DNA from: Peptostreptococcus sp. MV1
GTDB taxonomy: Bacteria > Bacillota > Clostridia > Peptostreptococcales > Peptostreptococcaceae
Direction of reading: 5' to 3'
DNA: 64,000 nt
NCBI RefSeq assembly: GCF_000758885.1
Contig: NZ_JRNB01000119.1
Location: 1-64,000, forward strand
The first letter of the stretch is position 1, and every line of letters begins with the position of its first letter. Below are positions 1 through 64,000 of this stretch, piece after piece. A program made the position numbers and the translations under genes. The notes below the pieces were generated by a model that saw nothing but the letters and a program-made list of their open reading frames with translations, made no database searches and was not told the origin of the DNA.

Positions 1-321
1 TCTTGATATAGGCTGTGACCAGATGATAGCCTATCAGACAGGCTAAGTAAATCTATTAAAATTTCTTTTGTATTAGTCCATTTTTTATAGGTTGATTATA
101 CAATCAACCCTATATAATTAATCTTATAAAGAATTAAAAAAGTGTTTTATTAAAAACACGAAAATAATTAGAATAAGTGTTGACACTCAAGATGAAAAGA
201 TATATAATTGAATTAAAGAAATATTTGTGATTTTAAAAAGGCACATATAAATATCTCGGATTAAGCAATATATATTGGATTATTAAATAATATAATTATA
301 TTATATAAAGAAGGTGATAGC
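1..321. other. Left flank of the restriction island, no complete gene
   Basis: No full gene is visible. One frame stays open from base 2 to a TAA at 44-46 and would encode the last 14 residues of a protein ending IAYQTG; this is too short to identify. A GTGTTTT/AAAACAC hairpin at 142-159 is preceded by an A-run, so it could terminate transcription entering on the minus strand. A consensus promoter lies at 180-208. GGTTGATT/AATCAACC arms at 90-109 form a small palindrome. Confidence 0.5.
180..208 (+). promoter_or_regulatory. Perfect consensus sigma-A promoter before the half-hsdS gene
   Basis: TTGACA at 180-185 and TATAAT at 203-208 are separated by exactly 17 bases. A perfect 12-bp palindrome, AGTGTTGACACT (176-187), overlaps the -35 box and could be an operator. 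Transcription would begin near 215, giving a leader of about 105 bases before the ATG at 322. The role in driving the restriction operon is inferred from position. Confidence 0.7.
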
Positions 322-906
322 ATGAAAAAATATAAAAGACTAGAAGAATTAGTAAATATAAGGAGTGGTAGTCCTCAATTTAGGATTGATGAAACCACGG
401 ACCAGTCAGCACCAGTATATAACTTTTATGGTCAGTCGGAGATCTATGAAGATTTGTCTGGAATTTCATCTATGAATGATGATGTTCAGAAAAAAATTAT
501 TAGGACATTTGACAGGGTGATGACTTTAAATGAAGGAGATTTAGTCTTTAGTTTAATATCAGGAACTGCATCAATAGTTAGCGGCAAAAATAAAGGTTAT
601 ATGTGTACACAGAATTACCTTGTTCTTAATCCTAACGAAAAAGTGGATAGTAAATATTTGATATATCTATTAAATGAAGATAAAAGCATACAAAGACAGT
701 TACAGATGGGGCTTCAAGGATCAACTGTACTAAAATACAGTATAAAGCAAGTTAGAGAACTAAGAATAGTTAAGCTTCCAGGGCTTCATATTCAAAAAAT
801 AATAGGTGATATATATTTAAAGCAGCTAAAACTATCCGCATTAAAAAAAAGGGTGATAGAATATGAAAAAATGATGCTGATGGAGAAGCTTAGAACATAC
901 AAGTAA
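322..906 (+). CDS. Orphan half-length type I specificity (HsdS-like) protein
   Basis: The 194-residue protein has one target-recognition-domain fold. It opens with KRLEELVNIRSG, contains a QNYLVL segment, then GLQGSTVLKYSIKQVRELRI, which resembles the end of an HsdS target-recognition domain, and finishes with a helical segment (about 155-194). Full HsdS proteins have two such units and about 400 residues, so this is a half-subunit. Half-subunits in some type I systems act as dimers, but whether this one does cannot be seen. It lacks the repeat sequences that bound the recombining cassettes downstream, so it is probably not part of the shuffle. An RBS (GAAGGTGAT) precedes the ATG. Function at family level is fairly secure; activity is unknown. 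Confidence 0.7.
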   Translation: MKKYKRLEELVNIRSGSPQFRIDETTDQSAPVYNFYGQSEIYEDLSGISSMNDDVQKKIIRTFDRVMTLNEGDLVFSLISGTASIVSGKNKGYMCTQNYLVLNPNEKVDSKYLIYLLNEDKSIQRQLQMGLQGSTVLKYSIKQVRELRIVKLPGLHIQKIIGDIYLKQLKLSALKKRVIEYEKMMLMEKLRTYK

Positions 907-974
907 TTCAATACGTTGTCAAATAAGTGTGTAAAACTTAAGATGATTCAAATAGTAAAACAGGAGGATATAAT

Positions 975-3900
975 ATGGATGAATTGACATTTGAAAAAAA
1001 TCTCATAAGCTATATTTCAAAAGGTATTGTTTGTAACAATAAAATTTTTGATAGTGCTACTGAAGAAAAATTGAACACAGAAAAGCAATCAAAATTAAAA
1101 CAAGAATTGTATAATAGTGGCAAAATTTGCGATAAACTGGAACCATATGATATACAACAAAGATATGGATTTAAATCTAATTTATGGACATACATGCCAA
1201 CTATAAAAACTACAGAAGATTTGTGGATGAATTTTAAATCTATATTAGAAAGTCACAATTATGGGCCTTTAGAAGGTAAAAAACTTAGCGATAATGAATT
1301 CAATCAAGTAAAGTCGATAATATCAGCGATTAGAACACCATACGAAGCAGGCCAGTTCTTATATGGATATAATGGTGTATCACAGGTAAATGTAGATTTA
1401 GATAGTGGTAAACACGCAATCTTAACCGTATTTGACCAGAGACAGGTTGGGGCAGGAGAGACTGTATACCAGGTTGTAAATCAGATACAAAGGCCAGCAA
1501 AGAGACCAGGCATGAAGAAGAGGATCTTTGACACAACTCTATTGATAAATGGATTACCTATTATACAGATAGAAGAAAAAAAGGATGGCAGAGATGTAAA
1601 TGAAGCTTTGAATCAGATGCACCAGTATATAGACGAGGGACAGTATACAGATATTTTTTCGACCCTACAGATATTAGTAGGTATGACACCAAATAATACC
1701 AAGTACATGGCAAATACAACATCTGATAAATTTAATAAAGACTTTGCATTTAACTGGCAGAGAAAAGAAGATAATAATCCTGTCAGAGGATGGCAAGAGT
1801 TTGCAGACTCGATGCTGACTATACCAATGGCCCATCAAATGGCGACAAACTATATGATCCTAGACGGTACAAAAAACAAAGAATCCTTAAAAGTCATGAG
1901 GTCATATCAGGTATATGCAACACAAAATGCTATTAATGCTATCAAACATGCCGATTTTAACTTTGGTACAAATAAGTTGGGATATATATGGCATACTACA
2001 GGCTCAGGTAAAACGATTACCAGCTTTAAGACTGCTTGGCTGGCCAATAGACTTTCTAATATAGATAAGGTGGTATTTGTAGTAGATAGGATAGCCCTTA
2101 CCAAGCAAACTTTAGATAGCTATATGGCCTATGATCCGGACTATTCAACAACAGACAACTCAAAATCATCTGCAGTTATGGATACCGAAAACACGGGTGA
2201 GCTTAGCAGAAAATTAAAGTCAAAGGAAGGTGGAATAATAGTCACATCAGTTCAAAAATTACATAAGTTGGTCCAGAGGTCGGGCTTTAAATCTCCTGAT
2301 AGGAATATTCTTTTTGTTGTGGATGAGGCGCATAGGTCAACTGGTGGAGAAAGCTTTGACGCTATACAAAAAGCCTTTAAAAAAGCTGCTTGGATAGGGT
2401 ATACGGGAACACCAATGTTTGATAATAAATCTAAAGGACTTAGGACGCAGGATATCTTTGGAGAATTATTGCATGCCTACACAATTAAAGAAGCTATAAA
2501 AGACAAGAATGTACTAGGATTTAAGGTTGACTTTGAAACAACAATAGACGAGAAAGAAATGAAGGAAAAGTATCTGCCAAGCTTCTATGCGGACCAACAC
2601 CCCAAATGGAGAGAAGATCAGATAAAGAAAAAGATAGATAATATTGGTCCAGAAGATATGGATGATGCAGTAGAAGCCAGCTTCTACGATGAAAACTATG
2701 ACCATGTCAAATTAGTTGTAGAAGATATATTTAAAAACTGGAGAAATAGGTCCAATGACTTCAAGTATAATGCTATGTTGACTACACATGTGGGTGGTAA
2801 TAAGGCGTCTATACCTATGGCCGTAATGTATTATGATGAGTTTCAAAGGGTAAATGAGGAAAGGCGATCAAAAAATTTATTTACTTTAAAAGTTGGTATA
2901 ACATTTAGCATAAATAATACTAATAATGATCAAATGCTGAAAACCAACCAAGATTTAACAAGGATAATTGAAAATTATAATACGGAATTTGGTACAGAAT
3001 TCGGTTTAGATGATGTGACAGGCTATACTCAGGACCTAACAATGAGATTAAAAAAGGCTTCATCTGATGGGAAAAATTTAGATCTAGTAATAGTGGTAGA
3101 TCAATTGTTAACAGGTTTTGATGCCCCTGAAATGAATACATTGTACGTTGATAGAACCCTAAAAGGAGCTGGCTTAATTCAGGCTTATTCTAGGACAAAT
3201 AGAATACATAATATGCAAGATAAGCCTTGGGGAAGAATTGTAAACTACAGATGGCCAGCTTATAACGAAAAATTAATGAAAGAGGCTCTTGCCATATACT
3301 CTGAAAAAACGTCTGCTGATTTAAAAAAGACTACGAGAGAGTTGGTAGATGATGATGGAATACTTGCTAAGGAATTTAACACTGTATTTAAAGAGGTTAA
3401 GGAAATAGTAGATAAGCTAGCGGATATGACTAGTGAGTTTATAGAGTTACCGGCTTCTGAAAACAAAAAAGAAGAAATGTTTGGCTTGTTGAGAAAATAC
3501 AATATGGGAATGGCTAAGTTAAAACAATATGATCCAGAAAAAACCAAGGATGGTCAGGAGATTGGTTTCGATTATGATAGGCCAGAAGCGCTACTAGAAG
3601 CATTGGGAATGACATCAGATCAAGAAATACAGCTTACAACAGTTTTGGCAAATGAATTAAAGCAAGAGTTAGCTAAGATAAAGAAAGTCTCAATATACCA
3701 ATTGGAGTTAAAGATGACCCATGTAAAAGAGATAAGCGTAAACTATGACTATTTAAATGAGTTAGTAGCTGATTTATTAAATCAGATACACGAAAACAAG
3801 AAGGACGAGGCTGAAGATACTAGAAATAGCTTATACAAATTTGCAGACGGAATGGATGATAGAATATATGCTAAGAAAATAAAAAATGCTACAGATGCTA

Positions 3901-4268
3901 TTTATAATGGTGAATACCCACCAGAAGGCAGCCATTTTAAATATCCTGCCAAGCCTGAGAAGAGTAACCAATTTATAAATCAGGCCAATGAAGCCAGTGT
4001 AGAAAAGAAATTGCTGGATTTCAGGATTAAGTGGGGATTGGTAGATATAATATCTAAGGAAGACATGAGTAGTATGATAAATTCTCATAGGTATGGACAG
4101 GATGATTTAGATGATGCCAATATGGTCACTATGATCTTGACAGAGTCTAGCAATAAGTATAAGACTTTAGCCTATGATGAAAGCATAAAGTCAATGTCAA
4201 AGATAAAGTACAGAAAAGAGCTAAGATTTGCTCTAAAAAGTATTGCAGATGATATTGTGGGAGAATAG
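975..4268 (+). CDS. hsdR: Type I restriction endonuclease subunit R
   Basis: The 1,097-residue protein is the motor and nuclease subunit of a type I restriction enzyme. It translocates DNA with ATP and cleaves far from the recognition site when HsdM and HsdS find unmethylated DNA. The N-terminal nuclease core shows a PD-ExK-like segment ending IQIEEKK near residue 198. The SF2 helicase part has a Walker A motif, TTGSGKT (about 341-347), a DEAH box near 449 and a later [19 protein letters not shown] segment. The length is normal for the family. Translation begins at an ATG behind AGGAGGATATA. The stop lies two bases before the fic start, so the genes are co-transcribed. The C-terminal third probably docks onto the methylase complex. 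Confidence 0.95.
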
Positions 4269-4270
4269 TC

Positions 4271-4879
4271 ATGGTATTAGAAAATAAGTTAAATATAAGT
4301 AGTGATTTAGAACTTAATAAGCTCGAAGAAAAAATAAGCAAAAGCAAGGCACTAGACATGTTCGAAAGCGGAAAAATCAAGCAAATTGAAGTTGGCACAT
4401 TTAAAGGTTTATCCCAGATTCATAAATATCTATTTGAAGATATATACGATTTTGCAGGTCAAATAAGAGGAGTAAATATATCCAAGGGGAATTTTAGGTT
4501 TGCACCTATAATGTACCTTGAAGAGGCTCTCAACAAAATCGATCAAATGTCACAATCGAATTTTGATGAAATAATAGAAAAATATGTGGAAATGAATGTG
4601 GCCCATCCATTTAGAGAAGGTAATGGCAGGAGTATGAGAATTTGGCTGGACTGTATACTAAAAAAGGAACTAGGTCTAGTGGTCGATTGGAGTATTGTCG
4701 ATAAGCAAGATTATCTATTGGCCATGGAAAGAAGTCCAGTTAAGGATATAGAGATTAAATATTTGTTAAAAGCTGCCTTGACAGATAGGGTAGATGATAG
4801 AGAAATCTATATGAAGGGTATAGATGCTAGCTATGGATATGAAGGTTATAGTGAGTATAAGGCTAGTGAACTTAGGTAA
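4271..4879 (+). CDS. Fic-family protein inside the type I operon
   Basis: The 202-residue protein carries the Fic signature HPFREGNGR at 112-120. Its catalytic His and phosphate-binding loop normally transfer AMP, or a related group, from a nucleotide to a hydroxyl on a target protein. Near the C-terminus the sequence SYGYEG (187-192) matches the (S/T)xxxE(G/N) inhibitory motif of class III Fic proteins, in which the glutamate blocks productive ATP binding in cis. This suggests a self-restrained AMP-transferase. It starts two bases after hsdR and ends just before hsdS, so it is co-expressed with the restriction genes. Fic genes are known passengers of type I loci, but their target there is not settled. 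The family call is firm; target and role are unknown. Confidence 0.9.
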
Positions 4880-4894
4880 GGAGGAGTGTATTTT

Positions 4895-6052
4895 ATGAAA
4901 GATAAGGAAGTTAGGAAGGTTCCCAAGCTACGTTTTCCTGGATTTACGGATGATTGGGAACAGTGTAAGTTGGGTGAACTTGCCGTTTTCAACCCTAAAG
5001 AGGAAATTCCCGATGTGTTTGAATATGTTGACCTTGAGTCGGTAGTTGGTACTCAGATGTTGTCTCATAGAACTGAGGAGAAAGCAATCGCACCGTCCAG
5101 AGCGCAGAGGTTAGCTCATACAGGAGACTTGTTCTATCAGACTGTTAGACCGTATCAAAAAAACAATTATCTATTTGAAAAGACTGATAAACACTATGTT
5201 TTTTCAACGGGATATGCTCAGTTGCGTCCATTCATAGATGGTTACTTTTTACTCAGCCTTGTTCAGAACGGACAGTTCGTTAAAACTGTTTTGGATAACT
5301 GTACTGGAACAAGTTACCCAGCAATTAACGCAAATGACTTGGCAGAAATTGAGGTGTTCTCACCGAAAGATGAACAAGAACACCATCAAATCGGAACATA
5401 CTTCCGCAACCTCGACAACCTTATCACCCTTCATCAGCGTAAGTTGGAAAACTTGAAAAATCTGAAAAAAGGCCTACTTCAAAAAATGTTTCCTAAAAAT
5501 GGTGAAAAGGTACCAGAGCTAAGATTTCCAGGATTTACTGACGATTGGGAACAGCGTAAGTTGGGAGATATGTTATTGTGTGAGTTTAAGGGAAGAGCTA
5601 AACTTGAAAATGTTGGATATAAAAGTAAATATTTAGATGCAAACTATCTTAATGGTGGAAAATTAATTTATGTGGATAGTGAGTCTGACGTAAATAAAAA
5701 TGACATTATTATATTATGGGATGGTTCACAAGCAGGTGCTGTATATTATGGATTTGAGGGGGCGTTAGGAAGCACATTGAAGGCATTCACTCCTCTTGAG
5801 TCAGGTGAATTTATTTTTCAACAATTAAAGAGAGATCAACAAATAATCTTTGATAAATTTAGAACTCCTAATATACCACATGTTATAAAAACATTTACAG
5901 ATGAATTTATAATAAGTAGGACAGATATAAAAGAGCAAGAAAAAATATCAGAATTTTTTAGGAATATAGATAACCTTATTACCCTTCACCAGCGTAAGTT
6001 AGAGCATTTGCAGATGCAGAAAAAAGGTTTATTACAGCAGATGTTCGTATAA
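4895..6052 (+). CDS. hsdS: Type I specificity subunit S, expressed copy
   Basis: The 385-residue protein has two target-recognition domains. Each is introduced by the same conserved segment (LRFPGFTDDWEQ followed by KLG) and closed by NLITLHQRKLE and a helical spacer ending KKGLLQ. These duplicated segments are the DNA repeats at which the recombinase can act. The two domains (about 30-175 and 230-355) differ in sequence, so the site is bipartite. ATG 4895 was chosen over an upstream in-frame GTG at 4886 because AAGGAGGAG at 4878-4886 is correctly spaced for the ATG and covers the GTG. The gene lies between fic and hsdM, whereas hsdS usually follows hsdM. The second domain is the one that inverted cassette exchange would replace most simply. 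Confidence 0.93.
   Translation: MKDKEVRKVPKLRFPGFTDDWEQCKLGELAVFNPKEEIPDVFEYVDLESVVGTQMLSHRTEEKAIAPSRAQRLAHTGDLFYQTVRPYQKNNYLFEKTDKHYVFSTGYAQLRPFIDGYFLLSLVQNGQFVKTVLDNCTGTSYPAINANDLAEIEVFSPKDEQEHHQIGTYFRNLDNLITLHQRKLENLKNLKKGLLQKMFPKNGEKVPELRFPGFTDDWEQRKLGDMLLCEFKGRAKLENVGYKSKYLDANYLNGGKLIYVDSESDVNKNDIIILWDGSQAGAVYYGFEGALGSTLKAFTPLESGEFIFQQLKRDQQIIFDKFRTPNIPHVIKTFTDEFIISRTDIKEQEKISEFFRNIDNLITLHQRKLEHLQMQKKGLLQQMFV
4952..4974 (+). repeat. Recombination repeat, 5' type, copy 1
   Basis: This segment encodes DWEQCKLG at the head of target-recognition domain 1. It differs from the other copies by a T in the middle (CAGTG instead of CAGCG), which may make it a poorer recombination partner. Confidence 0.75.
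5414..5443 (+). repeat. Recombination repeat, 3' type, copy 1
   Basis: This segment encodes DNLITLHQRK at the end of target-recognition domain 1. It is close to the copies at 5972, 8199 and 9207 (minus strand), with a few third-position changes. Confidence 0.75.
5543..5571 (+). repeat. Recombination repeat, 5' type, copy 2
   Basis: The core TTGGGAACAGCGTAAGTTGG, read at the head of target-recognition domain 2, is identical in the two silent cassettes. Identity with the minus-strand copy runs for 27 bases (5545-5571 against 9720-9694). Confidence 0.85.
5972..5998 (+). repeat. Recombination repeat, 3' type, copy 2
   Basis: AACCTTATTACCCTTCACCA and the following seven bases close target-recognition domain 2. 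The + strand cassette copy at 8199-8225 differs by one base. Confidence 0.85.
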
Positions 6053-6083
6053 AAGCACATAAAATTAAGAATAGGAGATTAAC

Positions 6084-7694
6084 ATGGATAATAAAATACA
6101 ATCAATAACAAGCAAATTATGGGCTATGGCCAACGAACTGAGAGGAAATATGGATGCCTCAGAGTTTAAAAACTACATACTTTCATTTATGTTTTACAGG
6201 TATTTATCTGAACATCAGGAGAGATATCTTGCTGAAACAAATGTTTTGGAACCTAGAGAGGGCATGACGATAAACGATATATACATGGAAGAAGCCGTTG
6301 GAGAGGACTTAAACGATTATCTTGAGGAGATTGCTCTTAGTCTCGGCTATGCAATTGCTCCAGAAGACACATGGGAAAGTCTTTGTAATAAGATAAATGA
6401 CAGTAGTGTCATACCTAGTGACTATCAGAATATATTTGATAATTTTAATAATAATGTAAAATTAAATACCAATGCAGAAGAAGACTTTACAGGTGTGTTT
6501 AACGACATTAACCTAGGTGATTCAAGACTTGGAGCAACTACAACTGCTCGTGCCAAGGCTCTTAGTAATATTGTTAAGTTGGTTGATGAAATAGACTATA
6601 TGTCAGAAGATGGAAGAGATATACTTGGTGAAATATACGAGTATTTGATTGGTCAGTTTGCAGCTAGTGCAGGTAAAAAAGGTGGAGAATTCTATACTCC
6701 GCATCAGGTGAGCCAGATATTAGCCAGGATAGTGACTAGTGGCAGGAAAGAAACTAGTGAAAAATTTAGTCTATATGACCCGACTATGGGTTCAGGATCA
6801 CTTTTGTTGACTGTTAGAGATGCTTTGCCAGGTGGAGAAAAAACAGGTTCTATAGATTTTTATGGCCAGGAGTTAAATACAACTACTTATAACTTAGCTA
6901 GGATGAATTTGATGATGCATGGAGTAGAGTATAAGAATATGACTTTACACAATGCTGACACACTTGAAAATGACTGGCCAGATGGTCCAGATGATAAGGG
7001 GATTGATCGTCCGAGGTCATTTGATGCAGTAGTTGCTAACCCACCTTATTCAGCAAAATGGGACAACAGTGAGCGTAAATTAAAGGACCCTAGATTTTCG
7101 GAGTATGGCAAGTTGGCACCAGCTTCAAAGGCGGACTTTGCATTTATACTACATAGTTTATATCACTTAAAAGATACAGGTAAAATGGCCATAGTATTGC
7201 CGCATGGTGTATTATTTAGAGGAGCTGCAGAAGGAAAGATACGTAAGGTTCTCATAGAAAGTAAAAATTACCTAGACGCTGTTATAGGATTACCTTCAAA
7301 TTTATTCTATGGTACAGGTATACCAACGACTATACTTGTATTTAGAAAGGATAGGACAGCAAGAAATGTACATGATATTCTGTTTATAGATGCTAGTAAT
7401 GAGTTTGTCAAAGGAAAGAATCAGAATACACTAACAGATGAGATAATTGATAAGATAGTGACTACTTATGAAAAACGTGAAACTGTTGATAAATATTCAT
7501 ACCTTGCTAGTATGGAAGAGATAAAAGAAAATGACTACAATCTTAATATTCCAAGATATGTGGATACTTTTGAGGAAGAAGAACCAATAGACTTACTGGA
7601 AGTTGCCAGATTGTTGGAAGAAGACAACAGAGAAATTGCTAAGTTAGAAGCAGAAATCAACGAACAGTTGAAAATATTGGGATTGGAGTTATAA
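6084..7694 (+). CDS. hsdM: Type I modification methylase subunit M
   Basis: The 536-residue protein is the N6-adenine methylase subunit, which protects host DNA and forms the core of the restriction complex with HsdS. After an N-terminal helical domain (to about 155) it has the S-adenosylmethionine motif I DPTMGSGSLLL from residue 232 and the catalytic motif NPPY at 319-322. KKGGEFYTPHQVS, typical of HsdM, precedes motif I. The length is usual. An AGGAGA ribosome-binding site precedes the ATG, 31 bases after hsdS. A hairpin follows the stop codon. The gene lies between hsdS and the inverted cassette, so an inversion joining those two would also turn hsdM around. Confidence 0.96.
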   Translation: MDNKIQSITSKLWAMANELRGNMDASEFKNYILSFMFYRYLSEHQERYLAETNVLEPREGMTINDIYMEEAVGEDLNDYLEEIALSLGYAIAPEDTWESLCNKINDSSVIPSDYQNIFDNFNNNVKLNTNAEEDFTGVFNDINLGDSRLGATTTARAKALSNIVKLVDEIDYMSEDGRDILGEIYEYLIGQFAASAGKKGGEFYTPHQVSQILARIVTSGRKETSEKFSLYDPTMGSGSLLLTVRDALPGGEKTGSIDFYGQELNTTTYNLARMNLMMHGVEYKNMTLHNADTLENDWPDGPDDKGIDRPRSFDAVVANPPYSAKWDNSERKLKDPRFSEYGKLAPASKADFAFILHSLYHLKDTGKMAIVLPHGVLFRGAAEGKIRKVLIESKNYLDAVIGLPSNLFYGTGIPTTILVFRKDRTARNVHDILFIDASNEFVKGKNQNTLTDEIIDKIVTTYEKRETVDKYSYLASMEEIKENDYNLNIPRYVDTFEEEEPIDLLEVARLLEEDNREIAKLEAEINEQLKILGLEL

Positions 7695-7700
7695 AATTGT

Positions 7701-7727
7701 AGGGAAAGGCTATGCCTTTCCCTATTT
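7701..7727 (+). terminator. Hairpin after hsdM
   Basis: AGGGAAAGGC (7701-7710) pairs perfectly with GCCTTTCCCT (7714-7723) across a three-base loop. The T-run is weak (ATTT), so termination may be partial. It separates the operon from the silent cassette. Confidence 0.65.
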
Positions 7728-7736
7728 GGCTATCAA

Positions 7737-7758
7737 GATTGGGAACAGCGTAAGTTGG
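7737..7758 (+). repeat. Recombination repeat, 5' type, copy 3
   Basis: The shared core TTGGGAACAGCGTAAGTTGG sits at 7739-7758. The match ends at the first base after it, where the cassette becomes unique. Confidence 0.85.
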
Positions 7759-8198
7759 ATGAATGTTTTTACGAAAGAACTGAAAAACAGAGTACAGGGG
7801 AATTATTGTCAGTAACAATAGAAAATGGGGTAAGAAAATTCAGTGAATTATTAAAAAAGGATAATTCTAGTGAAGATAAATCGAATTATAAAAAAGTTTG
7901 CAAAGGTGACATTGCGTATAACTCTATGAGGATGTGGCAGGGAGCTTGTGGTAAATCAGATTATGATGGTTTAGTAAGTCCTGCATATACTGTATTAGTG
8001 GCAAAAATAAATGTAGATTCAAATTATATGGCATATATGTTTAAAACATATGATATGCTTGTTAAATTTCAAAGATTTTCGCAAGGAATGACATCGGATA
8101 CTTGGAATCTAAAATTTAATGCATTGAAAAAAATAGAATTATACATAGGTAGTTATAAAGAACAAAAAGAAATATGTAATATAATGGTGATGCTTGAC

Positions 8199-8225
8199 AA
8201 CCTTATTACCCTTCACCAGCGTGAG
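8199..8225 (+). repeat. Recombination repeat, 3' type, copy 3
   Basis: AACCTTATTACCCTTCACCA followed by GCGTGAG and a TAG stop. In the expressed hsdS the same place reads GCGTAAG and continues into the spacer. Confidence 0.85.
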
Positions 8226-8249
8226 TAGTTAAAATATTACACAATTTGT

Positions 8250-9185
8250 TTAACCTAAAGAAAGACCAGATAAGGATCTCATAACAATATCAATATCCTT
8301 ATTTTCCAGTTCCTGTATGATATGTAAGTAGGTTTTTTGCGTGGTGGCTATACTAGAGTGTCCTAGTCTGCGAGCAACGCTAGCTGTTGAAACTCCTGCA
8401 AATAACAGCAATGAGGCGTGTGTATGCCTTAATCCATGTAGGCTTATTACAGGGATTTTTGCCTTCTCACATCTACGTTTTAGTAGGCTATTAATCGTTG
8501 AATTGTAGACTGGTTTAATACCCACAAAAATAGGTTGATCATTTGGTAGACCTTTGATCAATTGCGAAAATTGAATTATGGTTTGCCAATCAAGATGAAT
8601 TTTCCTTACCGATGATTTGTTTTTTGTAGGCAGAAAACCTCCAACATATTTGTAGTCCCATGTTTTGTTTATTGATAAAACTTGCCTAGAAAAATCAAAG
8701 TCATTAGGAGTCAATGCAAGGGCTTCTGAAAATCTCATACCAGTTTTTGCAACAAGTAGGATAAACCAGTCCCAATTTAAGTGTCCATCTAATTCTAGAG
8801 AATCTAATAGTTTGTGCAGTTCGTACTGGTTTAGATATTTTTGTTTTTTGATACGTGGCTGTTTGCCTTTAATGATAACTTTTCTTGTAGGATCTCTATC
8901 AATGAGGCCATCGTCTACAGCATCGAGAATAGAAGATTTTAGCTGATGGTGGAAATCCATTGTAGTCTGCCTTTCGTGGTATATAGCGTAGTCATTGATC
9001 AACTTTTGATAGGCAATTCTGCTCATTTCACCAACTTCCAGATCTGGAATTAGTCTCTCCAGCCATGAATGGGTCATAAGGTATTTATTCATTGTAACTG
9101 CACGTATAGCACCTTCTTTGTAAATGTGTATCCACCTTCTATAATACTCATGAAATAGTTCGTTTCTCTTGTTATTAATATACAT
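8250..9185 (-). CDS. Tyrosine recombinase of the hsdS shuffle
   Basis: The 311-residue protein is a phage-integrase-family tyrosine recombinase. An N-terminal SAM-like core-binding domain (about 8-95) is followed by the catalytic domain with the expected residues: Arg151 (TGMRFSEAL), a Lys near 188-190, His250 and Arg253 (HGLRHTHAS), His276 (LGHSS) and the nucleophile Tyr286. The ATG is preceded on the minus strand by AGGGGGTAA. It lies between two silent hsdS cassettes, as in other phase-variable type I loci where a dedicated invertase switches target-recognition domains. Short inverted repeats bounding every domain are the likely substrates. The enzyme family is certain; its substrate is inferred from context. 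Confidence 0.93.
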   Translation of the reverse strand: MYINNKRNELFHEYYRRWIHIYKEGAIRAVTMNKYLMTHSWLERLIPDLEVGEMSRIAYQKLINDYAIYHERQTTMDFHHQLKSSILDAVDDGLIDRDPTRKVIIKGKQPRIKKQKYLNQYELHKLLDSLELDGHLNWDWFILLVAKTGMRFSEALALTPNDFDFSRQVLSINKTWDYKYVGGFLPTKNKSSVRKIHLDWQTIIQFSQLIKGLPNDQPIFVGIKPVYNSTINSLLKRRCEKAKIPVISLHGLRHTHASLLLFAGVSTASVARRLGHSSIATTQKTYLHIIQELENKDIDIVMRSLSGLSLG

Positions 9186-9206
9186 AATGTTACCCCCTTA
9201 AATCTA

Positions 9207-9233
9207 CTCACGCTGATGAAGGGTAATAATGTT
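9207..9233 (-). repeat. Recombination repeat, 3' type, copy 4
   Basis: On the minus strand this reads as the 3' repeat with two or three changes from the other copies and ends at a TAG stop codon. Confidence 0.8.
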
Positions 9234-9693
9234 ATCTAGATATTTGAAAAATTCACATATGCAATTCTGTTCGTTCGATGAGGGATAAAGCAAATCTACT
9301 TTCGTTAAATCTGAATTTCTAAGATGTACAACTGATTTTCCTTGTGCCCTCTTTGAGAGTTCTTTTTGTTGCCTTCCATTTGAAATTGTTAACGCTAGAA
9401 ATGTAGGGATAATACTTTCATTAACAGAAATAATGTTCAAATCTCCGCCAAGTATAATTCCGCTATTTTCAACTACTGAAGCTCTTGAAATATCACTTGC
9501 AGTTTCACCAGAGGCCGGCACAATAACTTCACCGCCTTTACTTAGCACTGAATTTGGCTTTTCTTTAACATAAGTATCTATGTTTCTGATAACAGTTTCA
9601 TAATTAGTATACAATCTACCATAAAGAATAATTGGTTGCCCATGTATAACTAGATCTGCTTTTGAATAACCATTCCCCTTAGAAAATTCTGAT

Positions 9694-9720
9694 ATATCTC
9701 CCAACTTACGCTGTTCCCAA
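9694..9720 (-). repeat. Recombination repeat, 5' type, copy 4, inverted
   Basis: The minus strand carries TTGGGAACAGCGTAAGTTGG plus seven more bases identical to 5545-5571. This is the longest exact inverted pair in the locus. Confidence 0.88.
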
Positions 9721-9935
9721 GCAATTCAATTATAATAAAAAGATTACTATTTAACTTATTTAGAAAAATTTACAATTCCCAACAAGTTTTGAAATTTACG
9801 ATTGATATTAATAGGTTTGGAACTGAATGTATTAAGAAAGCTTTAAGATAAGAACATACAATCAACCCCCATCCTATTCCTATAACTTAGGATATCAAAT
9901 ATACCTTCCAAGCAACAGTCAGGAGAAGAATTTAA

Positions 9936-10016
9936 ATAATACCACTGCGAAGATGAAGATTCGAAAATCCAGGTGCTTGCACATTTGGATTTTCCTGAAT
10001 CGAGCACTGGTATTAT
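9936..10016. repeat. 81-nt imperfect palindrome
   Basis: ATAATACCACTGC at the left end pairs with GCACTGGTATTAT at the right with one mismatch. Inside, GATTC pairs with GAATC and AATCCA with TGGATT around a short loop. There is no T-run, so it does not look like a terminator. It may be a miniature palindromic element or a structured RNA. No second copy was seen in the window. Confidence 0.5.
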
Positions 10017-10076
10017 AAATTCTTACTCCGGGTTGCTGAAGGTGTATGGATATCTATAACCAGTAGGATTTATTGC

Positions 10077-10105
10077 TTGAAAAGTTGTAAAATTAATGAT
10101 AAAAT
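10077..10105 (+). promoter_or_regulatory. Promoter of the thioesterase gene
   Basis: TTGAAA (10077-10082) and TAAAAT (10100-10105) are 17 bases apart. A TG one base before the -10 makes it an extended -10 promoter. Confidence 0.65.
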
Positions 10106-10167
10106 CAATTATAGGATAGTGATATTCAAGAAATAAAATATAAGATTCAGAATAAAGGAGGAGATTT

Positions 10168-10569
10168 ATGTTAGAAATAGGTTTGAAGCGTGTTGAAAAG
10201 ACAATGGTTGATAAGACTAATACAGCAGCTGCTATAGGTAGTGGAGGTTTAGAAGTATTTTCTACACCAAGTATGATATCTCTAATGGAGTGTACTTGCA
10301 AGCTGTGTGCCCAGGAACACCTAGAAGAAGGCTTGGGGACTGTAGGAATATCTGTAGAAACTAATCACAAGGCAGCTACTCCAATAGGTATGGAGGTTAC
10401 TTGTGAGTGTGAATTGGTAGAGATAGATAGGTCAAGACTAGTCTTTAAGGTTAGGTGTTATGATGAGTTGGAAGAAATTGGTGAGTGTACTCACCAGAGA
10501 TTTATCGTTGATAACGAAAAGTTCCTTGCCAATGTAAATGACAAGATAGAAAGGGCTAAGAACAAGTAA
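10168..10569 (+). CDS. Hotdog-fold thioesterase, FlK-like
   Basis: The 133-residue protein fits the single hotdog domain of small acyl-CoA thioesterases, with the pattern of the fluoroacetyl-CoA thioesterase-like group. VDKTNTAAAIGSGGLEVFSTPSMISLME forms the start of the fold and the central helix, with Thr and Glu residues where that group has its catalytic set. GLGTVGISVETNHKAATPIGMEV follows as the conserved strand region. It presumably hydrolyses a small acyl-CoA, but the substrate cannot be read from sequence. It is a single gene with its own promoter, a strong AAAGGAGGAG ribosome-binding site and a terminator shared with the convergent dcd gene. Confidence 0.82.
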   Translation: MLEIGLKRVEKTMVDKTNTAAAIGSGGLEVFSTPSMISLMECTCKLCAQEHLEEGLGTVGISVETNHKAATPIGMEVTCECELVEIDRSRLVFKVRCYDELEEIGECTHQRFIVDNEKFLANVNDKIERAKNK

Positions 10570-10657
10570 ATTTGTCAAGATAAATAGGTGTTGGACTAAA
10601 ATGGGTAATACCTAGGAATAATAGACAAGAGAATAGATGCAAGAGGAAATGACAAAA

Positions 10658-10706
10658 CAAAAGAGCTAAGAACCTTATATGTGATGGAGGGTCCTAGCTC
10701 TTTTTT
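10658..10706. terminator. Bidirectional terminator between thioesterase and dcd
   Basis: AAAAGAGCTAAGAACC pairs with GGTCCTAGCTCTTTTTT, with A- and T-runs on the two sides. It can serve both convergent genes. Confidence 0.8.
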
Positions 10707-10748
10707 GATGATTGTTTTTTATTATATATCACACTCATATTTCTATAA

Positions 10749-11270
10749 TTATTCAAAGTCCTTGTACATAAGTGATGGCTGTATACCTGTGTTGTTCTGG
10801 TACTTGCCGCTCTTGTACAGGTCGTATTCACCAAGTATATCATGGTAGTATATCTGGCAAATCTGTGTATTTGGATATATCTTGATAGGTTGAACACAGA
10901 ATATTTCTAGAGTCCAGTATCCAGCAAAACCGATATCACCAAAGCCTGCAGTTACATGTATAAACAGACCTAGTCTGCCTGTAGATGACCTACCTTCTAG
11001 CATAGGTACAAATTTTTCAGTCTTAGTAAATTCATTTGTCCTGCCAAGGTATAGCTTGTTTGGTTCAAGAATTAGACCCTCTTCTGGGATTTTTATCTTC
11101 TTTGTCTTGTTTGGTATTTTCATATCCAATAGGTCATTTTCGTATACCAAGAGTTCATCACTCAGGGTTAGGTTGTAGCTATTAGGATTTACCTTAGACT
11201 CGTCAAATGGTTCAATTACTATTTTTTTTTCTTTTATATTTTTCAGTATTTCCTTACCTGATAGTATCAT
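10749..11270 (-). CDS. dcd: dCTP deaminase
   Basis: The 173-residue protein belongs to the dCTP deaminase/dUTPase trimeric fold. It converts dCTP to dUTP, or directly to dUMP in bifunctional members, feeding dTMP synthesis. The family core is visible as EGRSSTGRLGLFIHVTAGFGD, then WTLEIF, whose Glu corresponds to the general base of the deaminase. QPIKIYPNTQICQIYY follows. The start was set at ATG 11270 (MILSGKEIL), preceded by AAGGAGA, rather than 15 codons upstream where no ribosome-binding site is seen. A separate dUTPase gene lies at 35928. Deaminase is favoured over dUTPase because of the N-terminal MILSGKEI and NPNSYNLTLS segments. Confidence 0.88.
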   Translation of the reverse strand: MILSGKEILKNIKEKKIVIEPFDESKVNPNSYNLTLSDELLVYENDLLDMKIPNKTKKIKIPEEGLILEPNKLYLGRTNEFTKTEKFVPMLEGRSSTGRLGLFIHVTAGFGDIGFAGYWTLEIFCVQPIKIYPNTQICQIYYHDILGEYDLYKSGKYQNNTGIQPSLMYKDFE

Positions 11271-11361
11271 TGTCTTCTCCTTTCGAAAAAAAGAATTATA
11301 TTTGTATTTTAGCACAAAAATCCATATATTGAAATCATTTAAAGAAAAGTAGAGGATATTT

Positions 11362-11391
11362 TTTACTTATTTAGGGCGCTTATAGTATAAT
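11362..11391 (+). promoter_or_regulatory. Probable promoter of bioB
   Basis: TTTACT (11362-11367) and TATAAT (11386-11391) are 18 bases apart. Transcription would start about 11398, so the ATG at that position cannot be the start codon of bioB. Confidence 0.6.
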
Positions 11392-11424
11392 AGAGTCATG
11401 AGCAATTTTATGGGGGTGATAGGT

Positions 11425-12384
11425 ATGGATATAAAGACATTGACAGAAAGGGTAATAGGTGGTCACTTGGTTACAAGAGAAGAGGCTCTATTCTTGTATG
11501 ACCAGCCACTTGTGGACTTGGGGAGGTATGCAAATGCCATTAGAGAACACTTTTGTGGTGACCAATTTGATATATGTACCATTATAAATGGCAAGAGTGG
11601 CCTCTGTTCAGAGGATTGTCGTTTTTGCGCCCAGTCTAGTCACTATAATACAGGGGCTAAGGTATATTCACTATTATCAGAGGAAGAAATACTGGCAGAT
11701 GCAAAGAAGAATGATGAGCAAGGAGTGCTCAGGTATTCTATAGTTACAGCTGGCAAGAAGCTGTCTAATGATGAAGTGGATAGTATGTGTCAGATAATAA
11801 GAAGGATAAAGAAAGAGTGTGATATTTCCGTATGTGTATCTTTTGGCCTTTTGGATGAAGAACAGTTCAGAAAAGTTAAAAAGGCTGGAGCAGATAGGGT
11901 CCACAATAATTTAGAGGCATCAAAGAGGTTTTTCCCATACGTATGTAGTAGTCATACCTTTGCTGACAAGCTTGAGGCTATAAGGGCTGCTCAAGCTGCA
12001 GGTTTGGATGTATGTAGTGGAGGTATTATGGGACTAGGAGAGACTGTAAAGGACCGTATTGATATGGCACTTAGTCTTAGAGAGATAGGCATTAAGAGTA
12101 TCCCTATTAATATGTTAAATCCTATTCTGGGTACTCCAATGGAAAAGTATGATAAATTGACGAGTGATGAAATGCAGAGAATAGTCAGCGTGTATAGGTT
12201 TATTTTACCAGATGCTTTTATCCGACTAGCTGGTGGTAGAGGCCTGATAGGTGATAAGGGCAAGTCCTGTTTCCAATCTGGTGCCAATGCGGCTATATCG
12301 GGTCATATGCTGACTACTGCTGGTATAACAGTTGAGACAGACAAGAGGCTTTTAGAAGAAATGGGCTACAGGATATATAGGTAG
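11425..12384 (+). CDS. bioB: Biotin synthase
   Basis: The 319-residue radical-SAM enzyme inserts sulfur into dethiobiotin, the last step of biotin synthesis. The CxxxCxxC motif that binds the SAM-cleaving 4Fe-4S cluster appears in SGLCSEDCRFCAQSS. Later conserved segments are HNNLEAS, CSGGIMGLGET and PINMLNPILGTP. Start 11425 is preferred because GGGGGTGAT precedes it, while the upstream in-frame ATG at 11398 would fall at the transcription start. No other biotin gene lies nearby, so the cell may import or make dethiobiotin elsewhere. The gene is upstream of, but probably separate from, the hem cluster, with 117 bases between. Confidence 0.95.
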   Translation: MDIKTLTERVIGGHLVTREEALFLYDQPLVDLGRYANAIREHFCGDQFDICTIINGKSGLCSEDCRFCAQSSHYNTGAKVYSLLSEEEILADAKKNDEQGVLRYSIVTAGKKLSNDEVDSMCQIIRRIKKECDISVCVSFGLLDEEQFRKVKKAGADRVHNNLEASKRFFPYVCSSHTFADKLEAIRAAQAAGLDVCSGGIMGLGETVKDRIDMALSLREIGIKSIPINMLNPILGTPMEKYDKLTSDEMQRIVSVYRFILPDAFIRLAGGRGLIGDKGKSCFQSGANAAISGHMLTTAGITVETDKRLLEEMGYRIYR

Positions 12385-12501
12385 TATAGGTAATGATATA
12401 TGTGCTATTAATATATAATTCATAGATTTATAGCTTAATAAATAATTTATATAAGTGGGTTAAATAATAATGATTAAAATGATTGCGTTTGGAGGTAGTA
12501 G

Positions 12502-13440
12502 ATGAAATTAATTGTGGGTACTAGGGGCAGTGACTTGGCTCTTGCACAGACCGACAGTATAATTGATATGATTTTGGATAAATTTCCAGACTTGGAGATA
12601 GAAAAAAAGATAATTAAAACCAAGGGTGATAAGATTCTAGATAGGTCACTTGACAAGATTGGAGACAAGGGTATATTTGTAGAGGAAATAGAAAGAGAAT
12701 TGTTAGATGGGAGCATAGACTTTGCAGTTCATAGTCTAAAGGATATGCCTACAAAAATTGGTTCAGGTCTAAAGTTGACAAGGACACCTTTGAGACAAGA
12801 CCCCAGAGATGTCTTGGTTCTTAATTCAAAGTACAAAATTAGTTCGGATAAGGTGATGCAATGGCTAAGAACTAGTGAAGGTCTAAAAATAGGGACTGGT
12901 AGCAAGCGTAGGATAGCCCAATTGAAAAAAATAAACGAGTCTATAGTTCCAGTTATGATCAGGGGGAATATAGGGACCAGGATAGAAAAAATATATAAAG
13001 AGGACCTAGATGCCATAGTCATAGCTGCTGCAGGTATTAATCGTTTAGGGATTAGTGGTATAAGTGCCTACCATTTTTCCTATGATGAGATGGTTCCAGC
13101 ATGTGGTCAGGGGGCTCTGGCTGTAGAGGTAAGGTCTGAGGATGAGTATATCAATGGCATACTTGATTCCCTGGCTGATGACCAGGCGTGTATGGAAGTA
13201 GAGGCAGAGAGGGCTTTTTTAGAGACCATAAATGGGGGCTGTCATGTACCTGTAGGTGCCATTGTCAATGAATCTGACGACGGATACTATCTTAGGGGAA
13301 TGTATGGAAATGAAAATTGTGAAAGCATAGTATATGGGCAGATTAGATTTGAGGTTGGTATTGAATCTGCTAGGCAGGCAGGTATTGATCTGGCCAAGGT
13401 CCTAATTGAAAAGTTAAAAGAGGAAGAAAAATATGAGTAA
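12502..13440 (+). CDS. hemC: Hydroxymethylbilane synthase (porphobilinogen deaminase)
   Basis: The 312-residue protein polymerises four porphobilinogen molecules into hydroxymethylbilane. The N-terminal VGTRGSDLALAQT, the DFAVHSLKDMPT segment with the catalytic Asp region, and GGCHVPVGA, whose Cys247 carries the dipyrromethane cofactor, are all present. An RBS (GGAGGTAG) sits before ATG 12502. The stop overlaps the next gene by 8 bases, showing tight coupling with cobA-hemD and hemB. This operon supplies uroporphyrinogen III. No glutamyl-tRNA reductase or aminomutase gene is found next to it. Confidence 0.96.
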   Translation: MKLIVGTRGSDLALAQTDSIIDMILDKFPDLEIEKKIIKTKGDKILDRSLDKIGDKGIFVEEIERELLDGSIDFAVHSLKDMPTKIGSGLKLTRTPLRQDPRDVLVLNSKYKISSDKVMQWLRTSEGLKIGTGSKRRIAQLKKINESIVPVMIRGNIGTRIEKIYKEDLDAIVIAAAGINRLGISGISAYHFSYDEMVPACGQGALAVEVRSEDEYINGILDSLADDQACMEVEAERAFLETINGGCHVPVGAIVNESDDGYYLRGMYGNENCESIVYGQIRFEVGIESARQAGIDLAKVLIEKLKEEEKYE

Positions 13441-14995
13441 GGGAAAAGTCTACCTAGTTGGGGCAGGCCCTGGTGACTATGGTCTAATAACCTTGAAGGG
13501 GATAGACTGCATAGCCAAGGCTGACATAATTATTTATGATAGGCTGGTAAATAGGGACCTATTAAAAAGTGCCAAGCCCGGGTGTGCGTTTGTATACGTT
13601 GGCAAGAAGTCAAGCAAGCATATAATGGCTCAAGAACAGATAAATGATACTATAGCTGAGTCTGCAGCTAGTGGCAAGATTGTAGTTAGGTTGAAGGGTG
13701 GAGACCCATTTGTATTTGGCAGGGGTGGAGAAGAGGCTGAGCTTATATACGACCAGGGCATAGACTTTGAAATTGTGCCAGGGGTAACGTCCTCTATAGG
13801 TGGTTTGGCCTATGCTGGTATTCCGGTTACCCACCGTGATTTTGCCTCGTCATTCCATGTGGTGACTGGCCATGCCAAGAAGGATGATAGTCTGGATATA
13901 AACTGGGAGTCCCTGGCTAAGGAAAAGGGGACTGTGGTATTTTTGATGGGGATTGGAAATATCAAGCATATTGCAGAGATGCTTATTAGTCATGGCAGAG
14001 CCCCTGAGACACCAGTTGCCTTTGTATCGAATGCAACTAGCTACAAGCAGAGGACTGTTAGGACTAATTTGGGCGATGCCTACGAATGTGTTCACAGGGA
14101 AGCAATCAAGCCTCCTAGCCTCTTTGTAGTGGGTGGAGTAGTTAGTTTGTCTGACAAGCTTGGTTTCTATGAGAGAAAGCCCTTATTTGGAAAGACTATA
14201 ATATTGACTAGGACTAGGAAGAAAAATAGTGACCTGAGGAAAAAAATAGAGGAATTAGGAGGTAAGACCTTTGAACTGTCGACTATAGATATAAAAGACA
14301 AGAAGGATATAGGAAGGGTCTTGATTGAGAAACTGACTAGCAGGAAATACACTCATATAGCCCTTACAAGTCACAATAGTGTGGATATATTCTTCAAAAA
14401 CCTTATAAAAGAAGGTTTTGATTTTAGGAAACTGGCTGGAGTCAAGATTGCCAGTGTAGGCAAGGCTACTAGCAAGGCCATTATGGTGTATGGACTTGTT
14501 CCAGATATTGAGACTAGTCGATCTACAGGGGCAGACCTTGCAGATGTGATTCTTGAGGACATAGGAAATGCTGGATATGAAAATCCATCTATTCTATTCC
14601 CATGTTCTGAAATAGCCAGCAAGTCTATAGAGGATGCCATGAAGTCTGCCAGGGTAGACCTTGATAGGGTGGACTTGTACACCAATACCGTAAATATGGC
14701 TATAAAGGATGAACTTTTGGATATTCTAGTCAAGGAAAAGATTGATTATATAACCTTCACGAGCTCTTCGACTGTCAAGTATCTAGTGGAGATTTTAGGT
14801 AGAGACAGAGAGCTCATAAGAGGCATAAAGAAGGTGTCAATTGGTAGCATAACTAGTCAGACTATAAGGGACCTAGGCTTTAGTGTGGATATGGAATCAG
14901 ACTCCGCTAGTATAGATTCGATGCTGGCTGCCATATTAGAAGATGTAAAAGGAGATATAAATGATAAGAAGACCGAGACGATTAAGAGTGAGTAA
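13433..14995 (+). CDS. cobA-hemD: Fused uroporphyrinogen-III methyltransferase and uroporphyrinogen-III synthase
   Basis: The 520-residue protein joins two enzymes of one branch. Residues 1 to about 245 are a SUMT/CobA methyltransferase (VGAGPGDYGLITLKG, GGDPFVFGRGGEE, TPVAFVSNAT), which makes precorrin-2 using SAM. Residues about 250-505 are a HemD-type uroporphyrinogen III synthase (SHNSVDIFFKNL, FTSSSTVKYLVE), which closes the ring of hydroxymethylbilane. The fusion is known in clostridia and lactobacilli and channels the flow to siroheme or cobalamin. It overlaps hemC by 8 bases and hemB by 35, so the three are translationally coupled. The HemD half is weakly conserved in all bacteria, so that half is called mostly from position. 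Confidence 0.93.
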   Translation: MSKGKVYLVGAGPGDYGLITLKGIDCIAKADIIIYDRLVNRDLLKSAKPGCAFVYVGKKSSKHIMAQEQINDTIAESAASGKIVVRLKGGDPFVFGRGGEEAELIYDQGIDFEIVPGVTSSIGGLAYAGIPVTHRDFASSFHVVTGHAKKDDSLDINWESLAKEKGTVVFLMGIGNIKHIAEMLISHGRAPETPVAFVSNATSYKQRTVRTNLGDAYECVHREAIKPPSLFVVGGVVSLSDKLGFYERKPLFGKTIILTRTRKKNSDLRKKIEELGGKTFELSTIDIKDKKDIGRVLIEKLTSRKYTHIALTSHNSVDIFFKNLIKEGFDFRKLAGVKIASVGKATSKAIMVYGLVPDIETSRSTGADLADVILEDIGNAGYENPSILFPCSEIASKSIEDAMKSARVDLDRVDLYTNTVNMAIKDELLDILVKEKIDYITFTSSSTVKYLVEILGRDRELIRGIKKVSIGSITSQTIRDLGFSVDMESDSASIDSMLAAILEDVKGDINDKKTETIKSE

Positions 14996-15929
14996 GATAA
15001 CTAGAGATTTGGTGAGAGAAACTAGGCTAGATATGAAGGTTTTGGTGTACCCAATCTTTGTTGTCGAAGGAGAAAATATTAAAAGTGAAATTAAGTCCAT
15101 GCCAGGTGTATATCATTTTTCAATAGATAAGCTAGATGATGAGATTGAAGATATAATAAATCATGGAATACAAAATATAATGATATTTGGGGTTACGCAT
15201 GACAAGGATGCCTGTGCAAGCTCAGGTTTTGCAGAGGATGGTATAGTACAAAGGGCCGTTAGGAAGGTAAAATCATTGACTAACGACCTGAATGTCATAA
15301 CTGATGTCTGTATGTGCGAGTACACTGATCATGGTCATTGTGGTATCCTAGACGATACAGGCTATGTGGACAATGACAGGACCTTGGCAGTTCTAGCCAA
15401 GATAGCCCTTAGTCATGCCCAGGCAGGGGCAGATATGGTGGCCCCATCAGACATGATGGATGGAAGGGTTGGAGCAATTAGGAAGGTCCTTGACGAGCAT
15501 GGCTTTGTGAAGGTGGGGATTATGGCCTACAGTGCCAAGTTTGCATCCAACTTCTATGGACCTTTTAGGGATGCGGCCGATTCAGCGCCAGCCTTTGGAG
15601 ATAGGAAGACCTACCAGATGGACCCTTCAAACTTTAGAGAGGCCATGCTAGAATGTGCCTATGATATAGAGGAAGGGGCAGACATGATAATGGTCAAGCC
15701 AGCCCTGTCATACCTAGATGTAATAAGGGGGGCTAGGGATAGGTTTGATGTACCTATAGTAGCCTATAATGTAAGTGGTGAATACTCTATGATTAAATTA
15801 GCCATAAGTCAAGGACTTCTCAATGAAGAGGCCATGTATGAGGCGGTCATGTCTATAAAGAGGGCAGGTGCAGATATAATAATCACTTATTTTGCCAAGG
15901 ACTTGGTCAGGTATATTGGTAGCTATTAG
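14961..15929 (+). CDS. hemB: Delta-aminolevulinic acid dehydratase (porphobilinogen synthase)
   Basis: The 322-residue enzyme condenses two 5-aminolevulinate molecules to porphobilinogen. Conserved parts are DVCMCEYTDHGHCG (metal-binding cysteines), APSDMMDGRVGAIR, AYSAKFASNFYGPFRDAA with the Schiff-base Lys, and MVKPALSYLD with the second Lys. The cysteine-containing metal site points to a zinc-type enzyme. It starts inside the end of cobA-hemD (35-base overlap), so it is the last gene of the operon, which ends at a strong terminator 62 bases downstream. The order (third enzyme gene first, then fusion, then hemB) is common in clostridia. Confidence 0.96.
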   Translation: MIRRPRRLRVSKITRDLVRETRLDMKVLVYPIFVVEGENIKSEIKSMPGVYHFSIDKLDDEIEDIINHGIQNIMIFGVTHDKDACASSGFAEDGIVQRAVRKVKSLTNDLNVITDVCMCEYTDHGHCGILDDTGYVDNDRTLAVLAKIALSHAQAGADMVAPSDMMDGRVGAIRKVLDEHGFVKVGIMAYSAKFASNFYGPFRDAADSAPAFGDRKTYQMDPSNFREAMLECAYDIEEGADMIMVKPALSYLDVIRGARDRFDVPIVAYNVSGEYSMIKLAISQGLLNEEAMYEAVMSIKRAGADIIITYFAKDLVRYIGSY

Positions 15930-15990
15930 GTTTATAAATAATTTTTCTGACGATACGTATTTATTACAGTGGTTAAAATATTTAAATAAA

Positions 15991-16012
15991 GGGCTCATCT
16001 TGAGCCCTTTTT
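15991..16012 (+). terminator. Rho-independent terminator after hemB
   Basis: GGGCTCA and TGAGCCC form a perfect seven-base-pair stem with a three-base loop, followed by five T. It ends the hemC-cobA/hemD-hemB operon. Confidence 0.9.
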
Positions 16013-16039
16013 GAGTGCAAGAAAGTATCCTCAATTATA

Positions 16040-16069
16040 TTGGTATTTATGCCAAATATTGTATATAAT
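16040..16069 (+). promoter_or_regulatory. Promoter upstream of the precorrin-2 dehydrogenase gene
   Basis: TTGGTA (16040-16045) and TATAAT (16064-16069) are separated by 18 bases. Position just behind the hemB terminator fits a new transcript start. Confidence 0.55.
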
Positions 16070-16103
16070 ATTATAAGTGAAAGATTATATATGGGAGGTG
16101 GCT

Positions 16104-16565
16104 ATGTTTTTTCCAGTAATGATAGACTTATCGGATATAGATGTCTTGGTAGTAGGCGGCGGCAAGATTGCCTACAGGAAGGTCAAAAAGCTTTTGAACT
16201 TCGGTGGCAGGATAAGGGTGGTTGCCCTTGATTTTTGTCAGGAGTTTTATGCTGAAAATGAAGCAAGTATAAGGATGTTTAAAAGGGCCTTTGAAGATAC
16301 AGACCTAGATGGGGTCGACTTAGTTTATACAGCCACTGATAATAGTGACCTCAATGCCCATATAAGTGACCTATGCAGGTCAAGGAAGATATTGGTGAAT
16401 AGGGTGGATGACCATACTGATTCAAGCTTTATAAATATGGCAAGCACAAGCAAGGTCTATGATGGACAGGATGTTTTGCTGGCTGTATCATGTTTTGGAC
16501 AAAACCCTAGCTTGACCAAGTATATATGCAAGAAGTTAGAGGAAGATTTTTTGGAGGATAGATAA
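16104..16565 (+). CDS. sirC: Precorrin-2 dehydrogenase (siroheme synthase N-domain)
   Basis: The 153-residue protein has a Rossmann fold with the NAD-binding loop VVGGGKIAYRKVKKLL, followed by VYTATDNSDLNAHISDLC and LVNRVDD, typical of Met8p/CysG N-domains. It oxidises precorrin-2 to sirohydrochlorin. The protein lacks the C-terminal helical part that gives Met8p its chelatase activity, so iron or cobalt insertion must be done by another enzyme. Start 16104 follows GGGAGGTGG. The upstream in-frame ATG at 16077 is rejected because no ribosome-binding site precedes it. Its stop codon TAA overlaps the ATG of pcrA by one base, an odd coupling of tetrapyrrole and repair genes. Confidence 0.88.
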   Translation: MFFPVMIDLSDIDVLVVGGGKIAYRKVKKLLNFGGRIRVVALDFCQEFYAENEASIRMFKRAFEDTDLDGVDLVYTATDNSDLNAHISDLCRSRKILVNRVDDHTDSSFINMASTSKVYDGQDVLLAVSCFGQNPSLTKYICKKLEEDFLEDR

Positions 16566-18943
16566 TGAATATAGATGATTTAAACCCTGCCCAAAGGCAG
16601 GCAGTAGAGAGGACTGAGGGGCCGGTATTGATTTTGGCTGGAGCCGGCTCTGGCAAGACCAAGGTACTGACTACTAGGATAGCCTACCTAGTAGAAGACA
16701 AGCAGGTCATGCCGGCAAATATTTTGGCCATAACCTTTACAAACAAGGCAGCCAACGAAATGAGGGAGAGGGTTGAAAAGATAATCGGGGAAAACTCTAG
16801 GGATATGTGGATATCTACCTTCCACTCATGCTGTGTGAGAATTTTGAGGAAGGACATCAACAAGATAGGGTATAACAGGAGTTTCGTAATTTATGATACT
16901 TCAGACCAGTTGACCCTGGTAAAAGACTGTTTGAAGGAACTGAATTTGGACGATAAAAAGTTTGAACCAAAGAGCATAATATCCTACATATCATCAGCCA
17001 AGGACAAGCTACAGACACCCAAGGACTTTGCTAGAGAGGCCGCCGGAGATGTATGGTTATCAAAAATAGCTGATGTCTATGCCATCTACCAGGATAGACT
17101 CTTGAGAAATAGTGCCCTGGACTTTGATGACCTAATAGTCAAGACAGTAGAGCTACTCCAGTCAAACGAGGATGTCCTAAACTTTTACAGGGGCAAGTTC
17201 AAGTATATAATGGTGGATGAGTACCAGGATACATCAAGAGCCCAGTATGAATTGATCAAGATGCTGGCCCAGGGTCACCAGAATATATGCGTGGTTGGGG
17301 ATGATGACCAGAGTATATATGGATGGAGAGGGGCAGATATCAGGAATATATTGGAGTTTGAAAAGGACTATGATGATGTATTTGTTGTGAAGTTGGAACA
17401 GAATTACAGGTCTACCCAGCTGATACTAGACACTGCCAACCACCTTATAGCCAACAATATAGAGAGAAAGAAAAAGAGGCTATGGAGTGACAAGAAGGAA
17501 GGCCAGTTGGTCAAGGTCAAGCTACTTAGAAATGAGGTAGAAGAGGCCAGCTATGTGGCAGAAGAAATATACAATAATTCTATGGAGACAGGTAGACCTT
17601 TTGAAGACTACGCTGTCCTATACAGGGCCAATGCCCAGGCCAGAGCAGTAGAAGACGCCCTGAACAGGTTCCAGATACCCTATAATATATATGGGGGTAC
17701 CAAGTTCTATGAGAGAAAAGAAATAAAGGACCTATTGGCCTATCTTAGGATAATAGTCAACCCACAGGACGATATATCGGTCAAGAGGGTAATTAATGTT
17801 CCTAGGAGGGGTATAGGTCTAAGGACAATAGAAAAGCTGGAAGACAGGTCTAGCTTGATGAAGGAGAGCATCTACTCTGTTATTTTGGATGTAGATAATA
17901 ATTCTGATATATCTACCAAGGCCAAGAAGAGCATAAATGAGTTTTTGGACCTGATAGGTATATTTAGGACTTTAGTTGATGCCTATTCGCCTAGTCAGTT
18001 AGTAGAAAAGGTTCTTGATATGACAGGCTATATTTATGAGCTAGAAGAGATAGTGGCCAAGAACCAGAGTCTGCAAAACGGAAAGGCAGAGGATGCCCAG
18101 GACAGGATAGATAACCTAAAGGAATTTATATCTATAGCCATTGAATATGAAAATTCAGACCTCAACAACGAGGAAGAAAAGAATTTGGAGAATTTCCTGT
18201 CTTCTATATCACTTTCGAGTGACATAGCAGATGAGGAAGAGGAAGGCCTATCAAAGGTATCCATGATGACCATGCACTCGTCAAAGGGCTTGGAATTTCC
18301 AGTAGTATTTATAGTTGGTATGGAGGAGAAAATCTTCCCTATAGCCAGGGCCATTGCATCTATGTCTGATTCCGATATTGAAGAAGAGCGTAGGCTTTGC
18401 TATGTAGGAATCACTAGGGCCATGCAGGAACTCTACTTGACATATGCAGCTAGTAGGACCCTATATGGTAAGACCTCTGTAAATATGAAGTCCAGATTTT
18501 TGGGAGAATTGCCTGAGGAAACTGTGGAGGTTCTAGACTCACCAGTCAAGGTGAATAAGTACGACAATGCGGACTACAGCCTCCTACACAACTATGCCCA
18601 GAAGTACAAGAACAGCATGAATATGTCAAATATTAAAAGGGTAGCCAAGAGTGCCAGACTAAGTGAAGGTTTGGCTAATAGAACCAGTTCAAGTGACCAG
18701 GCTCATATGGAGACCTCACAGGAGCGACCAGGATCTAATATAGGCAGTGAAGGCAAGGGATATGACTCATATGATGCCGACACTATACCTAAGCTCAAGA
18801 TTGGCTCTATAGTGGAGCACCCTAAGTTTGGAGAAGGCTCTATAATATCCAAGGCAGGGGCTGAAGTGACAATAGCCTTCAAGATAAAGGGGGTCAAGAA
18901 GATTAACCTAGAGTATACCAGCATCAAGGTTTTGAAATATTAA
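16565..18943 (+). CDS. pcrA: ATP-dependent DNA helicase PcrA/UvrD
   Basis: The 792-residue SF1A helicase unwinds DNA 3' to 5' in repair and removes proteins from DNA. Motifs in order: Q-motif LNPAQRQAV (6-14), Walker A AGAGSGKT (25-32), ITFTNKAANEMRER (Ia), VDEYQDTS (motif II, near 218), GDDDQSIYGWRGAD (III), QNYRS (IV), MTMHSSKGLEFPVVF (V) and EEERRLCYVGITRA (VI). The C-terminal end, KIGSIVEHPKFGEGSII, is the Tudor-like PcrA tail that contacts RNA polymerase. This tail favours PcrA over Rep. The length is a little over the usual 720-750 because of a low-complexity linker (about 670-740). The ATG overlaps the preceding stop by one base. Confidence 0.96.
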   Translation: MNIDDLNPAQRQAVERTEGPVLILAGAGSGKTKVLTTRIAYLVEDKQVMPANILAITFTNKAANEMRERVEKIIGENSRDMWISTFHSCCVRILRKDINKIGYNRSFVIYDTSDQLTLVKDCLKELNLDDKKFEPKSIISYISSAKDKLQTPKDFAREAAGDVWLSKIADVYAIYQDRLLRNSALDFDDLIVKTVELLQSNEDVLNFYRGKFKYIMVDEYQDTSRAQYELIKMLAQGHQNICVVGDDDQSIYGWRGADIRNILEFEKDYDDVFVVKLEQNYRSTQLILDTANHLIANNIERKKKRLWSDKKEGQLVKVKLLRNEVEEASYVAEEIYNNSMETGRPFEDYAVLYRANAQARAVEDALNRFQIPYNIYGGTKFYERKEIKDLLAYLRIIVNPQDDISVKRVINVPRRGIGLRTIEKLEDRSSLMKESIYSVILDVDNNSDISTKAKKSINEFLDLIGIFRTLVDAYSPSQLVEKVLDMTGYIYELEEIVAKNQSLQNGKAEDAQDRIDNLKEFISIAIEYENSDLNNEEEKNLENFLSSISLSSDIADEEEEGLSKVSMMTMHSSKGLEFPVVFIVGMEEKIFPIARAIASMSDSDIEEERRLCYVGITRAMQELYLTYAASRTLYGKTSVNMKSRFLGELPEETVEVLDSPVKVNKYDNADYSLLHNYAQKYKNSMNMSNIKRVAKSARLSEGLANRTSSSDQAHMETSQERPGSNIGSEGKGYDSYDADTIPKLKIGSIVEHPKFGEGSIISKAGAEVTIAFKIKGVKKINLEYTSIKVLKY

Positions 18944-18979
18944 TAAAAAAGTGAAATTATCAAGAAAGGGAGGTTGGAT

Positions 18980-20407
18980 ATGTTAAATGAAAATTCGTTT
19001 GAACTAGGCCAAGACCTAGTCGACTATATAAATGATAGCCCAACCATGTACAATGCAGTAGAGAATATAAGACTATGGTTGGATGAATACAATTTTGAGA
19101 GGCTAGATCTGGCTGATGACTGGAATCTAGTCAAGGGAGGCAAGTACTACCTAGTAGTAAATTCCTCTTCGATATTCGCTTTTGTAGTAGCAGGTGAAAG
19201 GATTGAGAAGGAAGGATTTAGGATTATAGGAAGTCATACTGACTCTCCAGGCTTTAAGTTGAAACCTAATCCAGAAATTAGAGAAGGCCAGTACCTAAAG
19301 TTAAATGTAGAACCCTATGGTGGCATGATTTTAAATACTTGGTTAGATAGGCCCCTATCCCTGGCTGGAAGAGTATTTACTAGAAATATAGACAATCCAT
19401 TTAAACCAATTGAACATATAGTAAAGGTGGACAGGCCCATTTGTATAATACCTAACCTAGCTATTCATATGAATAGGGAAATAAACGATGGCTATACCTA
19501 CAACAAGCAAGACGACATGGCACCTCTTGTTTTGGAGTCCTATGAGGGTGATGAAAAAGAATACATAAAATCACTTTTGCTCAGAGAGATAAATATGACT
19601 AACAGGGAAAAAATATCTATTGATGATATTTTGGACTATGATATCTACCTATATGAATACGAAAAGGGAAGTCTGATAGGTGATGAGAAAGAATACATTT
19701 CTTGTGGTAGGTTGGATAATCTTGCCAGCCTTCATGCTAGTATATCAGCGCTTTTGTATGGAGATAGTGCAGGAAGGAATATTTGTAATGAGGATATAGA
19801 CATTAGGTCCTTTAGGAATGTCATGGCCATCAATGAATCCAGTATGGAAGAATCTGCACAGGACAAGGCTAGCTTTGAAGGAGTTAGGCTAGTGGCAGCC
19901 TTTAACAATGAAGAAGTAGGTAGCCAGACTAGGCAGGGGGCAGATTCCCAGCTCTTGACAAATATATTGGAGAGGATAGCTTTAGGTTTAGGTAAAAATA
20001 AGGCCCAGCTATTGAGGTCATATGAATCTTCATTTATGATATCCGCAGATTTGGCACATGCAGTTCATCCAAACAAGTCTGCTGTGGCAGATCCAACTAA
20101 CAGACCAAGCTTTGCCGGCGGACCAACTATCAAGTCGCACGCAGGTCAGGCCTATGCCAGTGATGCCTACTCTGTGGCAGTATACAAGGATATATGCGAT
20201 AGGAATGGTATCAAGTACCAGACCTTTGCCAATAGGTCAGACAAGAGGAGCGGATCGACAATAGGAACAATTACAGCATCCTACCTGCCTATAGCAATTG
20301 TTGATGTCGGTATGCCGATATTGGCCATGCACTCAATTAGAGAGTTGGGACATATAGATGATTATAAGGCCTACTATGAGAGCCTTTATAGGTTCTTTGA
20401 AATTTAA
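18980..20407 (+). CDS. apeB: M18-family aminopeptidase
   Basis: The 475-residue metalloprotease removes N-terminal residues, usually acidic ones, from peptides in the cytoplasm. Metal-binding and catalytic parts visible are GSHTDSPGFKLKPNP (His-x-Asp), CGRLDNLAS (Asp), FNNEEVGSQTRQGADS (Glu-Glu) and SADLAHAVHPN, ending with AMHSIRELGHIDDY (His). ATG 18980 is preferred over TTG 18974 because the AAAGGGAGG ribosome-binding site at 18965-18973 abuts the TTG. It is 36 bases after pcrA and probably co-transcribed. A bidirectional terminator follows. Confidence 0.94.
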   Translation: MLNENSFELGQDLVDYINDSPTMYNAVENIRLWLDEYNFERLDLADDWNLVKGGKYYLVVNSSSIFAFVVAGERIEKEGFRIIGSHTDSPGFKLKPNPEIREGQYLKLNVEPYGGMILNTWLDRPLSLAGRVFTRNIDNPFKPIEHIVKVDRPICIIPNLAIHMNREINDGYTYNKQDDMAPLVLESYEGDEKEYIKSLLLREINMTNREKISIDDILDYDIYLYEYEKGSLIGDEKEYISCGRLDNLASLHASISALLYGDSAGRNICNEDIDIRSFRNVMAINESSMEESAQDKASFEGVRLVAAFNNEEVGSQTRQGADSQLLTNILERIALGLGKNKAQLLRSYESSFMISADLAHAVHPNKSAVADPTNRPSFAGGPTIKSHAGQAYASDAYSVAVYKDICDRNGIKYQTFANRSDKRSGSTIGTITASYLPIAIVDVGMPILAMHSIRELGHIDDYKAYYESLYRFFEI

Positions 20408-20422
20408 TAAGCATATGAAATC

Positions 20423-20478
20423 AAAAAAAGGCCTCCACATTAATTTTTCTTAGAGTCGAAAAATGTGGAGCCTTTTTT
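20423..20478. terminator. Bidirectional terminator between apeB and the cyclophilin gene
   Basis: AAAAAAGGCCTCCACATT and AATGTGGAGCCTTTTTT pair nearly perfectly around a 20-base loop, with A-run and T-run on opposite sides. Both convergent genes can use it. Confidence 0.88.
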
Positions 20479-20516
20479 GATTTTAATATTCTAAAATTAA
20501 ACTATACTGTATTAAA

Positions 20517-21041
20517 CTATATTGTTTTTGGTTCTGGATACTCAACACCGAATGTATCAACACTAACCTTTTTGATTTTCTGTTCAACTACTGGCTTGTC
20601 ACCAAATGTAGTTTCTGTTTCAGCTATCTGGTCTACTACATCCATTCCCTCTATAACCCTACCAAAGCTGGCATACTGGCCATCTAGGTGTGGAGAATTC
20701 TGGTGCATGATGAAGAACTGAGATCCTGCAGAGTTAGGGTTCATAGCCCTAGCCATTGATAGGACACCTCTTTCATGCTTTAGGTTGTTGGTAAATCCGT
20801 TTATTGAGAATTCACCAGCTATTGTGTAGCCAGGTCCACCCATGCCTGATCCCTGAGGGCATCCACCCTGAATCATAAAGCCAGAGATTACCCTGTGGAA
20901 GATTAGGCCGTCATAGTAGCCCTTCTTTATCAATGATATAAAGTTGTTTACTGAGTTTGGAGCTATATTAGGCAATAATTCTGCTTTGATTACTCCGCCG
21001 TTTTCCATTTCTATTGTTACTATTGGGTTTTTGATTTCCAT
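20517..21041 (-). CDS. Cyclophilin-type peptidyl-prolyl isomerase
   Basis: The 174-residue protein has the cyclophilin core: LIFHRVISGFMIQGGCPQGSGMGGPGYTIAGEF with the catalytic Arg, then SMARAMNPNSAGSQFFIM, and DGQYASFGRVIEGMDVVD. It speeds proline cis-trans isomerisation in folding proteins. There is no signal peptide, so it acts in the cytoplasm. The gene lies 14 bases downstream of ppaC on the same strand and is probably in one transcript with it. A GAGGTGT-type ribosome-binding site precedes the ATG. Confidence 0.94.
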   Translation of the reverse strand: MEIKNPIVTIEMENGGVIKAELLPNIAPNSVNNFISLIKKGYYDGLIFHRVISGFMIQGGCPQGSGMGGPGYTIAGEFSINGFTNNLKHERGVLSMARAMNPNSAGSQFFIMHQNSPHLDGQYASFGRVIEGMDVVDQIAETETTFGDKPVVEQKIKKVSVDTFGVEYPEPKTI

Positions 21042-21055
21042 TTATACACCTCTTC

Positions 21056-21964
21056 TTATAATTTTTCTACTTCTGGAGTTAGGTTAGGTACCAACTGCTT
21101 CTTTCTAGATACTAGACCCTCTACAAAGGCACCCTGAACTGGCTCTACCTTGAAGGCATTCTTTACTATTTCGTCTGGAGACTTGTATAGTAGGTAAGAG
21201 CCTTCGTTGATTATGTCTGTGATAGCTAGGTATAGCATATCGTAGTCAGTGCTGTTGATATAATCTAGGTATTCATCCTTCCTGCTAAGAACTGAATCTA
21301 TGTCAAGGGTCATTACCTGACCAATACCTACCTTCTTACTGCCCATATCAAAGGCCTTGAAGTCCATATTTACTATTTCTTCTATGCTGTAACCATCTAG
21401 TGAAGTACCAGCCTTGAACATTTCCATGCCGTATGCTTCAAAGTCAACGCCAGCTATCTCTGCCAAGTCCTTACCAGCAGCTATATCTTCTTTTGTTGTA
21501 GTTGGTGATCTGAATATCAATGTATCAGAAAGTATTGCTGATAGCATTAGGCCAGCGATTTGCTTAGTAATTTCTACATTATTTTCCTTGTACATTCTGT
21601 ATAGGATTGTGTTTGTACATCCTACTGGTCTAAGAGTCATGCTTAGTGGAGCAGGAGTAGTGATACCACCTAGCTTGTGGTGGTCAACTATTTCAACTAT
21701 TGTAGCAGTTTCTAGACCATCTACACTCTGACCGTATTCATTGTGGTCAACTAGGCAACATAGGTCGCCTTCATTTACAGATTCTATTAGCTTTGGTGCC
21801 TCAACACCAAAGTAGTTTAGGACGAATTCTGCTTCCTTTCTCAATTCTCCTAGGCAACATGATACTGCATCTACACCTAGTGACTTCTTTAAATTTGTCA
21901 TTACCAAACTTGAACAGATTGAATCTGTGTCTGGATTTTTATGACCAAATACTAATAAACTCAT
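21056..21964 (-). CDS. ppaC: Manganese-dependent inorganic pyrophosphatase
   Basis: The 302-residue protein is a family II pyrophosphatase of the DHH superfamily. It hydrolyses pyrophosphate from biosynthetic reactions. Metal ligands are in VFGHKNPDTDSICSSL (His, Asp, Asp), LVDHNEYGQ and VEIVDHHKLGG (DHH). The C-terminal DHHA2 domain carries SRKKQLVP, where the Arg and Lys bind substrate. No CBS domains are inserted, so it is the short unregulated form. It is the first gene of a leftward pair with the cyclophilin. The divergent region 21965-22256 holds its promoter. Confidence 0.95.
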   Translation of the reverse strand: MSLLVFGHKNPDTDSICSSLVMTNLKKSLGVDAVSCCLGELRKEAEFVLNYFGVEAPKLIESVNEGDLCCLVDHNEYGQSVDGLETATIVEIVDHHKLGGITTPAPLSMTLRPVGCTNTILYRMYKENNVEITKQIAGLMLSAILSDTLIFRSPTTTKEDIAAGKDLAEIAGVDFEAYGMEMFKAGTSLDGYSIEEIVNMDFKAFDMGSKKVGIGQVMTLDIDSVLSRKDEYLDYINSTDYDMLYLAITDIINEGSYLLYKSPDEIVKNAFKVEPVQGAFVEGLVSRKKQLVPNLTPEVEKL

Positions 21965-22256
21965 TTTGATACCCCTTTCAATTTTTCGATTTATTTATCA
22001 AAACATTTTTATAATTTGTTTTACCCTACTATTATACCAAAAAAATTGGTCAATTAGTATATTTGGGCCTATTTTATTCCTACAAATGTGGTATGTTTTA
22101 TGATATGATTAAGTAGAGTAATAAGTCTTATGAAAAAATACATAAAAGTACCAATAAAAAACTGAATGAAAGAAAAATATAGATAGGGTAAAAATATATA
22201 TGAGGTATGCTAGACCTTTATAAAAATATGGGAGGAATAATACTATTACAATTGAA

Positions 22257-23513
22257 ATGACTATTAACAAAAAGAAGGAAAATAAAATAGATAATGTCGG
22301 AGTCAAGGCTGTCGGAAATGGTAAGTGTGATAAACCAGCCAATAAACCAGCTAAAATAAATTACCAGAAGGAACTGGAAAAAATACTCGAGAAGATTGAA
22401 GACCAAGACCTCTGTCCAAGCCTGCTACTACATTCTTGTTGTGGACCATGTAGCTCATATGTCTTGGAATATTTGAGTCAGTACTTTGAGATTACAGTAT
22501 TTTACTATAATCCAAATATCTATCCATCTGAGGAATATTGGTACAGGGTAGATGAGCAAAAAAAGATAATAGACCTGACCAAGTCAAGGTATCCAATTCA
22601 TATGATGGAGGGTGCCTACGATGTGGATAGGTTTTACGATACTATAAGGGGGATGGAGGACCTGCTTGAGGGTGGGGCCAGGTGCTACAAGTGCTATGAA
22701 CTCAGACTATCTGAAGCTGCAAAATTGGCTAAGGAAGAAGGCTTTGACTATTTCACAACTACTCTAACAATTAGTCCCCACAAGAATTCTCAGGTCCTAA
22801 ATAGGATAGGTCAGGCAGTAGGAGATAGGTATGGTGTCAGCCACCTACCTTCTGACTTTAAAAAGAATAATGGCTACAAGAGGTCATGCCAGTTGACGAG
22901 TGAGTTTGGTATGTATAGGCAGGATTATTGTGGTTGTGAGTACTCTATGAAGGAGACAATACAGAGGAAAAAGAAAAAGCTCAGAGATGATATGAGGATA
23001 TTAGGAGCTAGCCTTGATAGGGACTATATGGCCCAGGCCGACCAGATAATATTTGACAAGTTGTGTAAGAGGTCTGAATACCTAGACGCAAGTCATATTT
23101 TCACCTATGCAGGTAGGTATCCAGAGATAGACACACTAGCCTTTATAGAGGGCGCTATGAGGGATGGTAAGATGGTTTCAGTGCCCTATTGTAGCGATAG
23201 AAATACCATGAAGGCCTATAGGATAGAATCTCTAGACCAACTGGTGACTAATTCATTTGGTGTACTTGAGCCGGATATAGGTATATGTCAGGAAGTTGAT
23301 ATAGATGATATAGACTTGGTCTTAGTTCCGTCTTGTACTGCAGATAGAAAGGGTAACAGGCTTGGTTTTGGTAGGGGATATTATGACAGGTTCTTGCCAA
23401 GCTGTCAGGCAGAGAAGATACTCTTGATTAGGTCTCAACAGGTGTCCGAGGACATACCTATGGAAGAACATGACCTAGTTATAGATAATATAATAAGTGA
23501 AATTGAACTTTAG
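22257..23513 (+). CDS. Fused epoxyqueuosine reductase QueH and 5-formyltetrahydrofolate cyclo-ligase
   Basis: The 418-residue protein has two domains that are normally separate. Residues about 40-235 are QueH (DUF208). Cysteine pairs lie at C61-C62 with C65 (LLHSCCGPC) and at C143/C146 (ARCYKCYELR), followed by CQLTSEFGMYRQDYCGC; these bind an iron-sulfur cluster and complete queuosine in tRNA. Residues about 236-418 are a 5-formyltetrahydrofolate cyclo-ligase, with the final motif LGFGRGYYDRFL, which turns 5-formyl-THF into methenyl-THF using ATP. The start is uncertain: the GGAGG at 22231-22235 is 21 bases before ATG 22257, too far. An ATT at 22245 in the same frame would be ideally spaced. 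The first 35 residues are lysine-rich. Confidence 0.88.
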   Translation: MTINKKKENKIDNVGVKAVGNGKCDKPANKPAKINYQKELEKILEKIEDQDLCPSLLLHSCCGPCSSYVLEYLSQYFEITVFYYNPNIYPSEEYWYRVDEQKKIIDLTKSRYPIHMMEGAYDVDRFYDTIRGMEDLLEGGARCYKCYELRLSEAAKLAKEEGFDYFTTTLTISPHKNSQVLNRIGQAVGDRYGVSHLPSDFKKNNGYKRSCQLTSEFGMYRQDYCGCEYSMKETIQRKKKKLRDDMRILGASLDRDYMAQADQIIFDKLCKRSEYLDASHIFTYAGRYPEIDTLAFIEGAMRDGKMVSVPYCSDRNTMKAYRIESLDQLVTNSFGVLEPDIGICQEVDIDDIDLVLVPSCTADRKGNRLGFGRGYYDRFLPSCQAEKILLIRSQQVSEDIPMEEHDLVIDNIISEIEL

Positions 23514-23664
23514 ATACCATATATATAATATAAAGTTAGCACATAGAATCTGCATATAAGTACAGCAACAAAAATTTGGAGTACTTTATAAATTTAATAA
23601 AATGGTGATGAAGTAACAATAAAGTTGAGTATAAAAGAAAAATAAGTGTATCAGGAGAGTAAGT

Positions 23665-24390
23665 ATGATAAGAATTGAAAATTTGACTAAGAATTACGGG
23701 GACAAGTTGGCCCTTGATGACCTCAATCTAACTATAAATGATGGTGAGATATTTGGTCTAATTGGACATAACGGAGCAGGTAAGTCTACTACAATCAAGT
23801 CTCTAGTCAGCATAATAGAGCCTAGTGATGGCAGGCTATACTTTGATGATATGGATATCAAGTCAAACAGGACTAGGATAAAGAAAATGATAGCCTATGT
23901 ATCAGACAGTCCAGATATGTTTCTTAAGCTACCAGTCATGAGCTATTGGAAGTTTATAGCGGATGTATTTGAGGTTCCAGACGATGTAAGGAAGGCAAGG
24001 GTTGACAAGCTATGCCAAATTTTTTCTATGGAAGCGAATTCTATGTCCAGGATAGAAGAGTATTCTCATGGTATGAGGCAGAAGGTGTTTTTGATAGGTG
24101 CCCTAATATCCAACCCTAAAATATGGATTTTGGATGAGCCTATGACAGGTCTAGATCCACAGTCAGCCTACAATTTGAAGGAACTGATGAAGGACCATGC
24201 CAGTCAGGGAAATACAGTCCTATTTTCAACTCATGTTCTAGAAGTAGCTGAGCAGCTGTGCGACAGGATAGGTATACTGAGCAAGGGTAGGCTCCTATTT
24301 GTTGGAACTATGGATGACCTAAGGGCTGTTCATCCAGGTCAGTCCCTAGAAAAAATTTACCTTGATATGGTCAACCATAGGGAAGAGTAG
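23665..24390 (+). CDS. ABC transporter ATP-binding protein
   Basis: The 241-residue ATPase has Walker A (GHNGAGKST), a Q-loop region (AYVSDSPDMF), the signature EYSHGMRQKV, Walker B with WILDEPMTGLDP, and the switch STHVLEVAEQ. It drives an ABC-2-type exporter with the permease that starts ten bases downstream. The substrate is unknown. Proteins of this type in Firmicutes export lipids, peptides or antibiotics, or act in sporulation and cell-wall control. An RBS AGGAGAG precedes the ATG. Confidence 0.92.
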   Translation: MIRIENLTKNYGDKLALDDLNLTINDGEIFGLIGHNGAGKSTTIKSLVSIIEPSDGRLYFDDMDIKSNRTRIKKMIAYVSDSPDMFLKLPVMSYWKFIADVFEVPDDVRKARVDKLCQIFSMEANSMSRIEEYSHGMRQKVFLIGALISNPKIWILDEPMTGLDPQSAYNLKELMKDHASQGNTVLFSTHVLEVAEQLCDRIGILSKGRLLFVGTMDDLRAVHPGQSLEKIYLDMVNHREE

Positions 24391-24399
24391 GTGGTTGAT

Positions 24400-26115
24400 A
24401 TGTTTAAGGTATTTAAAAATCCTATGTTCAAGCAAATTTTTTACTTTAACCTACTATATGCAAATCCAACTATAACATCAAATGCCATGAAGAAGAAAAA
24501 GTATGGAGAAAGTCCTGAGAATGTATTTAGGGGCCTTTTGATAAAGTCATATATATTGTCAAGTGTCTTTATACTACTAATATATACAGGTGTGTTTTTG
24601 GCCTTACCTTTGGATAAGGTTCCTTACTTTATGGACTATACAATAGTATTGTTCTTTTTGCTAAGTGTACTCCAAACCTTTACCTATTTTTTCAACGTCT
24701 TCTACAGTAGTAAGGACCTAGAGGGGTATATGTGTCTACCTATAGAAGAGGGCTTGGTTTATAGGGCAAAGATGATGGTTGTATCAATTGCTACTATTCA
24801 GATGGCCATTCCCATATGGCCTATTGCTTCAATCTACGGCTATAATATGGGTCTAGGGGCTATGTCTATAGTCTATGGTTTTATGGATTTTGTCTTGGTG
24901 GGTTGCCTAGTGGTACTTGTAAATATGGTATTGATGGAAGGGCTAGCAAAGACATCTATCCTGTCAAGATTCAAGAATGGTATAATCACAGCTATAAATA
25001 TAGTCGCGGCCATATCAAATGTTGGTCTAATCCTATACTTCCAGAATGCATCTAGGAGTCATATGAATGTCTTGGCTCAAAAATCGAGTCCTATTAGGTA
25101 TGGACCTATATCGAGTATTTGCAAGACTAACATGGGAAACCTAGTCCTAATAGTAGCTATGGCCCTTGTGATAGGAATAGTGTATTGGCTGATAATTAGG
25201 AGGGTTGACGGAAGGTTTTACGACTACATTAGGAAGATACAGGGTGGAAACCATACTAGGAAGGTCAAGCAAGAAAAAAATAAGGGCCAAGAGGTTGGCC
25301 AGTATAAGATAGACTCTATAGTTGAGCCGGTAATGGGCATGGAGAGTAGGTCACTTGACGATATAGGTATCCAAAGAAAGTCCAGAAAATCAGGTCTTGG
25401 AAAGAGTTTATTTAAGTATAATATAAGCCTGATAAATGACCCGACTGTAATAACCCAGTCCATAATAATGGGGGCTATATTCCCGATTATAATGCTTGCA
25501 CCGACCCTTATAAATTCAAGGGAGAGTGCTGAAATGCTAGAAATGATTAGGACCAATAAGGGTATGGTATCAGCCGCTATGGCAATTATATTGGCTATCA
25601 TGCCAAATATATATGCAACCAGCCTACCCTCTATAATAGCCTCTTTGGACAGGGAAAACTTCAACTATATAAAGAGTTTGCCTATAAGCAGGAGGGACTA
25701 CTTTATGTCAAAGCTCTACTTTGCGACAGGTATCAATTCCATAATACCGGTGGTTTTGATGTTGGTATTTTTTGTATATGCAGGTATAGGAATTTTGGAT
25801 ACAGTATTTGCCCTAGTCCTATATGGTGTCTTGACCCTGTCTATAGCTTCCCTTTGGCTCAAGTTTGATTTTGAGCATATAGTGACGGATTGGCAAAATG
25901 TAACTGACCTATATGGTAGGCTAAATAAGGCAGTGATGTTTGTATTTACCCTATTCTTATTTTTAATATGCTTTTTCATTGTTGCAGTCTTGTTCTTCGT
26001 AGCCAGCATGGGTTTTGGCAGTGGAGTTAGCTACCTACTTGCAGGACTTGTATTTATAATAGCGATAGTTAGCTTGTTTGTAACAAGCAAGTTCTTGAGA
26101 AAAAACAACTATTAA
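24400..26115 (+). CDS. ABC-2-type transporter permease
   Basis: The 571-residue membrane protein pairs with the preceding ATPase. Several hydrophobic segments of about 20 residues are visible (for example ILSSVFILLIYTGVFLALPL and FTLFLFLICFFIVAVLFFVA), which suggests about ten or more membrane spans, with a charged cytoplasmic region of about 80 residues in the middle (after IIRRVDGRFYDYIR). Two halves of similar outline suggest a duplicated permease. ATG 24400 was chosen over GTG 24391 because AGTAGGTGG lies over the GTG. Export is inferred from the class and no substrate can be given. Confidence 0.85.
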   Translation: MFKVFKNPMFKQIFYFNLLYANPTITSNAMKKKKYGESPENVFRGLLIKSYILSSVFILLIYTGVFLALPLDKVPYFMDYTIVLFFLLSVLQTFTYFFNVFYSSKDLEGYMCLPIEEGLVYRAKMMVVSIATIQMAIPIWPIASIYGYNMGLGAMSIVYGFMDFVLVGCLVVLVNMVLMEGLAKTSILSRFKNGIITAINIVAAISNVGLILYFQNASRSHMNVLAQKSSPIRYGPISSICKTNMGNLVLIVAMALVIGIVYWLIIRRVDGRFYDYIRKIQGGNHTRKVKQEKNKGQEVGQYKIDSIVEPVMGMESRSLDDIGIQRKSRKSGLGKSLFKYNISLINDPTVITQSIIMGAIFPIIMLAPTLINSRESAEMLEMIRTNKGMVSAAMAIILAIMPNIYATSLPSIIASLDRENFNYIKSLPISRRDYFMSKLYFATGINSIIPVVLMLVFFVYAGIGILDTVFALVLYGVLTLSIASLWLKFDFEHIVTDWQNVTDLYGRLNKAVMFVFTLFLFLICFFIVAVLFFVASMGFGSGVSYLLAGLVFIIAIVSLFVTSKFLRKNNY

Positions 26116-26121
26116 ATGTAT

Positions 26122-26164
26122 AATGGGGATGTCTTTCAGTTAGGAGGTCATCCTCATTTTTTAG
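26122..26164 (+). terminator. Terminator after the ABC exporter genes
   Basis: AATGGGGATG pairs with CATCCTCATT, allowing one G-T pair, and is followed by TTTTTTA. Confidence 0.7.
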
Positions 26165-26262
26165 TATTTTTATAGAAAAATAGGATTTTGGTTGCAAATG
26201 CAATGTGTTTTTTGTGGTTTTTAGTGTATAGTATAAATATAAAAAATAGTGGAGGTAATAGT

Positions 26263-27489
26263 ATGAACAAATATTTTTCAATAAACGACAAGATATATGA
26301 TATAGTAGAAAAAAATCCGAGGGCCCTAGATTTCTTGACGGCTAATGGATTTGAGCAATTTATGGACAGGTCAATATTCGACAAGATGGCCAAGACTGTT
26401 AGTCTGTCAATGGCCTTGAAGTTAAAGAGGATGAATGTAGACCTATATGAAGAGAGGTTGGTGGCCTACTTGGACAGTGAATCTACCAGCGTAGATAGGG
26501 ACCTGATTGAAGAAGTAAGTCTATCTAGGTCGGATATAAATGTAGAGGGTGTCCTACCTTGTCCAATCAGGATACCCCTATTAGAAGGCTTTGAAATGTG
26601 GCTAAAGGACAATAGGGATAAGTATGCCTATTCAATAGGCTATGAGCTAAAGTCTGCCAACCTAGGCTTAGACTGGATCAAGGACCAGGTCAAGACTGGT
26701 GATGTAGACCAGATACCAGATATATTGATGTCCGCCGGATTTGACCTATTTTTTGACAAGGAGTTAATGGGTCAATATCTAGATAAAGATGTCTTTGAGG
26801 CAGCAACAGATGAGATGAATAGTGATTTTTGCAATGACTATATAGACCTGAGAGACCCTAGCAAGAAATACCTGATAACGGGTGTAGTTCCAGCTGTATT
26901 TTTGGTGAATCTAGACGAACTAAAGGGAAGACCAGTTCCAAAGACTTGGGATGATATATTGGGTCCTGACTTTGAAGACTCTGTAGCCGTACCAATGGGT
27001 GACCTGGACCTATTCAATGCCCTAGTAGTCAACCTATACAAGGAATACGGCATGGATGGTATCACTAGACTGGCTAGGTCATATAAGAAGAGCCTGCACC
27101 CAGCCCAGATGGTCAAGGCAAAGTCAACTGGTAAGTCAGAAAATCCAGCAGTAAGTATAATACCTTACTTCTTTACCCAGATGATCCAGGGCAAGAACCA
27201 GCTAGCAGTTTGGCCTGAAGACGGGGCAGTGATCAGTCCTATCTTTATGATAGCCAAAAAGGACAAGAAGGAAAAGACCCAGCCAATTATTGACTTCTTT
27301 ATGTCTGAGTCAGTGGGCAAGGTATTTTCAGCTAATGGAAAATTCCCATCAACAAATAAGCTAGTTGACAATGGCTTGACTCCAGACCAAAAGTTCAAGT
27401 GGGTAGGTTGGGACTTTATAGAAAATACTGATATAGGAGCCCTTTTAAGAGAACTTGAAGCAAAATTTAACGAAGATATTTTAAAATAG
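26263..27489 (+). CDS. Cytoplasmic solute-binding-like protein with an N-terminal DUF1858-like domain
   Basis: The 408-residue protein begins with a helical module (KIYDIVEKNPRALDFLTANGF, about 7-50) that resembles DUF1858. The rest (about 100-400) looks like an extracellular solute-binding-protein fold: TGVVPAVFLVNLDELKGRPVPKTWDDIL is typical of iron- or carbohydrate-type binding proteins. There is no signal peptide or lipobox, so it should remain in the cytoplasm, which is odd for a binding protein. The start was set at ATG 26263 because GGAGG lies at 26251-26255; an upstream in-frame start at 26188 has none. It forms an operon with a HypB/CobW-like GTPase 12 bases downstream and a soluble ABC ATPase. 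No permease is present. Confidence 0.8.
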   Translation: MNKYFSINDKIYDIVEKNPRALDFLTANGFEQFMDRSIFDKMAKTVSLSMALKLKRMNVDLYEERLVAYLDSESTSVDRDLIEEVSLSRSDINVEGVLPCPIRIPLLEGFEMWLKDNRDKYAYSIGYELKSANLGLDWIKDQVKTGDVDQIPDILMSAGFDLFFDKELMGQYLDKDVFEAATDEMNSDFCNDYIDLRDPSKKYLITGVVPAVFLVNLDELKGRPVPKTWDDILGPDFEDSVAVPMGDLDLFNALVVNLYKEYGMDGITRLARSYKKSLHPAQMVKAKSTGKSENPAVSIIPYFFTQMIQGKNQLAVWPEDGAVISPIFMIAKKDKKEKTQPIIDFFMSESVGKVFSANGKFPSTNKLVDNGLTPDQKFKWVGWDFIENTDIGALLRELEAKFNEDILK

Positions 27490-27501
27490 AGAGGAAGACT
27501 T

Positions 27502-28197
27502 ATGAATTTAGTAGTATTTTCTGGTCCACCTTCATCAGGCAAGACCAGTGTAATTATAAAGACAATAGACGCCTTGAAACAGCAAGGCATAAAAGTAGGA
27601 GTAGTCAAGTTTGACTGTTTGTATACTGACGACGATGTCCTATATGAAAGGGCAGGAGTACCAGTAAGAAAGGGTCTGTCAGGGGCCCTTTGCCCAGACC
27701 ATTTCTTTGTATCAAATATTGAAGAGGTAGTTCAGTGGGGTGTAGATAAAGACCTAGACCTACTTATCACAGAATCGGCAGGCTTATGTAATAGGTGTTC
27801 TCCATACATCAAGGATATAAAGGGTGTATGTGTGATTGATAATTTATCAGGTATCAATACACCAAAAAAGATAGGTCCAATGTTAAAGGCGGCAGATATT
27901 GTAATAATTACCAAGGGAGATATAGTATCCCAGGCAGAGAGGGAAGTATTTGCATCCAAGGTAAATTCAGTAAACCCAACAGCTATAACCATGCACGTAA
28001 ATGGTCTAACAGGACAGGGAACCTATGAGCTATCGACCCTACTGATGGATGAAGAAAAGGAAATAGCTACAGTAAGGGGAATGAAGCTGAGGTTTCCTAT
28101 GCCATCTGCCCTATGCTCATACTGCCTAGGAGAGACTAGGATAGGCGAACAATACCAGATGGGTAATGTAAGAAAAATGGACTTAGAAGACAAGTAG
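27502..28197 (+). CDS. HypB/CobW-like P-loop GTPase
   Basis: The 231-residue protein has a Walker A motif GPPSSGKT (8-15) and a NTPase core of the HypB/UreG/CobW class, which load metals into enzymes. FDCLYTDDD, ITESAGLCNRC (a CxxC motif) and IITKGDIV (a nucleotide-specificity motif) follow. A second CxxC, ALCSYCLGETRIG, lies near the C-terminus. The cysteine pairs suggest metal or Fe-S handling. A histidine-rich metal-storage stretch is missing, unlike many HypB proteins. The neighbours (12 bases upstream, 16 downstream) are a solute-binding-like protein and an ABC ATPase. No hydrogenase, urease or nitrile hydratase gene lies nearby, so the client is unknown. The family call is good; the role is inference. 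Confidence 0.82.
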   Translation: MNLVVFSGPPSSGKTSVIIKTIDALKQQGIKVGVVKFDCLYTDDDVLYERAGVPVRKGLSGALCPDHFFVSNIEEVVQWGVDKDLDLLITESAGLCNRCSPYIKDIKGVCVIDNLSGINTPKKIGPMLKAADIVIITKGDIVSQAEREVFASKVNSVNPTAITMHVNGLTGQGTYELSTLLMDEEKEIATVRGMKLRFPMPSALCSYCLGETRIGEQYQMGNVRKMDLEDK

Positions 28198-28213
28198 GAT
28201 GAGGAGCATATAT

Positions 28214-29209
28214 ATGAATGAGTTAGAAAGATTGAAAATCGAGGACCTATTGGAAAAATACCCCTTTGTAGAGTCCTATTTTGAAGAAAATAAGTTAGAT
28301 GTTAGTGGATTTGAAGAAAGTAGCTTTATAGAATTTTTAGAGCACTTCTCTAGGGAAGAAATTGAAGATATGGCCCTAGATTTAAACAAGATGGCCATAG
28401 ACCTAGTAGAATACATAAAGCAGATGAAGGCGTTTTTGGGTATTGAGGAAGCTAATACTGTGGATGTATTGACTATTTTACCAGGACAAGACAAGTCTGG
28501 TGATAAGGAAGGCTTCGACAGGCTTGACATCAAGAAGTCAGAAATGATAGCCATAGTTGGACCAACTGGCTCAGGCAAGTCAAGACTCCTAGCTGATATA
28601 GAGTGGACTGCCCAGGCAGATACACCTACAAAGAGGACCATCATGATAAATGGCGACTATCCAGATAAAAAGTGGAGGTTTTCATCAAATAACAAGCTGG
28701 TTGCCCAGTTGTCACAGAATATGAACTTCGTCATGGACCTATCTGTAAGGGATTTCTTGGAGCTTCATGCCAAGTCCAGGATGGTAGAAGACTTAGATCA
28801 GACGGTTGATAAGATAATAGAAGAAGCTAACAGGTTGGCAGGAGAGCAATTTAAGATGGATACTCAGATAACTGCTCTTAGTGGTGGTCAATCGAGAGCC
28901 CTAATGATAGCGGATACAGCTATACTATCGTCATCGCCAATAGTCTTGATAGATGAGATAGAAAATGCTGGAATCGACAGGAAGAAGGCCCTTGAACTCT
29001 TGGTATCTTCAGACAAGATAGTCTTGATGGCAACTCACGATCCTACACTTGCCTTGTTGGCTGATAGGAGGATAGTTATAAAGAATGGTGGAATATCCAA
29101 GATAATAGAGACTAGCCAGGAAGAAAAAAAGAAATTGAAAGAACTAGAAGAAATTGATAGGGTGGTTCAAGAAATGAGACGAGCCCTTAGGTATGGTGAG
29201 ATCCTCTAG
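28214..29209 (+). CDS. Soluble ABC-type ATPase with an N-terminal DUF1858-like helix pair
   Basis: The 331-residue protein starts with KIEDLLEKYPFVESYFEENKLDV (about 4-26), similar in pattern to the start of the protein at 26263. An ABC ATPase core follows: Walker A GPTGSGKS (about 119-126), signature LSGGQSRALM, Walker B VLIDEIENAG, and ATHDP as the switch. The C-terminus is charged and probably coiled (about 300-331). No membrane segment is present, and no permease is in the operon, so it may act as a mechanical ATPase within a soluble complex rather than a transporter. ATG 28214 follows GAGGAG at 28200-28205. A terminator ends the operon. Confidence 0.8.
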   Translation: MNELERLKIEDLLEKYPFVESYFEENKLDVSGFEESSFIEFLEHFSREEIEDMALDLNKMAIDLVEYIKQMKAFLGIEEANTVDVLTILPGQDKSGDKEGFDRLDIKKSEMIAIVGPTGSGKSRLLADIEWTAQADTPTKRTIMINGDYPDKKWRFSSNNKLVAQLSQNMNFVMDLSVRDFLELHAKSRMVEDLDQTVDKIIEEANRLAGEQFKMDTQITALSGGQSRALMIADTAILSSSPIVLIDEIENAGIDRKKALELLVSSDKIVLMATHDPTLALLADRRIVIKNGGISKIIETSQEEKKKLKELEEIDRVVQEMRRALRYGEIL

Positions 29210-29247
29210 TATAGATAATTTAATAGATTTTTAGCAGGATTGTATAA

Positions 29248-29300
29248 GGAAATATTTCTAGGGGCTTGCATGTAACCTAGAAATTTTTCCTTTTTTTATT
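29248..29300 (+). terminator. Terminator ending the DUF1858-GTPase-ATPase operon
   Basis: GGAAATATTTCTAGG pairs with CCTAGAAATTTTTCC across a 13-base loop, with one mismatch, and is followed by seven T. Confidence 0.85.
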
Positions 29301-29388
29301 TATGGTATACAGGTTTTAGATATATAGGAAAATTTTTATTTTACCATAGAGGATGTATGAGAAGCTTTCGCCATACTAAGTTGGGTGA

Positions 29389-29418
29389 TTGAAAATAGTG
29401 ATTGATTGGTGTTATAAT
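29389..29418 (+). promoter_or_regulatory. Promoter of the methyltransferase gene
   Basis: TTGAAA (29389-29394) and TATAAT (29413-29418) are 18 bases apart, about 60 bases before the ATG at 29478. Confidence 0.6.
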
Positions 29419-29477
29419 AAGTAATAACAAATAACAACAAATAATAATTATTTGTAAGAGATAAAGGGAGGTATTGT

Positions 29478-30272
29478 ATGAAGGTAAAGTTAGATGGTGT
29501 TGCGGAGACTCTTTTGATTACATTGCACGTTAGGGCCAAGGATGCCATGAGTGAAAATTCTATTTTGAATGATCAAAAATCTCTTGAGATTATGAGGGAG
29601 ATTGATTATGATTTTAGTAAGTTTGATAATTCCAAGGCTTCTTTTTTTGGAACACTTGCTAGAGCTTGTGTAATGGATAGAGAAATTAAAAATTTTATCA
29701 ATAGAAATCCAAGAGCGAATATTGTTTATATTGGTTGTGGACTAGATACTAGGTTTGAGAGGGTAGACAACGGTCAGGTAAGATGGTATAATCTTGATTT
29801 TCCTGAAGTTATAGAGATTAGGAAGTCTTTTTTTGAAGATAATGAAAGGGTTGTTAATATTCCTAAATCTGCTACTGATAGAACGTGGACGGAAGATATA
29901 TTTATCAATGGTGAGCCACTATTAATAGTTTCTGAGGGAGTTCTAATGTATTTACAGGAAGATGAAGTAAGAACTTTCTTGAATATTTTAACTGATTCAT
30001 TTGATGGGTTTGTAGCTCAGTTTGATTTAATATACAAAGAAATGGTAAACAAGGGCAAGAAGCATGGAACAGTAAAACATACAAATGCTGATTTTAATTT
30101 TGGAGTTACAGATGGCCATGAAATAGTAGACCTAAATCCCAAATTAAGACAGGTTGGTTTTATAAATTTTACAGATAAGTTGAAGACTTTTAAATTGGGT
30201 TGGTTGAGGTTGTTTCTACCAATAATAAGAAGGATGAATAACCGACTGTGCATATATGAGTACAGGAAATAG
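29478..30272 (+). CDS. SAM-dependent methyltransferase of the leucine-carboxyl-methyltransferase family
   Basis: The 264-residue protein resembles the PF04072/TcmP group. An N-terminal helix carries TLLITLHVRAKDAMSE, then the SAM-binding motif VYIGCGLDTRFERV (about 84-97), a second motif YNLDFPEVIEIR, and SEGVLMYLQEDEV at motif IV. This order is typical of the family, whose members methylate carboxyl or hydroxyl groups of small molecules in bacteria. The true substrate is unknown. The gene stands alone with a promoter at 29389-29418 and an AAAGGGAGG ribosome-binding site. It is not part of the trio upstream, because a terminator lies between. Confidence 0.85.
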   Translation: MKVKLDGVAETLLITLHVRAKDAMSENSILNDQKSLEIMREIDYDFSKFDNSKASFFGTLARACVMDREIKNFINRNPRANIVYIGCGLDTRFERVDNGQVRWYNLDFPEVIEIRKSFFEDNERVVNIPKSATDRTWTEDIFINGEPLLIVSEGVLMYLQEDEVRTFLNILTDSFDGFVAQFDLIYKEMVNKGKKHGTVKHTNADFNFGVTDGHEIVDLNPKLRQVGFINFTDKLKTFKLGWLRLFLPIIRRMNNRLCIYEYRK

Positions 30273-30509
30273 TATGTGAATACTCTTGTTGGTATGATAC
30301 TAAATTAGACTTATGAGTGCATAAGAAGACTATATATATATTTATAATTAGGTTGACAGTTATTGAATAATCGAGAGTTTTTTGGTAAAATTTGATAAAA
30401 GATAGTAATATTTTATTTATATTTATAGATTGATGCAAATATTTATAAATAGTGAGTGAAGAGGGATTTGATCCAGGCTATTGGACAGCATGAGGAGGTA
30501 ATTTTATAA

Positions 30510-31190
30510 ATGTATATTAAGCATTTTTATATAGAAAAGGGAGTGGGTGAACCCCTGGTGCTCTTGCATGGAAATGGGGAAGACTCTAGCTATTTTGAAA
30601 ATCAGATAGGGGAGTTTTCCAAATATTATAGGGTGATAGCCCTTGATACAAGGGGGCATGGAAATACACCAAGGGGAAGTGCGCCTTTTAGGATTAGGCA
30701 GTTTGCTGATGATTTGGCAGACTTTTTAGACAGGATAAAAATAAAAAAGGCAAATATACTTGGTTTTTCTGATGGGGCCAATATAGCTATGTGCTTTGCA
30801 GCAAAATATCCTGACAGGGTCTTGAAACTGGTCTTGAATGGAGGAAATCTAGATACAGATGGTATTGAAAAGGATGTTCAGGATGCTATAGAACGTGGTT
30901 ATAGGTCTGCGAGGCTTCTTGCTGATCGAAGTGAAAAAGCTAGAAAAAAGATGGAGATCTTGGGCTTGATGGTGACTGACCCAAATATAAGCATAGAAGA
31001 GCTCGAAAAAATAGAGTCAGAAACTCTAGTTATAGCAGGTACAGAGGACTTGGTTAAAAAAGACCATTCAGAGTATATAGCTAGTCAGATAAAAAATGCT
31101 ACTCTTAAATTTGTTAGGGGAGATCATTTTGTGGCAAAGGAAAATCCTTCTGAATTTAACCTTGCAGTTAAGTCATTTTTGAAGAGATAA
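30510..31190 (+). CDS. Alpha/beta hydrolase
   Basis: The 226-residue protein has an alpha/beta-hydrolase fold. The oxyanion segment LLHGNGEDS (about 18-26), the nucleophile elbow GFSDGANIA (Ser near 88), an acid in VIAGTEDLV, and the final His in GDHFVAKENP are visible. This is a small serine hydrolase with an unknown substrate, probably an esterase or peptidase-like enzyme. No signal peptide is present. The gene is about 240 bases from the preceding methyltransferase and 140 bases before the acetyltransferase. Confidence 0.87.
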   Translation: MYIKHFYIEKGVGEPLVLLHGNGEDSSYFENQIGEFSKYYRVIALDTRGHGNTPRGSAPFRIRQFADDLADFLDRIKIKKANILGFSDGANIAMCFAAKYPDRVLKLVLNGGNLDTDGIEKDVQDAIERGYRSARLLADRSEKARKKMEILGLMVTDPNISIEELEKIESETLVIAGTEDLVKKDHSEYIASQIKNATLKFVRGDHFVAKENPSEFNLAVKSFLKR

Positions 31191-31329
31191 GAGCAGTGCG
31201 TTGAAGCAAAATGTTTAAATTTCATAAATAGAAAATATGAGTAAGAAAAAAATTAAATGATTAAATGCAAAGTATAGGCATGAATAAAATATACGCAAAA
31301 ATGAGATAAAGACAAAGGAGATTAACAAT

Positions 31330-31824
31330 TTGAGCAATATACTTATAAGAAAGGCTGACTTAGGCCACATAGATTCAATAATGAAGATATATGAAGTTGC
31401 ACGTCAATATATGATAAATACGGGCAATGACAAGCAATGGGGTATGACCTACCCATCTAGGCAGCTTATAGAAGAGGATATAAAGAGTAAGCATTGCTAT
31501 ATTTGTATAGGTGACGATGAAGAGATACATTGTGTGTTTATGTTGATCGAGGGGAAGGATCCGACATACGCCAAGATTGATGGAAAGTGGTTGAATGAGG
31601 ACCCTTACAGCACTATACATCGTATTGCCAGCGATGGTAAGTATTCAGGTATGTTTGACAAGTGCATAGAATACAGCAAGAGCAAGTGCAATAATATTAG
31701 AATAGATACTCATGAAGATAATGCTACTATGCGCCATTTGATTGAAAAAAATGGTTTTGTAGAGTGTGGTATTATTTACACTAGAATGGGTGATCCTAGA
31801 ATTGCCTACCAATTTACTATTTAG
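31330..31824 (+). CDS. GNAT-family N-acetyltransferase
   Basis: The 164-residue protein has the GNAT fold. It opens with ILIRKADLGHIDSIMKIYEVARQYM, and the later HRIASDGKYSGMFDKCIEYSKSKCNNIRIDTHEDNATMRHLIEKNGF includes the region where acetyl-CoA binds, followed by a conserved C-terminal FVECGIIY. TTG 31330 is the start, behind AAAGGAGATT. The substrate is unknown. Confidence 0.85.
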   Translation: MSNILIRKADLGHIDSIMKIYEVARQYMINTGNDKQWGMTYPSRQLIEEDIKSKHCYICIGDDEEIHCVFMLIEGKDPTYAKIDGKWLNEDPYSTIHRIASDGKYSGMFDKCIEYSKSKCNNIRIDTHEDNATMRHLIEKNGFVECGIIYTRMGDPRIAYQFTI

Positions 31825-31991
31825 ATTAGATACTAGATTAACAATTTAGTTTAGATAATTATCAGTAGGGATAGCAGAGAAAAGAGTATAAAAGCATACT
31901 TACACAGGATAAGAAGGCAGTACTATGTTGTAGGAGGTAAAATCGTGAAAAATAATTAGCAGATATATTGCAGATAGAATAATAGAAAATG

Positions 31992-32020
31992 TTGAAAGAA
32001 AATCACTCTTGTGATATGAT
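31992..32020 (+). promoter_or_regulatory. Promoter of the SsuA/NMT1-type ABC operon
   Basis: TTGAAA (31992-31997) and TATGAT (32015-32020) are 17 bases apart, with an extended TG before the -10. No riboswitch fold was recognised between here and the start codon. Confidence 0.7.
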
Positions 32021-32067
32021 TTCAATTAGGAAGAAATTTAAAAAATTTATACAAAGGAGTGACTTAT

Positions 32068-33060
32068 ATGAAAAAGAAATTATCTGTTTTTTTGGCAGCC
32101 TTACTGGTAATCACTGGCTTGACTGCTTGTGGTCAAAAGCAAAGTGTATCAGAAGAGCCTGCTGTTACTGCTAGGGTTGCAGCCCTAAAGGGACCTACTA
32201 GCATGGGTATGGTCAAGATGATGGCCGACCAAAAGGATGCCAAGGAAAAGGACTATGAATTTACAATCGCCGGTTCGCCGGATGAGATAGCACCAAAATT
32301 TTTGAAGGGGGACTTCGATATAGCAGCCCTGCCTTCAAATTTGGCATCAATTCTTTACAACAAGAGCCAGGGAAAGGTCCAGACCCTAGCTGTTAACACA
32401 CTGGGAGTCCTATACTTGGTGGAAAACGGCGAGTCCATCAAGTCTATAGCAGACCTAAAGGGCAGGACAGTATATTCTAGCGGTAAGGGGGCAGTTCCAG
32501 AGTATGCCTTTAACTACATTCTCAAGGCAAATGGTCTAAACCCAGATACAGACCTAAAGGTCGAATACAAGTCTGAGCATACGGAAACTCTAGCAGCTCT
32601 TATTGGTGACAAGTCTGGAGTGGCAGTTTTACCACAGCCATTTGCTACAGTTGCCAGCCTAAAGAACAAAAAGCTTAGACCGGCCCTAGACCTTACTAAG
32701 GAGTGGGACAAGGCAGGCAAGGATTCTAAGAGTGCCATGATTACAGGAGTGGTAGTTGTAAACAAGGATTTTGCAGCCAAGTACCCTGAAAAGATTAAGA
32801 AGTTTATGGCTGACTACAAGACATCAGTGGACTATACTAACAAAAACATTGATGATGCAGCTAAGTTGATAGAGGAAAATAATATAGTTCCTGCAGCAGT
32901 TGCCAAGAAGGCTATACCACAGTGCAATATTACCTACATAGATGGGTCTGATATGAAGGACAAGTTGAGTGGGTATTTACAGGTCCTATTTGAGGCAAAT
33001 CCTAAGTCTATAGGAGGCAAGATGCCTGCTGATGATTTCTACTATGTACAAAAAAACTAG
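32068..33060 (+). CDS. ABC transporter solute-binding lipoprotein, SsuA/NMT1 type
   Basis: The 330-residue protein starts with a signal peptide and a lipobox LTAC (Cys21), so it is anchored to the outer face of the membrane. The body matches the SsuA/NMT1-like binding fold: GPTSMGMVKMMAD, PDEIAPKFLKGDFDIAALPSNLASILYNKSQG, and GRTVYSSGKGAVPEYAFNYILKANGLN. Such proteins bind sulfonates, thiamine precursors, nitrate or other small anions, and no choice can be made here. The start is ATG 32068 because AAAGGAG lies at 32053-32059; the upstream GTG at 32059 overlaps it. It overlaps the permease gene by 29 bases. Confidence 0.92.
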   Translation: MKKKLSVFLAALLVITGLTACGQKQSVSEEPAVTARVAALKGPTSMGMVKMMADQKDAKEKDYEFTIAGSPDEIAPKFLKGDFDIAALPSNLASILYNKSQGKVQTLAVNTLGVLYLVENGESIKSIADLKGRTVYSSGKGAVPEYAFNYILKANGLNPDTDLKVEYKSEHTETLAALIGDKSGVAVLPQPFATVASLKNKKLRPALDLTKEWDKAGKDSKSAMITGVVVVNKDFAAKYPEKIKKFMADYKTSVDYTNKNIDDAAKLIEENNIVPAAVAKKAIPQCNITYIDGSDMKDKLSGYLQVLFEANPKSIGGKMPADDFYYVQKN

Positions 33061-33793
33061 TAAACTTTATATACTGGCTATAGTCTTTTGGTTAGCTATA
33101 TGGCAAATAGTCAGTTCATTGATAGGCCAGGAGATACTTTTAGTGTCTCCTGTTTCTGCTTTGCTAAGGTTGGGGAGCCTGGCCTTAGAAGTAGATTTTT
33201 GGAAGACGGTGTGGTATTCGTTTTCTAGGATTAGCCTGGGATTTTTATTGGCCTTTATTCTCGGCATAGTTATGGCCTTGATGGGGGCAGTCTATAGGTG
33301 GTTTAGGATATTTTTGGAGCCCCTAATGGCTACTATTCAGGCGACTCCAGTGGTTTCTTTCATAATACTATGTCTGATATGGATATCGTCAAAAAATTTG
33401 TCGATTCTTATATCTTTCTTGATGGTCCTACCGATTATATATACCAATGTATTGACTGGTATTGATAGCCTTGACTCATCACTTAGGGATATGTCGCAGG
33501 TATTTAGGATGAAAAAGACCAAGATTATTAGGTATATATACCTGTCAGAGGTCTATCCTCATCTTAGGTCTGCTAGCCGAGTTTCCTTGGGACTAGCATG
33601 GAAGTCAGGTATAGCTGCAGAGGTAATAGGTATGCCTAATATGTCTATAGGAGACAACCTCTACCAGGCCAAGATTTATTTGAGTACGGGAGACCTATTT
33701 GCCTGGACCCTAGTCATTATTGTGCTAAGTGTGGTCTTTAGGAAGGTTTTTATGAGCTTGATAGACAAGTTAGTTAGTGTTTTGTCTGTATAG
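33032..33793 (+). CDS. ABC transporter permease of the SsuA/NMT1-type importer
   Basis: The 253-residue protein is a typical BPD_transp_1 inner-membrane permease with about six membrane segments (for example LYILAIVFWLAIWQIVSSLI, ISLGFLLAFILGIVMALMGAV). The cytoplasmic loop that meets the ATPase is GIAAEVIGMPNMSIGDNLYQAKIY. The gene overlaps the binding-protein gene by 29 bases. Two starts are possible: ATG 33032 and ATG 33044. Neither has an ideal ribosome-binding site, as GGAGG at 33012-33016 is 15 or more bases away, so coupling by translation of the upstream gene is likely. Confidence 0.9.
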   Translation: MISTMYKKTSKLYILAIVFWLAIWQIVSSLIGQEILLVSPVSALLRLGSLALEVDFWKTVWYSFSRISLGFLLAFILGIVMALMGAVYRWFRIFLEPLMATIQATPVVSFIILCLIWISSKNLSILISFLMVLPIIYTNVLTGIDSLDSSLRDMSQVFRMKKTKIIRYIYLSEVYPHLRSASRVSLGLAWKSGIAAEVIGMPNMSIGDNLYQAKIYLSTGDLFAWTLVIIVLSVVFRKVFMSLIDKLVSVLSV

Positions 33794-33856
33794 TATCTTG
33801 TCTGCAGAATATCTTGTTTGCAGAGTATCTTGTATGTATAATATCTTGAGCACAAG
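33793..33856 (+). repeat. 16-bp tandem repeat between permease and ATPase genes
   Basis: Four tandem units of 16 bases start GTATCTTG or ATATCTTG. The first two are GTATCTTGTCTGCAGA and ATATCTTGTTTGCAGA, and the next two are degenerate. They begin at the last base of the permease stop codon. Confidence 0.85.
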
Positions 33857-33919
33857 GAAGTATTTTAAAGAATCTATTTGGATGTAATTATTTTGTATAA
33901 GTTTCTATAAGGTGGTATT

Positions 33920-34516
33920 ATGGATATTTTGGTAGAAAAATTGAATAAGTCCTATGGATACAAGCTGGTCCTGAGGGATTTTACTGCTGCTTTCAAGGAA
34001 GGCAGTGTAAACTTTATCACTGGTCAATCGGGTATAGGCAAGACTACTCTTATTAGGATTTTGATGGGGCTAGAGGAGTACCAGTCCGGAAGTATAAGCG
34101 GTCTAGATGATAAGAGGATTTCGGCCGTATTTCAAGAGGACTGTCTTTGTGACAGCCTCAGCCTATATAAAAATTTGGCCATGGTTGTCGATGGTGACTT
34201 GGAAAAAAATTCTGAGCTAGCTTCCTTATTAGACTTGTTTGGTCTCGCTTCCTATGGGCATAAGAGAGTTGCTAGCCTGAGTGGTGGTATGAAGAGGAGG
34301 TTGGCCATTGTCAGGGCCCTTGTATATCCACATGAGCTTATGATTATGGATGAGCCTTTTAAGGGCTTGGACCAGGAAAATAAGGCTAGGGTAATGGAAA
34401 GAGTCGGACATTATTTGAAGGGGAAGACAGCTATAATTGTTACACATGACATGAGGGAGATAGATTTTTTTAGGTCTATGAAAGGACTTACTATAAGCGA
34501 GATAGACCTAAAATAA
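33920..34516 (+). CDS. ABC transporter ATP-binding protein of the SsuA/NMT1-type importer
   Basis: The 198-residue ATPase has Walker A GQSGIGKTT (about 35-43), a Q-loop (SAVFQEDCL), signature SLSGGMKRRLAI, Walker B LMIMDEPFKGLD and VTHDMREID. It is shorter than most family members (about 240-260 residues) and lacks a C-terminal extension. It pairs with the permease and binding protein just upstream, separated by 126 bases that hold tandem repeats. The order SBP-permease-ATPase differs from the commoner SBP-ATPase-permease. Ribosome-binding site TAAGGTGG lies before the ATG. Confidence 0.9.
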   Translation: MDILVEKLNKSYGYKLVLRDFTAAFKEGSVNFITGQSGIGKTTLIRILMGLEEYQSGSISGLDDKRISAVFQEDCLCDSLSLYKNLAMVVDGDLEKNSELASLLDLFGLASYGHKRVASLSGGMKRRLAIVRALVYPHELMIMDEPFKGLDQENKARVMERVGHYLKGKTAIIVTHDMREIDFFRSMKGLTISEIDLK

Positions 34517-34708
34517 TATTAAGCTGAGGGTCTTAATATGAGACAAATAGCCACGGAAAATGGTAGGCTAAAAGTAAAAATATGAATAATCTGAAATTTA
34601 TATAAATAGTGGTAGAAGCTTATAATTTATTGTATAATATAGGGTAGGAATAGTTTGTATGTTAAATAAAATTTTAAATATGGAATTGTTGAAGGAGGAA
34701 AATAGTTA

Positions 34709-35911
34709 ATGAATACAGTTAGTGTGGAAATATTAAAAGACTTGTACTATATGGGAGTAAATGATAGAGATACAAATCTTTTTGAAAATATGTGGCCTTT
34801 GCCAGAAGGTGTAGCCTATAATTCATACTTGATAGTTGATGAAAAGACGGCTCTACTTGATACTGTAAAAATCACTAAGGTTAATGGATTTATTGAAAAT
34901 TTAAAGAAGAATCTAGATGGTAGAGATCTAGACTACCTGGTAATCCACCATATGGAGCCAGACCATTCAGGATGCTATCTATCAGTCCTAGATTTATACC
35001 CAAACCTTACTTTTGTAGGTAATAAGAAGGCCAAGGCTATGTTTAAGGACTACCTAGATATGGAGCCTGAAAACTTCCTAGAAGTGAAGGATGGAGACAG
35101 CTTGTCACTAGGTAATAGAAACCTTACTTTTGTAAATACTCCTATGGTTCATTGGCCAGAATCAATGGTTAGTTATGAAACTACAGACAAGGTCTTGTTC
35201 TCACAGGATATATTTGGAGGTTTCGGAGCCCTAAATGGAACAATATTCGATGATGAAATGAACTTTGACTTCTTCAGAGACGAAATTAGAAGATACTATT
35301 CAAATATAGTTGGTAAGTACTCTAAGCAGGCAGCCAAGGCCCTTCAGAAGGTCAAGGCCCTAGATATAAATGTTATATGTCCAGTTCACGGTATTGTTTG
35401 GAGAACAAATCCAGACGCTATAATTGACGAATACATCAGATTAGCTAACCAGGTTAATGAAGAGGGTGTAGTTATAGCTTATGGTTCTATGTATGGAAAT
35501 ACAGAAAAAATTGCAGATACACTAGCTAGGTATCTTGCTGAGGAAGGCATCAAGAACGTAAAGGTGTTTGATGTATCTAAGACTCATGCATCATATATAC
35601 TAAGTGAAATATGGAAGTACAAGGGCATGATACTAGGAAGTTGTACATACAACAATTCTGTATATCCTAATATGAACCAACTACTTTATACTCTTAAGAT
35701 GAACAAGTTATCAAACCATGTCTTAGGAATATTTGGTTCTTACGGATGGAGTGGTGGAGCTGTCAAGGAATTGACAGAATTTGCATCTGAAGGTGGTAGT
35801 TTCGAGGTTCTTCCAACAGTTGTTGAAGCCAAAGGAACTATGAAAGCAGAGGATGATGAAGCACTTAGAGCTATGGCCAAGGAAATGGCTGAAGCCCTAA
35901 AGAATAACTAG
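34709..35911 (+). CDS. fprA: Flavodiiron protein
   Basis: The 400-residue protein combines a metallo-beta-lactamase-like diiron domain (1 to about 250) with a flavodoxin domain (about 252-400). Diiron ligands are visible in HMEPDHSG (H81, E83, D85, H86), then TPMVHWPES, FSQDIFGGFG and CPVHGIVWR. The FMN-binding loop is AYGSMYGNTEKIADTL. Flavodiiron proteins reduce oxygen to water, or nitric oxide to nitrous oxide, and protect anaerobes; the sequence cannot settle which is preferred. No rubredoxin gene is next to it. GAAGGAGGA precedes the ATG and TATAAT lies near 34633. Confidence 0.95.
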   Translation: MNTVSVEILKDLYYMGVNDRDTNLFENMWPLPEGVAYNSYLIVDEKTALLDTVKITKVNGFIENLKKNLDGRDLDYLVIHHMEPDHSGCYLSVLDLYPNLTFVGNKKAKAMFKDYLDMEPENFLEVKDGDSLSLGNRNLTFVNTPMVHWPESMVSYETTDKVLFSQDIFGGFGALNGTIFDDEMNFDFFRDEIRRYYSNIVGKYSKQAAKALQKVKALDINVICPVHGIVWRTNPDAIIDEYIRLANQVNEEGVVIAYGSMYGNTEKIADTLARYLAEEGIKNVKVFDVSKTHASYILSEIWKYKGMILGSCTYNNSVYPNMNQLLYTLKMNKLSNHVLGIFGSYGWSGGAVKELTEFASEGGSFEVLPTVVEAKGTMKAEDDEALRAMAKEMAEALKNN

Positions 35912-35927
35912 AGCGAGGGGTAATTAG

Positions 35928-36389
35928 ATGAGAGGTTTTCAACTAGTTTCAGCTCAACACAGAAAGCACCCTGAGTGTAATATTGTTATGCCTCAAAGGG
36001 GTACAGCCAGGTCAGCCGGCTATGACCTATGTACGCCAGTTGATATAGTGATACCTGCTAGAGGTCAGTCAGGTGTGATTTTTACTGACATAAAGGCCTA
36101 TATGGAGGCTGATGAAGTTTTGACTACCCATGTCAGGAGCTCTATTGGTATGAAGAGGGGCTTAGTATTGGCTAATACTACTGGTATAATAGACTCAGAC
36201 TACTATTCTAATCCAGACAATGATGGTAATATCGGTTTTATGCTGAGGAATTTAACCGATAAAGAAGTTGTTATAAAGGCTGGAGAGAGGGTTATACAGG
36301 GGATATTTATAAAGTACTTGATCAGTGATGACGACCAACCCAAGTCTGAAGAAAGACTAGGTGGAGTTGGGTCTACTGGTAAAAAATAA
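35928..36389 (+). CDS. dut: dUTP diphosphatase
   Basis: The 153-residue protein belongs to the trimeric dUTPase family. Motif 1 is SAGYDLCTP, motif 2 VRSSIGMKRG, motif 3 GIIDSDYYSNPDNDG (the catalytic Asp and Tyr), motif 4 GERVIQGIFIKY and motif 5 RLGGVGSTGK. It lowers dUTP and supplies dUMP. It starts 16 bases after the flavodiiron gene and may share its transcript. A terminator follows. Its insertion in motif 3 is a little longer than in typical bacterial Dut. Confidence 0.93.
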   Translation: MRGFQLVSAQHRKHPECNIVMPQRGTARSAGYDLCTPVDIVIPARGQSGVIFTDIKAYMEADEVLTTHVRSSIGMKRGLVLANTTGIIDSDYYSNPDNDGNIGFMLRNLTDKEVVIKAGERVIQGIFIKYLISDDDQPKSEERLGGVGSTGKK

Positions 36390-36469
36390 ATGAAAAGGCT
36401 TTAAACTTGCATCTATTAATGCTATAATAAGTTTATGTGCATATGTACGTAACAAAAGTCTAAAAACGA

Positions 36470-36510
36470 AAAAAAGATCTAGAAAAATCTTCTAGGTCTT
36501 TTTTTTTCGC
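36470..36510 (+). terminator. Terminator after dut
   Basis: AAAAAAGATCTAGAA pairs with CTTCTAGGTCTTTTTTTTT across a short loop, ending in nine T. The A-run on the left allows use from both sides. Confidence 0.87.
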
Positions 36511-36558
36511 CTTTTTCTATTCACTTTTCGGCATATGTATAGTATTATGTATATGTGA

Positions 36559-36579
36559 ATGTATATACATATAGTTATA
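36559..36579 (+). promoter_or_regulatory. Possible operator before nadA
   Basis: The perfect 12-bp palindrome ATGTATATACAT lies at 36559-36570. It overlaps TATACATATAGTTATA (36564-36579), which matches 15 of 16 bases of a sequence upstream of purA. It could bind a regulator of NAD synthesis, but no regulator is known from the sequence. Confidence 0.3.
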
Positions 36580-36616
36580 TATAGATTAAACAAGTTTTAT
36601 GTGCTGAGGAGGGTAT

Positions 36617-37531
36617 ATGGATAAGGATATTGAAATTTTAAAAGAGAAGATTTTGCGTTTGAAAGAGGAGAAGGATGTGCTAATCCTTGCTCATTTTTAT
36701 GCAAATAGTGAGGTACAGGATATAGCTGACAAGGTTGGAGACTCTTTCAAGCTAGCCAAGGATGCCCAAAATGCTAATAATAAAATTATCTGTTTTTGTG
36801 GTGTCAATTTTATGGGAGAAAGTGCTAAGCTATTAAATCCGGATAAGAAAATACTGATTCCAGACATCAATGCTGGCTGTGCCATGGCTGATATGGTAAA
36901 TTTAGATGATATAGATAGGGTAAGGGAAAAGTATGAGGACCTAGCTATAGTTTCATATATAAATACAAAGGCGGATGTAAAGTCAAAGAGTGACGTCTGT
37001 GTGACATCTTCAAATGCTATGAAGATAGTATCTGCCCTACCTAACAAGAATATATATTTCTTGCCTGACAAGAATTTAGGCTCTTATATTGCTGACAAGA
37101 TGCCTGACAAGAATTTTATCTTCCATGAGGGCTACTGCAAGTACCACAATTTTGTGGATTATGAAGAGGTAAGGGCCTTGAAGGAAGAGTATGGATATGA
37201 TGTGCTGGTACATCCTGAGTGTACTAGTCAGGTAGTTTCACTTGGAGATTGTGTAGGTTCTACCAAGGCTCTTTTGGACTATGTTGAAAAGACCAAGAAG
37301 TTAGGTTATATAGTCTGTACAGAAGAGGGTATACTGTATCAGATGAATAAGGTGTCACCTGATAGTGAATTTATAATACCTAGGTCTATGAAGCCATGCA
37401 GGGATATGAAGAAAAATAGCCTGGAAAACCTCTATAGGGTTTTGCTAGATGAAGGACCAGAAATTATTCTAGATGAGGCTATGATGGAGAGGGCTAGTCT
37501 GCCCCTTAAAAAGATGATGGAGATGAGTTAA
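36617..37531 (+). CDS. nadA: Quinolinate synthase
   Basis: The 304-residue enzyme condenses iminoaspartate and dihydroxyacetone phosphate into quinolinate with a 4Fe-4S cluster. Cysteines that bind the cluster lie in DINAGCAMADM, HPECTSQVVSLGDCVGSTKALL and RSMKPCRDMKKNSL. AHFYANSEVQDIAD and FCGVNFMGESAKLLNP are conserved substrate loops. The length matches the short form of the family. An AGGAGGG ribosome-binding site precedes the ATG. It is the first gene of nadA-nadB-nadC, one base before the nadB start. Confidence 0.96.
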   Translation: MDKDIEILKEKILRLKEEKDVLILAHFYANSEVQDIADKVGDSFKLAKDAQNANNKIICFCGVNFMGESAKLLNPDKKILIPDINAGCAMADMVNLDDIDRVREKYEDLAIVSYINTKADVKSKSDVCVTSSNAMKIVSALPNKNIYFLPDKNLGSYIADKMPDKNFIFHEGYCKYHNFVDYEEVRALKEEYGYDVLVHPECTSQVVSLGDCVGSTKALLDYVEKTKKLGYIVCTEEGILYQMNKVSPDSEFIIPRSMKPCRDMKKNSLENLYRVLLDEGPEIILDEAMMERASLPLKKMMEMS

Positions 37532-37532
37532 A

Positions 37533-38843
37533 ATGAAGAATTTTTATGATGTTGTGATAGTCGGTAGTGGAGCAGCAGGTCTTTCTTGCGCCCTAAAATT
37601 AGACCCTGATTATCATATATGCTTGATATCAAAAAAGGGCCTTTCAGAAGCCAATTCATATCTGGCTCAGGGGGGGATATCAGCCAAGCTAGCCGATGAA
37701 AACCTAAATGACTATATTGAGGATACCCTAAAGGCAGGTCATTATGAAAATGATGTGGATGTAGTAAGGGATATCTTGGATAATTCCCTTGATGTAGTCA
37801 AGGACTTGGTGGACTATGGTGTTGATTTCGATAAAAATAGTGATAAATCCTATAACCTACACAAGGAGGGTGGTCACAGGTTACCTAGGGTATATCACGT
37901 TGGAGACTTTACTGGTAGGTCCATATGTGAGGCCATGGCAGAAAATGTAAAGGCGAGAACTAATATAGAAATATGTGAAAACACTACCTTTTATGACCTG
38001 ATTGTCGAAGGCGAAAAGGCTGTAGGTATAAGGGTCTTTACTAAAGATGGCTACAAGAATATATATGCTAGGGCAGTGGTATTGGCTACAGGTGGCATAG
38101 GTGGAATATTCAATTCATCTACCAATTACAAGTCGGTGTCTGGAGAGGCCCTATCCATAGCCATGAAGCATGGTGTAGAGCTTTCTAATCTGGAATATAT
38201 ACAGATACACCCGACTGTCCTATATGATGAAGCCATGGGCAGGCATAGTTTGATTACAGAGGCCCTAAGGGGAGAGGGTGGTATACTTCTCGACGTAAAT
38301 GGAAATAGGTTTATTGACGAGCTACTACCTAGGGATGTGGTCAGCAAGGCCATAAGTAAAAAGATGGAAGAGGACCATAGTGATTTTGTCTACCTATCAC
38401 TGGAGAATATCAAGAATAGGGACAAGGTTGACCAGACCTTCCCAACAGTCTTCCAGGCCTGTATGGACAAGGGGATAGATATCAGGCATGATATGATACC
38501 TATATGTCCGGGCCAGCACTATCATATGGGTGGTATCAAGGCCAAGATAGATGGTAGGACTAGCATGGCAGGCCTATATGCTGTAGGTGAGACTTCGTGT
38601 ACGGGATTACACGGCAAGAATAGGTTGGCATCTAATTCACTTTTAGAGGCATGTTTCTGCGGCATGAGGTGTGGCGAAAATATAAATGTTTGCCTACCAG
38701 AATTTAAGGCTCATATGGAAGAAAATACAGAAACTAGGAAGATTGACGATATAATTGATGACTACCATAGGATTTTGGTGGATACAATCAAGGAAAGGAA
38801 CCATGATTTTTATGAATACTGGCTTAAAAATGAAAATGCTTGA
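37533..38843 (+). CDS. nadB: L-aspartate oxidase
   Basis: The 436-residue flavoprotein oxidises L-aspartate to iminoaspartate, the substrate of NadA. The N-terminal FAD motif VVIVGSGAAGLSCALKL and the substrate-binding EGGHRLPRVYHVGDFTGR and TEALRGEGGILLDVNGNRF are present, as is GLYAVGETSCTGLHGKNRLASNSLLEA. It is about 100 residues shorter than the E. coli enzyme, lacking most of the C-terminal helical domain, as in other anaerobes where fumarate probably replaces oxygen. It is translated one base after nadA and overlaps nadC by 41 bases. Confidence 0.95.
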   Translation: MKNFYDVVIVGSGAAGLSCALKLDPDYHICLISKKGLSEANSYLAQGGISAKLADENLNDYIEDTLKAGHYENDVDVVRDILDNSLDVVKDLVDYGVDFDKNSDKSYNLHKEGGHRLPRVYHVGDFTGRSICEAMAENVKARTNIEICENTTFYDLIVEGEKAVGIRVFTKDGYKNIYARAVVLATGGIGGIFNSSTNYKSVSGEALSIAMKHGVELSNLEYIQIHPTVLYDEAMGRHSLITEALRGEGGILLDVNGNRFIDELLPRDVVSKAISKKMEEDHSDFVYLSLENIKNRDKVDQTFPTVFQACMDKGIDIRHDMIPICPGQHYHMGGIKAKIDGRTSMAGLYAVGETSCTGLHGKNRLASNSLLEACFCGMRCGENINVCLPEFKAHMEENTETRKIDDIIDDYHRILVDTIKERNHDFYEYWLKNENA

Positions 38844-39660
38844 TAAGATAAGGGAAAGCTTGATGGAAGACATTACCTACAAGGATATCAGCGCAGATGC
38901 CATTATAGATGAAGATAGGATGGCAAGGGCAGACCTGATAGCCAAGGAGGATGGAATAATCTGTGGCTTGGAGGTTTTTTATGAAACCTTCAGGATCTTG
39001 GACCAAGATGTCAAGTTCACCACTTCCTATAAAGATGGACAGAGGGTATCTAGGGGAGATAAGATAGGTCTAGTTGAATGTAGGGCCCAGGCTATGCTCT
39101 TGGCTGAAAGGACGGGCTTGAATTTTCTTCAGAGGATGAGTGGTATAGCCAGTATGACTAGGCTGATGGTGGATAGGCTGGGCGATGAATCTGTGAGCTT
39201 GGTTGACACTAGAAAGACTGCCCCAGGGCTTAGGGTCTTTGACAAGTATTCAGTAGAGGTCGGCGGTGGAAAAAACCACAGGTACAACCTATCCGACATG
39301 GTCATGCTAAAGGATAACCATATAGGTGTGGCCGGTGGTATCAGGCAGGCAGTGGAGATGACAAGAGACAAGCTATCCTTTAGCAAAAAAATAGAGGTTG
39401 AGGTGGAGACTATAGACCAGGTTAGGGAAGCACTAGAGGTCGGCTGCGATATTATAATGTTGGACAATATGTCTCTAGACCAAATAAGGAAAGCTGTTGG
39501 CTTGATAGGTGACCAGGCTCTTATAGAGGTTTCTGGAAATATTAGCCTAGACAATATTGGGTCCTACAAGGGACTGGGAGTAGATATTATATCTTGTGGT
39601 GCCCTTACACATTCTGTAAAGGCCCTAGATATTAGTTTGAAAAATATGAAGATTATTTAA
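38803..39660 (+). CDS. nadC: Quinolinate phosphoribosyltransferase
   Basis: The enzyme (285 residues with this start) converts quinolinate and PRPP to nicotinate mononucleotide, linking NadA to the NAD pathway. Conserved segments are GLNFLQRMSGIAS, LVDTRKTAPGLRVFDKYSVEVGGGKNHRYNLSD and MLKDNHI. The start is set at ATG 38803, close behind AAGGAAAGG (38790-38798); ATG 38812 is an alternative. The gene overlaps the end of nadB by 41 bases. The operon nadA-nadB-nadC ends at a strong terminator. Confidence 0.94.
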   Translation: MIFMNTGLKMKMLDKIRESLMEDITYKDISADAIIDEDRMARADLIAKEDGIICGLEVFYETFRILDQDVKFTTSYKDGQRVSRGDKIGLVECRAQAMLLAERTGLNFLQRMSGIASMTRLMVDRLGDESVSLVDTRKTAPGLRVFDKYSVEVGGGKNHRYNLSDMVMLKDNHIGVAGGIRQAVEMTRDKLSFSKKIEVEVETIDQVREALEVGCDIIMLDNMSLDQIRKAVGLIGDQALIEVSGNISLDNIGSYKGLGVDIISCGALTHSVKALDISLKNMKII

Positions 39661-39671
39661 TTGTATATTTA

Positions 39672-39716
39672 AGTCCTTACGAGAGCCAAATAAGGCTCCT
39701 GTAAGGGCTTTTTTTG
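39672..39716 (+). terminator. Terminator after nadC
   Basis: AGTCCTTACGAGAGCC pairs with GGCTCCTGTAAGGGCT around AAATAA with one small bulge, and TTTTTTT follows. Confidence 0.9.
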
Positions 39717-39823
39717 TATAAAAATTTAAGTTGGTTAGTAGGATAAAAGCGAGCCCTAGCTTTAAGTTTGTGAGATACAAGATTTAATTTTTTCATTTAC
39801 AGATTGGAGAATAAGGTGTAATA

Positions 39824-39829
39824 TATAAT
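39824..39829 (+). promoter_or_regulatory. Likely -10 box of the dinB promoter
   Basis: TATAAT at 39824-39829 lies five bases before the LexA-like site. A clear -35 box at the usual distance was not found; TTTACA at 39796-39801 is too far and TTGGAG at 39804-39809 is too near. Confidence 0.45.
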
Positions 39830-39833
39830 TATA

Positions 39834-39845
39834 GAACATATGTTC
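39834..39845 (+). promoter_or_regulatory. LexA (SOS) box before the Y-family polymerase gene
   Basis: GAACATATGTTC is a perfect palindrome that matches the Gram-positive LexA consensus GAACN4GTTC; the next base is G, as in the extended CGAAC/GTTCG form. It lies just downstream of the -10 box, where LexA would block transcription. Control by LexA is inferred from this match and from the known SOS control of this polymerase type. Confidence 0.85.
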
Positions 39846-39867
39846 GAAAGAGTAAGGGCATAGATAT

Positions 39868-39927
39868 AAATACGAATAGAAATACAAATACAAATACAAA
39901 TACAAATACAAATACAAATAGAGATAG
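39868..39927 (+). repeat. Hexanucleotide tandem repeat in the polymerase leader
   Basis: Ten units of six bases, of which six in a row (39880-39915) are perfect AAATAC. The outer units carry single changes. It lies between the LexA box and the start codon, in the untranslated leader. Confidence 0.95.
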
Positions 39928-39950
39928 ATTTTATAGTGGGGGGTGCTTGT

Positions 39951-41198
39951 GTGAAGGACAAGGTATTTTTTCATATAGATGTGAATTCTGCCTACCTGAG
40001 TTGGGAGGCTGCCAATAGAAAAAGGTTGAATATAGGGGGTCCAGACCTTGTAAATATTGCATCTGCTATAGCAGGTGATCCGGATAGAAGGTCTGGCATA
40101 ATTTTGGCCAAGAGTCAGTTAGCCAAGAATTTTGGTGTCAAGACTGGTGAGCCTGTGGGCATAGCCAGGTCCAAGTGCCCCAATATATACCTAGTTCCAC
40201 CCAACTTTGATACATATGTAGACTACTCTAATATGTTGATGGAATTTTTGAGGACCTATTCCCCAAATGTATACCAATACTCTATAGATGAGGCCTTTTT
40301 GGATATGACTGGTACGGAGAGGTTATTTGGAGACCCTATAGACTGCGCCAATACTATAAGACAGAGGGTCAGGGACGAGCTGGGATTTACTATAAATGTG
40401 GGGGTTTCTGACAAGATGGTTTTAGCCAAGATAGCTGGAGACTTTAGCAAGCCAGACAAGACCCATAGGCTTTTTCAGTCAGAGATAGAGGAAAAGATGT
40501 GGCCTCTTCCGATTGAAGATTTATTTTTCGTTGGGAAAAAGACTTCCAAGAAACTGAGGAGTCTGGGTATAGAAACTATCGGACAGCTAGCCAAGACAGA
40601 CATCAAGTTTATGAAGAGGCATTTCAAAAAGCACGGTCAAGTCATCCACAACCATGCTAATGGTCTAGATGGATATGACTTTTTCCGCAAGCTGACCACC
40701 AACAAGTCGGTTGGAAATTCTACCACTACATCCAGTGATATCAACAGCTACGAAGAGGCCAAGCATTGGATTTTGTCTTTGAGCGAAACAGTGTGTGCTA
40801 GGTTGAGGAAGAAGGAACTCACAGCAGGTGTAGTATCTTTAGAGCTAGTGGACAAGGACTTTAATCGCTGCCAGGCTCAAAAATCTCTGGGTTTTAGAAC
40901 AAATAAGGTGAGTGACGTATATGAGGTATCCTGTAAAATTTTCAAGGATATATGGTCTGGTAGGCCCATCAGGCATATAGGCATAGCTACTAGCAAGGTC
41001 GAAGAAAAAAATTCTGACCAACTTAACTTTTTTAGTCAAATATCCAGCAAGGAGGAAAGGCTATATATAGCCATGGACGATATTAGGTCCAAGTATGGTG
41101 ATGATTCTATCAAGAGGGCTAGCTTCCTAAAGGGGGAGGCAGGACATATGGAGGGGGGTACATCCAAAAATAAAAAGAACGGTTTGGTATACTTATAA
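39951..41198 (+). CDS. dinB: Y-family DNA polymerase (Pol IV type)
   Basis: The 415-residue protein is an error-prone translesion polymerase. It shows the UmuC/DinB core: FFHIDVNSAYLSWEAANR (metal-binding Asp), YSIDEAFLDMTGTERLFGDP (the catalytic Asp-Glu), INVGVSDKMVLAKIAGDFSKPD, and a helix-hairpin-helix region FVGKKTSKKLRSLGIETIGQLAK. The little-finger domain (about 230-345) follows. The start is a GTG at 39951, behind GGGGGGTG, rather than GTG 39936. Expression appears SOS-controlled through the LexA box at 39834. The last 40 residues are variable; no clear clamp-binding motif was identified. Confidence 0.92.
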   Translation: MKDKVFFHIDVNSAYLSWEAANRKRLNIGGPDLVNIASAIAGDPDRRSGIILAKSQLAKNFGVKTGEPVGIARSKCPNIYLVPPNFDTYVDYSNMLMEFLRTYSPNVYQYSIDEAFLDMTGTERLFGDPIDCANTIRQRVRDELGFTINVGVSDKMVLAKIAGDFSKPDKTHRLFQSEIEEKMWPLPIEDLFFVGKKTSKKLRSLGIETIGQLAKTDIKFMKRHFKKHGQVIHNHANGLDGYDFFRKLTTNKSVGNSTTTSSDINSYEEAKHWILSLSETVCARLRKKELTAGVVSLELVDKDFNRCQAQKSLGFRTNKVSDVYEVSCKIFKDIWSGRPIRHIGIATSKVEEKNSDQLNFFSQISSKEERLYIAMDDIRSKYGDDSIKRASFLKGEAGHMEGGTSKNKKNGLVYL

Positions 41199-41336
41199 AA
41201 AATAAAATGAATGGCCCAGAAGAAATCTGGTCCTCAGATGGTATAGTGTATTTCTAGCGTCTAAAAGAATAGTTTGGTATATAGATAGTATAATTTAGTG
41301 TATAGCACAATGAGAATAAAATTCAAAAATATCCAG

Positions 41337-41373
41337 ATAGGGCTTGTCGTAATGATTAAAGCCCTATTTTTTG
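41337..41373 (+). terminator. Terminator after dinB
   Basis: ATAGGGCTT and AAGCCCTAT pair perfectly across a 13-base loop, followed by TTTTT. Confidence 0.85.
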
Positions 41374-41437
41374 GTGTATAAGGATAATATGAATATTATA
41401 CAAAGAGTAAAGGTGTATATGAAAGCGAGGAATATAG

Positions 41438-42880
41438 ATGAATAATAATATAGGTGTAATTGGCCTATCTGTCATGGGCATGAACCTAGCCTTAAATATG
41501 GCAGACAAGGGCTATAAGGTTTCTATCTACAACAGGACGACTTCAGTTGTGGATGATGTAATGAGGGACCATGGGCATGAAAATTTTACCCCAACCTATG
41601 ACCTTAGACAATTTGTTAACTCACTAGAAAGCCCAAGGAGGGTCTTTCTCATGATCAAGTCTGGCAAGCCTATTGATATGGTGATAGACCAGTTGATAAA
41701 CCTACTAGACGAAGGAGATATCATAATAGACGGTGGTAATTCATTTTTCAAGGACACTATCAGGAGGACGAATTACCTAAAGGAAAAAAATATACACTAC
41801 CTAGGAGTGGGTATATCAGGTGGTGAGGAAGGTGCTAGGTTTGGTCCAGCTATAATGCCTAGTGGTGACAGCAAGGCCTATGAATATGTCAAGGATATAT
41901 TTGAAAATATATCAGCCAAGGCCTATGGAGAAGCCTGCTGTAAGTATATCTCTACTGGAGGATCTGGCCACTATGTCAAGATGGTCCACAATGGTATAGA
42001 GTATGGAGATATGCAGCTGATTAGTGAGGCCTATATGCTACTAAGGGATGTGGGAGGCATGGACAATGCCCAGATACAGGAGGTATTTGAGGCCTGGAAC
42101 AAGAGCGAGCTAGAGAGTTATCTGATAGAAATAACTGCAAATATACTAAAGGTCAAGGAGGCGGACGGCTCTTACCTAGTAGATAAGATTATGGACAAGT
42201 CAGCCCAGAAGGGTACAGGCAAGTGGACCAATTTAGAGGCCATAGACCTAGGCGTAGATGTGTCAGTAATCACTGCAGCCCTAAATGCTAGATATATGTC
42301 TGGCCTAAAGGATGAGAGGGTCAAGATGGAAGGCATAATAGGCAAGAACCAGCCTGAATTTGCAGGTAAGAAGGACATCTTGGATGTGATGGGACTTTCA
42401 AGGCAGGACCTTGTTGACATAGTCAAAAATAGCCTATACGCTTCCAAGATTGTATCCTATGCCCAGGGCTTCAAGCTGCTTAGTGCAGCAGAGGCCGAAT
42501 ATGGTTGGGATTTGAATTTTGCAGAAATAGCCAAGATATTTAGGGGTGGATGTATAATTAGGGCCAAGTTCCTAAACGATATATCGGCAGCCTTTGACCA
42601 GGACAAGGGTGTGGAGAATTTGTTGATGACAGACTTCTTCTCAAAGGAAATTAATGATAGGCTAGCAGACTTAAGAAAGCTAGTGGCTATTGGGGCCATG
42701 GGTGGTATACCGATAACTGCTATGTCAGCAGCCTTGGCTTATGTGGATACGTATAGGTCATCAAGACTAGGTGCTAATATGGTACAGGCACAGAGGGATT
42801 ATTTTGGGGCCCATACATTTGAAAGAGTAGATGTAGATGGAGTATTCCATCATGATTGGATAGGTGAACATGAAAAATAA
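41438..42880 (+). CDS. gnd: 6-phosphogluconate dehydrogenase (decarboxylating)
   Basis: The 480-residue enzyme turns 6-phosphogluconate into ribulose 5-phosphate and CO2. An N-terminal NADP-binding Rossmann motif, IGVIGLSVMGMNLALNMADKG, carries the signature of the long NADP form. The catalytic region shows GVGISGGEEGARFGPAIMPSG (Lys and Ser roles), MVHNGIEYGDMQLISEAY and a C-terminal FHHDWIGEHE. The gene overlaps zwf by about 11 bases, giving the two oxidative pentose-phosphate dehydrogenases as a unit. Confidence 0.96.
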   Translation: MNNNIGVIGLSVMGMNLALNMADKGYKVSIYNRTTSVVDDVMRDHGHENFTPTYDLRQFVNSLESPRRVFLMIKSGKPIDMVIDQLINLLDEGDIIIDGGNSFFKDTIRRTNYLKEKNIHYLGVGISGGEEGARFGPAIMPSGDSKAYEYVKDIFENISAKAYGEACCKYISTGGSGHYVKMVHNGIEYGDMQLISEAYMLLRDVGGMDNAQIQEVFEAWNKSELESYLIEITANILKVKEADGSYLVDKIMDKSAQKGTGKWTNLEAIDLGVDVSVITAALNARYMSGLKDERVKMEGIIGKNQPEFAGKKDILDVMGLSRQDLVDIVKNSLYASKIVSYAQGFKLLSAAEAEYGWDLNFAEIAKIFRGGCIIRAKFLNDISAAFDQDKGVENLLMTDFFSKEINDRLADLRKLVAIGAMGGIPITAMSAALAYVDTYRSSRLGANMVQAQRDYFGAHTFERVDVDGVFHHDWIGEHEK

Positions 42881-44243
42881 GGGAATAATAATATTTGGAG
42901 GAACAGGGGATTTAGCTTATAGAAAGCTACTTCCTGCTTTATACAATTTGCATTGCCTAGGGCTACTACCAGATGACTACAAGATAGTAGGTGTTGGTAG
43001 GAGAGACTATAGCAATGAAGACTATATTGAGATTATAAAAAAGTGGACTAGTGAATTTTCTAGACTCAAGTATACAGAAGAGGATTTTATTGCCTTTTCA
43101 AAGAGGATTATCTACTACCAGATGGATATGACTAAGGTTGCCAAGTACAGAGACCTATTGGCTGACCTAGATTATGTAAATGGTAGGACAGAGAGTGGAT
43201 GGACCTATTATTATGCAGTTCCGCCTAAGATTTTCGGCTTTATAACTGACGGAATCAGGCTGGCAGGATGTCCTCTAAAGGGTGCCAAGGTAATAATAGA
43301 AAAGCCATTTGGTGATACTATGGATGCAGCAGAGTATATTTACAAGAATTTGAAACAGTGCTTCTCACAAGAAAATATATTCTTTATAGACCACTACCTA
43401 GGCAAGGAAATGATAATAAATATAATGACCCTAAGATTTGCCAATGCCATCTTCGGAGGTATATGGAATAGGGACTTTATAGAAAAGGTGGAAATAAATG
43501 CCTTTGAAGAGGTAGGAATAGGCACTAGGGGTGGTTACTATGATAAGAGTGGAGCCATGGTGGACATGGTACAAAACCACCTATTCCAGATTTTATCTAT
43601 AGTGGCTATGGAAAAGCCAGTAGATGATTCAGCTGAGGCCATAAAGGATGCCCAGACTAGGTTATTCAAAGAATTAAAGGATATAGAGGACCCTCACAAG
43701 ATAGACCAAATTTTGGTCATGGGCCAGTATAAGGGTTACCTAGAAGAAGATAAGGTAGATCCAGAATCTACTACAGAGACATATATTTCTCTTAAGATGG
43801 CTGTAGAAAACGACAGGTGGAGGGGGGTTCCTTTCTACTTGAGAACAGGCAAGAAGATGGGCCAGAAGAAGAGTGAGGTAGTAATTACCTTCAAGTCTAC
43901 TGGTGAGGGTGTCCAGCCGAATAAGCTGGTAATAGAGATACAGCCTGACGAGGGTGTCAAACTGGACTTCAATATAAAGAAGCCGGGAACAGAAAACACA
44001 GTAGAAAAGGTTGATATGGACTTCTGCCAGAGTTGTGTACTAGAAAACAGACAGAATACACCAGAAGCCTATGAGAGACTTTTGATGGCAGCCATGAATG
44101 AGGATAGGAGCCTATTCTCACAGTGGAACCAGATAGAGATGTGCTGGAAGTACATCAATAGAATAATAAAAATATACCATAGGTTCTCTGACAAGCTACA
44201 CATATATGAGCCAGGCCAGGAAGGTCCTATAAATAATTTTTAA
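42870..44243 (+). CDS. zwf: Glucose-6-phosphate dehydrogenase
   Basis: The 457-residue enzyme oxidises glucose 6-phosphate to 6-phosphogluconolactone and yields NADPH. It has the N-terminal NADP motif IIFGGTGDLAYRKLLPALYNL, the active-site signature IDHYLGKEMI, EKPFGDTMDAAEYI and a later PFYLRTGKKM. ATG 42870 was chosen over GTG 42864 because the GATAGGTGA ribosome-binding area covers the GTG. No gluconolactonase gene is adjacent. The order gnd-zwf is reversed from the pathway order. NADPH from this pair may feed thioredoxin reductase downstream, though that enzyme has a separate promoter. Confidence 0.95.
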   Translation: MKNKGIIIFGGTGDLAYRKLLPALYNLHCLGLLPDDYKIVGVGRRDYSNEDYIEIIKKWTSEFSRLKYTEEDFIAFSKRIIYYQMDMTKVAKYRDLLADLDYVNGRTESGWTYYYAVPPKIFGFITDGIRLAGCPLKGAKVIIEKPFGDTMDAAEYIYKNLKQCFSQENIFFIDHYLGKEMIINIMTLRFANAIFGGIWNRDFIEKVEINAFEEVGIGTRGGYYDKSGAMVDMVQNHLFQILSIVAMEKPVDDSAEAIKDAQTRLFKELKDIEDPHKIDQILVMGQYKGYLEEDKVDPESTTETYISLKMAVENDRWRGVPFYLRTGKKMGQKKSEVVITFKSTGEGVQPNKLVIEIQPDEGVKLDFNIKKPGTENTVEKVDMDFCQSCVLENRQNTPEAYERLLMAAMNEDRSLFSQWNQIEMCWKYINRIIKIYHRFSDKLHIYEPGQEGPINNF

Positions 44244-44350
44244 TCGATACACAAAGAGACAAAAATGTACTATAATATAAGGATGGTGCATATGATATAA
44301 AAAATTACATTTTAAAAGTTAGACAGGAAGACAAATTTGGAGGTAGAAAA

Positions 44351-45277
44351 ATGAGTGAAGTTAAGGTGCATGATATAGTTATAATCGGTAGTGGACCAGG
44401 AGGTATGACAGCTGGTATTTACGGTGGAAGAGCAGAGTTGGATACAATGATCTTGGAAAAGAACTTCCATGGTGGCCAGATGGTTTCTACTACAGAGATA
44501 GAAAACTATCCAGCCCTACCAGATACTAATGGCATCCAGCTGTCAAATGATATGTTGGCCCATGCCAAGAAGTTTGGTGCAAAGATTGACTACAAGGGAG
44601 TAGATTCAATAGAAGTACTAGAAGATGGTACAAAGAAGTTGATGGCAGGTGGTGAAGAAATCTTAACTAAGACAGTCATCCTATCCATGGGATCTACACC
44701 AAGAAAGTTGGGTCTAGACAAGGAAGATAAGTTTACAGGGAGAGGCCTAGGTTACTGTGCAACATGTGATGGTGGCTTCTATAGAAACAAGGTAGTAGCA
44801 GTAAACGGTGGTGGAGACACAGCTGTTGAAGATGCCCTATACCTATCAAGGATAGCATCTAAGGTATACCTAATCCATAGAAGGGATGAACTAAGAGCCA
44901 ACAAGACACTACAGACAAGGCTAGCAGAGTCAAATGTAGAGGTTGTATGGAATAGCACAATCAAGGAAATCTTAGGCGAAGAAAAGTTGACAGGTGTAAT
45001 AACTGTAGACAAGACTGACCAGTCAGAGAGGACTATAGAGCTAGACGGGCTATTTGTAGCCATAGGTGGAATACCTACTTCAGGTCTAGTAGATGGCTTG
45101 GTTGAATTAAACCCACAGGGCTACATAGTCACTGATGAAGATTGCCAGACAAGTGTAGATGGTATCTATGCGGTTGGTGATATCAGGGTCAAGTCTCTAA
45201 GACAGGTAATAACAGCAGCTGCAGATGGGGCTATAGCAGTTCATGCAGCAGAAAAATATATACTAGAGCACCAGTAA
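44351..45277 (+). CDS. trxB: Thioredoxin-disulfide reductase
   Basis: The 308-residue flavoenzyme reduces thioredoxin. The FAD motif IVIIGSGPGGMTAGIYGGRAEL (about 9-30), the redox-active CATC (C136-C139) in GYCATCDGGFYRNK, the NAD(P)H motif VNGGGDTAVEDALYLSR and the C-terminal FAD contact GIYAVGDIRVKSLRQVITAAADGAIAV are present. The length is normal. A TTTGGAGG ribosome-binding site precedes the ATG, and TATAAT at 44271 is a probable -10. Coenzyme preference cannot be read reliably; HRRDELRANKTLQ resembles NADPH-type enzymes. Confidence 0.95.
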   Translation: MSEVKVHDIVIIGSGPGGMTAGIYGGRAELDTMILEKNFHGGQMVSTTEIENYPALPDTNGIQLSNDMLAHAKKFGAKIDYKGVDSIEVLEDGTKKLMAGGEEILTKTVILSMGSTPRKLGLDKEDKFTGRGLGYCATCDGGFYRNKVVAVNGGGDTAVEDALYLSRIASKVYLIHRRDELRANKTLQTRLAESNVEVVWNSTIKEILGEEKLTGVITVDKTDQSERTIELDGLFVAIGGIPTSGLVDGLVELNPQGYIVTDEDCQTSVDGIYAVGDIRVKSLRQVITAAADGAIAVHAAEKYILEHQ

Positions 45278-45347
45278 GGCTATAGGGACACTAGTCTTAT
45301 TAGCAGTAAGAAATAAAAATTTAAAGCTTAGAAGAGCTTATACAAGT

Positions 45348-45388
45348 AAGGACCGAAGATTCAGAAATGAATCCTCGGCCCTTTTTAA
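45348..45388 (+). terminator. Terminator after trxB
   Basis: AGGACCGAAGATTC pairs with GAATCCTCGGCCCT with two mismatches across a short loop, followed by TTTTT. Confidence 0.82.
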
Positions 45389-45528
45389 GTATATTTATTT
45401 TGTGGTATATATCTAGCCCAAGAGGCCTTCTAAAAGTATTTTTAGACCTATACCTATCAGGATAAGTTTTCCTCTTTCATACTCTTGACTCCTTAATCAT
45501 GTTTTCACCTATAAGGGCCAATAGTTTA

Positions 45529-46290
45529 TTATTCTTGTACTTCTTGTGTAGGGGTACTAGTAGCAGGTTCGCTACTAGGAAGGTTATTTTCTCCAACCTT
45601 GTCTTTAGAGTTAGTCTTGATAGGCTCTAGGTCAGCCTTTGTCAGCTTTTTACCTGAGTTTGCATCTACCATTACTGTCTCAGTGTTTTTGACATCTCCA
45701 TCATACAATTTGAATGAGAACACATTCTTGCCGTTTTTTGCAAACAGCCTATATGAAAGGACCTGAGAATACTTTTTGCTAGAAGCCTTCGCAGCAGCAC
45801 TTGCAGCCTTGTCCACATCCATAACTGGTACAAAGTCTAGTAGGTTGGCCTTGGCTTCAGCAGAGGCTGGTCCATTTTCTGTTTTTCCTAGTATATCACC
45901 AGTCTGGGCATCTATAGTCAATACCTGGCTGATACCCTTCTTTGATATTACATCTAGGGTATATATGTACTTCTTTTCAGTCTGGTCCTTTTGCTTGTCG
46001 TCCTTGCTGTCATCAGATTTTACAGGTATTTCTTTTTCTCCTAGACTGACAGAAGCCACACTGCCCGCCTTTTCTACTGTTGTGAATTTTAGCATAGCAG
46101 CTTGTAGTCCTATTAGTTTTTCGGATTTTAGCTCATTTACTAGGCTAGGTCCTGTTGGTTCCTGCTCATTACTAGAGCCAGACTTGTTATTGCCACATCC
46201 AACCAAAGATACAGCCAATATAGAGCACATTGAAAGTGCCAACAAATTTTTGCCTATTTTTTTTCTTATATTATTTTTTGAAGTTTTCAT
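45529..46290 (-). CDS. PepSY-domain lipoprotein
   Basis: The 253-residue protein starts with a signal peptide ending in a lipobox LVGC (Cys32), so it is membrane-anchored and extracellular. After a low-complexity linker it has PepSY-like units: KKYIYTLDVISKKGISQVLTIDAQTGDILGKTE and later NVFSFKLYDGDVKNTETVMVDANSGKKL. PepSY domains often inhibit peptidases or sense cell-wall conditions. The C-terminal tail is acidic and Ser/Pro-rich. The gene is alone on the minus strand; its promoter region faces that of trkA. No strong terminator was seen downstream. Confidence 0.78.
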   Translation of the reverse strand: MKTSKNNIRKKIGKNLLALSMCSILAVSLVGCGNNKSGSSNEQEPTGPSLVNELKSEKLIGLQAAMLKFTTVEKAGSVASVSLGEKEIPVKSDDSKDDKQKDQTEKKYIYTLDVISKKGISQVLTIDAQTGDILGKTENGPASAEAKANLLDFVPVMDVDKAASAAAKASSKKYSQVLSYRLFAKNGKNVFSFKLYDGDVKNTETVMVDANSGKKLTKADLEPIKTNSKDKVGENNLPSSEPATSTPTQEVQE

Positions 46291-46385
46291 ATGTCCCTCC
46301 TCATCAAATTTTAATAAATAATACGTATATTATACTATACTAAAATCTAAAAGTCAGTAAAGTACTAAAAAAAAGTTTGAGCATA

Positions 46386-46394
46386 TGGTATAAT
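46386..46394 (+). promoter_or_regulatory. Extended -10 promoter of trkA
   Basis: TGGTATAAT (TG at 46386, -10 box 46389-46394) lies about 50 bases before the GTG start. No good -35 was found. Confidence 0.5.
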
Positions 46395-46442
46395 AGTCAG
46401 ATAAAGAGAATAAATCCATTAGCTTGGTGGAAGGAGAAAAAA

Positions 46443-47807
46443 GTGAAAATAGTAATAATAGGTGGAGGAAAGGTTGGTTCTAAACTGTCTGAAGAATTGT
46501 CTAATGAGTCTCATGATGTAACAGTGATAGAGAAGGATGTAGATGTAATCAACAGGATAAATTCTAACCAAGATGTCGCCTGCATAAACGGAAATGCTAT
46601 TAACTATGAGATCCAAAAGGAGGCCGGTGTAGAGAGTGCTGACCTGCTGATAGGATGTACCTCATCTGATGAAATAAATATGTTTTCTTGCCTATTTGCA
46701 AAGAAATTAGGAGCAAAGAATACTATAGCCAGAGTCAGAAATCCCGAATACTATAACCAGTTAAATTACATAAAGGAAGAACTAGGTCTAAGCATGGTAA
46801 TAAATCCTGAGTACGTTGCAGCTAATGTAATTTCAAGGATATTGAGGTTTCCGTCTGCAATTAAGGTAGAAACGTTTGCCAAGGGTAAGGTCGAATTAAT
46901 GGAGTTTAAAATATATGAAAATTCTAAACTACCAGGTATGCAGATGAAAGACTTGGTAGGAACTTTTGGTGTAAAAATACTTGTTTGCGCAGTGCAGAGG
47001 AAAGAAGATGTATTTATACCAGATGGTAATTTTAGCTTTGAACCAGGTGATAAGCTAAGTATAGCGGGTAGTCATGCAGACTTGGAAAAGTTCCTAAAGA
47101 GGGTAGGTGGTCTCAAGAGAAAGGTCAAGACTGTTATGATAATAGGTGGGGGCAAGATAGCCTATTACCTATGCAAGAGTCTTGAAAATATAAATATTAA
47201 GACAAAGATTATAGAAAGAGACCTAAAGACTTGTCATTTCTTGGCCCAGCACCTACCTAGGGTAGATATAATATACGGGGATGGTACGGACAACCAGCTC
47301 TTGGAGGAGGAAGGAATCAATGATGTAGATGCCTTTGTATCTCTGACAGGTATAGATGAGGAAAATATCATTATGTCCATGTATGCAAATTCCAAGGGAG
47401 TTTCAAAGGTTATTACCAAGATTAGTCAATCTACCTTCAAGGATATGACAGATACCTTCAATCTAGATACGGTGATATCACCTAAAGAGTTGACATCTAC
47501 AAGGATACTCCAATATGTCAAGGCTATGAATAACTCATACGGCAGCCAGTTGAACTCTCTATACAGGATAGTAAACGACAAGGTAGAGGTTCTGGAATTT
47601 TCAGTAAATGCTACTGGTAGGATAGTAAATCAACCGCTTAGGGATTTGAAATTTAAAAAGGGGATGCTGATTGCTTGTATAGTGCGTGATGGCAAGATTA
47701 TAATACCAGGTGGCGACGACAGGATCCTGGTTGGAGATAATATTATAATTGTGACTTCAAGCCTTAGGATAGCTGATATAGAGGACATATTAAAGCGAAA
47801 TGTATAG
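46443..47807 (+). CDS. trkA: Potassium uptake regulator TrkA
   Basis: The 454-residue cytoplasmic protein gates the TrkH potassium channel. Two similar halves each have a Rossmann RCK-N domain and an RCK-C domain. The first starts KIVIIGGGKVGSKLSEEL with GNAINYEIQKEAGVESADLLI, and the second starts VMIIGGGKIAYYLCKSLENI with GDGTDNQLLEEEGIND. The start is GTG 46443, preceded by GGAAGGAG; an upstream in-frame ATG at 46377 lies before the -10 box and is rejected. The next gene, trkH, begins 20 bases downstream, so the two subunits are co-expressed. Confidence 0.94.
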   Translation: MKIVIIGGGKVGSKLSEELSNESHDVTVIEKDVDVINRINSNQDVACINGNAINYEIQKEAGVESADLLIGCTSSDEINMFSCLFAKKLGAKNTIARVRNPEYYNQLNYIKEELGLSMVINPEYVAANVISRILRFPSAIKVETFAKGKVELMEFKIYENSKLPGMQMKDLVGTFGVKILVCAVQRKEDVFIPDGNFSFEPGDKLSIAGSHADLEKFLKRVGGLKRKVKTVMIIGGGKIAYYLCKSLENINIKTKIIERDLKTCHFLAQHLPRVDIIYGDGTDNQLLEEEGINDVDAFVSLTGIDEENIIMSMYANSKGVSKVITKISQSTFKDMTDTFNLDTVISPKELTSTRILQYVKAMNNSYGSQLNSLYRIVNDKVEVLEFSVNATGRIVNQPLRDLKFKKGMLIACIVRDGKIIIPGGDDRILVGDNIIIVTSSLRIADIEDILKRNV

Positions 47808-47827
47808 GTTTATTTAGGAGAATTGAG

Positions 47828-49279
47828 ATGAATTATGAGATGATGGCTTATGTTCTGATGAATATAGCCAAGGTAGAAGGTTTTTTGATGTTTATACCTG
47901 CCATAGTATCCCTTGTGTATGGAGAAAAGGATGTGGCTATCAGGATATTTGAGATAGCCGTGGTCTTAGTTCTTGTTGGCAAGATATTTACAAGAAAAAA
48001 GCCTAGTAAGTCTGAGCTATTTATCAAAGATGGACTATTGATAGTTGGTTTGGCCTGGATAATATTTTCTGTGATAGGGGCCATGCCCTATTACTTGACA
48101 GGGAGTATAACTAGTATAGTTGATGCTTTTTTTGAGACCGTGTCTGGTTTTACGACTACAGGTTCTACTATATTGACAGATATCGAGTCCCTGCCGATGG
48201 GAATTCTTTTTTGGAGGTCATTTACCCACTGGATAGGTGGCATGGGTGTATTGGTATTTGTAATGGCTATAATACCACTGTCAGGTGGAAATACCATGAA
48301 TATAATGAAGGCGGAGGTACCTGGTCCTACAGTTGACAAGTTAGTTCCTAAGACCAAGCAGTCAGCCAAGATCCTCTACCTGATTTATATAGCGATGACT
48401 GCCTTAGAAGTAATTTTGTTGATGCTTGGTGGTATGCCTTTTATAGATAGCCTGACAAATTCTTTTTCTACTGCTGGTACAGGTGGTTTTTGTATGAAGG
48501 CAGACAGTATAGGTTTTTATGACAGCGCCTATATAGATGGTGTAGTTACGGTATTCATGATATTATTTGGGATAAACTTCAACCTTTTCTATCTTGTGTT
48601 ACTTAAGAATTTCAAACGTATATTCAAGAGTGAGGAGTTGAGGACCTATATAAAGATTATAGCTGTAGCTATTGCCTTGATTACTTGGAATATACAGGGT
48701 ATGTATGGTGGTGTATTGAAGTCATTTAGGTATGCATCCTTCCAAGTTGCTACCATAATAACTACTACAGGTTTTATGACTGCTGATTTTAACCTATGGC
48801 CTACATTTTCCAAGGCTATATTGCTGTCCTTGATGATAATAGGTGCCTGCGCAGGTTCCACAGGTGGTGGTGTAAAAGTGTCGAGGGTATTGATTACATT
48901 TAAATATATAAAGTCAGAGATAAAAAAGGTCATTCACCCTAGGTCTATAAGTAATATAACCATGGATGAAAAACTGATAGATGATACAATGACGAAAAAT
49001 GTATCCGCCTATCTATTGATATACCTTGTAATTATGGCAGTTTCATTTATACTGATAACTTTGAACGAGTTTGATATTGAAACATCTCTGACTTCTGTTG
49101 TAACCTGCCTTAATAATGTTGGTCCGGGCTTGGGTAATTTGGTAGGTCCTACAGGCAACTTTTCGACATTTTCGCCTTTTTCGAAGTTGGTCTTGACTCT
49201 TGACATGCTATTGGGTAGGTTGGAAATATTCCCAATCTTATTCTTATTTAGTCCAAGGATATTCAAGAGACGTTTTTAA
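47828..49279 (+). CDS. trkH: Potassium uptake channel TrkH
   Basis: The 483-residue membrane protein forms the potassium-conducting subunit. Several pore-loop filter signatures are visible: FTTTGST, FSTAGTGGF, ITTTGFM and VTCLNNVGPGLG, one per repeat of the four-fold fold. About ten membrane segments are seen. The C-terminus ends near ILFLFSPRIFKRRF, as in the family. It follows trkA by 20 bases and ends before a terminator. Together they import K+ using the proton or sodium gradient; ion coupling cannot be decided. Confidence 0.94.
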   Translation: MNYEMMAYVLMNIAKVEGFLMFIPAIVSLVYGEKDVAIRIFEIAVVLVLVGKIFTRKKPSKSELFIKDGLLIVGLAWIIFSVIGAMPYYLTGSITSIVDAFFETVSGFTTTGSTILTDIESLPMGILFWRSFTHWIGGMGVLVFVMAIIPLSGGNTMNIMKAEVPGPTVDKLVPKTKQSAKILYLIYIAMTALEVILLMLGGMPFIDSLTNSFSTAGTGGFCMKADSIGFYDSAYIDGVVTVFMILFGINFNLFYLVLLKNFKRIFKSEELRTYIKIIAVAIALITWNIQGMYGGVLKSFRYASFQVATIITTTGFMTADFNLWPTFSKAILLSLMIIGACAGSTGGGVKVSRVLITFKYIKSEIKKVIHPRSISNITMDEKLIDDTMTKNVSAYLLIYLVIMAVSFILITLNEFDIETSLTSVVTCLNNVGPGLGNLVGPTGNFSTFSPFSKLVLTLDMLLGRLEIFPILFLFSPRIFKRRF

Positions 49280-49314
49280 CAAATTTTAAAAACAAATACG
49301 AACGTTTTCACAAG

Positions 49315-49370
49315 AAAGTCTATAATAATGTGAGGCATTGTATACATTTTTATAGACTTTTATTTTTTTG
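49315..49370 (+). terminator. Terminator after trkH
   Basis: AAAGTCTATAATAATG and CATTTTTATAGACTTT pair with one mismatch, followed by TATTTTTTT. Confidence 0.82.
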
Positions 49371-49448
49371 TATGATATAATTTTTAAGTAATAGGCAGTC
49401 TTGCTAGTTCTGCTTATTACACTAGTTATTTACAATAAGTGTGGATAT

Positions 49449-49494
49449 GTGTATACATATAGATATACACTCCTTCTGCTCTTAGTGGTATAAT
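49449..49494 (+). promoter_or_regulatory. Extended -10 promoter and inverted repeat before purA
   Basis: TGGTATAAT at 49486-49494 is an extended -10. GTGTATA (49449-49455) and TATACAC (49464-49470) are inverted arms eight bases apart that overlap the -35 region, consistent with an operator. TATACATATAGATATA (49452-49467) closely resembles a site upstream of nadA. Confidence 0.5.
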
Positions 49495-49538
49495 AGATAT
49501 TAGGTAAAGATAGCAGTAATAAGAAAGGACTAAAAGAT

Positions 49539-50816
49539 ATGTTAACAGCAATTACAGGAATAAACTGGGGCGATGAAGGCAAGGGCAGGATGGTTGACCT
49601 GCTGTCAGAGGACTATGATATAGTTGTTAGATACCAAGGTGGTAATAATGCAGGACATACAGTAGTAAATGAGAGGGGTAAGTTTATCTTGAACCTACTT
49701 CCGTCTGGAATTTTGCGTTCTGATGTTGTAAATATAATTGGTAACGGGGTGGTTGTGGATATCAAGCACCTAGTTGGTGAGATTAGCAAGTTGAAAGAAG
49801 CTGGCATAGTAATTACACCGGAGAACCTAAAGTTGAGTGACAGGGCAGTAATAGTAATGCCTTACCATGTAGACCAGGATTGTTTAGAAGAAGAGAGATT
49901 GGCAGATGCCAAGTTTGGCTCTACAAAGAGGGGAATAGCACCAGTCTATGGTGATAAATATATGAAGAAGGCTATCAGGTTAGGTGAACTATTAGATAGT
50001 GAAGAGGACCTAAAGGAAAGACTAAGGGGTATTATCGAATGGAAGAACCTGATGATAGAAAAGGGATATAAAAAAGCCCCTATAAAGTTTGAGGATATGT
50101 GGTCCTACCTAAAGGAATATGGCGATATAATAAAGGACTTTATATGTGATACAGGCCTATATTTGAACCAGGCCAATAATGATGGTAAGAATATAATGTT
50201 TGAGGCCCAGTTAGGAGCCTTGAGGGATATAGATTTTGGTATATATCCATTTACATCATCATCTTCAACAATAGCACCATATGCACCTATAGGGGCAGGG
50301 GTACCTAATTTGAAGCTTACAAATTCTGTAGGTATAATGAAGGCATATTCTACTTGTGTGGGAGAAGGTCCTTTTACTGCAGAAATGTTTGGAGACAAGG
50401 CAGAAGAGTTACGTAAGGCAGGTAATGAGTACGGTGCTGCTACTGGAAGACCTAGAAGAGTCGGTGGATTTGATATATTGGCTTCAAGGTATGGGGTTAG
50501 AGCACAGGGATCTGACGTAATCGCCCTTACAAAACTAGATGTTCTATCATACATGGAAGAGATACCTGTATGTGTAGCATATAAGTTTGGTGACCAGATC
50601 TTGGATGAGTTCCCAATAGGTGAGAAACTCTTCAAGGCTGAGCCAGTATATGAATACAAAAAGGGTTGGATGAAGGACATATCTGGATGCAGAGTCCTAG
50701 AAGACCTACCTCAGGAGGCTATTGACTATATCAAGTACCTAGAAGAGGTAGTGGACTGCAAGATTAAATATGTATCTGTGGGTCCAGAAAGAGAACAATA
50801 TATAACAATGCCTTAG
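49539..50816 (+). CDS. purA: Adenylosuccinate synthetase
   Basis: The 425-residue enzyme uses GTP to join IMP and aspartate into adenylosuccinate, the first step to AMP. The GTP/IMP-binding INWGDEGKGRMVD (about 7-19), YQGGNNAGHTVV, GTP-binding loop STKRGIAPVYGDKYMKKAIR, IGAGVP and TKLDVLSYMEEIPVC are visible. AGAAAGGAC precedes the ATG. purB follows 100 bases downstream after a hairpin. Confidence 0.95.
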   Translation: MLTAITGINWGDEGKGRMVDLLSEDYDIVVRYQGGNNAGHTVVNERGKFILNLLPSGILRSDVVNIIGNGVVVDIKHLVGEISKLKEAGIVITPENLKLSDRAVIVMPYHVDQDCLEEERLADAKFGSTKRGIAPVYGDKYMKKAIRLGELLDSEEDLKERLRGIIEWKNLMIEKGYKKAPIKFEDMWSYLKEYGDIIKDFICDTGLYLNQANNDGKNIMFEAQLGALRDIDFGIYPFTSSSSTIAPYAPIGAGVPNLKLTNSVGIMKAYSTCVGEGPFTAEMFGDKAEELRKAGNEYGAATGRPRRVGGFDILASRYGVRAQGSDVIALTKLDVLSYMEEIPVCVAYKFGDQILDEFPIGEKLFKAEPVYEYKKGWMKDISGCRVLEDLPQEAIDYIKYLEEVVDCKIKYVSVGPEREQYITMP

Positions 50817-50852
50817 TAGGGCTATAAATTTTATAAATAAAAGTGTAAGTAG

Positions 50853-50884
50853 GCGAGTAAACATGTTTTTGCATGTCTACTCGC
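50853..50884 (+). promoter_or_regulatory. Intercistronic hairpin between purA and purB
   Basis: GCGAGTAAACATG (50853-50865) pairs with CATGTCTACTCGC (50872-50884) with one mismatch around a six-base loop. No T-run follows directly, so it may stabilise RNA or act as an attenuator rather than a full terminator. Confidence 0.55.
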
Positions 50885-50919
50885 TGTCTAATTTAAATAA
50901 TAATTTTTGGAGGAATAAT

Positions 50920-52344
50920 ATGAAGAATACTTATGAATCACCATTGACTTCTAGATATGCAAGCCAGGAGATGCAGGCCTTGTTTTCTCCTGATAAAAAG
51001 TTTAAGACTTGGAGAAAGCTATGGATAGCCCTAGCTGAATCTGAAATGGAGCTGGGAATAGATATTAGTCAGGATCAGATTGATGAATTGAAAAAATACC
51101 AGGACGATATAAACTATGATGTGGCCAAGGCGAGGGAAAAAGAGGTAAGGCACGATGTAATGAGTCATGTATATGCCTATGGTGTCCAGTGTCCTAAGGC
51201 TGCAGGTATAATCCACCTGGGCGCAACATCATGCTTTGTGGGTGATAATACAGATTTGATAATAGACTATGAGGCCCTAGAGCTGATAAAAAAGAGGTTG
51301 GTAAAGGTTATATCAGTATTGTCAAAATTTGCAGACGACTACAAGGACCTGCCAACTCTTGGTTTTACCCATTTCCAGCCAGCCCAGCCTACAACTGTGG
51401 GTAAGAGGGCTAGCCTGTGGATACAAGACTTCCTGTTTGACCTAGAGACTTTGGAGGACTTCTTGCAGAGAAAGAGGTTAAGAGGGGTTAAGGGCACTAC
51501 AGGAACACAGGCATCCTTCCTTGAATTGTTTGATGGAGACTTCGAAAAGGTCAAGGAACTTGACAAGACAGTGGCCAAGAAGATGGGATATGATGATGTA
51601 TTCGCAGTCACAGGCCAGACATATTCTAGAAAGTTTGATAGTAAGGTGGTAAATATTCTGGCAGGTATTGCCCAGTCCGCTACAAAGTTTTCAAACGATA
51701 TTAGACTACTACAGCACCTAAAAGAGATTGAAGAACCCTTTGAGAAAAATCAGATAGGCTCATCTGCTATGGCATATAAGAGAAATCCTATGAGAAGTGA
51801 GAGAATAGCAGCCTTAGCTAGATATGTCATCGCTGATACTATTAATCCAGCTATGACGGTAGCAGGCCAGTGGTTTGAGAGAACACTAGATGATTCGGCT
51901 AATAGGAGAATATCAGTTCCAGAAGCCTTCCTAGCTACGGATGCAGTACTTAACCTATGCGCTAATGTAAGCGACGGTCTAGTGGTCTATCCCAAGGTGA
52001 TAGAACAAAGATTGATGAAGGAGCTACCTTTTATGGCTACTGAAAATATAATGATGGATGCTGTGAAGAGAGGGGGCAATAGGCAGGACCTTCACGAAAG
52101 GATAAGAGTACACTCATTAGCTGCTGCTAAGGTAATTAAAGAAGAGGGTGGTTCAAACGACCTAGTGGACAGGATAGCAGGGGACCCTAGCTTCGGAATT
52201 ACTAAGGAAGAAATCCTAGAAGTCCTAAGGCCAGAACTGTATACTGGTTGCGCAGGTCTGCAGGTGACAGACTTTATAGAAAATGTGGTAAAGCCTATGC
52301 TAAAGGACGAAGAGGCTATAGAAATAGCAGAATTGACAGTATAG
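50920..52344 (+). CDS. purB: Adenylosuccinate lyase
   Basis: The 474-residue enzyme splits adenylosuccinate into AMP and fumarate, and SAICAR into AICAR and fumarate. It belongs to the fumarase/argininosuccinate lyase family; the signature GSSAMAYKRNPMRSE and HLGATSCFVGDNTDL and FTHFQPAQPTTVGKRASLW are visible. ATG 50920 is preceded by GGAGGAATA. An earlier in-frame ATG at 50863 lies within the hairpin and is rejected. With purA it forms the AMP branch of purine synthesis. Confidence 0.95.
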   Translation: MKNTYESPLTSRYASQEMQALFSPDKKFKTWRKLWIALAESEMELGIDISQDQIDELKKYQDDINYDVAKAREKEVRHDVMSHVYAYGVQCPKAAGIIHLGATSCFVGDNTDLIIDYEALELIKKRLVKVISVLSKFADDYKDLPTLGFTHFQPAQPTTVGKRASLWIQDFLFDLETLEDFLQRKRLRGVKGTTGTQASFLELFDGDFEKVKELDKTVAKKMGYDDVFAVTGQTYSRKFDSKVVNILAGIAQSATKFSNDIRLLQHLKEIEEPFEKNQIGSSAMAYKRNPMRSERIAALARYVIADTINPAMTVAGQWFERTLDDSANRRISVPEAFLATDAVLNLCANVSDGLVVYPKVIEQRLMKELPFMATENIMMDAVKRGGNRQDLHERIRVHSLAAAKVIKEEGGSNDLVDRIAGDPSFGITKEEILEVLRPELYTGCAGLQVTDFIENVVKPMLKDEEAIEIAELTV

Positions 52345-52434
52345 TGTAGTAGCTCATAGTATGATATAATATTAATAATACTAAAAATATATTAGAAATT
52401 ATAGCAAAATAATATAAAAATGGAGGTGCATCCT

Positions 52435-53274
52435 ATGAAAGATTTCAAGCTAGCAATTTGTCAGATGAAGACAGGGGCAGACAAGGTGGCAAATATAGAC
52501 AAGGCTATAGATATGATAGGCCAGGCTGCTAAAAATGGAGCCAGCCTAGTAGTCTTGCCGGAAATATTTAATTCTCCATATGATAACAAGTGCTTCCATG
52601 AATATGCAGAGGTATATCCAGGGCGGACTTCCCAGGCTATGATGGAGATGGCCAAGAAGTATGGAATCTATCTGTTGGCTGGATCTATACCTGAGAGGGA
52701 TGGTGATAGGGTCTACAATACAGCCTACTTCTACGACAGGAGTGGAAGAATGATAGCTAGGCATAGGAAGATGCACCTCTTTGATATTGATGTCAAGGGT
52801 GGCCAGTACTTCAAAGAGAGCGATGTCCTATCAGCTGGAGATGACTTTTGTCTAGTCGATACAGACCTAGGAAAGATAGGTGTTGGGATTTGCTATGACG
52901 TGAGGTTTCCTGAATATTTTAGGATTCTAGCCAAGGAGGGGGCAGAGTGTATCCTCCTTCCAGCAGCCTTCAATATGACTACAGGACCGGCCCACTGGGA
53001 ATTGTCGCTTAGGATGAGGGCTCTAGACAACCAGGTATATATGGTTGGGGCATCAGGGGCTAGGGATACCAGTGCATCATATATATCCTATGCAAATTCA
53101 AGAGTGATAGACCCATGGGCTAGTGTAATTGCCCAGGCGGGTGAAGAAGAGACTATATTATATGCAGACATAGTAGGTCAGAGGGTGAGTGACATTAGGG
53201 ACCAGCTGCCACTTCTCAAGCATAGAAGGCTAGATATGTATTCAGTAGACAAGAAGTTTACAGATAAAAAATAA
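52435..53274 (+). CDS. Omega-amidase-like carbon-nitrogen hydrolase
   Basis: The 279-residue protein is of the nitrilase superfamily with the catalytic set Glu43 (VVLPEIFNSPYD), Lys112 (RHRKMHLFDID) and Cys153 (GVGICYDVRFPEYFR). FLVD-type features and the LRMRALDNQVYMVGASGARD segment place it near Nit2 omega-amidases, which hydrolyse alpha-ketoglutaramate. The substrate is not certain. ATG 52435 has TGGAGGTG upstream and is favoured over ATG 52420. The protein is cytosolic. Confidence 0.9.
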   Translation: MKDFKLAICQMKTGADKVANIDKAIDMIGQAAKNGASLVVLPEIFNSPYDNKCFHEYAEVYPGRTSQAMMEMAKKYGIYLLAGSIPERDGDRVYNTAYFYDRSGRMIARHRKMHLFDIDVKGGQYFKESDVLSAGDDFCLVDTDLGKIGVGICYDVRFPEYFRILAKEGAECILLPAAFNMTTGPAHWELSLRMRALDNQVYMVGASGARDTSASYISYANSRVIDPWASVIAQAGEEETILYADIVGQRVSDIRDQLPLLKHRRLDMYSVDKKFTDKK

Positions 53275-53332
53275 GACGAAATTTATAATATATACTTTAT
53301 GGATAAAAAAGTCTAATTAAAGTAAAAAAATA

Positions 53333-53361
53333 TTGAAAATAAGTCTACTTTAAGTTATAAT
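53333..53361 (+). promoter_or_regulatory. Promoter of the DUF975 gene
   Basis: TTGAAA (53333-53338) and TATAAT (53356-53361) are exactly 17 bases apart, about 38 bases before the ATG at 53399. Confidence 0.78.
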
Positions 53362-53398
53362 ATACGAAAATCAAATAAAAATAAAAGGGAGGTCTTTT

Positions 53399-54382
53399 AT
53401 GTTATCTAGTAAGGAAATAAGAGCCCTGAGCAGGGAACAGCTCAAAGGGAATTGGTCGAAGTTTATATTGATTAACCTAGTTAATTTGCTTGCAGTGGGA
53501 GTTTGTACCTACTTATCAGTTAGGCGAGGAATGCCATATATGAATGTGGTACAAATTTTAATACAGGTATTTGTAACTCTTGGTACTTATAAGCTAATGT
53601 TAGACCTAGCTAATGGACAGGAATTTAGGTTCTCAAACTTTTGGCAACCAAAGAGGGTCTATATAAGATATCTAATAGTAAGTATATTATTGGCTGTTTT
53701 GATAGCAATTATAAATGTAATTGTAGGAGTTATTCTAGGCGCTATCGGTTTATCCATGATGATAGGAAATGCCACTAGTGGATCACTAACTTTCCTTGGT
53801 GGCCTAACATTAGGTTCCATAGTTATGGTTGTGGTTATTGGTTTGATTGCAAGTATTATAAATATCTACATTCAGTTGACATACCAAATGACAGAGCTAA
53901 TAGTAATAAAGAACCACGACGATATAGGAGCAATAGATTCTCTAACATATTCTAGAAAAATTATGTATGGCTACAAGTGGAGATTGTTTAAGTTGTGCCT
54001 ATCATTCATAGGCTGGGCAATATTATCGATTGCCAGTTTGGGAATAGGTTTACTATGGTTGTCATCATACATATACATGTCAATAACTAATTTCTATCTA
54101 GAGTTGTTGAAGGAGAGGGAAGAGCTAGCAAGAGACCTTAACCTAGTTGATGCAGAGACTATATCAACATATAGGACTTTTGTAAATCAACTAACACCAG
54201 CAGAATATACATCATCCAAGGATGAAGAGGTTGTTGAACCAATAATACTTGAATTAGGAGCAGGAACTAGTGAAGGAGACGAATCAAGTGTTAGTGATAG
54301 TAAACTTACAAATGCTGAGGGCCAGGAAGTAGATTCTAATGATGATGACAGTAGCAAAGATGATGGTGAAAATGAAATATAA
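53399..54382 (+). CDS. DUF975 family membrane protein
   Basis: The 327-residue protein starts with the DUF975 marker SSKEIRALSREQLKGNWSKFILINLV, which is followed by about five membrane segments (to about residue 230). A last hydrophobic part ends near LLWLSSYIYMSITNFYLELL. The remaining 90 residues are acidic, Ser- and Asp-rich, and probably unfolded. Function is unknown. It has its own promoter and terminator. It is not obviously part of the heme locus. Confidence 0.8.
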   Translation: MLSSKEIRALSREQLKGNWSKFILINLVNLLAVGVCTYLSVRRGMPYMNVVQILIQVFVTLGTYKLMLDLANGQEFRFSNFWQPKRVYIRYLIVSILLAVLIAIINVIVGVILGAIGLSMMIGNATSGSLTFLGGLTLGSIVMVVVIGLIASIINIYIQLTYQMTELIVIKNHDDIGAIDSLTYSRKIMYGYKWRLFKLCLSFIGWAILSIASLGIGLLWLSSYIYMSITNFYLELLKEREELARDLNLVDAETISTYRTFVNQLTPAEYTSSKDEEVVEPIILELGAGTSEGDESSVSDSKLTNAEGQEVDSNDDDSSKDDGENEI

Positions 54383-54423
54383 GGTATAGATGATATTGAG
54401 CTAATTATTATTGATTAAAAAAA

Positions 54424-54463
54424 TGGCTACAGGGAATATTTTTTTCTTGTAGCCCTTTTTTTG
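54424..54463 (+). terminator. Terminator after the DUF975 gene
   Basis: TGGCTACAGG pairs with CTTGTAGCC around a T-rich loop, with one bulge, followed by TTTTTTT. Confidence 0.85.
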
Positions 54464-54569
54464 TGTAAAATTAAGTAATACCCTAAAAATAGTTAATAAA
54501 TTGCCGAAAATATTGAATTTTATTATCACTGATTTGGTGTTAAAATATTAATAGAGATAATTTTATTTT

Positions 54570-54588
54570 GAAATTTAGTATCAATATC
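54570..54588 (-). promoter_or_regulatory. Fur-like box, copy 1
   Basis: The minus strand reads GATATTGATACTAAATTTC, which matches 14 of 19 positions of the consensus GATAATGATAATCATTATC. It lies just upstream of the extended -10 at 54598. Confidence 0.6.
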
Positions 54589-54629
54589 AATTATTTGTGC
54601 TATAATTATTGTAGGGATAATTTTATTTT

Positions 54630-54648
54630 GAAATTTAGTATCAATATC
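54630..54648 (-). promoter_or_regulatory. Fur-like box, copy 2
   Basis: The sequence is identical to the first copy, 60 bases downstream. Together they could give cooperative iron-dependent repression of the heme genes. Confidence 0.6.
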
Positions 54649-54786
54649 AACTATTTGTGTTATAATTATTGTAGGGATTATTCAGTGCACGCTATTGAGG
54701 TTATTCAATATGCGATAAAAATAAGTATAATACCTGAATTTTAACGCATATTAAACTAGTTTAGAAGATATGAAGGGGGTGATTTT

Positions 54787-55164
54787 ATGAGATATATTTA
54801 CATCATAATAGGTATATTGTCGGTGATATTGGGGGGGATAGGAGTTTTGTTACCAGTTTTGCCGACAGTTCCTTTTTTGCTTTTAGCTTCTTTTTGCTTT
54901 GCAAAAGGATCTGATAGGTTTAACACTTGGTTTAAATCTACAAATCTTTATAAAAACAATTTGGAGTCTTTTGAAAAAAACAAGTCCATGACTAAAAAGA
55001 CTAAGTGGAAGATACTAATATTTGCGTCTGTAATGTTGTTATTTGTATTTTTTAGGTATGATATTTTGCCTATGAGAATATTTATAGTTACCTTAATAGC
55101 CTTTAAATATTATTATTTTTTGAAAGTTATAAAGACAGTAGATGGAGGTGATTGTCATCGATAG
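54787..55164 (+). CDS. DUF454 (YbaN-family) small membrane protein
   Basis: The 125-residue protein starts with a hydrophobic segment (IYIIIGILSVILGGIGVLLPVLPTVPFLLLASFCFAKGSDRF), the hallmark of the DUF454/YbaN family, and has about three membrane segments. Function is unknown, though YbaN relatives occur near iron and heme genes in other bacteria. It is the first gene behind the Fur-like promoter and overlaps the NEAT gene at its 3' end. AAGGGGGTGAT precedes the ATG. Confidence 0.78.
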   Translation: MRYIYIIIGILSVILGGIGVLLPVLPTVPFLLLASFCFAKGSDRFNTWFKSTNLYKNNLESFEKNKSMTKKTKWKILIFASVMLLFVFFRYDILPMRIFIVTLIAFKYYYFLKVIKTVDGGDCHR

Positions 55165-57205
55165 GTTGTTGGGTCAATCAAAAAAAGAGAGATTGACTAG
55201 GTTTGATAGAAAAAAAATAAGAAATAGACAAGTATCACAAAATACTAGGAAACAAGATAATAAGAGGAATTTTAATAAATCTTTAATGAGAACAATAGTA
55301 TCTCTAGTAGCAGTTGTGAGTTTACTATTGGGGACACTTCCAATTACGAGTGCCATAGGGCCTTCAGACGGTATATATAAGGTAAAGTTATCATTGATGA
55401 AGAAGTACGATGAAGAAAAATCAATGGGAAACGGTGCCTTTGTACCGGAAGGATTCATAAGTGTGTCGGCTGGTAAGGCCAAGATAAGGATAAAAATGGT
55501 TCCTCTTACAGCCTTTAATTTTAGGGGCTATCTTAGTGAATTGAAGGTAAAGGACAAGCCTGCGACTGTTTTGACTAGGTATGATGAGTATGACGTATAT
55601 AATAATCCCAAGGATGGTAAGGATGCTAGATTTAAGGGAGTGAAATATCCTAAAGAAATGGAATTTGATGTCGAGTGGGGAGAAAAAGATATACCTGTTC
55701 AGGTATATGTACCTGTTATGGGAGAAATGGCCAGTGGGGAACAGAAGGCTAGATTGAGGATACAATGGCCTTCAAATCCAGACTCTGCCAAGGTGTCCTC
55801 AATAAATTTTGACTCTTCATCTAATTTAGAGGCATCTGATGATACAAGTGAGACAGTCAATAATGCCTACCAGTCAAAGGACAACAGAAATTTGCCACCA
55901 CTGGAAAAGGGAGAGAATATAAATCTGGAACCGGGCTATTATAAGTTGAATGTCAGCCTCTACCATGAAAGGGAGGACAGGCTTTCTATGGGAAATAATG
56001 CCATGATTCATGATGCAGAGCTCTTGTCCAAGGATGGCAAGTATACATTTTTGTTGGGCAGTACGTCTATGGAGGTTTCTAATATTATAGCTTCCTTAGT
56101 TTCTCTACAGATTAGGGATGACAATGCCTACTATCATTTTGCAGAGCCACATGCCTTTGACCTAACTATACCAGGGGAACAGGACAAGAGACCTGAGGTA
56201 TTTAGTTTTGATCTAGTACGTAAGGACCCCATGATCTATGTAAAGGTCGATCCAAAGGTCAAGCCTATGGGAGAAGTTCCTGTTGGTGCTAGGTTGAAGA
56301 TAGATTGGTCTACTATAAAGAAGTCAGAAGAGGCTGATACAGTCTTGTACAAAAAAATGAAAAATGGTACTCCTAGAAAGAAGTTTGATCCTAAGGAAAC
56401 AATCCACAAGATTTTGCCGGAAGGATTTGAACTCTTGGCTGAACCTGGAGCCTTCAAGGAGAATATTGTATTCAAGGCCAATCCAGTCACTGGAGGAACT
56501 AGTTTTCAGAAGGTAACTCAAAAGTTTGGTAGGGGAACTGCCATGAAGATATACGAGTTTAAGATAGAAAATGACTATGGTGTACCAACCAAGCCATCCA
56601 AGATGGTGACAATAAAGGCCAAGATACCTTCAAATGTAGTGAATCCTAAGGTTTATAGGTTGACTGATATGGCAGAAATGAATACATCTGTTTCTGGTGA
56701 GCATACTATATTTACTACGGATACATATGGTGAGTTTGCCTTTGTTGCTAGTGGTGGAGCCAAGGCTTCCAACCAGCTAAATAATGGTAATAATGTGAAG
56801 AAAAGCCCATCAAATGCAGTTGCCAGGTCAAATAATTCTAAGTCAAATAGCAAGTCCAAAAAGAATGACAAGAATAAGAATAGCGACAAGAAAAAAGACA
56901 AGGGTGTAAAAAGCAGCACGCCAGCATCTATAAGTCAGTTAAAGAATGAAGCAACTGATTTTTCCAACAATGCACAGGTCAATGAGCCTGATCAGACAAA
57001 AGAGGCCAACAAGGTTCAGAAGCCATTGAAGGCTAGGGAAAATCCAAAGGTTATCTTTTATTGCATACTGATACTTGGAGCTATAATTTCTGGTTCAGTA
57101 TATGTATATATCAAGTTCAGCAAACACTTGCTTTACGAAATGAAGTACAACGAATACTTGAGGAAGAAAGTAGCAGAATTTAATAGGGTAAAGGATATAT
57201 TATAA
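55142..57205 (+). CDS. Membrane protein with two NEAT heme-binding domains
   Basis: The protein (687 residues from ATG 55142) has an N-terminal signal segment (about 46-71), NEAT domain 1 (about 76-210), NEAT domain 2 (about 265-391), a predicted beta-rich region, a Lys/Asn/Ser-rich linker (about 545-640) and a C-terminal membrane segment (IFYCILILGAIISGSVYVYI) with a short basic tail. No LPXTG is present, so it is held by the membrane rather than a sortase. Both NEAT domains carry SMGN (S94-N97 and S282-N285). NEAT 1 has Y189 then M193 where heme-binding relatives have YxxxY. The start is doubtful: the GGAGGTGAT at 55143-55151 points to a start near 55157-55166, perhaps an ATC or TTG. Confidence 0.88.
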   Translation: MEVIVIDRLLGQSKKERLTRFDRKKIRNRQVSQNTRKQDNKRNFNKSLMRTIVSLVAVVSLLLGTLPITSAIGPSDGIYKVKLSLMKKYDEEKSMGNGAFVPEGFISVSAGKAKIRIKMVPLTAFNFRGYLSELKVKDKPATVLTRYDEYDVYNNPKDGKDARFKGVKYPKEMEFDVEWGEKDIPVQVYVPVMGEMASGEQKARLRIQWPSNPDSAKVSSINFDSSSNLEASDDTSETVNNAYQSKDNRNLPPLEKGENINLEPGYYKLNVSLYHEREDRLSMGNNAMIHDAELLSKDGKYTFLLGSTSMEVSNIIASLVSLQIRDDNAYYHFAEPHAFDLTIPGEQDKRPEVFSFDLVRKDPMIYVKVDPKVKPMGEVPVGARLKIDWSTIKKSEEADTVLYKKMKNGTPRKKFDPKETIHKILPEGFELLAEPGAFKENIVFKANPVTGGTSFQKVTQKFGRGTAMKIYEFKIENDYGVPTKPSKMVTIKAKIPSNVVNPKVYRLTDMAEMNTSVSGEHTIFTTDTYGEFAFVASGGAKASNQLNNGNNVKKSPSNAVARSNNSKSNSKSKKNDKNKNSDKKKDKGVKSSTPASISQLKNEATDFSNNAQVNEPDQTKEANKVQKPLKARENPKVIFYCILILGAIISGSVYVYIKFSKHLLYEMKYNEYLRKKVAEFNRVKDIL

Positions 57206-57228
57206 GAAAAGGTGGGGGATAGGATATA

Positions 57229-58359
57229 ATGCAATCTATATACAAGAAAATATTTGGCAAGCTGTCAATATTAGCCTTCATCTTGGCAATATGCCTACAT
57301 ATGTTTACGGGGATTTCTTTTGCAGGTGAGGTCTATACAGCAAATGCTCATGGCCACTATTCACATCCGGTAACGGGTACTATAGAGGATCCTGGTAACA
57401 ATCCAGGTATAGGTGAAGGAATGGTGTCAAATACAGTTTTTGGTACTGCCCTGATAGAGAAGGATGATGACGGCAAGTTATATGCTACAGTTAGGTACAA
57501 TTTGAGGGATAAAATCAGTAAGTTTACCTTCAATGTACAGAATAAGGGAGATAATGGTTGGACAGAGGTTTCATATCAGGAAACTCAAAATGCGGTTACG
57601 ACAGGAGATTTTAGGTTTGAGATACCATCGGCTGATTGCGTGGTTAGGGCTACATTTTTTGTTGGTCCCATGTCTAGGTCGGTTGTATTTTACATAGACT
57701 TTGATGACCTACAGGCAGGAAATACAGATTTCAAGGCCTTGGTGTCTACAAACAGCTCTAGTCAGTCATCTGCTGGAGGTGAATCTAATTCATCTAGTCA
57801 GTCTTCGTCAAATAATGGTTCAAATACAAGTAATAATACAAGTTCGGACACTAGAACAAGTAGTAATACTAGCTCAAACAGTTCAAGTAATTCTGCTAGT
57901 AAAACTGGTGGAACTAGCTCACATGACAAGGCAAAGGCTTTGATGAATTCAGCCAATAAAGTAACTCCGAAGGCTGGAACTACCAATGGAAATGGAGTAG
58001 TACCACCTTCTAATGGAGAGGACGATAAAAAGATAAACCAGGGTGACCTAGGTTACGACCATGGTCTGCTAACAAACAAAGATTTTGGAGATAGCAAGAC
58101 CCTTATGGATGGTAGAGATTCAAAAGATGCCCCTTGGGGAATAGTTACTAAGGTCTTATTTACAGTAATCGTAGTCTTAGTGGCTGTTGTATTGGCTGTA
58201 TTAATTTTTGGTGCTCTTGCCCTAGTTTTAGGTTTTAACTATATAAAGAGAAAGAATGACTCTATATCTGATAGCTTGGACAGTCAGGGATTTGAATTTG
58301 ATGAATTGGAAGACAGGGAAATTTTGTGTGAGCCAAGTGAGGTGACAAGTTATGAATAA
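57229..58359 (+). CDS. Membrane-anchored single-NEAT protein
   Basis: The 376-residue protein starts with a signal peptide (1 to about 32). A NEAT domain follows (about 33-160): HGHYSHPVTGTIEDPG, GEGMVSNTVFGTALIE and ATFFVGPMSRSVVFYIDFD. The last strand ends with a Met148 instead of YxxxY. A Ser/Asn/Thr-rich linker spans about 170-225, and a membrane segment (FTVIVVLVAVVLAVLIFGALALVLGF) comes near residue 310. No LPXTG is present. It probably passes heme to the IsdE-like lipoprotein, whose gene overlaps by 8 bases. AAAAGGTGGGGGATAGG lies before the ATG. Confidence 0.88.
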   Translation: MQSIYKKIFGKLSILAFILAICLHMFTGISFAGEVYTANAHGHYSHPVTGTIEDPGNNPGIGEGMVSNTVFGTALIEKDDDGKLYATVRYNLRDKISKFTFNVQNKGDNGWTEVSYQETQNAVTTGDFRFEIPSADCVVRATFFVGPMSRSVVFYIDFDDLQAGNTDFKALVSTNSSSQSSAGGESNSSSQSSSNNGSNTSNNTSSDTRTSSNTSSNSSSNSASKTGGTSSHDKAKALMNSANKVTPKAGTTNGNGVVPPSNGEDDKKINQGDLGYDHGLLTNKDFGDSKTLMDGRDSKDAPWGIVTKVLFTVIVVLVAVVLAVLIFGALALVLGFNYIKRKNDSISDSLDSQGFEFDELEDREILCEPSEVTSYE

Positions 58360-59269
58360 GAAGATGCGTTTTTTAAGTATGTTCTTGTGTCTAGTGGCTT
58401 GTCTGCTTGGTGGATGCGTCAACCAGCATCCAGAGGGTTCCAAGGACAAGGTCCAAGACCTTAGACAGGTTACCAAGATCAAAAATCCAAAGGTAATAGC
58501 TACTTCCATGGCCACTGTCTATATACTAGAAAAGTTAAATGTAGACCTGATTGGTGTTCCGGATAGCAAGGTGGACAAGCTGCCAGACAGGTACAAGGGC
58601 AAGCCTACTGTAGGCATGGCCATGGCTCCAGAAATTGAGAAGATAGAGACTATGAATCCCGATTGGATTTTTTCTCCAGTCAGCCTAGTCAGTGACCTAG
58701 AGCCAAAATATGAAAATGCAGGCCTGAGGTTTGGTTTTTTGAACTTGAACAATATACCAGGTATGTACAAGTCCATAGAGGACATGGGCGTAATCCTAGA
58801 CAGGGAAAAAGAGGCCAAGGCCTTGATAGACGAATACCAGGCCTTTATGAAAGACTATAAGGAAAAACACAAGAATATGAAAAAGAAAAAGGTCCTAGTC
58901 TTGATGGGCTTACCGGGATCCTATGTAGTAGCGACTGACAAGTCTTATGTTGGTTCCCTAGTAGAGCTGGCAGGCGGAGAGAATATATACAAGTCTGACA
59001 AAGACCAGTTTATTAATGTTACGACAGAAGACATGTTGAAGAAAAATCCAGAAATAATCCTTAGAACAGCCCATGCCCTACCAGATGAGGTAAAGGAAAT
59101 GTTCTTTAAGGAATTTAAAACAAACCAGATTTGGTCTAAGTTTGATGCAGTTAAAAATGACAAGGTCTATGATTTGGACTACAAAAAATTTGGTATGTCA
59201 GCAAAGTTTACATATCCAAAAGCCTTACAAGACTTAGGTAAGATATTTGAAACAGGAGGTGATAAGTAG
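58352..59269 (+). CDS. isdE: IsdE-like heme-binding lipoprotein
   Basis: The 305-residue protein has a signal peptide and lipobox LLGGC (Cys22). The body is the periplasmic-binding-protein fold of the FecB/IsdE class: ATSMATVYILEKLNVDLIGVPD, GMAMAPEIEKIETMNPDWIFSP, VLVLMGLPGSYVVATDKSYVGSLVELAGGENIY. It likely takes heme from the NEAT proteins and gives it to the permease. It overlaps the NEAT gene by 8 bases and the next gene by one base (the G of TAG is shared with GTG). Heme binding is inferred from context and similarity. Confidence 0.9.
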   Translation: MNKKMRFLSMFLCLVACLLGGCVNQHPEGSKDKVQDLRQVTKIKNPKVIATSMATVYILEKLNVDLIGVPDSKVDKLPDRYKGKPTVGMAMAPEIEKIETMNPDWIFSPVSLVSDLEPKYENAGLRFGFLNLNNIPGMYKSIEDMGVILDREKEAKALIDEYQAFMKDYKEKHKNMKKKKVLVLMGLPGSYVVATDKSYVGSLVELAGGENIYKSDKDQFINVTTEDMLKKNPEIILRTAHALPDEVKEMFFKEFKTNQIWSKFDAVKNDKVYDLDYKKFGMSAKFTYPKALQDLGKIFETGGDK

Positions 59270-60333
59270 TGAAGTCTAAAAAATTTAAATTTGGTCTTTC
59301 CAAATTTCTGGCGGGAAATGATAGAAGGGAAAAGCCAATTAATAATACCAGGAAGGCCCTAGCTTTTATTATCACCCTGATATTATTGGTAATAGTATTT
59401 TTTATAGCAGCTACTTCAGGTAGTATAAACGTGGGATTTGGTAAATTATTGAGAGGGCTATTTGTAAAATTAGACCAGGATGTGGTAGCCATATGGGATT
59501 TAAGGTTCCCAAGAATAGTAATATCTATTTTGGCTGGTGCAGCCATATCGGTATCAGGTGTCCTATTACAGGCAGTTATGAAAAATCCTCTAACTGACCC
59601 GGGGATTATAGGTATATCATCAGCGGCATCATTGGTGTCAGTCTTGGTAAGTACTATGTTCCCAGCACTATATTTTTCTATTCCATTTTTCTCGGTTGCA
59701 GGAGGTCTTTTGGCCTACCTATTGATATATTCATTGGCCTGGGATGGTGGAGTAAACCCTGTAAAGTTGATACTAGTGGGTGTTGCCTTAAATATGACCT
59801 TTACAGGTATTAGCGAATTTTGTAAGGCCTTTGCAGGTGGTGGAGCCAATCTGAGCAAGGTCCAGTCCATAGTAGAAGGAAATATTACCCAGAGGACTTG
59901 GGCAGATGTAAATATGCTATTTTGGTATGTATTGATAGGTCTGATTCTGGCTTTTTGTCTATACAAAAAATGCGACCTACTTTCTCTAGAGGATAAGACA
60001 GCCAGGGGTCTGGGTGTCAACGTAGATAGGGATAGGTTTATAGTAGCCCTAGTGGCAATTATCTTGGTAAGTATATCGACAGCCCTAGTAGGTGTGATAG
60101 GATTTTTAGGTCTTATAGTTCCTCATATGGCCAAGATGCTAGTGGGAAGTGAGCATAGGTTCAAGATACCATATACAATGTTACTTGGGGCCTTTGTATT
60201 CCTTCTATGCGATACTATAGGAAGGACTATGGTGGCACCTTATGAAATACCAGCATCGATTATGATGTCAATTATAGGTGCTCCATTCTTTATCTTCCTT
60301 CTAAAGCATGGAGGTGATAGTTATGGAAGTTAA
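59269..60333 (+). CDS. isdF: FecCD-type heme ABC permease
   Basis: The 354-residue permease has about ten membrane segments of the BtuC/FecCD type. RLPRI-type start FPRIVISILAGAAISVSGVLLQAVMKNPLTDPGIIGISSAAS is characteristic, as is GVIGFLGLIVPHMAKMLVGSEHR near the C-terminus, where the ATPase docks. It begins at a GTG overlapping the isdE stop by one base, and a GGAGGTGAT ribosome-binding site lies upstream. It ends 11 bases into the next gene. Confidence 0.93.
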   Translation: MKSKKFKFGLSKFLAGNDRREKPINNTRKALAFIITLILLVIVFFIAATSGSINVGFGKLLRGLFVKLDQDVVAIWDLRFPRIVISILAGAAISVSGVLLQAVMKNPLTDPGIIGISSAASLVSVLVSTMFPALYFSIPFFSVAGGLLAYLLIYSLAWDGGVNPVKLILVGVALNMTFTGISEFCKAFAGGGANLSKVQSIVEGNITQRTWADVNMLFWYVLIGLILAFCLYKKCDLLSLEDKTARGLGVNVDRDRFIVALVAIILVSISTALVGVIGFLGLIVPHMAKMLVGSEHRFKIPYTMLLGAFVFLLCDTIGRTMVAPYEIPASIMMSIIGAPFFIFLLKHGGDSYGS

Positions 60334-61087
60334 AAATCTTACATTCTCCTACACTGAGGGTGGGAAAACTATCTTGGAGAACATATCCTTCAAGATAAAG
60401 ACGGGAAGTATTACATCTATCCTAGGAGCCAACGGTTGTGGTAAGTCAACCCTATTTGACCTGATGACAAAAAACTTGAAGGTTAATTCAGGAGAGATTC
60501 TTTTAAATGGTAGAAATATATCTACCATGTCTCAGAAGGACTTTGCTAGGAAGGTAGCAATTATTCACCAGTACAACAGGGTATCAGATGGTATAACTGT
60601 CAGGCAGTTGGTGAGTTATGGTAGAACTCCTTATCAGGTCATGATGAAGAGGCATGATGAAGAGGATGAAAGGATGATCAGCTGGGCTATAGAGGCAACC
60701 AACCTAGTGGACATACAGGATAGGACAGTAAACTCCCTATCAGGTGGCCAGAAGCAGAGGGCTTGGATAGCCATGGCCTTGGCCCAGGGGACAAAGTTCC
60801 TATTCCTAGATGAGCCAACTACTTACTTGGATATTAGGTATCAAATAGAGGTATTAGAGCTAATTGACAGACTGAATAAGGAACTAGGCATGACCATAGT
60901 AATGGTTTTACATGATATCAATCAAGCTATGTACTACAGCGATAGGGTTATAGGCCTAAAGGATGGAAATATTTTGGTTCAGGGCGACCCTGAAAAGGTA
61001 ATTTCTTCCTACTCAGTTGAGCAGATGTTCGGGGTCAAGTTAGAAGTAATTGAGGTTAATAATAAAAAACTGATATTAACTATTTAA
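60323..61087 (+). CDS. Heme ABC transporter ATP-binding protein
   Basis: The 254-residue protein is a FecE/BtuD-type ATPase: Walker A GANGCGKST (about 34-42), a Q-loop (AIIHQYNRV), signature SLSGGQKQRAWIAMA, Walker B FLFLDEPTTYLD, and MVLHDINQAMYYSD as the switch. Start 60323 is preferred because GGAGGTGAT lies just upstream (60309-60317); the earlier ATG at 60308 overlaps it. The gene overlaps the permease by 11 bases. Confidence 0.93.
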   Translation: MEVKNLTFSYTEGGKTILENISFKIKTGSITSILGANGCGKSTLFDLMTKNLKVNSGEILLNGRNISTMSQKDFARKVAIIHQYNRVSDGITVRQLVSYGRTPYQVMMKRHDEEDERMISWAIEATNLVDIQDRTVNSLSGGQKQRAWIAMALAQGTKFLFLDEPTTYLDIRYQIEVLELIDRLNKELGMTIVMVLHDINQAMYYSDRVIGLKDGNILVQGDPEKVISSYSVEQMFGVKLEVIEVNNKKLILTI

Positions 61088-61090
61088 AAA

Positions 61091-61105
61091 AGATAATAAT
61101 TATAT
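61091..61105 (+). promoter_or_regulatory. Fur-like site before the NEAT-CWB2 gene
   Basis: AGATAATAATTATAT matches 11 of 14 informative positions of the 7-1-7 consensus TGATAATNATTATCA. It lies 150 bases before the start codon at 61257 and just after the transporter operon. Confidence 0.5.
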
Positions 61106-61256
61106 ATAGTATTTTTGCTTATTTTATTGTATACTAGAGGTAAGTGAATATTGTATGTAATTTATTTGGGAATAAATTGAGAATAGAATGCATATGGAAC
61201 TATAAAATATAAGTTTAGATTTAGATAATAATTAAAAATATATTTGGAGGTAAACT

Positions 61257-62717
61257 ATGAAAAATATGACTAAGAAATTTGCAACTGTTATGGTAGCAGC
61301 AACTGCTGTTACAGCTGTAGCACCAACTATGGTAAACGCTGAAGAGGCTATTGAATATAAGGTTCCAATTAAGATGAAGCATGCCCACGAAGACAAGGAC
61401 TCTATGGGTAATGCAGCCTTAGACCATGTTGCTAAGGTAGTTGAGAAGGATGGAAAGGCAGAAATATATATCAATATGAAGGGTCTTTCATTTATGGGTT
61501 TATTTGGTCACCTTTGGGGAATGAATGTATACGAAGCAGGACTTGGAACAGCCAAGTCACCTGTTAGTGTAGAAAAGACTTTCAATGATAAGGACCTAGA
61601 AGGTAAGACAAGAGAGTTCCCTCAGACTCTAAAGATTGTAAGAAACAAGACAAAAGAAGACAAGGTATATATAAATGTTGAAGTTGACGCTATGGATGCT
61701 ATTGCTAGTGGTGGAGCTAGTACATATGCCAAGACTATAAAGGGTAAGGGTGCCCAGGATGCTATCTTAATGCTTGACTATTCTAAGGCAGAAAAGGTAA
61801 CACCGGATCCTAAGCCTGATGAAAATAAAGACAACAAAAAGAGAGATAGAATAGCAGGTATAAGCAGGTATGCTACAGCAGCCAAGATTAGTTCAACTAA
61901 CTATAACAAGGCTGATTCAGTAATCCTAGCAAATGCCTACAAGGATGCAGATGCCCTAGCAGCAGCTCCTCTAGCAGCTAGTATGTCAGCTCCTATACTA
62001 TTAACTAAGGGAGATGCTATTCCAGCTGAAACTATGGCTGAAATAACTAGACTAGGTGCCAAGAAGGTATACATAGCTGGTGGAGAAGGTTCTGTAAGTG
62101 CTGCAGTAGCTGACCAGCTAAAGAAGGCAGGTATAGAAGTAGTAAGACTAAGTGGTGACAACAAGTACCAGACCGCTATTAAGATAGCGGACCTAGTAAG
62201 AGCTAGTGGCAACAAGGAAGAAGCTATACTTGTAAATGGAACTAAGACAGCAGATGCCCTATCAGTATCAGCATTTGCAACTAAGATTAAGGCTCCAGTT
62301 CTACTAACTGGTGCAGCTAGCCTAAACAAGGATGTAGACGCATCTCTTAAGGCTTGGAACTTGAAGAAGTTGACAGTTGTTGGTGGAGTGAACAGTGTAT
62401 CTAAGGCTGTAGAAGACGCTGCTAAGGCTGAATCTAAGGTTAGAATCAGTGGTGATAACAAGTACGCAACTTCTGTAGCAATAGCCAAGCATGCATATGC
62501 TAATCCTAAGTCTGTAATGGTTGCTAATGGTGTTAAGACAGCAGATGCCCTAGCAGCAGGTGCAGTAACAGCTAAGACTATGAGTCCAGTTGTTCTAGTT
62601 AATGGCAAGACTGTAGCTCCAGAATTGAAGCCATACCTAGCTGGCACAGAAAAGATATCTGTAGTAGGTGGAGTAGATTCTATATCAGATGCTTTGATGA
62701 ACTTACTAGGCAAGTAG
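61257..62717 (+). CDS. NEAT-domain protein with three CWB2 cell-wall anchor repeats
   Basis: The 486-residue secreted protein has a signal peptide cleaved after VNA (about 28), a NEAT domain (about 32-175: KDSMGNAALDHVAKVVEKDGKAEIYIN), and three cell-wall-binding-2 repeats (about 200-486). The repeats start RIAGISRYATAAKI, VVRLSGDNKYQTAIKI and KVRISGDNKYATSVAI, with the VYIAGGEGSVSAAVADQL-type ends. CWB2 repeats hold S-layer-type proteins to the wall polymer, so this is a wall-bound heme collector. In the last NEAT strand, VEVDAM has Met146 and no YxxxY. It is its own transcription unit with TTGGAGGTAAAC. Codon use suggests high expression. Confidence 0.92.
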   Translation: MKNMTKKFATVMVAATAVTAVAPTMVNAEEAIEYKVPIKMKHAHEDKDSMGNAALDHVAKVVEKDGKAEIYINMKGLSFMGLFGHLWGMNVYEAGLGTAKSPVSVEKTFNDKDLEGKTREFPQTLKIVRNKTKEDKVYINVEVDAMDAIASGGASTYAKTIKGKGAQDAILMLDYSKAEKVTPDPKPDENKDNKKRDRIAGISRYATAAKISSTNYNKADSVILANAYKDADALAAAPLAASMSAPILLTKGDAIPAETMAEITRLGAKKVYIAGGEGSVSAAVADQLKKAGIEVVRLSGDNKYQTAIKIADLVRASGNKEEAILVNGTKTADALSVSAFATKIKAPVLLTGAASLNKDVDASLKAWNLKKLTVVGGVNSVSKAVEDAAKAESKVRISGDNKYATSVAIAKHAYANPKSVMVANGVKTADALAAGAVTAKTMSPVVLVNGKTVAPELKPYLAGTEKISVVGGVDSISDALMNLLGK

Positions 62718-62833
62718 ACTATAGATAAAGGAAAATTTTGATAAGGCTATTTGTTGAGCAGGTTTCATCTGAATTTGAACTGGAATTTTGTACGAATATA
62801 ACAAACATATTGAATTACATTAATTAGATAATA

Positions 62834-62898
62834 TATAACGCCAAGATGAGAATCATTTTTCTGTATGGAATAGATTTTCACTTGGCGTTATATTTTTT
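62834..62898 (+). terminator. Terminator after the NEAT-CWB2 gene
   Basis: TATAACGCCAAG pairs perfectly with CTTGGCGTTATA, followed by TTTTTTA. The stem is separated by a 35-base loop. It faces the end of htpG on the other strand. Confidence 0.83.
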
Positions 62899-62943
62899 AT
62901 TACAAGTACCTACAAAAAGGAAAGATTATTATTTTTGGCGATA

Positions 62944-64000
62944 TTACTTTTCTATTATCATAGCCATCAGCTTGTTTGTCCTATCGACATATTCATTTAG
63001 CTGGTCTGGCTTTAATTCCTTGTTGGCCAACATAGCTAGGTCAGCTACCTGCTGGCACATAAGACCCACAAGGTCCTTCTTATCAGGGTCCTCTGACAAT
63101 TGGACGAGTCTGTGTATAATAGGTGAAGTTCTGTTTAGGAGTAGGCTTTGTTCTTCTTCAAAGCTGACTCCTCCTAGTCCCATGGCTTCAAATTGGTCCT
63201 TCATATGAGCCATACGGATACTCTGTTCATCGACCACTACCATGGCAGATAGGTTGGAATCCTTGAAGCTTTCAACCTTGTAAGAGGCTAGTTTTTCACC
63301 CAATACATCCTTAAATAGGTTGGATATTTTTTCGTCATTTTCCTTGTCCTTGTCATGAGTATCGGAGTCTAGAACCTTGGATATATCTGAGTCGATTCTA
63401 GCAAATTTAAGTATTTCTTTTTGGTTCTCTGGATTCTTGTCCATATTTTCTACATATTCTATCAGTCCCATAAATGGTGTATCTAGGCTATTGTCAAGTA
63501 TAAGGGCATCTAGGCCGTTGTCCTTGAACTGCTTGATATACTGGGCTTGCTGGTTCTCGTCAGTAACGTAGTAGACAACCTTGTCTTCCTGGTCCTTCCT
63601 AGCTGTTAGGTATTCATCTAGGCTAATATGCTTGTCGTAAATAGTCTTGTAGAGGATTACATCCTTTATCCTATCATAGAACTTATCATCCTTTAGGCAA
63701 CCAAATTTTATAAATACCTGTATATCGTCCCAGAATTTTTCGTAGTTGTCCCTTTCAGTCTTGTGAAGGGATTTTAACTTGTCGGCAACCTTCTTGACAA
63801 TATGCTTTGAAATTTTACTTACGTCCCTATCATTTTGTAGGAAGCTCCTTGAAACGTTTAGAGGTAGATCAGGACAGTCGATTACTCCCTTTAATAGAAG
63901 GAGGAATTCTGGTATCACTTCCTTGATATTATCTGCAACAAAGACCTGGTTGTTGTATAGCTTTACCTGTCCTTCAACTAGTTCAAATTCATTTTTTAGT
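62944..64000 (-). CDS. htpG: Chaperone HtpG (Hsp90), C-terminal part
   Basis: The gene continues past the window edge; 352 codons of the C-terminal portion are visible, reading from QVKLYNNQVFVADNIKEVIPEFLLLL onward (open frame from 63999). The middle-domain segment DCPDLPLNVSRSFLQNDRDVSKI and the C-terminal dimer region ALDALILDNS-type and MEAMGLGG-like stretches fit HtpG. The family is about 620-640 residues, so about 270 residues lie outside. HtpG is an ATP-dependent chaperone; its ATP-binding N-domain is not in view. Confidence 0.93.
   Translation of the reverse strand, partial: LKNEFELVEGQVKLYNNQVFVADNIKEVIPEFLLLLKGVIDCPDLPLNVSRSFLQNDRDVSKISKHIVKKVADKLKSLHKTERDNYEKFWDDIQVFIKFGCLKDDKFYDRIKDVILYKTIYDKHISLDEYLTARKDQEDKVVYYVTDENQQAQYIKQFKDNGLDALILDNSLDTPFMGLIEYVENMDKNPENQKEILKFARIDSDISKVLDSDTHDKDKENDEKISNLFKDVLGEKLASYKVESFKDSNLSAMVVVDEQSIRMAHMKDQFEAMGLGGVSFEEEQSLLLNRTSPIIHRLVQLSEDPDKKDLVGLMCQQVADLAMLANKELKPDQLNEYVDRTNKLMAMIIEK

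Follow-up and report, generated by a model that had tools for sequence, protein, structure and literature searches.

An AAATAC repeat in the leader of a putatively LexA-controlled Y-family polymerase gene of Peptostreptococcus sp. MV1 is probably a lineage-specific microsatellite

Does a hexanucleotide repeat in the leader of a DNA polymerase gene of Peptostreptococcus sp. MV1 change the amount of polymerase, and with it the mutation rate, or is it a repeat that grew by slippage and has little effect? The repeat is located in the window, the stretch of 64,000 nucleotides that was analyzed, at the start of contig NZ_JRNB01000119.1. The source genome comprises 1.98 Mb in 121 contigs. The features around the repeat are collected in Table 1.

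Table 1. Features of the nadC-polymerase region, with coordinates in the window and the basis of each assignment
Feature	Coordinates	Strand	Basis
nadC, upstream neighbour	38836..39660	+	TIGR00078, 341 bits (cut-off 198)
Terminator-like hairpin 3' of nadC, between nadC and the polymerase gene	39692..39711	+	Consensus scan
Predicted promoter TTTACA-17-TAATAT	39796..39824	+	Consensus scan only, 9 of 12
LexA/DinR-type SOS box GAACATATGTTC	39834..39845	+	Motif match; also 5' of recA, lexA and genus orthologues
Hexanucleotide array	39862..39927	+	AGATAT (39862), AAATAC (39868), GAATAG (39874), 6 x AAATAC (39880-39915), AAATAG (39916), AGATAG (39922)
Shine-Dalgarno-like GGGGGGT	39938..39944	+	Read from the sequence; placement judged by eye against GTG 39951 and the relatives
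Y-family (DinB/UmuC superfamily) DNA polymerase gene	39951..41198	+	ORF; Pfam IMS, IMS_C, IMS_HHH; PDB; genus orthologues 59-67% identical

The initial annotation had counted six perfect and four degenerate units in positions 39868-39927. Ten AAATAC-type units are indeed present in this interval and six of them are contiguous, but seven are exact (the six contiguous ones and an isolated one) and only three are degenerate. The perfect tract covers 39880-39920 (41 nt). Tandem Repeats Finder, run on the window, reported the array at 39864-39920 with a period of 6, 9.5 copies, 90% matches and a score of 93.

The rarity of such tracts was assessed by a census of perfect arrays (units of 4-15 bases, at least three copies) in 586,640 readable bases sampled from the source genome. 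Six arrays were found: an (AAGC)14 array of 56 nt, which alone exceeded the 41 nt of the AAATAC array, the AAATAC array itself and four shorter ones (18-20 nt). Twelve order-5 Markov sequences, each as long as the genome sample, yielded three arrays altogether, all of 18 nt and none longer, and an earlier census with N contigs included left the picture unchanged. The AAATAC array thereby shows the tract length beyond chance that is looked for in contingency loci. Three tandem perfect AAATAC units were found in the source genome at this locus only (none for the reversed-pattern control), and a genome-wide family of AAATAC arrays was rejected on this count. A clean centre flanked by decayed edge units is the usual mark of slippage, from which we infer that the array grew in this way. 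The slippage invoked by the initial annotation agrees, as far as the past is concerned, with this make-up and with the presence of the array in one lineage only, and the array is probably still unstable in length.

Two other tandem repeats were reported in the window, a 60-bp unit at 54552-54682 (2.2 copies, 94% match, Tandem Repeats Finder score 234) and a 16-bp unit at 33782-33848 (4.2 copies of TTGTCTGCAGAATATC, Tandem Repeats Finder).

The gene downstream of the array carries both the catalytic and the C-terminal domain of the Y-family, with Pfam scores of 132.5 bits for PF00817 and 90.8 bits for PF11799 in addition to matches to the IMS_HHH models. Its translation contains SIDEAFLD, which we take to be a Y-family polymerase motif, and its matches among solved structures (PDB) are to DNA polymerase IV. 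The best NCBIfam model, PRK03103 (DNA polymerase IV), scored 347 bits, under its curated cut-off of 381 bits. A YolD-family partner (PF08863) gave no match in the source genome, while the B. subtilis positive control was detected. According to the available parts of the literature, the SOS response induces the B. subtilis polymerase YqjW, which has a part in UV mutagenesis, and a YolD protein nearly always accompanies polymerases of the YqjW and UvrX groups (PMC6511836, PMC3901139). The gene studied here resembles yqjW, as described there, in that a LexA-type box precedes a Y-family polymerase gene of a Gram-positive host, but differs from it in that no YolD gene was found in the source genome and the PRK03103 match stays below the cut-off; by the YolD partner, it would not fall into the YqjW/UvrX (UmuC-like, YolD-associated) subgroup. 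Judged from its translation, the protein is a Y-family translesion polymerase. The label 'mutagenic' in the initial annotation is fair as far as the family suggests it, given the PRK03103 score and the lack of a YolD match.

Another Y-family polymerase, judged by eye to be UvrX-like and split over two frames, was observed close to one end of a contig of 7,997 bp (C115:6179-7538, minus strand, L121), together with metal-transport-like and fumarate-reductase-like genes. It is possibly a broken mobile-element gene, or the split may be a sequencing error.

The gene order is nadA-nadB-nadC, polymerase gene, gnd, where nadC and gnd were named by matches to NCBIfam-type models and nadA and nadB by reading ORF translations. 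With a terminator-like hairpin located behind nadC, the polymerase gene is probably transcribed from a promoter of its own. The consensus scan also gave an alternative -10 element, TATAAT at 39824-39829, and in relatives comparable -10 boxes could be seen, by eye, immediately 5' of the LexA-like box. GTG 39951 is most likely the start codon, judged by comparison with relatives; a GTG at 39936 would give a longer ORF of 420 aa.

The box in the window is the single perfect GAAC-N4-GTTC site there, and as 0.49 sites are expected by chance, this count alone proves nothing. The source genome contains 14 perfect sites compared with 73 for the reversed control pattern, so most single boxes are due to chance. 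Nine of the 14 lie inside long ORFs, and two others lie 14 nt 5' of a 153-aa ORF (L104) and 16 nt 5' of a 77-aa ORF (L101). Three are convincing: one 74 nt 5' of a recA-like ORF, one 30 nt 5' of a lexA-like ORF (both named from their translations, by eye) and one 5' of the polymerase gene, where the box is placed at the promoter as it is at recA and lexA. With one changed end base allowed, the box is found directly 5' of the ribosome site in all six comparable genus orthologues. Because most single boxes arise by chance, this conservation supports SOS regulation more strongly than the motif count does. Control of the polymerase gene by LexA is thus a supported prediction. Among wider relatives the box was seen at 33 of 79 polymerase loci, again with one changed end base allowed and without a chance control, and this serves as background only.

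As the initial annotation had stated, the array lies between the LexA box and the start codon, its last unit ending ten bases 5' of the GGGGGGT motif. The polymerase frame stays open upstream as far as TAA 39867, reading IRIEIQIQIQIQIQIQIEIDFIVGGACV-KDKVFFHID, but no ATG, GTG or TTG was found within the array in this frame. The array is therefore non-coding under the usual starts, which bears out the earlier claim that it does not enter the coding frame, and as units are gained or lost in steps of six bases, unit changes cannot shift a frame. A repeat was regarded as a switch by position if a change in units moves a frame, the promoter spacing, the operator position or the spacing of the ribosome site. 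The array lies 3' of the predicted promoter and of the box, 5' of the predicted ribosome site and outside the usual coding frame, where none of these is moved. An ON/OFF switch is unlikely, and graded tuning is possible but unsupported.

The leader was compared with those of relatives. The comparison within the genus comprised six of the eight other genomes (L006-L011), as G005 and G008 hold only a distant paralogue of 28-29% identity; start codons were assigned by eye, and spacers were read from the printed sequences with the box as anchor. The distance from box to start codon is 105 nt in the genome with the array, compared with 27, 16, 26, 18, 19 and 16 nt in the six congeners. The array of 60-66 nt accounts for most of this excess, and it is absent from all six orthologues. 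Of the 71 family genomes, the source genome alone has four tandem AAATAC units and the remaining 70 have none; the reversed control pattern gave five matches in another family genome (G016). The 5' regions of the other polymerase loci, taken to a maximum of 250 nt, were scanned for 4-9-mers present in at least three perfect copies. All 79 loci were negative, and the same kind of scan found the AAATAC array as a positive control. One of 80 loci (L085), with almost no sequence 5' of the gene, had been omitted from the scan, the 5' region is shorter than 250 nt at some of the 79 (108 nt for L081), and L014 and L006 are one P. faecalis locus.

In P. faecalis, the closest congener, nadC is also located upstream of the polymerase gene (by eye). 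Its leader reads ...GCATAGGGGGGATAATG..., and the genome with the array reads ...GCATAG-[array]-...GTGGGGGGTGCTTGTGTG..., so that by eye it looks as if the array sits between two ends that are otherwise comparable to P. faecalis. MAFFT alignments of the full-length intergenic regions from the window and from P. faecalis were set aside, as they did not place box on box. Because the array is absent from the congeners, from the other polymerase loci and from the other family genomes, it is, on these sequence comparisons, of recent origin or, at the least, confined to this lineage. Its absence from all six comparable congeners means that it is not a conserved device.

The effect of the array on the predicted structure of the leader was analyzed by RNA folding. 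In the natural leader the ribosome site is predicted to be 0.52 unpaired and to require 9.88 kcal/mol to open. In 200 leaders with a shuffled upstream part the site was 0.44 unpaired on average, and 70 of the 200 were as open and 104 as cheap to open as the natural leader. In this model, the accessibility of the natural ribosome site is indistinguishable from that of shuffled leaders. As these perform alike on average, the array's own sequence appears unneeded for accessibility of the site. Natural truncation from about seven units to about one had little influence on the predicted cost of opening, which went from 10.51 to 10.98 kcal/mol. Longer leaders, with a start at or before 39860, gave predicted costs of 9.8-10.1 kcal/mol and a Shine-Dalgarno motif that was 0.43-0.57 unpaired, compared with 0.05-0.17 for leaders cut inside or after the array. 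In the leaders cut at 39880, 39904 and 39920, the Shine-Dalgarno motif pairs with the gene start in the same hairpin of -11.1 kcal/mol. The array itself was predicted to be 0.57-0.88 unpaired across the folded leaders. Since longer leaders are predicted to have a more open Shine-Dalgarno motif, leader length could matter somewhat. The initial annotation had also suggested that the repeat could give heritable variation in mutation rate. Heritable variation of the array today, and an effect of it on expression or mutation rate, found no support: unit changes would alter no promoter spacing, operator position, Shine-Dalgarno spacing or frame, and the predicted accessibility is that of shuffled leaders.

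Taken together, we favour, with somewhat better than even confidence, a slippage-grown and near-neutral leader microsatellite in one Peptostreptococcus lineage. A microsatellite would have arisen in this lineage and expanded by replication slippage within the untranslated 5' region of a Y-family polymerase gene under SOS control, downstream of the LexA operator and upstream of the Shine-Dalgarno motif. As the array overlaps neither promoter and operator nor ribosome site and coding frame, adding or removing units would most likely do no more than lengthen or shorten a leader that is rich in A and weakly structured. Any consequence for translation or mRNA stability would be small and graded, if there is one at all.

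The array is a simple-sequence repeat in a gene leader and as such of a known kind. In Moraxella catarrhalis, an AGAT(n) repeat 132 bp 5' of the uspA2 ORF is described, in the available part of the report, to alter the mRNA level by as much as 3.37-fold between repeats of 17 and of 19 units, while in another strain only a modest mRNA change was described from 12 to 16 units (PMC7302503). Like that repeat, the array is a short-unit tandem repeat 5' of a gene, outside the frame and able to change length (PMC7302503). Unlike uspA2, for which lengths and expression effects were measured and which encodes a surface protein, the gene here encodes a DNA polymerase and is known from sequence alone, and the AAATAC array has fewer perfect units and is partly degenerate. 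As the uspA2 repeat acts from such a place (PMC7302503), expression may be affected also by a repeat that lies upstream and outside the coding sequence. For Salmonella mutL, switching of mutability by gain or loss of an intragenic six-base repeat has been proposed (PMC2955026, in the part available). Both cases link a tandem repeat of six bases to a gene on which mutability depends (PMC2955026). The mutL repeat is intragenic and a copy change gives a defective gene, whereas the AAATAC array occupies an untranslated leader and is known from one allele (PMC2955026). Hexanucleotide repeats of Haemophilus influenzae show no sign of phase-variable expression in the available part of the report, and one of the two varies in unit number among strains (PMC2651432). 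They are likewise hexanucleotide units outside genes, but unlike the AAATAC array are short, with two to three units in the example described, and that part of the report mentions no polymerase leader (PMC2651432). No literature on a LexA-controlled dinB with a phase-variable tandem repeat was found, which is no proof of absence in print. Among the Peptostreptococcus papers on phase variation or repeats that were listed, none concerned the AAATAC array by title, and such a paper may exist in print.

An unlikely alternative, and the one that survives best, is that slippage changes the unit number and thereby tunes the amount of polymerase, which would give heritable variation in damage-induced mutation rate, a graded form of the idea in the initial annotation. 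In its favour, a repeat prone to slippage lies in the leader of a Y-family polymerase gene under predicted SOS control, truncation of the natural leader shifts the predicted accessibility of the ribosome site, and the available accounts of uspA2 (PMC7302503) and mutL (PMC2955026) describe tuning of expression by upstream repeats and repeat-driven mutability switching, respectively. However, the array lies outside promoter, operator, Shine-Dalgarno motif and frame, accessibility is the same as in shuffled leaders, and all six comparable congeners lack it. In its full form, as a recently born device that makes polymerase levels heritable, reversible and graded, so that sub-populations would differ in damage-induced mutation rate while their repair genes stay intact, we consider this idea improbable.

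It is also quite unlikely that an unstructured A-rich leader was selected as such. A ribosome standby site, or another form of translation enhancer, would then offset the hairpin at the Shine-Dalgarno motif, and the total length would count but not the unit number. The hairpin in the three shorter folds, the mostly unpaired array and the more open site in longer leaders fit this idea, but shuffled leaders are equally good and relatives manage without the array.

Repeated binding sites for a protein or a small RNA, on the polymerase mRNA or DNA, are very improbable. The six-base spacing in a regulated leader is regular, and a reverse-strand AAATAC (GTATTT) at 39963-39968, near codons 4-6, could pair with the units; a single nearby complement of a hexamer is unsurprising, however, three tandem units occur nowhere else in the genome, and the perfect centre with decayed edges favours slippage. 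A related proposal, that pairing of units with GTATTT frees the ribosome site, lost its support in the shuffle control. That the array is translated, either as an (IQ)n N-terminal extension of the polymerase, whose frame is open to TAA 39867, or as an opposite-strand (LY)n peptide in a 70-aa ORF (39762-39974), is hardly credible: a stop-free hexamer keeps frames open without meaning, and both were rejected as such by-products, because the extension has no usual start in the array, the antisense ORF has no Pfam match and relatives start at the GTG-equivalent.

A different repeat was observed on the same contig beyond the window, about 46 kb further along than the array: the perfect (AAGC)14 array (C119:86157-86212; L114:2157-2212). 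It is located inside a short leader ORF (MMAKGDNLKASKQASKQ...) that runs into a terminator-like hairpin, AAGCCT-AGTGGC-AGGCTT, followed by a T run. At the present repeat length the leader frame passes through the hairpin, and in one of the two alternative frames a stop lies inside the hairpin. The genes 3' of it resemble, by eye, an operon for a sortase-assembled pilus, with a 734-aa surface protein, a signal peptidase-like protein, a 400-aa protein with a wall-anchor-like end and a sortase-like protein. From its sequence, this layout looks like phase variation via translation-coupled antitermination, so the species may use such repeats. The (AAGC)14 array before the pilus-like operon is a better phase-variation candidate than the AAATAC array.

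If the number of AAATAC units did tune the polymerase, the locus would be a simple and testable case of a reversible tract through which evolution acts on its own mutation rate, outside the mismatch repair genes. For the slippage-grown, near-neutral microsatellite that we favour, the comparison with relatives would illustrate how a leader has grown by simple-sequence expansion in one species, between a conserved LexA box and the ribosome site. The main value of the array would then be that of a possible marker for strain typing, and of a warning that not every repeat in a leader is a switch.
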